Below are positions 1 through 27,572 of a DNA stretch of 27,572 nt, one piece after another. Source of the DNA: a virus. Positions within the stretch are counted from its first letter, which is position 1. Every line of letters starts with the position of its first letter. Position numbers and translations under genes: made by a program. Below the pieces are notes generated by a model that worked only from the letters and a program-made list of their open reading frames with translations, ran no database searches and was not told where the DNA came from. Location: positions 1 to 27,572 of IMG/VR virus record IMGVR_UViG_3300018048_000047. One strand, written 5' to 3'.

Positions 1-2
1 CC

Positions 3-1280
3 TCTTTTAAAGAAACTCCTAAATTTACTAGATATGTAAAAACAATAGGTGAGTTACAGAAAGATCTTAAATATAGACCTGATCTTAACTATGAAAAAGA
101 AGCCGTAGATAAAGCTATGGAAGTTCGTAAGAGCATTTCTTCATTTAGACAAGAGGATGTTAATAAGGCAGAAGCTTATCATATTGATGGCTTTGGTTCT
201 TTACAAGAATACTATCAATCAGGTTTAGTAGAAATACTAGAATTTGAGGGTGACATATATGATGAACAAGAAGGTGAATTACTAGAACGTAAAATTATTA
301 CTATTATGGATCGCTCTACTATTATCCGTAATGTAGAAAATCCTTCTTACTTAGGTAAAGATACAAAACATCATGTTGGGTGGAGAACTCGTCCAGACAA
401 TTTATATGCTATGGGTCCTTTAGACAATCTAGTTGGTATGCAATATCGAGTAGATCATTTAGAGAACTTAAAAGCTGATGCACTAGATTTAACTATACAT
501 CCACCGATTGCAATTAAAGGTGATGTAGAACCATTTGAATGGGGTCCTGAAGCTACAATTCATATCCCTGAAGATGGCGATGTAAGTATGATGCCTCCTA
601 ATCCTGCTGCTTTTCAAGTTAATAATGAAATAGCAGCTCTTTTAAATATTATGGAAGAGATGGCAGGTGCTCCTAAAGAAGCTATGGGCTTTAGAAGTCC
701 TGGTGAAAAAACAGCATTTGAAGTACAACAGTTACAAAATGCTGCAGGTAGAATCTTTCAACATAAAATTAACAAGTTTGAGGTTGAATTCTTAGAACCT
801 ATTCTTAATACCATGTTAGAAATGTCTAAACGTAATATGGATATTGTAGAAGTATCTCGTGTAATGGATGATGATCTTGGTGTAGCCAACTTCTTATCTA
901 TTACTAAAGAAGATATAACAGCTCGTGGTAAGCTCCGTCCTATCGGTGCCCGTCACTATGCTGCTAGAGCTCAGCTCGTTCAAAACATGATTGGATTATT
1001 TAATAGTCCTATGGGACAACTTATTGGTCCTCATATATCTGCTAAACGTCTTGCTAAGATGGTTGAAGAATATATGGGCTTTGAAGACTATGAGTTTATC
1101 AAGGACAATGCTGCAATCTTTGAACAAGCAGAGACACAGAAACTCATTAATGAGATTCAAGCAAGTATGCAAGCTGAACAAGCTCAACCAGGAATGGAAG
1201 AGCAAATGATGGCTCAACAGGAACAAACGCTCTCAGGAGCATCACAAGGACAAGTTCCTCCTCAAGAGCCTCAAGTTTAA
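3..1280 (+). CDS. Portal (head-tail connector) protein, C-terminal part, truncated by the window edge
   Basis: The frame is open from base 3, without a stop, to the stop at 1280. The first in-frame ATG at 117 is therefore probably internal and the gene starts outside the window. About 426 residues are visible. The segment around residues GAPKEAMGFRSPGEKTAFEV, followed by a long helical stretch (QNAAGRIFQHKINKFEVEF), is the pattern I associate with portal proteins of podoviruses. The C-terminus is rich in Gln and Met (EEQMMAQQEQ), a common portal tail. The portal forms the dodecameric ring at one capsid vertex through which DNA enters and leaves. Its position directly before scaffold and capsid genes supports the call. 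I cannot separate it from other connector types without a search. Confidence 0.75.
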   Translation, partial: SFKETPKFTRYVKTIGELQKDLKYRPDLNYEKEAVDKAMEVRKSISSFRQEDVNKAEAYHIDGFGSLQEYYQSGLVEILEFEGDIYDEQEGELLERKIITIMDRSTIIRNVENPSYLGKDTKHHVGWRTRPDNLYAMGPLDNLVGMQYRVDHLENLKADALDLTIHPPIAIKGDVEPFEWGPEATIHIPEDGDVSMMPPNPAAFQVNNEIAALLNIMEEMAGAPKEAMGFRSPGEKTAFEVQQLQNAAGRIFQHKINKFEVEFLEPILNTMLEMSKRNMDIVEVSRVMDDDLGVANFLSITKEDITARGKLRPIGARHYAARAQLVQNMIGLFNSPMGQLIGPHISAKRLAKMVEEYMGFEDYEFIKDNAAIFEQAETQKLINEIQASMQAEQAQPGMEEQMMAQQEQTLSGASQGQVPPQEPQV

Positions 1281-1281
1281 C

Positions 1282-1310
1282 TTGACTTTTTAAACAATTT
1301 ATGGTATACT
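1282..1310 (+). promoter_or_regulatory. Sigma-70-type promoter between portal and scaffold genes
   Basis: TTGACT at 1282-1287 and TATACT at 1305-1310 are separated by exactly 17 bases, so each hexamer has one mismatch to the host sigma-70 consensus. It lies in the only gap between the portal stop and the 73-aa gene and would boost scaffold and capsid transcription. The expected start site (about 1317-1318) coincides with the ATG at 1318, so a transcript from here would be leaderless for that gene. The spacer also begins with TTTTAAAC, one base from the recurrent octamer GTTTAAAC. Confidence 0.75.
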
Positions 1311-1317
1311 ATTATAT

Positions 1318-1539
1318 ATGGATCTAAAATCAGATAAAGCTAAGTCGCTTACTAAAGATCAAGTATTTAAAGAGATAAAAGATTATCTAACAGAACAGAT
1401 TGAGTTGTCAAGACGTAAATGTGTAGATGAAGATAATTTCTCTTTTCCTGCATGGTCTGAACATCAAGCATATCAACTTGGCTTTCAAAAGGCTTTTTCT
1501 AAACTATATAATCTTATTCCTGACCAAGGAGAAAAATAA
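1318..1539 (+). CDS. Hypothetical 73-aa protein ahead of the scaffold gene
   Basis: The protein is small, charged and mostly helical in appearance (MDLKSDKAKSLTKDQVFKEI at the start, FPAWSEHQAYQLGFQKAFSK near the end). I do not recognise the family. No Shine-Dalgarno sequence precedes the ATG; a promoter -10 box ends only seven bases upstream, so translation may be leaderless, or may depend on readthrough mRNA from the portal gene. Its stop overlaps the next start (TAATG at 1537-1541), which implies translational coupling to the scaffold-like gene. A role in head assembly is possible from position only. Confidence 0.7.
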   Translation: MDLKSDKAKSLTKDQVFKEIKDYLTEQIELSRRKCVDEDNFSFPAWSEHQAYQLGFQKAFSKLYNLIPDQGEK

Positions 1540-2261
1540 TGGCTGAAGATAATAATACACAAGAACAACAACAAGAACAAGTTTCCGAGTCGACTACCCA
1601 AGAGACTCAGCAAGCAGATACTTCTACTCCCAAGTTTGAAATTCCGACAGAAGCTCAAGACTTTGTAGGAGAAGGTAAAAAGTACAAATCTGCAGAAGAT
1701 GCGTTAAGATCAGTTCCTCATGCACAAGAGCATATCAAAACCCTAGAGGATGAGATGGCTCAGTTGAAGGAAGAACTTACAAAACGTAAAACTGCAGCAG
1801 AACTACTCGATGAAATGAAGTCTGGCATTCAACCAACAGAGGCTACCCCTCAAGGTGTTGAATTTGATCAAGATAGCTTAATGCAGTTAGTTAATCAAAC
1901 TATTGAGCAAAAAGAACAACAATCTAAAGCAAAGCAAAATGCAGACACAGTAGCTTCTAAGTTTACTGAGCAGTATGGAGCTGAAGCTGAAGTTGCTTAT
2001 AATAAGATTGCTCAAGAAGCAGGTCTAACTGTACAACAACTTAATAACTTAGCTGCAACATCTCCTAATGTTGTAATGAAGCTTGCAGGCTTTGATACTA
2101 AATCTACACCAGTAGGTAAAACATCAAGCTCTGTTAATACACAAGCTTTAAACAACACAGCGAAACCACAAATGTCTGCTAGAGTACCGAGAGGTGCTTC
2201 TACTAAAGACATGTTAGCTGCTTGGAATAATGCAGGTGAGAAAGTTAAATCTCAATTATAA
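1539..2261 (+). CDS. Capsid scaffold-like protein
   Basis: The 240-residue protein has an extremely Gln/Glu/Thr-rich, probably disordered N-terminus (residues 1-35). A predicted helical or coiled-coil segment follows at about residues 60-90 (EHIKTLEDEMAQLKEELTKR), and the C-terminus is basic. This composition and its place immediately before the major capsid gene are typical of phage scaffolding proteins, which template procapsid assembly and then leave. The family is poorly conserved in sequence, so the call rests on composition and synteny. Its start overlaps the preceding stop (TAATG). Confidence 0.75.
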   Translation: MAEDNNTQEQQQEQVSESTTQETQQADTSTPKFEIPTEAQDFVGEGKKYKSAEDALRSVPHAQEHIKTLEDEMAQLKEELTKRKTAAELLDEMKSGIQPTEATPQGVEFDQDSLMQLVNQTIEQKEQQSKAKQNADTVASKFTEQYGAEAEVAYNKIAQEAGLTVQQLNNLAATSPNVVMKLAGFDTKSTPVGKTSSSVNTQALNNTAKPQMSARVPRGASTKDMLAAWNNAGEKVKSQL

Positions 2262-2273
2262 TAAGGAAATATT

Positions 2274-3257
2274 ATGTCACAATTAACTAGCAATACTACA
2301 GCTTTTATTGAAGCTCAACAGTATTCACAGTTTATTCTTGAGAACTTACACGACTATCTATTGCCAGAAGGTATGTGGAGAGACGTAACTGACTTCGGTT
2401 CAGGTACAACTCTTAACATCAAGACAGTAGGTACTGTAACTCTTCAAGATGCTGCTGAGGATACTCCTCTTAACTTCTCTCCTATTGACACAGGTAACTT
2501 AACACTTGCTATTACTGATTATATCGGTGATGCTTGGAAAGTTTCTGATGACCTTCGTGAAGATGGTTCTCAAGTAGACACACTCATGGCTATGCGTGCT
2601 ATGGAATCTACTCGTGCTTTAGGTGAAAACCATGAAACTAAGTTTTTAGCAGCTACTAACTCTGCTCAAACAGGTGCAGATGCTAACTTAGTAAATGGTC
2701 GTCCACATCGTTGGGTTGCAGGTGGTGCAGGTGCTACTACTCGTAACATGACATTAGATGACATCATCGCTATGAAATTAGCATTTGATAAAGCTAACGT
2801 TCCTTCAGGTGGTCGTATCGCTATCGTTGACCCTGTTGTTGAAGCTACATTAAACAGCATTCAAAACTTAGTTAGCGTATCTAACAACCCAATGTTCGAA
2901 GGTATTGTAACAGAAGGTTTTGCTCGTGACCATAAGTTTGTAAGAAACATCTTTGGTTTCGACATCTACACTTCTAACTTCTTACCATCACTAACAGCTA
3001 CAGAAGCTATCAATGGTGCTGCTTATGGCTTAGCTAATGATACTGCTGAAGTTGGTGACAAGGCTAACGTATTCATGTGTGTTGCTGATGATTCATGCAA
3101 ACCAGTTATGCACGCTTGGAGACGAGCTCCTCAAACAGAAGGTTGGAGAGATCAAGAAGAAAGAGCTGACAAGTATCAAGTTACTTCTCGCTTTGGTTTC
3201 GGTGCTCAACGTGTAGATACACTTGGTGTTATTTTAACTGACGAAGCTACATATTAA
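2274..3257 (+). CDS. Major capsid protein
   Basis: The 327-residue protein starts MSQLTSNTTAFIEAQQYSQF and includes FGSGTTLNIKTVGTVTLQD, a pattern I associate with major capsid proteins of marine podoviruses. It is expected to adopt the HK97 fold and form the icosahedral shell. The start is preceded by AAGGA at good spacing. The gene has more C-ending codons (AAC, GAC, TTC) than its neighbours, in line with high expression. It sits between scaffold and a small capsid-associated protein. The N-terminal 17 residues recur in the 42-aa protein at 5141-5269. Confidence 0.88.
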   Translation: MSQLTSNTTAFIEAQQYSQFILENLHDYLLPEGMWRDVTDFGSGTTLNIKTVGTVTLQDAAEDTPLNFSPIDTGNLTLAITDYIGDAWKVSDDLREDGSQVDTLMAMRAMESTRALGENHETKFLAATNSAQTGADANLVNGRPHRWVAGGAGATTRNMTLDDIIAMKLAFDKANVPSGGRIAIVDPVVEATLNSIQNLVSVSNNPMFEGIVTEGFARDHKFVRNIFGFDIYTSNFLPSLTATEAINGAAYGLANDTAEVGDKANVFMCVADDSCKPVMHAWRRAPQTEGWRDQEERADKYQVTSRFGFGAQRVDTLGVILTDEATY

Positions 3258-3272
3258 TAGGGAGACGAAACA

Positions 3273-3728
3273 ATGAGCTATGAAAATGATGCAAAAAGAG
3301 GAGTAGCTAATCACTATGGTCCTCGTGGAACTGATGCCAAGTATGGTGGTCAGGCTAAATCAACAGGTAAGGTTAAACGTGCTGAGTGGACTTTCACTTA
3401 TGACGACTTACCAGTAGCAGGATCTAACAACTTAGGTCACGTTATTCCTGCTAATGCAACAATCGTATCTGCTAAGTTTATTGCTGATGAAGCATGGACT
3501 ACAGGTACTGCACTTAACGTAGGCTTGTATAAAGCTGACGGATCAGGTGTAGTAGATGCTGATGCTTTTGATGCTATCGCTAATCCTGCAGCAGGTGCTC
3601 TTGTAGTAGGTGATGGTGCTTTAGTAGGTGCCTCTATTGGTGCCGTAGCAGCAGAACTACAAGTTACTGACACAGTAGGTGACTACGATGGTGGTAAAGC
3701 AACAGTTATTGTTGAATACTACGTTTAA
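3273..3728 (+). CDS. Probable capsid-associated (decoration) protein
   Basis: This 151-residue protein is rich in Ala, Gly, Val and Asp. A polar N-terminus (SYENDAKRGVANHYGPRGTD) is followed by a beta-rich body (VIPANATIVSAKFIADEAWT) that ends in VIVEYYV. A good ribosome binding site (GGGAGA) lies 16 bases after the capsid stop. Its place between the major capsid gene and a strong terminator suggests an abundant head protein such as a decoration or cement protein. I do not recognise the family with certainty; the function is inferred from position and composition. Confidence 0.65.
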   Translation: MSYENDAKRGVANHYGPRGTDAKYGGQAKSTGKVKRAEWTFTYDDLPVAGSNNLGHVIPANATIVSAKFIADEAWTTGTALNVGLYKADGSGVVDADAFDAIANPAAGALVVGDGALVGASIGAVAAELQVTDTVGDYDGGKATVIVEYYV

Positions 3729-3764
3729 TTAGGATAGGGGTCTTCGGACCCCACCTAATCTTTT
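3729..3764 (+). terminator. Rho-independent terminator after the capsid genes
   Basis: A hairpin is formed by TTAGG (3729-3733) with CCTAA (3754-3758) and by GGGGTC (3737-3742) with GACCCC (3747-3752), closed by a TTCG tetraloop (3743-3746). It is followed by TCTTTT. This is a near-ideal intrinsic terminator with a stabilising UUCG loop. It would end or attenuate the capsid transcript before the fibre and tail genes. Confidence 0.9.
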
Positions 3765-3778
3765 AGGAATATATATTT

Positions 3779-4354
3779 ATGACAATACAACATAACATTA
3801 TCACAGATCCAGATATACATGAACCTAAGGGTGTAGCATCAGCTACAAGTGGTAAAGTATATATTTCTAATGGATCAGGTTCAGGTGCATGGGAATACCC
3901 TCCTGGTAAAGCTCATGCTGAAATCTATATATCAGGTGGAACAACTGCTCATACATTAGCAGGTGCTTCTGCTTATTCTTTACTTAATCCAAGTGGAGAA
4001 TGGACTGCCTCAGGTAATGAAGACATTCTTACAGTAACTCCAGGTAGTGGTATTATTACTCTTAACCAAGCAGGTCACTATTTAGTAACCTTTTGGATTA
4101 ACTTTACAACAACAGCTATTGCTTCAGGATCTGCTTATAACTTTAAATATGCTCTTGATGGTTCAGTAGGAACTAGATTAAGTTCTGTTGTTAAACCTAC
4201 TAATAATGTTGATAAACTAACATTATCATCAACAGGTACACTAGCAGCAACAGCAGGTCAAACCCTATCAATGTTTGTAGGTGGAGATGGAACTTCTTCA
4301 GGAGAAGCTATTACTCCTACTGAAGCAGGTTTAGTTGCTCTATTCTTAGATTAG
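3779..4354 (+). CDS. Beta-sandwich decoration or fibre-like structural protein (C1q-like appearance)
   Basis: In this 191-residue protein the N-terminal 45 residues are polar (MTIQHNIITDPDIHEPKGVA). The remainder is Gly/Ser/Thr-rich with alternating hydrophobics. It contains ILTVTPGSGIITLNQAGHYL and ends EAGLVALFLD, a layout that resembles the C1q/TNF-like jelly roll seen in phage head fibres and decoration proteins. It probably sits on the outside of the virion, but whether on head or tail cannot be told. The ribosome binding site AGGA immediately follows the upstream terminator, so its mRNA comes from readthrough or from a promoter I cannot identify. Confidence 0.6.
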   Translation: MTIQHNIITDPDIHEPKGVASATSGKVYISNGSGSGAWEYPPGKAHAEIYISGGTTAHTLAGASAYSLLNPSGEWTASGNEDILTVTPGSGIITLNQAGHYLVTFWINFTTTAIASGSAYNFKYALDGSVGTRLSSVVKPTNNVDKLTLSSTGTLAATAGQTLSMFVGGDGTSSGEAITPTEAGLVALFLD

Positions 4355-4364
4355 GAAATAAATT

Positions 4365-5141
4365 ATGGCTAAAATGACACTACTTGAAATAGTACAAGAC
4401 ATCATGTCAGACATGGATTCTGATGAGATTAATAGTATTAATGATACAGTTGAAGCTCTTCAAGTAGCACAGATTATTAAATCAACTTACTATAATATTA
4501 TAGATGGTAAAGACTTTCCTTTTCTTTATGAATTATTTCAATTAGAATCTAGTGGAACTGCTTCTAGACCTACTCACATGAGTCTTCCAGAAACTATTAT
4601 TGATTTAAAAACTATAAGTTATAATTGTAGAAAATCAACAGATACAAAAGACAAGTACAAAGAGATTCTTTATAAAACACCTGAAGACTTTCTTTATATC
4701 TTAAATCAAAGAAATAGTTCAGAGTCTAATGTTACTACTGTAACCGACACTACAGGTATTTCATTACTTATTTACAATGATAAAGCTCCCCAATACTTTA
4801 CTTCATTTGATGATGATAATCTTGTATTTGATTCTTATGATAATATTGTAGACTCTACTTTGGTTAAAGCAAAGACTCAATGTCATGGTAAACGTTCAGT
4901 AGCTTTTACATTATCTGACACTTTTACACCTGACTTACCAGTGCAAATGTTTACATACTTACTTGCTGAAGCTAAGTCAACTGCTTTTGTAACATTAAAG
5001 CAGATGGCTAATCCTAAAGCTGAACAAGTGTCTACTTCTCAAAGACGTAGAATGGCACAAGAAGCTTGGAAACTTAAAAAGGGTATTACATATCCAAACT
5101 ATGGTAGAAGAGCAGGAATAAAAGGAAAACCTAACTACTAA
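4365..5141 (+). CDS. Head-tail adaptor / tail tube protein A-like
   Basis: The 258-residue protein starts MAKMTLLEIVQDIMSDMDSD and continues with INDTVEALQVAQIIKSTYYN. This N-terminal helical signature matches the tail tubular protein A / gp4-like connector family of podoviruses. That family forms a ring between the portal and the tail nozzle. The C-terminus is strongly basic (RRRMAQEAWKLKKGITYPNY). Synteny (after capsid, before tail tube B) agrees. The stop overlaps the next start as TAATG at 5139-5143. Confidence 0.75.
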   Translation: MAKMTLLEIVQDIMSDMDSDEINSINDTVEALQVAQIIKSTYYNIIDGKDFPFLYELFQLESSGTASRPTHMSLPETIIDLKTISYNCRKSTDTKDKYKEILYKTPEDFLYILNQRNSSESNVTTVTDTTGISLLIYNDKAPQYFTSFDDDNLVFDSYDNIVDSTLVKAKTQCHGKRSVAFTLSDTFTPDLPVQMFTYLLAEAKSTAFVTLKQMANPKAEQVSTSQRRRMAQEAWKLKKGITYPNYGRRAGIKGKPNY

Positions 5142-5269
5142 TGAGCCAACTAACATCAAACACACAAGCCTTTGTACATTCACAACAGTATGGAATGGTG
5201 AAGAAACCTGGAGTGAAAGTTACAAATCCGTTTAAACAATTTCAAATTAAGTCAACAAAGAGGAAATAA
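5141..5269 (+). CDS. 42-aa protein with a copy of the major capsid N-terminus
   Basis: The ATG overlaps the preceding stop (TAATG) and the reading frame runs 42 codons to TAA at 5267-5269. Residues 1-17 (MSQLTSNTQAFVHSQQY) match residues 1-17 of the major capsid protein at 13 of 17 positions. Most of the shared residues in the first ten positions use different synonymous codons, so this is not a recent DNA copy. The rest is basic (GMVKKPGVKV, ending KSTKRK). The Shine-Dalgarno sequence for the next gene lies in its last codons. A function in head assembly, such as binding what the capsid arm binds, is my inference; no family is recognised. Confidence 0.7.
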   Translation: MSQLTSNTQAFVHSQQYGMVKKPGVKVTNPFKQFQIKSTKRK

Positions 5270-5271
5270 AT

Positions 5272-5712
5272 ATGGCAGAAGACAAGAAAAGTAAACAATT
5301 AAAGAGATTTAGTCCTTCTAAAAGAAATACAAATAAAAAGAAGATAGATGAATATCTTACTAAAAGACAGGCTGATACTAAACTTCCTAGTCAAGTATAT
5401 TCACCTGTTGATACAACGGGTCGCCCTGATTACACAGAAACAACTACTCGTAAAAATGTAAGAGTATCTCCTTCAGTTAAACCTAATGAAGACATGAGCA
5501 ATAGAGCTACAACTTATACTGATAAATATCCTAAGTATGAAACTTCTTCTTCTAGTTCTAGTATGGAAAATACTTCTTCTATGCCTACAGAATCTAATAA
5601 AGAAACAGCTACAGGTACACTTTCTGCTAAAACAGAAACTACATCTAGTGATCGTATGTCATGGGCTAGAGAAGCAGAGAAAAAAGCTCGTAAAATGATG
5701 GGAGGTCGCTAA
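5272..5712 (+). CDS. Hypothetical 146-aa Ser/Thr/Lys-rich protein
   Basis: This low-complexity hydrophilic protein starts MAEDKKSKQLKRFSPSKRNT, has a serine run in the middle (ETSSSSSSMENTSS), and ends in a basic helix (REAEKKARKMMGGR). It looks largely disordered. A good ribosome binding site (AGAGGAAA) is placed inside the preceding small gene. The stop overlaps the next ATG (TAATG). It lies in the tail gene cluster, so it may be a virion or assembly protein, but I do not recognise it. Confidence 0.75.
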   Translation: MAEDKKSKQLKRFSPSKRNTNKKKIDEYLTKRQADTKLPSQVYSPVDTTGRPDYTETTTRKNVRVSPSVKPNEDMSNRATTYTDKYPKYETSSSSSSMENTSSMPTESNKETATGTLSAKTETTSSDRMSWAREAEKKARKMMGGR

Positions 5713-5948
5713 TGGCTCAAGATCCTAAGATGAAAAAACCTAGTGAAATGACTGCTGAAGAAATTGCAGATATTCGTGATAAGTATTCTACTAAAGCTAC
5801 AATGGGTGAAGGTAAACCAATGTCACCTATTGATGCAGGTAAGAAACTATACGAAGGTATGAAAAACATAGTACAAGATTCTATGGCAAGAACTATTCAA
5901 TCTAGAGAAGAAAATAAAGAAAACTACAAGAAAACTAAAATTAAATAA
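5712..5948 (+). CDS. Hypothetical 78-aa charged protein
   Basis: This short, lysine- and glutamate-rich protein is without Cys or Trp (MAQDPKMKKPSEMTAEEIAD at the start, SREENKENYKKTKIK at the end). The start overlaps the stop of the gene before it, and GGAGG lies seven bases upstream, so it is coupled to that gene. It is helical in appearance and not recognised. It belongs to the virion operon by position. Confidence 0.7.
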   Translation: MAQDPKMKKPSEMTAEEIADIRDKYSTKATMGEGKPMSPIDAGKKLYEGMKNIVQDSMARTIQSREENKENYKKTKIK

Positions 5949-5962
5949 CTTAAGGATATACA

Positions 5963-6229
5963 ATGGATACATTTATGACCCCAAATGGTAAGGAGATAAA
6001 GATTGTTAATGCTCCAGGTACTGGACATTATAAAATACAATTTACACAAGGTGGAGAACTTCCACATGAATTAACAGGATTCTATACTTCTAGTGCTATA
6101 GCACAAGTAGCTGTTCGTAACTATCTATTAAATAATAAAGATAAGTTTGAAAAGAAAGCAGAGAATAAGAAGTTTGTTAATGAGCTAAAACAGTCCTTAA
6201 AAGAAAAAGAACAACCTACTGAGGAATAA
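5963..6229 (+). CDS. Hypothetical 88-aa protein
   Basis: The protein starts MDTFMTPNGKEIKIVNAPGT; a small beta-rich N-terminal half is followed by a charged helix (NYLLNNKDKFEKKAENKKFV) ending in KEKEQPTEE. The ribosome binding site AAGGA lies upstream of the ATG. The codons at its end (gaggaa) supply the Shine-Dalgarno sequence for the TTG start of the tail tube B-like gene, so the two are coupled. I do not recognise the family. Confidence 0.7.
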   Translation: MDTFMTPNGKEIKIVNAPGTGHYKIQFTQGGELPHELTGFYTSSAIAQVAVRNYLLNNKDKFEKKAENKKFVNELKQSLKEKEQPTEE

Positions 6230-6233
6230 TTAA

Positions 6234-8498
6234 TTGGCAGCTAAAACTGAAAAAGTCTTTAGATCCTTTGTTAAGGGTTTAATTACAGAGGCTAGTCCTC
6301 TAACCTTTCCAGAGAATTCCTCTATTGATGAGCAAAACTTTGTTCTTAATAGAGATGGTTCTCGTTCAAGAAGGTTAGGATTAGACTATGAAGGTTTATA
6401 TGCTAAGACATCTACTGGCTTTACAGCAGATGATATTAAAGAAGGTAAACAATCTTTTCATAGATGGGATACCCCTAGCAGTGATGCTTCGATTGCTATA
6501 GGTGTTGTTCGTATTAAAAACAAACTATGGTTTGTAGACTTACTTACAAATGCTCCTAGTGATAACTTATTAAATAGTGGTAGTTCTATTACCATAGCAG
6601 GATTGTCTAATAACAATATAGAAACTGCTGTTATTAACAATCAACTACTTATTGTAGGTAAAGATATAGAAAAACCTATACTACTAAACTATAATAGTAC
6701 TACAGATACTGTAACACAATCTACAGTTGATATTAAAGTTCGTGATATATGGGGTTTAGATGATGGTCTTGAAATAGATGAAAGACCTACAACTTTATCA
6801 AATGAACATAAATATAACCTCCGTAACCAAGGTTGGAATGAAGATATTGTTACTAATAGTGGTACTTATCCTGAAGCATTAGATTATACATTCCAAGATA
6901 GAGGCTACTATCCAAGTAATGCTGATCAGTGGACAACAGGTAAAGGGTCAGATCCAGGAAGTTCTGCTAACTATGAAAAGTATGATCCTGAGATCATGGA
7001 GAAAAACTCTACCTCTAAATATCAAGCACCTAGAGCTTCTAACATTATAGATGCTTTTGATAGAGGTTCTTCAAGAGAAGCTAATACAGATGTAACAGGA
7101 CTTAATTCAGATACAGAAAATGGTAAAATATCTACTGTTGCTTCTTATGCTCAACGTCTATTCTATTCAGGTATTGATTCTAATATAACAGATGGTGATG
7201 CTAGATCTCCTAATTATAATGGTTATATATTCTTTACTCAAGTTGTTACCTCTAATGAAAACATAGGTAAATGCTATCAAGAAAATGACCCTACTGATCC
7301 TTCTCTTAATGATGTAGTTGACTCTGATGGGGGTACTATTCAAATACCAGAAGCAACTCGTATTATTAAAATAGTTTCATCACAAGCATCTTTACTTGTA
7401 TTTGCAGAGAATGGTGTATGGGAAGTATATGGAGATACAGGTGGATTCTTTGCTACTTCTTTCCAAGCAAGTAAGATTTCTACTAATGGTGTATTTAATC
7501 CTAAGTCTATTGTTAATGTTAATGGTAACTTTGTATACTGGTCTAAAGCAGGTATTTATATCTTAACTCCTGATGCAGCAGGTGGACGATTTAAAGCTGA
7601 GTCAATATCATTGACTACTATACAATCATTATACCTTAACATTCCTGATATAGGTAAAAACAACTGTCGAGGATTCTTTGATGAAAAAGAAAATAGAGTA
7701 CGTTGGTTATATAATGATTCAGATGACACTACTTATACGAACAATAATTATATAAACAAATATACAAAAGAACTAATCTTTGATTTAACACTCCAAGCAT
7801 GGTATACAAATACGTTTAGTGACTTAGCATCAAATTCACCCTATGTGGCTGACTACATTGAAGTGCCTGGATATGCAGTATCTACTTTTGATCAAGCTGT
7901 AGAAGTTACAAATGGAAATACAGTTATTGATAGTAATACTGATACTGTTGTAACAACAGAGGATCTTTTATTAAATAGAAGTTCACAGTTTAGTTATCTA
8001 ACTATTGTAGGTACAACCTTTACTATATCTAAATTTAACAATGTAGCTTTTAAAGACTGGGAAACTGAAGATGGTGTTGGTTCTTCTTATATTAGTTATA
8101 TTGTGACAGGATATGAATTATTTAATGATGTCATGAGAGAAAAACAAACTCCTTACATATTCTTTTACTTTACTCGTACTGAAGATGGTTATACAGCTAG
8201 TGGAGATACTTTAACACTAAATAATCAATCATCATGTAAAGTACAAGCTCAATGGAACTGGGCAGATAGTGCTAATAGTGGTAAATGGGGAAATGAATTT
8301 CAAGCATATAGATTATTAAGAAATTATATACCTACAGGAGCAGGTGATCCATTTGATTATGGTGATGGTGTCATTGTTACTAAAAGTAAATTAAGAGGTT
8401 CAGGTAAAACATTAAGTATTAAGATAACTTCAGAAGAAGGAAAAGATATGAAATTGCTAGGGTGGGCTCTACCTGCTACAGCAACTTCAAATGTATAA
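6234..8498 (+). CDS. Tail tube (nozzle) protein B-like
   Basis: This 754-residue protein uses a TTG start at 6234, with GAGGA eight bases upstream; no nearby in-frame ATG exists. The N-terminus (VFRSFVKGLITEASPLTFPE, then NFVLNRDGSRSRRLGLDYEG) is the hallmark of podovirus tail tubular protein B / gp12-like proteins. These form the nozzle at the tail tip and have a beta-propeller-like body. The segment FAENGVWEVYGDTGGFFATS in the middle is also characteristic. Length is close to T7 gp12 (about 790). It follows the A-like adaptor at the expected distance. Confidence 0.85.
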   Translation: MAAKTEKVFRSFVKGLITEASPLTFPENSSIDEQNFVLNRDGSRSRRLGLDYEGLYAKTSTGFTADDIKEGKQSFHRWDTPSSDASIAIGVVRIKNKLWFVDLLTNAPSDNLLNSGSSITIAGLSNNNIETAVINNQLLIVGKDIEKPILLNYNSTTDTVTQSTVDIKVRDIWGLDDGLEIDERPTTLSNEHKYNLRNQGWNEDIVTNSGTYPEALDYTFQDRGYYPSNADQWTTGKGSDPGSSANYEKYDPEIMEKNSTSKYQAPRASNIIDAFDRGSSREANTDVTGLNSDTENGKISTVASYAQRLFYSGIDSNITDGDARSPNYNGYIFFTQVVTSNENIGKCYQENDPTDPSLNDVVDSDGGTIQIPEATRIIKIVSSQASLLVFAENGVWEVYGDTGGFFATSFQASKISTNGVFNPKSIVNVNGNFVYWSKAGIYILTPDAAGGRFKAESISLTTIQSLYLNIPDIGKNNCRGFFDEKENRVRWLYNDSDDTTYTNNNYINKYTKELIFDLTLQAWYTNTFSDLASNSPYVADYIEVPGYAVSTFDQAVEVTNGNTVIDSNTDTVVTTEDLLLNRSSQFSYLTIVGTTFTISKFNNVAFKDWETEDGVGSSYISYIVTGYELFNDVMREKQTPYIFFYFTRTEDGYTASGDTLTLNNQSSCKVQAQWNWADSANSGKWGNEFQAYRLLRNYIPTGAGDPFDYGDGVIVTKSKLRGSGKTLSIKITSEEGKDMKLLGWALPATATSNV

Positions 8499-8816
8499 AT
8501 GGAAATATTGTACGAAGAAGAAGGTTTATATTATATTGGTTTAAGTTGGGAAGATACTTTAAAAGGATGGGTAATACACATTCAAATAACAGAAGAACTT
8601 CCTAAAGTATGGTCTGTATCAAAAGCTAAAGAGTTTTTTAAATTAAGAGACAGACTAAGAGAGATACTACGATCTAGAGGTATCTATGAAATTTATGGAT
8701 TATCAGATACACCTAAAGAAGTAAAATATAATATGCTTCTTGGAGCAGAAGATACAGGAATTATAGTAGAAACAGAAGAAGGTAAAAATAAATATTTAGT
8801 AAAAGGAGTAATATAA
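8499..8816 (+). CDS. Hypothetical 105-aa protein in the gp13 position
   Basis: The ATG directly follows the tail tube B stop (TAA ATG). The protein starts MEILYEEEGLYYIGLSWEDT and contains a charged helix FKLRDRLREILRSRGIYEIY. Its place between the tail tube B-like gene and the internal virion genes is the place of T7 gene 13, a small protein needed for core assembly. I see no firm sequence motif for that or for the acetyltransferase-like fold sometimes annotated there, so the link is positional only. Confidence 0.65.
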   Translation: MEILYEEEGLYYIGLSWEDTLKGWVIHIQITEELPKVWSVSKAKEFFKLRDRLREILRSRGIYEIYGLSDTPKEVKYNMLLGAEDTGIIVETEEGKNKYLVKGVI

Positions 8817-9434
8817 ATGGGTGGAGCAGTAAGTGCCGTATCAAAAGTAGCAGGTGTCTTTGGTAAGATTAATCCTTACTTACAAGTAGCCAGTTTAGCT
8901 TTCCAAGGTTATAGTGCTATTCAAGGTCGTAAATCAAAGAAAGAAGCAGCTAAGGCAGAAGAAAGAAGAGCTGCTGAGCTTCGTAAGGCAGAAGAAGCCA
9001 AAGCAAGAGAAGCTAGGGTACGAGCTCGAAGAGAGATGCTTGCTCAAGAGCGACAGAGGCGAATACAAACAGGACGTATGACGGCTGCTACAGGTGGAGT
9101 AGGACTAGGTACAGGAGGTACATCTTCCTTTACAGGAGCTATAGGATCTATTGGTACTCAAGCAGCAACTAACATAGGTAATATTAGTGTAGCTCAAGGT
9201 ACTGCTGACTACTTATCAGAGCGTAATATAGCTGCAGGTGGGTATGCTTCACAGAGCTTACAATCACAAGCAGAGTCAACAGGATGGACACAAACAGCAG
9301 GTTTAGTACAAGGTATGAGTGGTCAGATTACTAATATCTTTGGCTCTCCTTCTATCCAACAAACTGGTCTATCTAATATAAGTAGATACAGTTCTACAGC
9401 AAATGCTCCGTTCTCATCTATGCTTGGAGGCTAA
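8817..9434 (+). CDS. Internal virion protein, gp14-like
   Basis: This 205-residue protein has a hydrophobic N-terminal stretch (residues 1-33, AVSAVSKVAGVFGKINPYLQ). A long Ala/Glu/Arg helix follows at about residues 40-90 (EERRAAELRKAEEAKAREAR), and then a Gly/Ala/Thr-rich region. This layout matches T7 gp14-type internal virion proteins, which form part of the ejected core and insert into the outer membrane of the host. The downstream position next to two very large virion proteins agrees. The start ATG abuts the preceding TAA. Confidence 0.7.
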   Translation: MGGAVSAVSKVAGVFGKINPYLQVASLAFQGYSAIQGRKSKKEAAKAEERRAAELRKAEEAKAREARVRARREMLAQERQRRIQTGRMTAATGGVGLGTGGTSSFTGAIGSIGTQAATNIGNISVAQGTADYLSERNIAAGGYASQSLQSQAESTGWTQTAGLVQGMSGQITNIFGSPSIQQTGLSNISRYSSTANAPFSSMLGG

Positions 9435-12400
9435 ATGAAATTTGATAAAGACTTTGTAATACCTAAAGAGCAAAGACCAGAGAATCTACCTATGCCTGAA
9501 GAGGAAGCTTCTAAAGAGGCTTTCTATGCAGCAGGTGCCTATGGTGAAGAAAATGTAGTAGATCAATTTGAAGAGATCTACACAGGTCTAGTACAAAAAG
9601 GGTATTCACAAGCCTATTCTAATGCTAAACAAACGTGGGAAGCAGAACAAAATGCTAACACTAAACTTTTAATTCCTGAGATTATTAGTGATCCTACAAT
9701 GAGTAAGCAACAAAAGATAGATATACTTAATCTTTATAACACTGGAGGTCATATCTCTAAAGACATTAAAGATAAGTTTATGGAGCGTACTGCTATTCTT
9801 GACTACTCTGACACTGTTGAAGAACAAAGAGCTCAAGATGAAGTGATTGAAGTTATACCTGAAGAAGTACAAAGATCAGTAAGACTTAAAGAAGAAGACG
9901 ATTCTAGTTCTTTCCTAGAAAAAGTAGGAGGTGAAATAGCCTCTGTAATTCAATTAGGTTTATCTATTGTTCCTGAGTTTATTAAATATGCTAATGTTGC
10001 AGGCTATGCTACAGCACAAAAGATTAAAGAAGGTAAAGTAGATTGGGCTAAAGCTGCTGAAATTAAAGAACAAACCTTTACTGAAGATGGTCTTATTACT
10101 CCCTTACTAGATTGGAAAGTAGATGCTATAGCTGAATACATGGGTATTGAGGATGAATACCAAGACTCTATTGTTAATAAGGGTCTATCTAAATTAGGTG
10201 AAGGTATTGAATGGTTAGCTGATAAAGCTGTAGAGAACAATTTCTTAGGTGCTAAGTCAAAAGAAGAAGCTATGTTCTATTTAGAAAGTATAGGATGGGC
10301 TTTGCCTGCTGCCTATCAAGGAGCTAAAGCTGTTTACAGAAGAGCAGGTAAAGATCTTTCTTTCAAGGCTGACTCTCAAATAGATAACACAATTACATCT
10401 AATCCTAAATTAGCAAGTGACCTAGAGGGAGGTGCCCTAAAAGAGGGAGATGGAGGTAAGACAGCTAAAGCTTTAGGTACAGATGAAGCTACTATCATTC
10501 AAGAAAGTATTCTTCCTGATAACTATAATACTATTAAATCTAAACTTATACCTGATATTTATGACAAGATTAAAGAGTCTAATTATACCCCTGCTCAACA
10601 ACAGGTATTATTAAATAGTATCTTTGATACATCAATCGTAAATATAAATCAAAGATTAAAAGACTATGGTATTAGACGTAACATAGCAGATCAAACAAAC
10701 AATGTTTTCTATAATCAAGCAAACTCTAGAGTAACCATGAATGAAAATGTTCTTTCAGGTACTATGAGATTTACTCAAGATGCTAATTATGCTTACCAAA
10801 ACAAGGCAACAGTTAGCCAAGCTTACAAGAACTTAAAAGAATTAGTAGATCAGTTACCTGAATCAGAAAGAGGTAACTTAAGTATTGTTAATGTTAAAAC
10901 ACAAAGACAGTTTAATTCATTAGAACAATTTGCTAAAGACTCTCAACCTAGAGGTCGTAATCAATATATGCTTGAGTGGGAGTTCAAAAAGAACTATGAC
11001 TTACTTTCTGATAGCATGTACAGTATAGATTCAGTTAAGCAAACATTCTTTGGTAAAGGTGAGAAGCTAGGTACGTTCTTAGCACACACTCCTATTTTAG
11101 GTGAAAACTTATTTGGTACAGGTGTACTACCTTTGTGGGTAGAACAAGCTAAAGCCCTTGCTCAAGGCAAAGCAGGTTATATAAAAACAACAGCTACTAA
11201 AGAAACCAATAGATTAATTGCTCAGAACAGAGACTTAGCTCCTCAAGTACAGGGTGTCATTAAAGAGATGGAAGCTAAGGCTACAGACGTATTTACTCGT
11301 AGTGAACTAAGGGATATGTACCCAGAGTTATCAGCAGCTAAACTTGATAACTTACATGAGATACAACAATCATGGAGAGCTTCTAATGATTTCTTATATG
11401 AACTTACTAATCAAGGTGAGAAAGTACGTTTAAACGAGGCAGGATATACTAGAGCTGCCTATATAAATAATGAGTATGCAGGTGTTGTCTTTAAAGAATT
11501 AGATAAAGTAAGTACAGCTCCTAAACGTGTGTATGATATTGAGTCTAAGAAAATTGTTGACTATGATCCTGACTTATCTAAAGGTAAAGTTGTAGATGCT
11601 AAGACTGGAAGTCGTTTAGTTCAACTAGAAAAACCTGCTTATATAGATGGAGAATATTCTCGCTATGCTGTAGCAGGTGGTAAAACTATACTAGGTGATC
11701 TACCTAAACGAGTAGTTCCTAAGCTACCTGGTCACTCATACAGACAAATGAAAGGTCATTTCTTTGTAGATGTAAGACCTAGAACTATTAATGTAGATGG
11801 TAAAACTATTAGAAGAACGGGCGAAGGCTTAACAGATATAGCTCCTTTCACTCGTTACACCTCTACTAAAGGTGTTGCTAAATCTAGACATGAAGCTGAT
11901 CTTTTAAGAAAAGAACTAGAAGCTGAATATAAAGATCATGATGTTATTATTCGTGAAGCTAGAGAAGATAGACTAGCAGACTTTACAGATGAATATAAAC
12001 TTAATGCAGATCAATATAGAAATGCTCTTTCTCGTAATGAAAAGATTAGATCATTAACAGGTGAGCCTGAATTGGTAGATCCTCTTACAGCTCTTAATAA
12101 TGCTGCTAGAGATATTTCTAGAAACGCTGCTTATGGTCAATGGAACAAAGCTTTTGAAGCTAAATTTGTACAAGACTTTAAAGAGTTTTTACCTAATGGT
12201 GACTTTCCTACTAGCGTTAAACAAATAAGTAAAGAAGGTCTAGTGATGAACGCAGAAAGAACAGCTAAGTTTAGAGCTGCTCGTGATGCCTATACAAGAC
12301 ATACACACTTTAGATCTCATGCTAATCCTTTAGACAAACCAATACAAGCTACTATGCACGCTCTAGCTGATATAATGGAAAAGATTCCTTCTAATGTAGC

Positions 12401-14147
12401 AAGAGAATCAGTAGCTCCTTTAATTAGAGATGCAGGTAACTTAGGTTCATACCCTGTAACAGGTTTTCCTAAGAAGTTAGGTTCATTACTATTTATATCA
12501 TTACAGATGCCTGTAAGACACTTAGTTATTCAGCCTATGCTTGTATTAGAACAAGCTTTAATATTTCCTAAAACATTTAAGAAAACAGCTAAGATGGCTC
12601 CTGTTATGACTATGGAGTTATTATCAGATCATCCAGTTCTTAAAGGATATGGGGATAAACTTAAAAACTTCATGACTAAAGAAGAAAGAGTTGAGTTTAA
12701 TAGAATTAAAAAAGCTTTAGAAGAGACAGGTGTTCTTGAATCTATTGATCAGAACTTAATTGTACAAGAATTGTTTGAAGGTCCTACTCCTAGAATACAA
12801 CAAACAATGATGGACAAAGTAATGAAACCTGGACGAGCTATTACTAAAGCTCTTAATACTTCAGGCTTTGCTGCAGGTGAATTAATGAACAGAGTAGGTT
12901 TATTTATTCAAAATGTTGAAAGATGGAAAGCTAAGAATCCAAATAAAAAGTGGGATACTAAAGCTAACATAGACAATTTAGCATTTGAATCATGGAAACA
13001 ATCAGGTGCTATGACAAGTGCAGGTGCTCTTGCTTTTCAAAGATACCCTTTCTTATCATTCTTAACACAGTTCATGTCGATTAATCAGAAGTTATCAATG
13101 AACTTATTACAAGATACAGCGACTAACTTAACAAGAAAAGATAGAGCTAAACTAGCTGCTTCAAGAATGGTCATTCATGGTGTTGAATATGGAGCTCCCC
13201 TAGGTATAGGTAAAATGCTTGTAGATCAATTTATGAAAGATGAAGATCCTGAGAATATAGAAATGTTAAGAACAGGAGCTTTAGATCTTCTTACAAATGC
13301 TATGATGGAAGCTGCTACTGGAGAAGAAACTGGAATAACTATCAGTAAAGACTCTTCAACACAAGCTACTAACTTTATACTTGATTATATCGAACAAGGT
13401 GTTCAAGTATGGAATCATATATCAGGCAGGGGTGCCCAAGGTCGTATTAATATACCTGCTCTTACTGCAACAGATCGAGTAAGTAGAACTCTTGAAAGTG
13501 TTTACAATGTATTTAAACGTAGAGATGCAGTAGACATGACTAATCCTGAAATAGCTGCAACCCTATTATCTGAGATAGCTAAAGTGTCTTCAGGAGGTAA
13601 TAACTTTATTAAGGGCTTAACAGCTCTATCACATAGAGACATCTTTACTAAGGGTGGACAAGGTTTAGGTTTAGATATTACAACTGGAGAGGCTCTCTTA
13701 CAAATGGCAGGGTTTAGAACCCAACGTGAACTAGACTTATGGGAACAAAGATTCTTACAAATGGATCGTAATGCTAAGATTAAGAGTGCTGTTGATGGAT
13801 TTGACAGTGAAATTATGAGTATCCTAAGTATCTCTGATTCTCCTGAACATAATATAAATAATTTATTAGGTATCATAGGACAACAATTACAAGACTTAGA
13901 AGAGTCTGGTCTATATACTAAAGCAGAAATGGGCAGTATTGTTGATTCTGTTTTAGCTAAAGATAGAGCACGAGCAGGAGATGACTTATCTACATCAATG
14001 ATAGGTTACTTCTTAAACAAATACTCTGGTGAATCAATAGAAAATCTAAATGAAATTAAAAATAGATTTAAAACCAGTAAGAATCCTTTTATTCAAGAGA
14101 TGATAAAAGGTATTGATGGTCAACTTGAAACTTTTATTGAGGAATAA
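9435..14147 (+). CDS. Very large internal virion protein (ejection protein)
   Basis: At 1570 residues this is the largest gene in the window, near T7 gp16 in size (about 1318). The N-terminus is acidic, followed by hydrophobic helices near residues 170-190 (ASVIQLGLSIVPEFIKYANV). A further hydrophobic part at about 1015-1045 contains KKLGSLLFISLQMPVRHLVI. The remainder is long helical segments. Such proteins are packaged in the head and ejected to form a channel across the cell envelope. I see no lysozyme or transglycosylase motif in this protein; that domain is in the next gene. The call rests on size, composition and place between the gp14-like gene and the transglycosylase gene. Confidence 0.7.
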   Translation: MKFDKDFVIPKEQRPENLPMPEEEASKEAFYAAGAYGEENVVDQFEEIYTGLVQKGYSQAYSNAKQTWEAEQNANTKLLIPEIISDPTMSKQQKIDILNLYNTGGHISKDIKDKFMERTAILDYSDTVEEQRAQDEVIEVIPEEVQRSVRLKEEDDSSSFLEKVGGEIASVIQLGLSIVPEFIKYANVAGYATAQKIKEGKVDWAKAAEIKEQTFTEDGLITPLLDWKVDAIAEYMGIEDEYQDSIVNKGLSKLGEGIEWLADKAVENNFLGAKSKEEAMFYLESIGWALPAAYQGAKAVYRRAGKDLSFKADSQIDNTITSNPKLASDLEGGALKEGDGGKTAKALGTDEATIIQESILPDNYNTIKSKLIPDIYDKIKESNYTPAQQQVLLNSIFDTSIVNINQRLKDYGIRRNIADQTNNVFYNQANSRVTMNENVLSGTMRFTQDANYAYQNKATVSQAYKNLKELVDQLPESERGNLSIVNVKTQRQFNSLEQFAKDSQPRGRNQYMLEWEFKKNYDLLSDSMYSIDSVKQTFFGKGEKLGTFLAHTPILGENLFGTGVLPLWVEQAKALAQGKAGYIKTTATKETNRLIAQNRDLAPQVQGVIKEMEAKATDVFTRSELRDMYPELSAAKLDNLHEIQQSWRASNDFLYELTNQGEKVRLNEAGYTRAAYINNEYAGVVFKELDKVSTAPKRVYDIESKKIVDYDPDLSKGKVVDAKTGSRLVQLEKPAYIDGEYSRYAVAGGKTILGDLPKRVVPKLPGHSYRQMKGHFFVDVRPRTINVDGKTIRRTGEGLTDIAPFTRYTSTKGVAKSRHEADLLRKELEAEYKDHDVIIREAREDRLADFTDEYKLNADQYRNALSRNEKIRSLTGEPELVDPLTALNNAARDISRNAAYGQWNKAFEAKFVQDFKEFLPNGDFPTSVKQISKEGLVMNAERTAKFRAARDAYTRHTHFRSHANPLDKPIQATMHALADIMEKIPSNVARESVAPLIRDAGNLGSYPVTGFPKKLGSLLFISLQMPVRHLVIQPMLVLEQALIFPKTFKKTAKMAPVMTMELLSDHPVLKGYGDKLKNFMTKEERVEFNRIKKALEETGVLESIDQNLIVQELFEGPTPRIQQTMMDKVMKPGRAITKALNTSGFAAGELMNRVGLFIQNVERWKAKNPNKKWDTKANIDNLAFESWKQSGAMTSAGALAFQRYPFLSFLTQFMSINQKLSMNLLQDTATNLTRKDRAKLAASRMVIHGVEYGAPLGIGKMLVDQFMKDEDPENIEMLRTGALDLLTNAMMEAATGEETGITISKDSSTQATNFILDYIEQGVQVWNHISGRGAQGRINIPALTATDRVSRTLESVYNVFKRRDAVDMTNPEIAATLLSEIAKVSSGGNNFIKGLTALSHRDIFTKGGQGLGLDITTGEALLQMAGFRTQRELDLWEQRFLQMDRNAKIKSAVDGFDSEIMSILSISDSPEHNINNLLGIIGQQLQDLEESGLYTKAEMGSIVDSVLAKDRARAGDDLSTSMIGYFLNKYSGESIENLNEIKNRFKTSKNPFIQEMIKGIDGQLETFIEE

Positions 14148-14149
14148 TA

Positions 14150-16378
14150 ATGGCAACACCTAAATTTGAAACTACCCAAGTATCAGGAACAGGCTATCAA
14201 GGCTATGTTCAACAGCCTATAGCAGATAAGTCAGGAGCTCTTGAAGCTCAGGCTGATGCTCAAGCTCTAGTTATGGGAGGTACTACTCTTAAAAATGCTT
14301 ACAATCTATTTGATGATTATAATAAATCTAGTGTACTTCAAGGCATAGCAGGACAGGTAGAAGACCTCTATAAAGAACAACAAGACAGAAGCTTAGCAGG
14401 TCAGCAGGCTTTAGCTCAGGATGTACTTGTTAGTCAAGACAATCTAGATCAAAGTTTAAAGGGTGCAGGTTATGCAGGAGACTATCCTCTAAGTTTAAAT
14501 ACAGAACTTGATCAACAATCTAGAAAAGTAATAGAAGGTATTGCTACTAAAACAGAAAGACTAACTAATGCTCGTATCCAAGGTGGTATGGATGAGATAG
14601 AACTTGAAAGACGTTTAAACGCTCTTACAAGAGAAGAGTTAGCTCGTAATCCTGCTTATGCTAATGAGATTATTACTCATGTTTCAAAAGTATCTAATCT
14701 TTATGGTCTTACACAAGAAGTTAAATATGATCAAGCTCTAGTAGATGCTATGCAAAAAGATGCACAGGCTAACATGAAAGAAATAAGAACAGAGCTTAAA
14801 GAAAGAGATATTCCTACTCCTACTAAACCTAATGGTGACATTGATTATGACCGAGCTAAGATTTTAATAACTGAAGAAAGAGAAGCAAAGTTAGAAACTG
14901 ATACTCTTAAACGTATGAGAGATGAAGAAGGTGCTATCTTTACAGGTCAAGTCAATCAACTTATTAAGTCAGGTGCTCATACTAGAGCTAAGAATCAAGC
15001 AGTTAGAGTATTTAGATCAGAGTTGGTAAGTCAATTAAAGAATAATACATCTACTGATCCTCAAGTTATTGCAAGAACTTTAATGCAAAATGCTAAACTA
15101 GACTTTCAAGATCTCGTATCTGATCTAGGTCTACCTTTAAATAATGTTGATATTAAAGGTATGGTTGACTCTTATCAGACTGAAGTAGAGTTTGTAGCAA
15201 ATACTTTAGTAGATATGGAAACAGGTCAATATAAAAAAGAAAATACTGAAAATGTTAAATCTATTTTAGAAAACGAACAAACAGCCAAGTTACTAGAAAA
15301 GTATTCAAATGCTAAAGAATTAGAGTGGGTATTTGGTATTGTTAATAAATCAAACTTAAGTGCTTTTCAGTTTCCTGAAGTAAGAGCTATACTTGAAAAT
15401 GGTCTTCTTAAATATGCTCAAGGTAATAAAAATAAGTCTAGCTTCTTACCTAATGAAGCAGGAGAACCTGTTGCTAAACAGCATTTAGATACTGTTACTG
15501 AAGCTGCTGTAAAAACAAAGGATCAGTATACTATTGATAGAATGAAAGATGGTATTAATAGTCACTTAGAAATATTAGAAGGTAATGACTTAACCCCTGA
15601 AGAAGCCTTCTCAGTTACTTCAAACTTTATTAAAGGCTTAGCTACTCCTGAATCAAAAGCAGCTATGCAGTTTATTAAAGAGCCTGATACAATAGGAGCT
15701 ATGCTTCAACAGGTTGACAATTATAAAGAAGTATTGAATAATAACCTAGAGATGTATTTTAGGGATAATCCTAATATCGAAATTAATCCTCAGTTCTTAG
15801 GAAATGGTGCCTTAGTTATGGGTAATGCTCCTAGAGAATTGAATGGAAGAATTATAGGGAGAATCAATGAAGCTTTTGATGCTTATGTTAATATTACTGG
15901 GAAGTCACCCAAAGAAGCACAGGAGGAGTTCTATTCAAGTTTTACATCACTGAACAGAGCTCCGACAGAAACCCCAACAGAAACTCCTAATGCTCCTGTT
16001 AAAAAGACTTCAGCAGCAGAAGTATTACCTACACTTGCTCAAGTAGAATCAGGTAACAGACACCTTGATGAGTCAGGTAATTTAATTAAATCTTCTAAAG
16101 GAGCTGTAGGTAAATACCAGATCATGCCAGATACAGCTAGAGATCCTGGTTTTGGAGTAAAACCTTTACAGAATGATTCTGAAAAAGAACATAAACGTTT
16201 TGCTCAAGACTATTTAAATGCTTTAGTTAAAGAGTTTGGAGACCTTGACAAAGCCTTAGCTGCTTATAATGCAGGTCCTACTACTGTTAAGAAAGCTATT
16301 GAAGAAGATAGTAATAATTGGTTAGTAAGATTACCTGCAGAAACTCAAGATTATGTAGCTAAGATTCTTAATGCTTAA
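14150..16378 (+). CDS. Internal virion protein with C-terminal lytic transglycosylase domain
   Basis: Of 742 residues, residues 1 to about 615 are largely helical and resemble an internal core protein. A short PTETPTETPN hinge follows. Then comes an SLT-type lytic transglycosylase domain, about residues 628-742. The catalytic Glu lies in QVESGNRH at E633, GKYQIMPDTA follows at about 659, and AAYNAGP at about 703. This domain cleaves the peptidoglycan glycan strand, letting the ejection channel pass the cell wall. In T7 the equivalent domain is at the N-terminus of gp16; here it ends a separate, gp15-sized protein. It is the last plus-strand gene before the convergent junction. Confidence 0.85.
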   Translation: MATPKFETTQVSGTGYQGYVQQPIADKSGALEAQADAQALVMGGTTLKNAYNLFDDYNKSSVLQGIAGQVEDLYKEQQDRSLAGQQALAQDVLVSQDNLDQSLKGAGYAGDYPLSLNTELDQQSRKVIEGIATKTERLTNARIQGGMDEIELERRLNALTREELARNPAYANEIITHVSKVSNLYGLTQEVKYDQALVDAMQKDAQANMKEIRTELKERDIPTPTKPNGDIDYDRAKILITEEREAKLETDTLKRMRDEEGAIFTGQVNQLIKSGAHTRAKNQAVRVFRSELVSQLKNNTSTDPQVIARTLMQNAKLDFQDLVSDLGLPLNNVDIKGMVDSYQTEVEFVANTLVDMETGQYKKENTENVKSILENEQTAKLLEKYSNAKELEWVFGIVNKSNLSAFQFPEVRAILENGLLKYAQGNKNKSSFLPNEAGEPVAKQHLDTVTEAAVKTKDQYTIDRMKDGINSHLEILEGNDLTPEEAFSVTSNFIKGLATPESKAAMQFIKEPDTIGAMLQQVDNYKEVLNNNLEMYFRDNPNIEINPQFLGNGALVMGNAPRELNGRIIGRINEAFDAYVNITGKSPKEAQEEFYSSFTSLNRAPTETPTETPNAPVKKTSAAEVLPTLAQVESGNRHLDESGNLIKSSKGAVGKYQIMPDTARDPGFGVKPLQNDSEKEHKRFAQDYLNALVKEFGDLDKALAAYNAGPTTVKKAIEEDSNNWLVRLPAETQDYVAKILNA

Positions 16379-16380
16379 GT

Positions 16381-16402
16381 GGGGGTCGTTTAAACTACCT
16401 CC
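16381..16402. terminator. Hairpin at the convergent junction of virion and replication operons
   Basis: GGGGGT (16381-16386) pairs with ACCTCC (16397-16402), with one G-U wobble in the plus-strand RNA. The loop holds the octamer GTTTAAAC (16388-16395). It lies three bases after the transglycosylase stop and three bases before the end of the opposing gene. A bidirectional terminator is the natural reading, although the following T-run (AATCTTT) is weak. Confidence 0.55.
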
Positions 16403-16404
16403 AA

Positions 16405-16620
16405 TTAATCTTTGGAACATTCCTCATCAGGATAGATTGGTTGAAAGTTGGCAGGTAGGTTTATATACTCTTGATAAAGACAAGCAGTCCTAAAGTCTTT
16501 AGGCTCTACTGTTTTAATTAAACATTTATTAACGTAGTTTGTAGCATGGGCACATGATTCAAAGTTACCCTCGTACATAGGTGTGTTGTTGATATATACA
16601 ACTAAAACATATTCAAACAT
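16405..16620 (-). CDS. Hypothetical 71-aa protein, last gene of the replication operon
   Basis: The protein starts MFEYVLVVYINNTPMYEGNF and contains Cys residues at SCAHATNYVNKC; the C-terminus is acidic (PDEECSKD). A strong ribosome binding site (AGGAG) is six bases upstream of the ATG. It is separated from the SLOG-like gene by a hairpin at 16643-16673. I do not recognise the family. Confidence 0.7.
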   Translation of the reverse strand: MFEYVLVVYINNTPMYEGNFESCAHATNYVNKCLIKTVEPKDFRTACLYQEYINLPANFQPIYPDEECSKD

Positions 16621-16642
16621 GAAAGACTCCTGTAAAAGTATA

Positions 16643-16673
16643 GGTAGTAGAGGAGAGGCGAACCCCTACTACC
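16643..16673 (-). terminator. Intergenic hairpin, possible terminator or mRNA stabiliser
   Basis: GGTAGTAG (16643-16650) is perfectly complementary to CTACTACC (16666-16673). On the minus strand the inner part can fold as AGGGG-TTCG-CCTCT. The 3' side continues TATACTTTT, a weak U-tract. It sits in the only sizeable gap of this operon, just before the ribosome binding site of the last gene, so it could be a leaky terminator or a processing signal. Confidence 0.5.
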
Positions 16674-16685
16674 ATACACGTCTCC

Positions 16686-17060
16686 CTAGTCAGGGACTTT
16701 AACTACCATCACTGGTAGATTTCTTTTCTGGGCATACTTAATACCATACTCTGTACCTTTACTACGAGTATCCCAGATAGCTAGAACTTTATCTGCGTTA
16801 TCTATCATCTGTTTAGTTCTAACAAAGAAATACTTACTATCAAATTCTGCTGTAGGATCTATTAGATGGTAAGGTATAAACTCTACAATATCTATTCCTC
16901 GAGCCTCAGCATACTTCTTTGATAATGGGTCGACACCCTTGGCACTCCCTAGGAGGAAGGTGAGAGTGCCCGTGCCGTGCTCTTTAATAAAGCGATCTAT
17001 GATAGGGAAGATCTTTTCTGCTTTATCTAGAGAGCGAGAACCAATTATACATACTTTCAT
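16686..17060 (-). CDS. SLOG-superfamily (YspA / DUF2493-like) Rossmann-type protein
   Basis: In this 124-residue protein the N-terminus MKVCIIGSRSL, then LLGSAKGVDPLSKKYAEARG and the C-terminal ADKVLAIWDTRSKGTEYGIK form the three signature segments of SLOG nucleotide-binding proteins. That superfamily is related to DprA and to lysine decarboxylase-like (LOG) proteins. Known members bind or process nucleotides or ADP-ribose-like ligands. The exact ligand here is unknown. The start overlaps the stop of the 45-aa gene upstream (TAATG), and the ribonucleotide reductase lies one gene further up. A role in nucleotide metabolism or signalling is inferred from context. Confidence 0.75.
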   Translation of the reverse strand: MKVCIIGSRSLDKAEKIFPIIDRFIKEHGTGTLTFLLGSAKGVDPLSKKYAEARGIDIVEFIPYHLIDPTAEFDSKYFFVRTKQMIDNADKVLAIWDTRSKGTEYGIKYAQKRNLPVMVVKVPD

Positions 17061-17197
17061 TATTTATACCACGCTAATTGTATTCTGATTATTAATAAAT
17101 CAACTAAACAATATCCTATTTCAGTGCCATTTACTTCAGCCTCTGTAAATTCAATGCCTAATTGAACCCCACATATAGGTTGTATAGTAGCAATCAT
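17060..17197 (-). CDS. 45-aa small protein coupled between ribonucleotide reductase and SLOG gene
   Basis: The reading frame starts at the ATG that overlaps the reductase stop (TAATG at 17195-17199). It ends with a stop that overlaps the next ATG in the same way. The peptide contains IEFTEAEVNGTEIGYCLVDL and a hydrophobic C-terminus (LLIIRIQLAWYK). Perfect overlap at both ends, and the lack of any other use for these 138 bases, argue that it is real. The family is unknown. Confidence 0.6.
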   Translation of the reverse strand: MIATIQPICGVQLGIEFTEAEVNGTEIGYCLVDLLIIRIQLAWYK

Positions 17198-19071
17198 TAT
17201 ATCTCACAACTTCCTGCTGTACAAGCTAATGTTTGCTGACCTATCGTATTATCTTCCATCTCTACAAACTCTGTCCAATCAATCGTCTTAGGAGTTTTAG
17301 ATAGAAGTTCTTCATACTGTTCTTTAGTACAGTCTTCGTATGGAGCCTGTTGATAAGTATGATCACTGTGGGGTAGGAAAGATACACCTGAGATTTCATC
17401 AAAGTGTTTCCAAACCCAAGCACCTACTTCAACCCACTCATCATCTTTAACAGAGATAGTGACTGAAGGTTTATGCTCACACCAATGTCTTTGATAGACA
17501 ATCCAGTTCTCTAGCTGTTCAAGAGCTGTCATACCATCTCTAAGAATAGCACCTTTAGGAGCTTTCATAGGGAATGTAAACACTGCTGTATTATCAGGTC
17601 TAAAAGCTTCGTCTTCTACTTCTACTCCTTTGTCTTTGAGGAATCCATAGATGGGGTCTTTTTTGTCCATTCTGATTCGTCTATAGTAATAGTCATTGTG
17701 CCGTGTATGTATGCCGCTAGCAGAATTAACCAACTGAGAAACAGTACCACTAGGCTTAACACAAGTAATTGATGCAGAAACTGGAATATCCAATCGCTTA
17801 GCGTACTTTTCGTTTGTTTTTCTTGCTTCATCTCTTAGCCTTTCTAGCATTTCAGGGTTAGGATTATAAGTAATCTCAGCATCCATGATGCCTGTCATTG
17901 ATACTCCTAGTAATCTTTCTTCTTCTGTATTTTGTTTCCACTCAGCAGATAAGAATTTAAAGTCTATTAGAGTCGATTGGATAGTACCAAGAATAGTGGC
18001 AAGTCGAACTTTTCTAGCAAGGGATTCTTCTGTATCATTTGCTCGTACGACCACTTCCGTAAGGTTACAGAATTGTTTATCACGGAGTATAATCTCTGAA
18101 CAAGGATTGGTTCCGTAACTAAAATCTGGACTTCTACGTCCCCACTTATTTGCTTGATCCTGTGCAGCGATTCTATTAAAGATACCTCGTTCACCTGATT
18201 TTGACTTAACCAATGATACCCATTCTTCCATGAAAGTTTCACTGTCAGGCTTTTCTGTATAGGCAACTGAGTTGTTGGCAAGACCTCGATGTGGGTGATC
18301 ATTATACCAGGCTCCCATTTTAGCTTCACGCATTCTGCGATCAGTCAAGTTAGATAAAGAGATAAGAGCAGAACGTCTTACACCTCCAACAACAACGATC
18401 TCTCCAATCATACACATAATATCATGTACTTCGATAGAGTTTAGCTTACGTCCTTTAGCATGTTTAAACGTCTCCGTTACAAATTCAAATAACCTTTTCA
18501 ATGGATCAGGACCACTGGCTCTACCACCAAATGTTTTGAGTCGAGCTCCTGCAGGTCTAACCTTAGAGAAGTCAAACGTAGGTATGTCACCTTCATAAAG
18601 TGATGACAGGAGTTTCTTGAAAGCCTTTGCCCAACCTAATTTACTGTCTTCAACAACAATTAAGTCATCGCAGACCCTTAGGTCGAGGGGTATGGCAGGA
18701 AGCTTATCAATCTCCTGTCGCTCACAACTAAAACCTACACCAGTCCCATTCATTAGGATGTATAGAGCTTCACTAAATGCTCGTTTATTATTTACTGCTA
18801 AGTAAGAACAGTTGTAAGCAGAGATATTGTCTCTCTCACAGGCTTCTCCTGCAGTCATTAATAATCTCATAGAAGGCATAACATCAAGATTAAGAACGGC
18901 TTCTCTAATCTCTTTGATTTCCTTCTTTAATTCAGGTGTTTTTGTGTCTAGGTAGGTAACTAAACGATCAACAGTTTCTGACCATGTTTCTCGTCTGTTT
19001 TTCTCTGGTATGAATCTAGCATATCGAGACATCGCAATTACATCTTGATATACTGTAGGTAAATTACTCAT
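17197..19071 (-). CDS. nrdJ: Adenosylcobalamin-dependent (class II) ribonucleoside triphosphate reductase
   Basis: The 624-residue protein reduces ribonucleotides to deoxyribonucleotides for phage DNA synthesis, using vitamin B12 coenzyme. The active site lies in GTNPCSEIILRDKQFC: N322, C324 (thiyl), E326 and C335. Their spacing is identical to N406/C408/E410/C419 of the Lactobacillus leichmannii enzyme. C88 in AYNCSY corresponds to C119, the partner of the redox cysteine. The C-terminal pair C617/C622 (CTAGSC) matches the relay pair C731/C736. The single-subunit layout, without a separate small subunit, fits the monomeric class II type common in marine podoviruses. It is shorter than the bacterial enzyme (739). 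It overlaps the 63-aa gene upstream by eight bases. Confidence 0.93.
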   Translation of the reverse strand: MSNLPTVYQDVIAMSRYARFIPEKNRRETWSETVDRLVTYLDTKTPELKKEIKEIREAVLNLDVMPSMRLLMTAGEACERDNISAYNCSYLAVNNKRAFSEALYILMNGTGVGFSCERQEIDKLPAIPLDLRVCDDLIVVEDSKLGWAKAFKKLLSSLYEGDIPTFDFSKVRPAGARLKTFGGRASGPDPLKRLFEFVTETFKHAKGRKLNSIEVHDIMCMIGEIVVVGGVRRSALISLSNLTDRRMREAKMGAWYNDHPHRGLANNSVAYTEKPDSETFMEEWVSLVKSKSGERGIFNRIAAQDQANKWGRRSPDFSYGTNPCSEIILRDKQFCNLTEVVVRANDTEESLARKVRLATILGTIQSTLIDFKFLSAEWKQNTEEERLLGVSMTGIMDAEITYNPNPEMLERLRDEARKTNEKYAKRLDIPVSASITCVKPSGTVSQLVNSASGIHTRHNDYYYRRIRMDKKDPIYGFLKDKGVEVEDEAFRPDNTAVFTFPMKAPKGAILRDGMTALEQLENWIVYQRHWCEHKPSVTISVKDDEWVEVGAWVWKHFDEISGVSFLPHSDHTYQQAPYEDCTKEQYEELLSKTPKTIDWTEFVEMEDNTIGQQTLACTAGSCEI

Positions 19072-19255
19072 CTAAATCTATCTCCTCTTTTAAATTATCA
19101 ACTTCTTCTATTAACTTATCAAAATTATCTTCTATCTTATCTTGAAACTTTTCTACAATTTCTACAGACTCAATATCTAATAGTTCTAACAGTTCTGTTT
19201 CTTCCATCTTACAGAGTTCTTCTTTAAGCTCATGGAAAGTTAGGTTATTTGCCAT
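19064..19255 (-). CDS. 63-aa acidic small protein
   Basis: I choose the ATG at 19255 (MANNLTFHELKEELCKMEET). It overlaps the stop of the 45-aa gene upstream, whereas the longer frame back to 19315 would run entirely through that gene. The protein is very acidic and likely one or two long helices (ends VDNLKEEIDLDE). It is not recognised. It overlaps the reductase start by eight bases, which suggests coupling to that gene. Confidence 0.6.
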   Translation of the reverse strand: MANNLTFHELKEELCKMEETELLELLDIESVEIVEKFQDKIEDNFDKLIEEVDNLKEEIDLDE

Positions 19256-19382
19256 CTTTTTTATCGGTTTCTTTCTTATCTTTCTTACCAAAGATACGAT
19301 CAAAGTTCTCATCAAACTTATCTTTATTTCTAAGTTTAGATACTATACGATCTCCAGTATGTGGATTAGTGTCTACCATCAT
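19245..19382 (-). CDS. 45-aa basic small protein
   Basis: The frame starts at tandem ATGs at 19382 and 19379, with AAAGG four to seven bases upstream; it ends at TAA 19245-19247. The peptide starts MMVDTNPHTGDRIVSKLRNK and has a Lys/Asp-rich end. It overlaps both the 97-aa gene upstream and the 63-aa gene downstream (ATGGCAAATAA). Its good ribosome binding site and fit in the chain support it. No family is recognised. Confidence 0.55.
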   Translation of the reverse strand: MMVDTNPHTGDRIVSKLRNKDKFDENFDRIFGKKDKKETDKKDGK

Positions 19383-19659
19383 CGATCCTTTCTTCATATA
19401 ATAATGCCATAGCTAAATAATTGATAGCTCCTAGCATTTCTCGTTTATACCATAAATAGTTTGAATCTTCTCTATTGCTTACAGCTTCCATAATCTTTTT
19501 CTGAGCTTGTCCTGTAAGGAACCCTGTACCATGTGTATCAGCTAAGCTAACCCAAGGTTGGGTCATAAAACACTTACCATTACCATGCCTTTCCTCACCT
19601 TTACCATCTGAGGCTTGCTCTACTGCTTCTTCAAAGATCTTTTCCAATGGGTGTATCAT
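19366..19659 (-). CDS. Hypothetical 97-aa protein
   Basis: The protein starts MIHPLEKIFEEAVEQASDGK; the middle has TQPWVSLADTHGTGFLTGQA and the end YKREMLGAINYLAMALLYEE. It is not recognised, although the helical C-terminal half looks conserved in style with small phage nucleotide-metabolism proteins. GAGG lies nine bases before the ATG. The ATG sits only three bases after the -10 box of a consensus promoter, so this protein must be translated from mRNA started further upstream, or from a downstream start. Confidence 0.65.
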   Translation of the reverse strand: MIHPLEKIFEEAVEQASDGKGEERHGNGKCFMTQPWVSLADTHGTGFLTGQAQKKIMEAVSNREDSNYLWYKREMLGAINYLAMALLYEERIDDGRH

Positions 19660-19662
19660 AAT

Positions 19663-19691
19663 ATTATACCTCGTTTAAACGTTTTTGTCAA
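19663..19691 (-). promoter_or_regulatory. Perfect-consensus sigma-70 promoter with GTTTAAAC in its spacer
   Basis: On the minus strand TTGACA (19691-19686) and TATAAT (19668-19663) are separated by exactly 17 bases; all 12 bases match consensus. The spacer contains the palindrome GTTTAAAC (19673-19680), placed like an operator. The -35 box is formed by the last codons of the metallophosphoesterase gene. It would drive the small genes, the ribonucleotide reductase and the SLOG gene using host RNA polymerase. Confidence 0.85.
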
Positions 19692-20460
19692 GTTTTTTAC
19701 CATACTTTTGTTTAAGATAATTAATACTTACTGCCATCTCATCAAAAGAACCATCATTAACTTCATGGAGCATATAGAACCCTCTCCAGTGTTGGTTAGT
19801 TTGAGAACTTAAATAATCCTCATCGTGTTCGTAGCATGATCCTGCAATAATAGCTGTAATGTCTCTTCCGTCTGCTCGACTGGAGTAAGCAATCTGTCTG
19901 CCTTGTTGATGTCCTGCGAAACACGACATGTGCTTACGAGTGAGTAACGTTCTAGCCGATGTAATCGGTCTTCCCATGACACCACTTGCAAAATAGTGAC
20001 TATAAGCAATACCATCAATAACAACCACATCAAGAAAAGGATATACAGTCCAACCATATTCTTCATATTTAAGATCTCCTATGCTAATTAAATCTTCTAA
20101 CTTACGATCATTATTGATAGCTCGATCAATACGATCTTCATGATTACCTAAAGTTAATATCATCTCAGGTTTATAAAGTTTACGTTTGTCTTTACGCTGT
20201 CTGTTTTGTAATCGAACTAGAGGAGCTGTAAGGGCATCCATAGCTTTATGAACTGCTTTAATATCTGACTTATAAGTTCTGCCTTCAAAGGCTTTTTTAC
20301 CTGTATCATACGAAGAAAGACTAGGCATATCTGCAAAGTCTCCTATACATACAATAACATCAGGTTGTTTATCTACAATATACTGACCTAACCATTTTAA
20401 ATACTGTACTGAGTGTCCTGGTTTAACCTGACAATCAGGTATCACTAAATGCTTTCTCAT
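19675..20460 (-). CDS. Calcineurin-like metallophosphoesterase
   Basis: This 261-residue protein shows the metallophosphatase motifs in order. They are IPDCQ near residue 9 (DxH with Gln in place of His), VCIGDFADMPS at about 36-46, TLGNHEDRID at about 104, and SHYFASG with AGHQQGRQIA later. Members bind two metal ions and cleave phosphoesters; in phages they are often near DNA replication genes, but the substrate is unknown. The C-terminal codons double as the -35 box of the downstream promoter. Its start overlaps the preceding gene by four bases (ATGA). Confidence 0.8.
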   Translation of the reverse strand: MRKHLVIPDCQVKPGHSVQYLKWLGQYIVDKQPDVIVCIGDFADMPSLSSYDTGKKAFEGRTYKSDIKAVHKAMDALTAPLVRLQNRQRKDKRKLYKPEMILTLGNHEDRIDRAINNDRKLEDLISIGDLKYEEYGWTVYPFLDVVVIDGIAYSHYFASGVMGRPITSARTLLTRKHMSCFAGHQQGRQIAYSSRADGRDITAIIAGSCYEHDEDYLSSQTNQHWRGFYMLHEVNDGSFDEMAVSINYLKQKYGKKLDKNV

Positions 20461-20654
20461 GAAAGTTTACCTCCAGAATTTATATATGAATCAACTTCAC
20501 TCTCTATATCTGCTTGTTCTTCTACATTAATAATACCTAAGTCTATTAATTGCATAACAGCAAATTCAATAAGAGCTTGTGCTTCTTTATCATCGACTTC
20601 GCACTTAAAGGAACAACTACCATCTTCATTTCTTAAGAAGTTTTTTATAATCAC
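20457..20654 (-). CDS. Hypothetical 65-aa protein
   Basis: This acidic small protein starts MIIKNFLRNEDGSCSFKCEV and continues with DDKEAQALIEFAVMQLIDLG, which suggests a short beta part followed by a helix. It overlaps the endonuclease I gene upstream by 29 bases and the phosphoesterase start by four. Small proteins of this style are frequent in podovirus replication operons. The function is not known. Confidence 0.7.
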   Translation of the reverse strand: MIIKNFLRNEDGSCSFKCEVDDKEAQALIEFAVMQLIDLGIINVEEQADIESEVDSYINSGGKLS

Positions 20655-21012
20655 TTATCCAGTCCTTTCTGGCATCGAGCCATTCAAATCCATTATTGTC
20701 AGCCCACATCCAGTAGGTAGTTTTACTCCCTTTACGAATCTTAACATCAGGATTCATAAATAAGAATATAACACGAGTCTTTGGATTGCACTGTTTAAAC
20801 CACACCATCTTCTTTCTAGTTTCTAAGTCTAGTTTACCTTTAGCTTCAATGTATATCTCAGCAGTGCCAGGCTTAAAGTCAGGAATATAGGTGCGTTCTA
20901 TAGCAGGTTGGATATAGGAATACTTATTGGGTTCATACTTACAAGATGTAAATACTTTCTTAAGTTTATCCCAAACTGTTTTTTCAAACTTACTTCTGAA
21001 TGAGGGCATCAA
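20626..21012 (-). CDS. T7-type endonuclease I (Holliday junction resolvase)
   Basis: The 128-residue protein is a structure-specific nuclease that cleaves branched DNA and helps break down host DNA. The catalytic set E10, D45, E56 and K58 (in RTYIPDF and YIEAKGK) corresponds to T7 gp3 residues E20, D55, E65 and K67, with almost the same spacing; it belongs to the PD-(D/E)xK fold. T7 gp3 has 149 residues. Two ATGs open the frame (21012 and 21009); either could be used. It overlaps the end of the exonuclease gene by 23 bases. Confidence 0.87.
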   Translation of the reverse strand: MMPSFRSKFEKTVWDKLKKVFTSCKYEPNKYSYIQPAIERTYIPDFKPGTAEIYIEAKGKLDLETRKKMVWFKQCNPKTRVIFLFMNPDVKIRKGSKTTYWMWADNNGFEWLDARKDWISDYKKLLKK

Positions 21013-21688
21013 ATCTATCCTTGTAATAAGAGTTTTCTTCTCTTAGAATCCATAAGCATCCTGCATTCATAAGAAATTCATTATCGTTACCATAAAGGTT
21101 TCTAACAACACTAAGCATATCAAGTTCTGATAAACTAGAACTTAATAAAGTTTTAGCTTTTTTATCACCAATCTTCTCAATACCTTTAATATTGTCAGAG
21201 GTATCACCCTTAAGACATTGTTCATAAAATAGACGAAGACCTTCTATATCTGTCTGATCAACAAAAGTATCAGGTCTTGTCCATCCTTTGCCACTGATTT
21301 CCCAGGAGAAATGCTTTCCTGGTATCTGGAGTAAATCTTTATCAAGGGAACATATTATCGTATTATCTGTTTGATTTATTCCCAAAGCATCATCTGCTTC
21401 TAACCCATCAGGGGCAAGTTCTGCATTTAAAGATTGCATCGCATAATCACGACACGCTTCTAAATGCACAGGTTTAGGTGCTCTACGATGTGCTTTGTAC
21501 TCAGGATAAATAGTTTTCCTGAAATTACGAGAGCCTGTAAGAAATGCTTGGTATTCAGTAGCTCCTACCTTTTCAATGATCTGATCAAACAGTTCATTCA
21601 TACGATAGATAGCTATACCTACATCATCTTTCTCAGCACTCGCTGCACTTCGAAAGCACACTAAATCCATGTCAACTAAAGCTTTCAT
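20990..21688 (-). CDS. 5'-3' exonuclease (FEN / T7 gp6-like)
   Basis: The 232-residue protein has MKALVDMDLVCFRSA with the first metal-binding acidic residues, then FRKTIYPEYKAHR (arch and DNA-binding part). DGLEADDALGI and CSLDKDLLQIPGKH supply further metal ligands, and GDTSDNIKGI forms the helix-hairpin-helix-like segment. This is the order of flap endonuclease-type 5'-3' exonucleases that remove RNA primers and degrade host DNA. Its start directly follows the SSB stop (shared base at 21688), so it is coupled to SSB. Confidence 0.85.
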   Translation of the reverse strand: MKALVDMDLVCFRSAASAEKDDVGIAIYRMNELFDQIIEKVGATEYQAFLTGSRNFRKTIYPEYKAHRRAPKPVHLEACRDYAMQSLNAELAPDGLEADDALGINQTDNTIICSLDKDLLQIPGKHFSWEISGKGWTRPDTFVDQTDIEGLRLFYEQCLKGDTSDNIKGIEKIGDKKAKTLLSSSLSELDMLSVVRNLYGNDNEFLMNAGCLWILREENSYYKDRFDALIQK

Positions 21689-22206
21689 TATAATGGAATA
21701 TCGTCTTCCATATCTGCAACTGAATTAACAGACTTGTTATCCATTACATAGTTCTCAAACTCTTTAGCCATAGCTAAAATGTCTGCGACAGAAGGTTGTT
21801 TACCTTCAGCAGTCAAAGCTGAGATAGAAGAAGAGATAGATGACTGTCTTACGATCATAACTTGACGTTGTGCTCGTTCTTCTTTAGTTTCATAGTTACT
21901 ACCAGTGACTCGTGTAGTTGGTTTAGCATTACTTGTAGTGCTTGTAGCTTGTGCTATTGCATCAGCTCCAATACTAATCCACTGCCAATAGCCATTGTCA
22001 TCTTTCTGAGTATTGACATCTACTGTGTCACCTTTTTGCCATTCTTTAGCCTGTTTAAACACATCAGGATTACTGAATGACATTAGCTTTTTAGATTGTA
22101 CTTGACCACTATCATTCTTATATGTTACTTCCATTGACTGATATGATCTACCATTCTTAGTTGAATGAGTATTAGGTTGTCCTACATCAATTACTGTGAT
22201 TTGCAT
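21688..22206 (-). CDS. Single-stranded DNA-binding protein
   Basis: The 172-residue protein has an N-terminal OB-like beta domain (ITVIDVGQPNTHSTKNGRSY; then KGDTVDVNTQKDDNGYWQWI). A flexible Ser/Thr-rich linker and a helical part follow. The tail ends acidic, DMEDDIPL, the typical SSB tip that recruits replication partners. The gene lies directly after the polymerase C-terminal gene, overlapping it by 20 bases, and before the exonuclease. Confidence 0.8.
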   Translation of the reverse strand: MQITVIDVGQPNTHSTKNGRSYQSMEVTYKNDSGQVQSKKLMSFSNPDVFKQAKEWQKGDTVDVNTQKDDNGYWQWISIGADAIAQATSTTSNAKPTTRVTGSNYETKEERAQRQVMIVRQSSISSSISALTAEGKQPSVADILAMAKEFENYVMDNKSVNSVADMEDDIPL

Positions 22207-22912
22207 TTATAATCTCCATATCACCCCATGTTTGTCCAACTTGACATTCGACTCGCATAGGTAAGTTAAAATCTACTCCAAATAACTTACTAAAGTTATC
22301 AGGAACATCTTCAAAACATTTATCAACTATGTTGACCAATGTAACATTATCCCACACTTTTGGATCAAAGTCAAGGATAATGGAATCGTGAACAGTATTC
22401 ACCATCTTCACTCCATCACGACCTTTAAGACGATTTCTCAATGATACTCGAGCTATCGCCATTAAATCTGCACCGAGTCCTTGAACTGGATAATTTAATA
22501 TCTTTGTTCGAGGATACTTCATCTTACCATACTTAATCTCAGGCTCATAAAAATAAGTACGTCCTGTAGGCATGATAAGTTTATGATCTCTTTTAGCTTT
22601 AAAGAATATCTCTTCGTGCCACTGATATAAGTTTTTATATTTATTATAGAATTCTTTAATGATATTTTCCCAGAACTCTTCTTTACCTACATCTTTAAAG
22701 TTAGGATCATTAGCATAAGACCAAGCACTGCCTCCATAGATTAATCTAAATACAAAAGTCTTAGCAATCAATCTACTTGGTAGTCCAAATCTTTTCTGAT
22801 TATCAGAGTGCATGTCTGTGCCTTTCCATATCTCATCAATCGCTACTTGATCTTGAGACAAATAACTAGCACCTACCCACTCTAGTTGTTTTGCATCTGC
22901 TTGTAATAACAT
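22187..22912 (-). CDS. polA: DNA polymerase family A, C-terminal half (palm and fingers)
   Basis: This 241-residue gene starts MLLQADAKQLEW, that is, two residues before motif A, whose catalytic Asp is D6. Motif B (O-helix) is KTFVFRLIYGG at K51-G61, with Phe55 at the position of E. coli Phe762 / T7 Tyr526. Motif C is TVHDSIILDF with H175/D176. It has no exonuclease or thumb, so it must work with the product of the gene at 23354-24511. Its ATG overlaps the stop of the 90-aa gene (TAATG) and AAGAGG is the ribosome binding site. Confidence 0.9.
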   Translation of the reverse strand: MLLQADAKQLEWVGASYLSQDQVAIDEIWKGTDMHSDNQKRFGLPSRLIAKTFVFRLIYGGSAWSYANDPNFKDVGKEEFWENIIKEFYNKYKNLYQWHEEIFFKAKRDHKLIMPTGRTYFYEPEIKYGKMKYPRTKILNYPVQGLGADLMAIARVSLRNRLKGRDGVKMVNTVHDSIILDFDPKVWDNVTLVNIVDKCFEDVPDNFSKLFGVDFNLPMRVECQVGQTWGDMEIINANHSN

Positions 22913-23184
22913 TAGTAATGCCTCTTAATATAATCTATTAATTTCTTTTTAGAAGGTACATCTAAGTGTTTCATTAAAAACTCAGGACCATCTATCTGAA
23001 TCACATCTTCAATATCATGAATAATATATTGTATCCAAGCTTCCTGAACTCCAAGCTTTTCTATATATTCATAAAGCTCATCTAAACGTCTTGTTCTAAA
23101 TGATTCATGGGTTCCAAAACAATCCCAAGGATACCAAAATGCACCTTTGTAATTATCTTTCATTAGTAGTGCTTTGCTAACCAT
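22912..23184 (-). CDS. 90-aa protein inserted between the two DNA polymerase genes
   Basis: The protein starts MVSKALLMKDNYKGAFWYPW; the aromatic/Cys part YPWDCFGTHES is followed by helices. Residues 57-90 align without gaps to residues 31-64 of the 64-aa protein encoded just upstream (11 of 34 identical; both end in HY). Its start lies inside the upstream gene (22-base overlap). An alternative start at Met8 (23163) would begin right at that gene's end. No homing endonuclease motif (GIY-YIG, HNH, LAGLIDADG) is present. Possible roles include bridging the split polymerase, but that is only inference. Confidence 0.7.
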   Translation of the reverse strand: MVSKALLMKDNYKGAFWYPWDCFGTHESFRTRRLDELYEYIEKLGVQEAWIQYIIHDIEDVIQIDGPEFLMKHLDVPSKKKLIDYIKRHY

Positions 23185-23357
23185 TTAACAATCTGCTCAG
23201 TAGAGTAGTCATTAAGATTTTCCATAACTATCTCAACACCTATCTCTTGAATGATTGTGTTTATATCATTAACTGTATGCACTACATAAGCTTCTTCCTG
23301 ATCTGATTGAAGTTGCATACCTTCATCATAATCAGGTGTGTAGTTGTCACTGTTCAT
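23163..23357 (-). CDS. 64-aa protein inserted between the two DNA polymerase genes
   Basis: The acidic N-terminus (MNSDNYTPDYDEGMQLQSDQ) is followed by a helical domain VVHTVNDINTIIQEIGVEIV and ends VKWLAKHY. Small proteins with a VHTVNDI-type segment seem common in marine podoviruses, but I cannot name a function. Its ATG overlaps the stop of the polymerase N-terminal gene (ATGA), and its ribosome binding site AAGGAGG is formed by that gene's last codons. It is related to the 90-aa protein that follows. Confidence 0.7.
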   Translation of the reverse strand: MNSDNYTPDYDEGMQLQSDQEEAYVVHTVNDINTIIQEIGVEIVMENLNDYSTEQIVKWLAKHY

Positions 23358-24511
23358 ATTGCCTCCTTATATCGTGATAATAATAGTCCTTTGATTTCAC
23401 CATCAAAGTTCTGTAAATTAGGTTTACTACTTGATAGTCTACCTGTCCTTGCCACACATTGGTTAAGTTGTCCATAGATATGACCTCTTTCCCAATTCTG
23501 TTCTGTAATCAAATTAACTAAACCTTTATAGTATGCTGTCATTCTCTTCTCTAAAACGGCTCTTGTCAATATAATCTTAATAACTTCTGATGCTTTCTTT
23601 GATCCTGCTAAACTACGAAGTGTTTGTTCATCAGTAGAGTATAAACCTTCTTTCTCTAACTCTGACCCTTTTAAAGGTTTTACAAGTCTAGGAAACTCTA
23701 TTTCATGGGCTTCCCATTTGAATCTTGGTTGTCCTTCTTTCTCTCCCGACTTATAAACCCCATTAGGCAGTCTCCTCCTAAATGTAACATTACCACCATA
23801 TAAGAAAGCACTAAGGTGATCAACGCTATTGGGATTGAAATCATCACACTTATGTATGTCATACAACCTTTTATCAAGCTTTGCAATTTGTTCCTCCATT
23901 TCATGTCCTAAAATCTCTGACTTATCCTGATCGTATAAGACACCATTAAACTCCATTTCCTCAAGAACAAGTAAGTCCTGATTGTGTAAGCTAATGAGTC
24001 TTTTAAGATGTGGATTTACTTCAAGATCTTCTAACTGTTTTAAATATACTTGCTCTGTAAGATCTAAATCTTTCTGCAAATACTCCTCTAGAATATCACG
24101 AGGAATCTCATTAGTATCAATGCCGTTCTTCCAATATTCTTCTTTAACTACATCTAGTTTAGTCTCTAGTCCATAGTGTTCACAAACTTGATTTAAGCTA
24201 GGATATGGTTTAGATTGTCCCATTAGGATAAAGTGTACCAACTGACAATCCCATATTCTTTTATCCTGAAAGTCTATACCATACTTACGAACCCAATGTA
24301 GATCAAACTTAATATTAAATCCTACAAGCATATCGTGATTGTTGATGACCGACTGAACACGATCAAGGTCATCTCGATATGGATGTTCTGTATACTCGAT
24401 GTCATAGATACCATTGTCTTTGAGACCTATGAGACAGAGCTTGTTTAAACGACTGAAAGGATTACCTTTATTCTGAATCGTTGTTTCTACGTCTAGCGTT
24501 AGATGTTTCAT
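23354..24511 (-). CDS. polA: DNA polymerase family A, N-terminal half (exonuclease and thumb)
   Basis: The 385-residue protein has a 3'-5' proofreading exonuclease domain with all three motifs. Exo I is LTLDVET (D7, E9), Exo II is VGFNIKFDLHWV (D70) and Exo III is YLQKD (Y144, D148). The thumb and start of the palm follow, with the conserved CVARTGRLSSSKPNLQNFDG close to the end. The gene stops after SRYKEAI, exactly where a normal polymerase would run into motif A. Together with the C-terminal gene it gives about 626 residues, with nothing evidently missing. The last codons contain AAGGAGG for the next gene. Confidence 0.9.
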   Translation of the reverse strand: MKHLTLDVETTIQNKGNPFSRLNKLCLIGLKDNGIYDIEYTEHPYRDDLDRVQSVINNHDMLVGFNIKFDLHWVRKYGIDFQDKRIWDCQLVHFILMGQSKPYPSLNQVCEHYGLETKLDVVKEEYWKNGIDTNEIPRDILEEYLQKDLDLTEQVYLKQLEDLEVNPHLKRLISLHNQDLLVLEEMEFNGVLYDQDKSEILGHEMEEQIAKLDKRLYDIHKCDDFNPNSVDHLSAFLYGGNVTFRRRLPNGVYKSGEKEGQPRFKWEAHEIEFPRLVKPLKGSELEKEGLYSTDEQTLRSLAGSKKASEVIKIILTRAVLEKRMTAYYKGLVNLITEQNWERGHIYGQLNQCVARTGRLSSSKPNLQNFDGEIKGLLLSRYKEAI

Positions 24512-24771
24512 ATCTTAGTAACCCCTGTTACTTCTCTCTTTGTAATAGGACATTTAAAGTTATTAATTTGTTTTAAGTATCCTTTTGAAATCAAGTCATC
24601 TACCTTAGTAATAACAGATGTAACTAAATAGTCTAAGCCTACTGCTATCTCTCTACGAGAATAAACTTTATCCTCACTAACAAAGTCCACTATGTTTTGA
24701 GCATAGGGAGTTAAGTCTCTCTTCTCTACTACTTCATCTTCTGTTTGCATTGTTATCAGTAATCTTCTCAT
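24508..24771 (-). CDS. 87-aa winged-helix-like protein
   Basis: After a short N-terminus (MRRLLITMQTEDEVVEKRDL) the sequence AQNIVDFVSEDKVYSRREIA, VGLDYLVTSVITKVDDLISK and GYLKQIN has the spacing of a winged helix-turn-helix with a beta wing. It may bind DNA and regulate transcription or assist replication. The start could also be the ATG at 24750; AAGGGG lies about ten bases before 24771, so I keep the longer form. It overlaps the polymerase gene by four bases (ATGA). Confidence 0.65.
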   Translation of the reverse strand: MRRLLITMQTEDEVVEKRDLTPYAQNIVDFVSEDKVYSRREIAVGLDYLVTSVITKVDDLISKGYLKQINNFKCPITKREVTGVTKI

Positions 24772-24895
24772 TTTTACAAATCCCCTTTATATTAAATTCA
24801 CCAAACCCTGACTCGAAACCACACCACCATTTCTTTTCAAAGTATATTGTAGCCCTACTACCACACACATTACATTTTACATTAGATATCTTCAT
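24734..24895 (-). CDS. 53-aa zinc-binding small protein
   Basis: I choose the ATG at 24895 (MKISNVKCNVCGSRATIYFE) because a longer frame would only overlap the helicase further. Cysteines in CNVCGS, WWCGF and GICKN form a CxxC-C-C pattern of a small zinc finger. The start overlaps the helicase end by 14 bases (helicase residues RYEDI). The end overlaps the following gene by 38 bases. The function is not known. Confidence 0.6.
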   Translation of the reverse strand: MKISNVKCNVCGSRATIYFEKKWWCGFESGFGEFNIKGICKNEKITDNNANRR

Positions 24896-26123
24896 AACGA
24901 GCAACCTCAGGTCTGATAAGAACCTGTGTAGAACCATGTCTTAACTCAGGTAGAGTATCAACATCTCCTATCAGTTTGTTCTTACAAATGTTTAAGAAAC
25001 GAAGTCTTGATGTATTGTCTTGTTCTTTACCAATACCAAGAATCCAATCTGCCTCACCTTGCTTACCTGTTTTAGAACCATCTACCATGTCCATTGTAAG
25101 CCATAACTTACCCTCAGCCTCACCACTTGCTTGTGATACTGCAATCACTGGGGCATATCTCTTTGCTATTTCTCTTGCCCATTGATAGATCGCCTTGAGC
25201 TCCAAATCGTTACGATCAGCTTTAAAGCCTTTGATCTTATCGATCTGATCGAAAATAATCAAGGCAGGGGTAGATTCCTTGAGTATTGCATCGATCCTTG
25301 AAGCTCGAGACGAATCATCAAAATCGTAAATCTTAATTCGTCCTCCACCTAGAGAAATAAACTTCTCTTGATTGTGTTCTTTGTCATTGAAGAGTGGATC
25401 TAATTCTAATCCAAGCATAGCTTGAAAGCATCGTATAGCTACTTTCTTACCTTGTTCTTCGTTGTTGAACCAAATGATTTCACCCTCTGTTTGCTGAACC
25501 ATTTTAGTTACTTCACTAGCTAGGAAAGTTGTCTTACCTGTTTCTGGTCTTGCGAAGATAAAACCAAAGTCGCCTTTTCTGAGTGAACCTAGTGCTTGGT
25601 TTAGCCATTTCAATCTCCATCGTAATCCTGGTGTTTCTATCTGAGAGTCATAGAGTTCGTTAAGATCCATAAGAACCTCTTGTGATTCATCAGCCTCAAT
25701 CTGTGAGTGATCGAACTCGTCATAGATCTTGTGGAGTTCCTCGATGTCTGCCTTGCCATCCTCAACGTCAAGAGCGATACGAGCAATCTCACCTGAGAGG
25801 CATCTCTTACGATGCTCTTCGAGTAAGTCTATAACTGCTTCAGGGTTTGTGATTTCAATAGCGAAGATGTCTTCGATCAGAGAGGTGATCTCTTTTCGTT
25901 CCATTTCGTTTAGGAGGTAGTTAGAATTGTATGCTAATTCTAATTCAGATTTATTAATATTATTATTATTAATATATTTATTATAATAATTATTTATAAT
26001 AATAAATAATTTATATATATTAATATAATTAATTTTAATATAATTAATATTAACATATTTATAAAACTTTGTAAAGAGATTTCTATCTTCACAAAATAAC
26101 TTGATTATCTGCTTTTCAACCAT
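24882..26123 (-). CDS. Replicative DNA helicase (DnaB / T7 gp4 helicase type)
   Basis: This 413-residue RecA-fold hexameric helicase unwinds the phage DNA. Residues 1-100 are an N-terminal helical domain. Walker A is FARPETGKTTF (G196-K197-T198), followed by IIWFNNEEQGKK (the H1a acidic segment). Walker B is ALIIFDQIDK with D292, and then come AVSQASGEAE and the C-terminal motif DWILGIGKEQ. Unlike T7 gp4, primase and helicase are separate genes that overlap by 19 bases. Residues 24-59 are encoded almost only by A and T, giving an Ile/Asn/Tyr/Lys-only stretch. AGGGGA lies nine bases before the ATG. Confidence 0.88.
   Translation of the reverse strand: MVEKQIIKLFCEDRNLFTKFYKYVNINYIKINYINIYKLFIIINNYYNKYINNNNINKSELELAYNSNYLLNEMERKEITSLIEDIFAIEITNPEAVIDLLEEHRKRCLSGEIARIALDVEDGKADIEELHKIYDEFDHSQIEADESQEVLMDLNELYDSQIETPGLRWRLKWLNQALGSLRKGDFGFIFARPETGKTTFLASEVTKMVQQTEGEIIWFNNEEQGKKVAIRCFQAMLGLELDPLFNDKEHNQEKFISLGGGRIKIYDFDDSSRASRIDAILKESTPALIIFDQIDKIKGFKADRNDLELKAIYQWAREIAKRYAPVIAVSQASGEAEGKLWLTMDMVDGSKTGKQGEADWILGIGKEQDNTSRLRFLNICKNKLIGDVDTLPELRHGSTQVLIRPEVARYEDI
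25949..26053. other. 105-base pure A/T run inside the helicase gene, possible DNA unwinding element
   Basis: From 25949 to 26053 there is not one G or C, and only one C up to 26066. The run is in frame and free of stops on the minus strand. It encodes helicase residues 24-59, where related proteins keep a helical domain. It contains many TAATAT, TTATAA and ATTAAT blocks. Such a stretch melts easily and is a candidate for a replication origin, though relaxed codon drift is an alternative. Confidence 0.6.
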
Positions 26124-26800
26124 TCTACAATTTCCCCTTTTGTATATTCTTTTGGATCTTTATCGGTAACGATCACTCTACTGTCTAATCCTCTGCTTGT
26201 CAACTTCCTCTTGATTCTCAGAGCATTCAGTGCTTTGTCTCGATCAAGCCAAACTGCAACTTGTTTAAACGACTCTACGATTTGATTCTCGAATTCGTAA
26301 GAGAGTGAAGACCCCAACAATGGAGCTGAACAAAAACCACTTCGAGTCCTTGCAACTCTCATCGCTGAGATAATGTCTTCAACAAGCACGAGAGTATCAC
26401 CCTCACCATAGATTGTCAATGGCTTTATACCACTTGACATATATTTTATTTTACTTGTTGGATCAAACACTCGTCCTTGCCAATATTTAGCCGTGTCAAT
26501 TAGCACTAATAACTGTTTTTTAGCATCCCATTTGATGTCATATTGCTTAACTTCATCTTGGGAGATGCCGTAAGATAGCAACCATTTCATAACATTTCGT
26601 GGTATTTCAGCGAAATTACCTATCATATCTACCCCTTTATCATCTTTATTTTTATTGTAAATTCTACTACGAATACTATTAATATCGTTCTTTAATTTGT
26701 AATATTTACAACCGAAACAATATTGATGATCCTCGTAGTCACCTAAATTATCCCTTGAGCCACATCGTGGACAAGGTATATGTCCTAAAAACTGACTCAT
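26105..26800 (-). CDS. DNA primase (zinc finger plus TOPRIM)
   Basis: I choose the ATG at 26800 (MSQFLGHIPCPRCGS). AAGGGG lies 11 bases upstream, while the GTG at 26809 is only two bases from it. The 231-residue protein has a zinc ribbon with C10, C13, C28 and C31 (PCPRCGS, YCFGCKYY). A TOPRIM domain follows, with the Glu in LVLVEDIISAM and the Asp pair in AVWLDRDKA. It makes RNA primers for lagging-strand synthesis, as the N-terminal half of T7 gp4 does. GTTTAAAC occurs within it (26263-26270) and just upstream (26824-26831). Confidence 0.87.
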   Translation of the reverse strand: MSQFLGHIPCPRCGSRDNLGDYEDHQYCFGCKYYKLKNDINSIRSRIYNKNKDDKGVDMIGNFAEIPRNVMKWLLSYGISQDEVKQYDIKWDAKKQLLVLIDTAKYWQGRVFDPTSKIKYMSSGIKPLTIYGEGDTLVLVEDIISAMRVARTRSGFCSAPLLGSSLSYEFENQIVESFKQVAVWLDRDKALNALRIKRKLTSRGLDSRVIVTDKDPKEYTKGEIVEWLKSR

Positions 26801-26853
26801 ACTTTTCACTACCCCTTAATCATGTTTAAACAATATCTAATAATTTAATACTG

Positions 26854-26862
26854 TGTTATAAT
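26854..26862 (+). promoter_or_regulatory. Extended -10 promoter of the pqqA gene
   Basis: TGTTATAAT at 26854-26862 is a perfect extended -10 element (TG-N-TATAAT). No good -35 hexamer is present, which is normal for this promoter class. GTTTAAAC lies at 26824-26831, just upstream of the -35 position, where an activator or repressor could act. The expected start site is at about 26868-26870. Confidence 0.7.
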
Positions 26863-26867
26863 ATTAC

Positions 26868-26889
26868 TATATACTGAAAAAAGTATATA
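26868..26889 (+). promoter_or_regulatory. 5' leader inverted repeat of the pqqA transcript
   Basis: TATATACT (26868-26875) and AGTATATA (26882-26889) are perfect inverted repeats around the loop GAAAAA. They begin at the predicted transcription start and end 14 bases before the ribosome binding site. As RNA this would put a hairpin at the 5' end, a common way to protect a short mRNA. As DNA it could be an operator. Confidence 0.55.
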
Positions 26890-26914
26890 AATTTCTAAAG
26901 AAAGGAACATCACT

Positions 26915-26986
26915 ATGTGGACAAAGCCATCAGCAACTGAAATGAGATTCGGTTTCGAAGTTACAATGTACGTTTGTAACAAGTAA
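26915..26986 (+). CDS. pqqA: PqqA, precursor peptide of the cofactor pyrroloquinoline quinone
   Basis: The 23-residue peptide begins MWTKPSATEMRFG and ends FEVTMYVCNK. Glu15 and Tyr19 (E-x-x-x-Y in FEVTMY) are at the same positions as in Klebsiella PqqA, which is also 23 residues and shares the MW-KP start, R11, G13 and the EVT-Y core. In PQQ synthesis the radical SAM enzyme PqqE, with PqqD as chaperone, links these two side chains. PqqB, PqqC and a protease finish the cofactor. None of those enzymes is in the window. AAAGGAA precedes the ATG. The gene is monocistronic and antisense to its neighbours, and abuts the convergent zinc-ribbon gene. Codons for Phe, Tyr, Asn and Lys all end in C or G, unlike most of the phage, suggesting host origin or selection for strong expression. 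Confidence 0.92.
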   Translation: MWTKPSATEMRFGFEVTMYVCNK

Positions 26987-27184
26987 CTACAAATCATCGA
27001 AGAGGTCGTCTTCATCAGGATTGATGATCTCTTCATCTCTCAAATCTTCCCTCTCATACATCGGTGCATCTTTACTAATACTACCATAACACCAGTTACA
27101 TAAGTCAATGAACTCACCAGTTTCTGTTGATTTCCTTGTAGCCTCGAAATCACTCAACGCTTTATTACACGCTTTACATCTCAT
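26987..27184 (-). CDS. 65-aa zinc-ribbon protein
   Basis: The protein starts MRCKACNKALSDFEATRKST with CxxC, and a second CxxC in LCNWCYGSIS makes a four-cysteine zinc ribbon. The C-terminus is strongly acidic (NPDEDDLFDDL), which could mimic DNA or contact a polymerase. Small proteins of this type are frequent in podovirus early regions. AAGGAA lies six bases upstream. It is convergent with and directly adjacent to pqqA. Confidence 0.75.
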   Translation of the reverse strand: MRCKACNKALSDFEATRKSTETGEFIDLCNWCYGSISKDAPMYEREDLRDEEIINPDEDDLFDDL

Positions 27185-27192
27185 ATTGTTCC

Positions 27193-27375
27193 TTAGAATA
27201 GTGCCTCACCAACTTGTTTAAACAGTTCCTCTCTGATCTGTTCATCGGTCTTGAAGTTCAACTTAATTATCTTGCAATCGTTTTTAAGACGTAAGAACCA
27301 CTCAGCTTGGGAGAGAGAGTAAAACTTTCTGAGTGGCTCTCCTTCGTCATCAACTACAAGGTATTTAAATTCCAT
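27193..27375 (-). CDS. Hypothetical 60-aa protein
   Basis: I choose the ATG at 27375 (MEFKYLVVDDEGEPLRKFYS); the frame can be extended to a GTG at 27390, but neither start has a clear ribosome binding site. The segment SLSQAEWFLRLKNDC is probably a helix, and the C-terminal ELFKQVGEALF includes the GTTTAAAC site at 27216-27223. It is not recognised; it looks like a small alpha-beta protein. Confidence 0.65.
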   Translation of the reverse strand: MEFKYLVVDDEGEPLRKFYSLSQAEWFLRLKNDCKIIKLNFKTDEQIREELFKQVGEALF

Positions 27376-27405
27376 ACCCAAGGCTAACACAAAAACTATT
27401 TAATG

Positions 27406-27558
27406 TCAAACACAAACTACAATACCTGTTGAATCTGATTCGCATGTTAGTATTGAACCATCAGGCATAATGATTGTAGTCGTGTCTGCCATCGAATCAT
27501 ACATCATAAACAGTGTTACTATAATTATTCCAACAAACGCTATATTAACTAATCGCAT
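27406..27558 (-). CDS. 50-aa small membrane or exported protein
   Basis: The ATG at 27558 has a strong ribosome binding site (AAGGAGA) and the frame runs to TGA at 27406-27408. The N-terminus MRLVNIAFVGIIIVTLFMMY is a basic residue followed by a hydrophobic segment, so it is a signal anchor or signal peptide. The remainder (TTTIIMPDGSILTCESDSTG, then IVVCV) is a short polar domain with two Cys that may form a disulfide outside the cytoplasm. It could modify the cell envelope or block superinfection; this is speculation. Confidence 0.65.
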   Translation of the reverse strand: MRLVNIAFVGIIIVTLFMMYDSMADTTTIIMPDGSILTCESDSTGIVVCV

Positions 27559-27572
27559 TCGTAATCTCCTTC

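Follow-up and report, generated by a model that had tools for sequence, protein, structure and literature searches.

A small gene behind the head-tail adaptor begins like the phage's own major capsid protein: candidate capsid N-arm mimics in two groups of aquatic podophages

Why should a phage encode, among its head genes, a 42-amino-acid protein that opens like its own major capsid protein (MCP)? The question is raised by an IMG/VR virus record of 27,572 bases, the whole of which is referred to here as the window. The window MCP is 83.8% identical over 327 amino acids to that of MEP401, a Methylophilales phage infecting OM43 and assigned to the Zobellviridae in the accessible part of its description (PMC10580990). 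The gene order, portal-scaffold-MCP-adaptor-mimic-YTS gene-head closure gene, is likewise that of the MEP401-like group, and MCP homology and gene order together place the window phage there. The adaptor stop and the ATG of the small gene overlap as TAATG, with the common A at position 5141 (Table 1). Downstream of the small gene, an ORF at 5272-5712 encodes a 146-amino-acid low-complexity basic protein with a PTDT/PVDT-type motif common to relatives. Elsewhere in the window the DNA polymerase is split between ORFs 22187-22912 and 23354-24511, with small genes in between, an arrangement comparable to gp13/gp15 of MEP401 and assigned from gene position, not from a family search.

Table 1. Features of the head-gene region, in positions of the 27,572-base window
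Feature	Position	Strand	Remark
Scaffold gene, candidate binding partner	1539..2261	+	
Scaffold island NTQAL (aa 200-204), weakly like MCP/mimic NTxAF	2136..2150	+	Lead only
MCP (HK97 fold, from predicted model), mimicked protein	2274..3257	+	
MCP N-arm motif, T5-S18	2286..2327	+	Basis: 60 aligned MCPs
Head-tail adaptor gene	4365..5141	+	Stop overlaps mimic start
42-aa mimic gene (MCP N-arm motif and basic tail)	5141..5269	+	ATG overlaps adaptor stop
Mimic shared core, T5-Y17 (T-S-N-T-x-A-F-V-x-x-Q-Q-Y)	5153..5191	+	Basis: 55 distinct MCP/mimic pairs
Mimic polybasic tail	5192..5266	+	8 K/R and 0 D/E in 25 residues

The small protein reads MSQLTSNTQAFVHSQQYGMVKKPGVKVTNPFKQFQIKSTKRK, and the MCP begins with MSQLTSNTTAFIEAQQYSQFIL. 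As the preliminary description of this DNA had reported, 13 of the first 17 residues are identical, 7 of the 12 matching codons after the ATG differ, both serine pairs being switches between TCA and AGC, and everything after residue 17 is a basic tail. The five identical codons compare with 6.3 expected from the codon usage of the window. At least 12 identities in 16 residues would occur by chance with a probability of 5e-12 per ORF start, and over the 627 start codons in the window that open at least 25 amino acids, 3.4e-9 matches that good are expected. When ORF starts of the window were compared with the MCP start, the mimic had a BLOSUM score of 54 and the next best a score of 30. In the window and in the MEP401 genome, the motif is borne only by the MCP itself and by one small ORF. 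AlphaFold2 predicted no fold for the small protein, and a PHROG and Pfam profile scan of 28 members gave no family that two or more of them hit, the best single-member scores being E values of 0.067 (PHROGs) and 0.025 (Pfam).

Related phages carry the same small gene. It lies directly after the adaptor in 104 of 111 distinct regions from the OM43-phage (MEP401-like) side and in 0 of 62 adaptor regions from other Zobellviridae genera. This count covers 173 distinct adaptor regions with at least 250 nucleotides after the stop, 34 loci having been dropped as too short; 100 positives passed the filter and four that failed it (L275, L286, L289, and L301) were recognized by eye, and the 69 negatives are the 62 from other genera plus seven near relatives. 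Absence of the gene or motif from close relatives, which the preliminary description had named as what would speak against it, was seen only in those seven ctOsX528-like and L308 near-relative regions (L084, which is ctOsX528, L308, L312, L313, L314, L320, and L349). On a 12-residue BLOSUM score, the best MCP-like ORF starts reached 11 to 26 in 71 other-genus loci (9 of the 80 such loci gave no readable MCP start), 35 in MEP401 and MEP402, and 41 in the window. On the adaptor tree the gene is present from near the base of the MEP401-like group, and early branches (L318, L301, L304/L362, and L035) carry a motif one residue shorter, [DN]T-SF[IVM]NKEKY(S). The offset is 0 in 59 of 66 distinct sequences, the gene opening with the base that also ends the adaptor stop codon. 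The proteins are 30 to 72 amino acids long across this group, and no cleavage is known. MEP401 gp37 and MEP402 gp39 are orthologs in the same position; they begin at TTG, read LTFTTANTLSFIHKEQYGKKKKK, are annotated only as hypothetical proteins, and are not mentioned in the accessible part of PMC10580990.

Other small lysine-rich ORFs were observed in the same neighborhood. Two of the regions without a mimic, L312 and L349, have an unrelated one in the slot directly behind the adaptor, and such ORFs also stand beside the mimic. Further examples of these Lys-rich ORFs are MACKKKKKKK in L318 (3286-3318) and MATAKKATPKKKAPAKKKAALSK behind the adaptor in L206. Judging from these sequences, the slot behaves as though it selected polybasic peptides.

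The preliminary description had supposed that the peptide was either kept by selection long after a duplication or reached by convergence. Selection and the lack of recent copying are borne out, and the origin may have been either duplication or convergence. The core T-x-N-T-x-A-F-[IV]-x3-Q-Y is constrained, with a pS of 0.63, a pN of 0.21, and a ratio of 0.34 (14 codons, 2145 pairs), and its synonymous sites are at background level. Since gene and motif are kept across relatives under such constraint, the peptide is not a recent copy. Recent duplication or gene conversion was also rejected on codon sharing at identical residues, which is 0.559 within and 0.571 between genomes and hence indicates no recent copying. 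In 55 distinct pairs, the mimic residue equals that of its own MCP at F and Y in all 55, at T8 in 53, at T5 and N7 in 48, and at A10 and Q16 in 47, and the residue preceding A10 is free in MCP and mimic alike. Among 60 aligned MCPs, N7, F11, E13, Q16, Y17, and S18 are invariant. The peptide is not an exact copy: the position of MCP Glu13 holds His, Asn, or Lys in 52 of 55 mimics and that of Ser18 holds Gly in 49 of 55. Drift is seen in some mimics (METWNTKSFVKGDVYG, MLSNQAKAFIHAQVYG) whose MCP is unchanged. Tails vary in length and sequence, and all are basic (8 to 21 K/R and 0 to 3 D/E in 60 tails). Coevolution of MCP and mimic is suggestive only: identity is 9.36 of 15 residues within a genome and 9.02 with other genomes, the within-genome value being reached by none of 2000 permutations that ignore kinship, and covariation on the tree at the residue preceding the TSNT block, scored as L or not L, comprises three independent pairs and is not significant.

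A second case came from a control scan of other podophages that set every ORF start against the MCP start. In Pelagibacter phage HTVC010P, an ORF at 24896-25000, unannotated in NC_020481, reads MITKNFAQQYSRKTSMLSQQTGKKKKKKKYKKKK, and the MCP begins with MSSNITTAFVQQYSANVQMLSQQMGSLLRD; 11 of 17 residues are identical, and none of 120 shuffled MCP starts scores as high. Between the HTVC010P and window MCPs, BLASTP gave an E value of 0.38, which is not significant, with the best segment limited to the N terminus. Nine pelagiphage mimics were read, those of HTVC010P, HTVC034P, HTVC035P, Lederberg, Greip, HTVC204P, HTVC100P, HTVC203P, and Skadi-4. All are ORFs of 34 to 49 amino acids in which the motif, QY[SG]...L[SA]QQ-x-G or a close variant, is followed by a basic tail with 10 to 12 K/R and no D/E. 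A tblastn search matched HTVC024P at 84.6%; its matches in other Skadi isolates, at 51%, have weak E values. The gene is downstream of gp38 or peptidase M15, adjoining lysis genes and far from the head genes. No mimic was found in the pelagiphages HTVC028P, Baldr, and ct3Et533, nor in the gp38-bearing HTVC112P, HTVC202P, and HTVC109P, whose MCPs are not of the HTVC010P type, nor by the same scan in T7, VpV262, and MEP301; SIO1 was left out, as its MCP start was not found. In P-SSP7 the scan gave a score of 44 at an internal start, which we take to be the end of the integrase. A score of 44 by itself can therefore be chance, and the evidence for the pelagiphage case is the shuffle control together with the conservation seen in the nine sequences read. 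In annotations, the Greip mimic (MT375525, 31861-31977; our locus L379), 38 amino acids with an MCP-like start and poly-Lys, is called an "HNH endonuclease-like protein," and in HTVC204P and HTVC024P no gene is annotated where the match lies.

That a second phage group mimics its own MCP means that such mimicry can arise more than once. From the place of the gene, the tail, and the MCP-specific residues copied, we infer that the Zobellviridae and pelagiphage mimics arose independently; a remote common origin would still be compatible with the TTAF[IV]..QQYS-like stretch at the start of both MCPs. These two MCPs, which share that start with no detectable overall similarity, may exemplify a widespread N-arm motif.

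What the MCP start does in capsids bears on what its imitation might do. The window MCP is assigned the HK97 fold on the basis of a predicted model (pLDDT 70, with residues 1 to 28 under 50), for which Foldseek gave 9jwb at an E value of 3.4e-14 and VIA-align a Z of 18.7 and an rmsd of 5.6 over 277 aligned residues. In the accessible parts of the structural papers, the P22 N-arm contacts the procapsid scaffold as a helix and converts on maturation to an extended loop that reaches into the neighboring subunit (PMC9965877), an extended N-arm grips neighboring subunits in the mature P-SCSP1u head (PMC10575957), and the HK97 N-arm moves into the site vacated by the scaffold (PMC10275583). The preliminary description had suggested scaffold, portal, or an assembly factor as the partner of the peptide; by analogy with these solved capsids, the MCP groove that receives the N-arm would be at least as likely.

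We favor, with a confidence somewhat short of even, a reading in which the mimic docks in the MCP groove that normally takes up the N-arm and the mimic's tail binds packaged DNA. The first 17 or so residues would imitate the N-arm and dock at the P-domain/E-loop region of a neighboring MCP subunit, and the unstructured Lys/Arg-rich tail would contact DNA, either already packaged or on its way into the head. The protein, then presumably part of the virion, would fill empty N-arm sites, such as those around the portal vertex with its one missing penton, or alternatively would occupy a fraction of N-arm sites during expansion, and the DNA would be tethered to the inner shell. The simplest expectation is that a peptide with the sequence of the arm would bind the MCP where the arm does and that a tail nearly free of acidic residues would contact DNA. 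Docking is favored by core residues that equal those of the MCP while flanks and tail drift, and the combination of docking and DNA contact by a second phage group with the same design and a different MCP. It is weakened by the inexactness of the copy at Glu13 and Ser18, by the mimics that drift beside an unchanged MCP, by the nonsignificant covariation on the tree, by the missing fold of the small protein and the low pLDDT of the MCP N terminus, and by the pelagiphage gene adjoining lysis genes. A role at the portal vertex only is not needed, because in the pelagiphages the gene has no linkage to the adaptor.

The main rival is that the mimic binds the scaffold, which recognizes the MCP N-arm in procapsids, and so enters the head with the scaffold or limits scaffold-MCP contacts. 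We hold this to be unlikely. In the accessible parts of the sources, the coat N-arm of P22 (PMC9965877), and likewise that of 80alpha (PMC5644958), holds the scaffold C terminus, and an N-terminal targeting sequence brings T4 internal proteins into the scaffold core (PMC3012670); in the window's group, moreover, the C-terminal helix of the scaffold is conserved and basic. Mildly against it, the P22 contacts use acidic N-arm residues and the acidic Glu13 is the residue lost in most mimics; the shared part also stops at Tyr17, ahead of QFIL, a hydrophobic segment in the predicted helix. As a separate observation, the C-terminal scaffold linker, variable elsewhere, contains a conserved NT[EQ]A[LF] island that resembles the MCP N-arm motif. 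An alignment of 84 scaffolds from the window's group shows NTxA[FL] conserved, and 33 scaffolds of the MxQNR genera have a similar motif. In a scaffold-MCP profile control it came first among the pairs for MxQNR at width 5, was absent in the MQxT group, and ranked 15 of 322 MCP windows in the window's own group, and with this mixed result a three-way motif including the scaffold is kept as a lead and not used.

Quite unlikely, in our judgment, is an unpackaged intracellular regulator of assembly that masks MCP N-arm sites until capsid protein suffices, its tail binding cellular nucleic acid. SaPI CpmB, which copies the scaffold C terminus, is a precedent for competition by mimicry in the accessible part of PMC5644958, and the remoteness of the pelagiphage gene from the head genes would suit such a role; the start-stop coupling to the adaptor within the head operon of the window's group does not. 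More doubtful still is that the motif has an unrelated role in the MCP and in the small protein, such as recognition by a host factor or protease. A motif common to two proteins need not signal capsid contact, and MCPs as different as those of the window and HTVC010P share their start, but the mimics track group-specific MCP residues (TSNT in one group, LSQQ-x-G in the other), which better suits an MCP-dependent partner. A relic without function, left by duplication of the MCP 5' end, or else a product of chance, might be suggested by drifting members and by the ctOsX528-area lineages without a mimic, and is contradicted so strongly by the pN/pS ratio, the retention in 104 of 111 regions, the chance expectation of 3e-9, and the second occurrence that we give it almost no credence.

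The conserved mimic and the same design in unrelated SAR11 phages suggest, at the level of sequence, an undescribed capsid-docking and probably DNA-binding protein. More broadly and more tentatively, there may be an undescribed class of "capsid N-arm mimics," with at least two origins in aquatic podophages (OM43-type Zobellviridae and HTVC010P-type pelagiphages), in which an N-arm of the phage's own MCP type with a polylysine-like tail would fasten DNA to unfilled N-arm sites. In a literature search that reached few subscription journals, and is thus weak evidence of absence, no small phage protein sharing the MCP N terminus was found described; work on MEP401 and on lysine-rich proteins of HTVC010P yielded no such mimic, and the accessible part of the Skadi paper (PMC10504331) no mention of the gene. 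If the proposal is right, two ecologically important phage groups attach a basic protein to their own shell through a self-mimicking peptide, and tiny Lys-rich ORFs that annotators omit or misname are accounted for. A simple rule, a small ORF whose start resembles that of the phage's own MCP, would then find more, and a 17-residue peptide would make occupancy of unpaired arm sites and DNA tethering in podophage heads directly testable.

Among known systems, as the accessible parts of the sources present them, three invite comparison. T4 internal proteins, which associate with DNA in the head, likewise begin with a short sequence common to them (PMC3012670), but the T4 capsid-targeting sequence stands on several internal proteins, whereas the mimic motif is confined to the MCP and one small gene. 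SaPI1 CpmB is, like the mimic, small and imitates a peptide through which a phage assembly protein binds (PMC5644958); unlike the mimic, which copies the N terminus of the phage's own MCP, it is satellite encoded and copies the scaffold C terminus, and the resemblance of the mimic to scaffold is weak and fails part of the profile control. In adenovirus, the basic core protein VII and protein VI share a hexon pocket through N-terminal peptides (PMC8156859). Those peptides, unlike the mimics, are not copies of the N-arm of the capsid protein, and they are cleaved off, as the mimics are not known to be. The likeness to the proposed mimic lies in a basic core protein, matched here by the basic composition of the tail, that uses a short N-terminal peptide to enter a capsid pocket also used by another virion protein, and adenovirus thus indicates that such a division of labor exists.

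Follow-up and report, generated by a model that had tools for sequence, protein, structure and literature searches.

Between the genes for a DNA primase and for a 65-residue protein with Cys pairs, both on the minus strand, the window, by which we mean the whole 27,572-base virus contig that was analysed, carries a 23-codon gene, pqqA, that is antisense to both of its neighbours (Table 1). In a profile search, the encoded peptide covers 19 of the 19 positions of the Pfam PqqA family PF08042 (E 3e-11) and all positions of the NCBIfam PqqA equivalog TIGR02107, with scores about twice the respective cut-offs of 21.1 and 20 bits. The initial annotation, made from the sequence letters, had read the frame as PqqA along its full length, and the profile matches bear this out: Glu15 and Tyr19, which we take to be the residues that become PQQ, and the MW-KP start are all found in the peptide. 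Also as first described, none of pqqB-E is among the ORFs of the window. A PqqA match was found in none of 14 control genomes, and a PHROGs search with the peptide returned no PqqA match.

Table 1. The pqqA unit of the window and the two genes that border it; positions are counted from the first base of the window.
Feature	Position	Strand	Description	Similarity, score or conservation
DNA primase gene	26105..26809	-	Divergent from pqqA; one edge of the slot	45-48% identical to the primases of MEP401, MEP402 and MW202796
Extended -10 box TGTTATAAT	26854..26862	+	Part of the likely own promoter of pqqA	TATAAT conserved in place in L016, L045, L056 and L080
Leader hairpin TATACTGAAAAAAGTATA	26870..26887	+	About where the transcript should start	Conserved in L016, L045 and L056
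Shine-Dalgarno site AAAGGAA	26902..26908	+	6 nt before the ATG; read from the sequence	
pqqA	26915..26986	+	23 codons plus stop, translation MWTKPSATEMRFGFEVTMYVCNK	PF08042 43.3 bits, TIGR02107 44.7 bits
Gene for 65-aa protein with Cys pairs	26987..27184	-	Convergent with pqqA; other edge of the slot	62% identical to MEP401 4027-4203
Hairpin just 3' of pqqA	26999..27034	+	Within the convergent gene; possible 3' end, no T run	z -4.7

The frame is not a product of chance, since the identical peptide occupies the same slot in contigs from other metagenomes (L481, L482) that share 97-100% primase identity with the window. Viral matches were also fetched with a 27-nt pattern that covers just the last nine residues, and all 218 untruncated ones have the N-terminal half and the stop codon of a PqqA. 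The Glu-x-x-x-Tyr core, the loss of which in related phages had been named at the outset as an argument against PqqA, is kept in the window and in all full-length viral frames listed; the pattern scans partly require this core, and the loci fetched through the primase keep it too. These comparisons of sequence confirm that the window holds a real PqqA coding gene. The substitution pattern further points clearly to strong purifying selection on the peptide, stronger than on the adjacent primase. With silent sites near saturation the values are rough: pN/pS of pqqA was 0.123 (pS 0.51) in the 39 alleles of the slot that the primase search yielded, compared with 0.413 for the primase of the same phages; it was 0.156 for codons 2-14 of alleles fetched by the C-terminal DNA pattern, which does not include these codons, and 0.199 in the isolates plus the window.

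By its gene content and order, the contig is a phage and a collinear relative of MEP401, an OM43 phage that is placed in the Zobellviridae in its record. Twenty-five genes have MEP401 homologues, collinear on both arms, with identities of 84% for the major capsid protein, 79% for ribonucleotide reductase, 70% for the portal, 62% for the helicase and 48% for the primase. In a comparison with 50,697 phage records, the DNA polymerases of MW202796 (67%), MEP401 (66%) and MEP402 (64%) came out nearest to that of the window. The 25 collinear genes, together with a slot that is shared by 56 relatives, uphold the early claim that pqqA is carried by the phage and is not flanking host DNA. From the kinship to these phages, we infer that the host is a methylotroph of the order Methylophilales, as had been thought likely.

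A standard scan for sigma-70 promoters and terminators listed neither at the window pqqA, and no good -35 hexamer was found upstream of it. Because this generic scan listed no -10 box, a comparison within the lineage was needed to detect the putative promoter. TATAAT, the leader hairpin and the gene align in L016, L045 and L056, where pqqA occupies the same slot, and in L080, where the context is different and the hairpin stem is kept through changes on both sides. The hairpin of the window folds with the leader at -8.0 kcal/mol. The 3' hairpin was not scored as a terminator by the scan, and termination of the window pqqA is uncertain. Across 220 distinct phage units, an exact TATAAT lies upstream in 109, compared with a mean of 46 and a highest value of 59 in 50 base shuffles; the same box was found upstream of only 3 of 89 host units. 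Shine-Dalgarno sites are present in 86 of 87 phage units and, in the larger set, in 207 of 220, and the 50 nt downstream of the gene form much more stable folds than their shuffled versions do (mean z -3.6 over 220 units), as is also the case in hosts. Of 79 phage loci, 45 have pqqA on the strand opposite to both of its neighbours, an arrangement shown by 30 of 1230 ordinary ORFs that a crude ORF caller delimited in these contigs. Judged by these signals, the phage pqqA appears to be a self-contained module, with a putative -10 box of its own, a ribosome-binding site and, in most cases, a hairpin at the 3' side; its orientation is often opposite to that of the genes on either side. Some loci have additional elements. 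In Venkman-type and MEP301 loci (L170, L172, L072, L075-L078, L090), a CCTTG or CTTG further upstream pairs with the Shine-Dalgarno site to form a small hairpin (CCTTGATTAACCAACAAGG), possibly a translation control. In L012, L024, L030, L034, L046 and L047, what looks like an operator, an inverted repeat close to TGTATTACATGTATTACA, lies next to the -10 box upstream of pqqA.

The slot before the primase is not filled in every relative. In MEP401, the homologues of the primase and of the 65-residue protein overlap each other, which leaves no room for pqqA there, and the MEP401 pqqA is located at 41899-41970, ahead of the structural genes. Eighty IMG/VR loci were fetched through the primase alone, with PqqA not used, and the slot was readable in 72 of them. 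The initial annotation had suggested looking for the same short frame beside the primase genes of related contigs, and it was found in the slot in 56 of the 72, antisense, with a median distance of 112 nt to the primase start. Of the remaining 16, L542 has pqqA 0.7 kb away and the other 15 have none at this locus. The records of L551 and L560 have pqqA at another position, and those of L512, L524, L544, L545, L547, L555 and L558 show no pqqA in the 16-39 kb that they cover. When the 'slot' label is mapped on a tree of the primases, 14 changes are required, 13 of which are forced by well-supported branches; these may be losses or gains. Near-identical neighbours differ in this respect, as seen for L518 and L515 with the module versus L524 and L523 without it, L553 versus L544, and L513 versus L512. 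In loci without the module, the stop of the small gene abuts or overlaps the primase start. The gene and its leader have been gained or lost as a single piece of about 170-190 bases, so that genomes otherwise alike either have the whole module or lack it. Since 72 nt seemed too little sequence for a gene tree that could date the acquisitions, we relied on genomic position.

A tblastn search of the window peptide against all 50,697 phage records found Venkman, MEP301, MEP401, MEP402, P19250A, four Melnitz phages and one Venkman-related environmental phage; of the three other matches, two come from a pqqABCDE operon of bacterial origin that had been deposited as a phage, and the third is no better than chance. 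'Acinetobacter phage MD-2021a' (L008, CAKLQF020000010.1) was rejected as a case of phage pqqA, as it holds ppk and a whole pqqABCDE operon and looks bacterial. The gene is unannotated in Venkman, MEP301, MEP401, MEP402 and P19250A and lies beneath a wrong antisense ORF in Melnitz and MW202481, just as one would expect of a gene said to be missed by most gene callers. The Pfam cut-off was passed by seven of the eight phage records tested; MW202796 lacks the gene. Klebsiella-type and Methylorubrum-type PqqA queries found no further phages among the phage records, and all of the Methylophilales phages named in a tail-fibre search were already in the pqqA set. HIM624-A was sought in the phage collection through endolysin kin and was not found. 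By these searches, pqqA recurs in all isolated methylophage lineages examined, of which the full denominator is incomplete (MEP431-434 are outside the set), and, among the 50,697 records, it is restricted to phages of Methylophilales, bar the bacterial contig and the chance-level match.

Uncultivated viruses extend this distribution, as at least 585 confirmed stretches in IMG/VR encode PqqA. Each of 49 viral records of 17-99 kb has exactly one pqqA, none of these 49 long contigs has a PqqE over the cut-off, and no integrase was found in 50 pqqA-bearing records. One long record (72 kb, IMGVR_UViG_3300025120_009955; L307, L398, L399) also encodes a methanol dehydrogenase, at 608 bits for TIGR03075 and about 6 kb from pqqA, like the Lake Baikal phages discussed below. 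The MEP401-type, Venkman-type, MEP301, P19250A and T4-like Melnitz lineages are largely unrelated, and each has one pqqA copy, often at a different site. On balance, we lean towards the view that the solo pqqA is a near-universal and repeatedly acquired hallmark of Methylophilales viruses. A second set of viral contigs (L401-L480, e.g., L402, L433, L468), found in a scan with an alignment, has other PqqA types, mostly co-directional with their neighbours, and in L433 the PqqA-type gene directly follows a capsid-like gene. This set is not purely viral, as some of its members come from prophage edges or from host contigs, such as L406 and L428 with bacterial genes and L450 with an adjoining pqqB. 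A Methylophilales-type pqqA is also present on a contig of 3.5 kb (L099, CAKZOO010000028.1) that was assigned to a Flavobacteriaceae MAG; this contig is probably misbinned and is perhaps phage.

The hosts have nearly the same peptide. Multiple pqqA copies alongside a single pqqBCDE set were already known in Methylophilaceae (PMC4109929), and PQQ can also be obtained from outside, as the OM43 medium contains PQQ (PMC9004378). The Methylophilaceae genomes encode peptides almost identical to the phage PqqA, with 1-12 pqqA copies in 60 of 60 sampled genomes, and one PqqE over the cut-off plus a methanol dehydrogenase were found in all 18 genomes tested.

In PQQ synthesis, PqqA is bound by PqqD, its Glu and Tyr are cross-linked by PqqE, and the linked pair is cut out and oxidised to PQQ, so that one peptide is spent per cofactor. 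We think it quite probable that the phage supplies the stoichiometric substrate from which the enzymes of the host continue to produce PQQ for methanol dehydrogenase. The phage gene would then be a functional, stand-alone auxiliary metabolic gene; its peptide would enter the host PqqB-E pathway, be carried by PqqD, cross-linked by PqqE at E15 and Y19, trimmed and oxidised, and the resulting PQQ would serve as the cofactor of the host methanol dehydrogenases. If infection stops host transcription, PqqA would be exhausted before the enzymes, because only PqqA is consumed, one molecule per PQQ. One 72-nt phage gene may therefore be the cheapest means of sustaining PQQ, and methanol oxidation would go on to power phage replication. 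The expression of the phage gene, the processing of its peptide and the effect on PQQ are what we infer from these data. The substrate-supply model fits because pqqA alone is carried, with its own expression signals and near-letter conservation, and because the hosts multiply pqqA too; PqqE in 18 of 18 hosts versus 0 of 49 long pqqA-bearing viral contigs is a further count in its favor, and so are the restriction of the gene to Methylophilales phages and the methanol dehydrogenase gene on the 72-kb record. On the other side stand the relatives without pqqA (L524, L544, L512 and others; MW202796), which indicate that the gene is not essential in every case, as well as the multiple host copies, the possible uptake of PQQ from outside, and the lack of a clear terminator or -35 box in the window. 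An auxiliary metabolic role, as first proposed, is still the reading suggested by a conserved coding gene in a phage genome under strong selection.

There are several other ways to read the gene. A phage that encodes the substrate alone and no enzyme could use it as a decoy, to occupy or swamp PqqD or PqqE without making PQQ and so lower or redirect host methanol oxidation. In a decoy, however, one would expect the reacting residues to be changed or lost, whereas Glu15 and Tyr19 are kept in peptides nearly or exactly equal to those of the host, and some phages carry methanol dehydrogenase as well (the 72-kb record and the Lake Baikal phages, PMC7678222); this makes the decoy quite unlikely. 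The peptide might also be modified by the host PqqE for some other purpose, such as a signalling or protective one, or PQQ might serve as an antioxidant or exported factor and not in methanol dehydrogenase. PqqA-like peptides are substrates of radical-SAM enzymes, and the phage gene is tied to methanol oxidation by sequence comparison, but the association with phages of methylotrophs, in one case linked to methanol dehydrogenase, renders such a purpose unlikely.

The arrangement of the module, antisense to both neighbours and with a likely promoter and hairpins of its own, could also suggest that it acts mainly as an antisense or structured RNA that adjusts the primase operon, in which case the reading frame would be incidental. 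We hold this to be very unlikely: it is the protein rather than the DNA that is conserved (pN/pS 0.12, with near-saturated silent changes), and other phages hold pqqA in quite different places, co-directional ones included. Even less credible, to the point of being extremely unlikely, is that pqqA is host contamination, an attachment site or an integration relic. The gene is indeed multicopy in hosts, and some IMG/VR matches are host contigs or prophage edges, but exact identity to the 89 host units never extends beyond 29 nt, no integrase was found in the 50 pqqA-bearing records, many contigs from different metagenomes have pqqA in this very slot, and collinearity with MEP401 extends through the flanks for 25 genes. 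The idea of an attachment site was rejected on the first two of these grounds.

In cyanophages, psbA (D1) supplies one fast-consumed part of the energy system of the host. The substrate-supply model would share this logic, with the difference that D1 is a protein subunit and PqqA would be a consumable precursor peptide of a cofactor. Another comparable system is the cellular pqqA of Methylophilaceae (PMC4109929), a nearly identical, stand-alone gene with a Shine-Dalgarno site and a 3' hairpin, in copies dispersed away from pqqBCDE; the phage units differ from it in the frequent TATAAT box noted above. Phage pqqA itself has also been published. According to a 2020 report on Lake Baikal, the T4-like phage populations VP_266 and VP_139 encode PqqA with methanol dehydrogenase, and they resemble the window phage in the predicted Methylophilaceae host, in PqqA and in the proposed role in methanol oxidation (PMC7678222). 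They differ in that the window phage is of the MEP401 type (Zobellviridae-like) and has no more than pqqA, in front of the primase and in what is probably a transcription unit of its own. In a 2026 report on reservoir sediments, viral pqqA, pqqD and pqqE were counted as auxiliary metabolic genes, but were filed under phosphate solubilisation, with pqqD and pqqE present and, in its accessible text, no methylophage context (PMC13188868). The early remark that no established description in phages was known is thus overturned by these two reports. The accessible text of the Lake Baikal report does not describe pqqA as general among methylophages, and the published descriptions of Venkman, MEP301, MEP401/402 and Melnitz do not mention it. 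The ubiquity of pqqA in isolated methylophages, the architecture of the module and its gain, loss and relocation appear to be undescribed in the literature searched, which leaves out most subscription journals and preprints.

Together, the observations suggest that viruses may keep the methanol-burning machinery of their hosts supplied during infection. If the hallmark reading is true, the precursor peptide would be the limiting point of PQQ-dependent methylotrophy in infection. If the substrate-supply model is right, viruses would sustain marine and freshwater methanol oxidation through a 72-nt gene that is routinely missed by annotation. The old question of whether the supply of PqqA limits PQQ would become testable, and the answer may explain why hosts multiply pqqA yet keep one enzyme set. 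The gene would also be a simple sequence marker with which methylotroph hosts can be assigned to uncultivated viral contigs.

Two other features of the window can be mentioned here. DNA polymerase A (22187-24511) is encoded by two separate genes that flank two small ORFs, an arrangement shared with MEP401, for which an intron was suspected by its authors. At 25925-26090, within the N-terminal part of the helicase frame, there is an extremely AT-rich tract with many TTATTA and TAATAA motifs, which could be coding, or could be an origin-like or start-site region.
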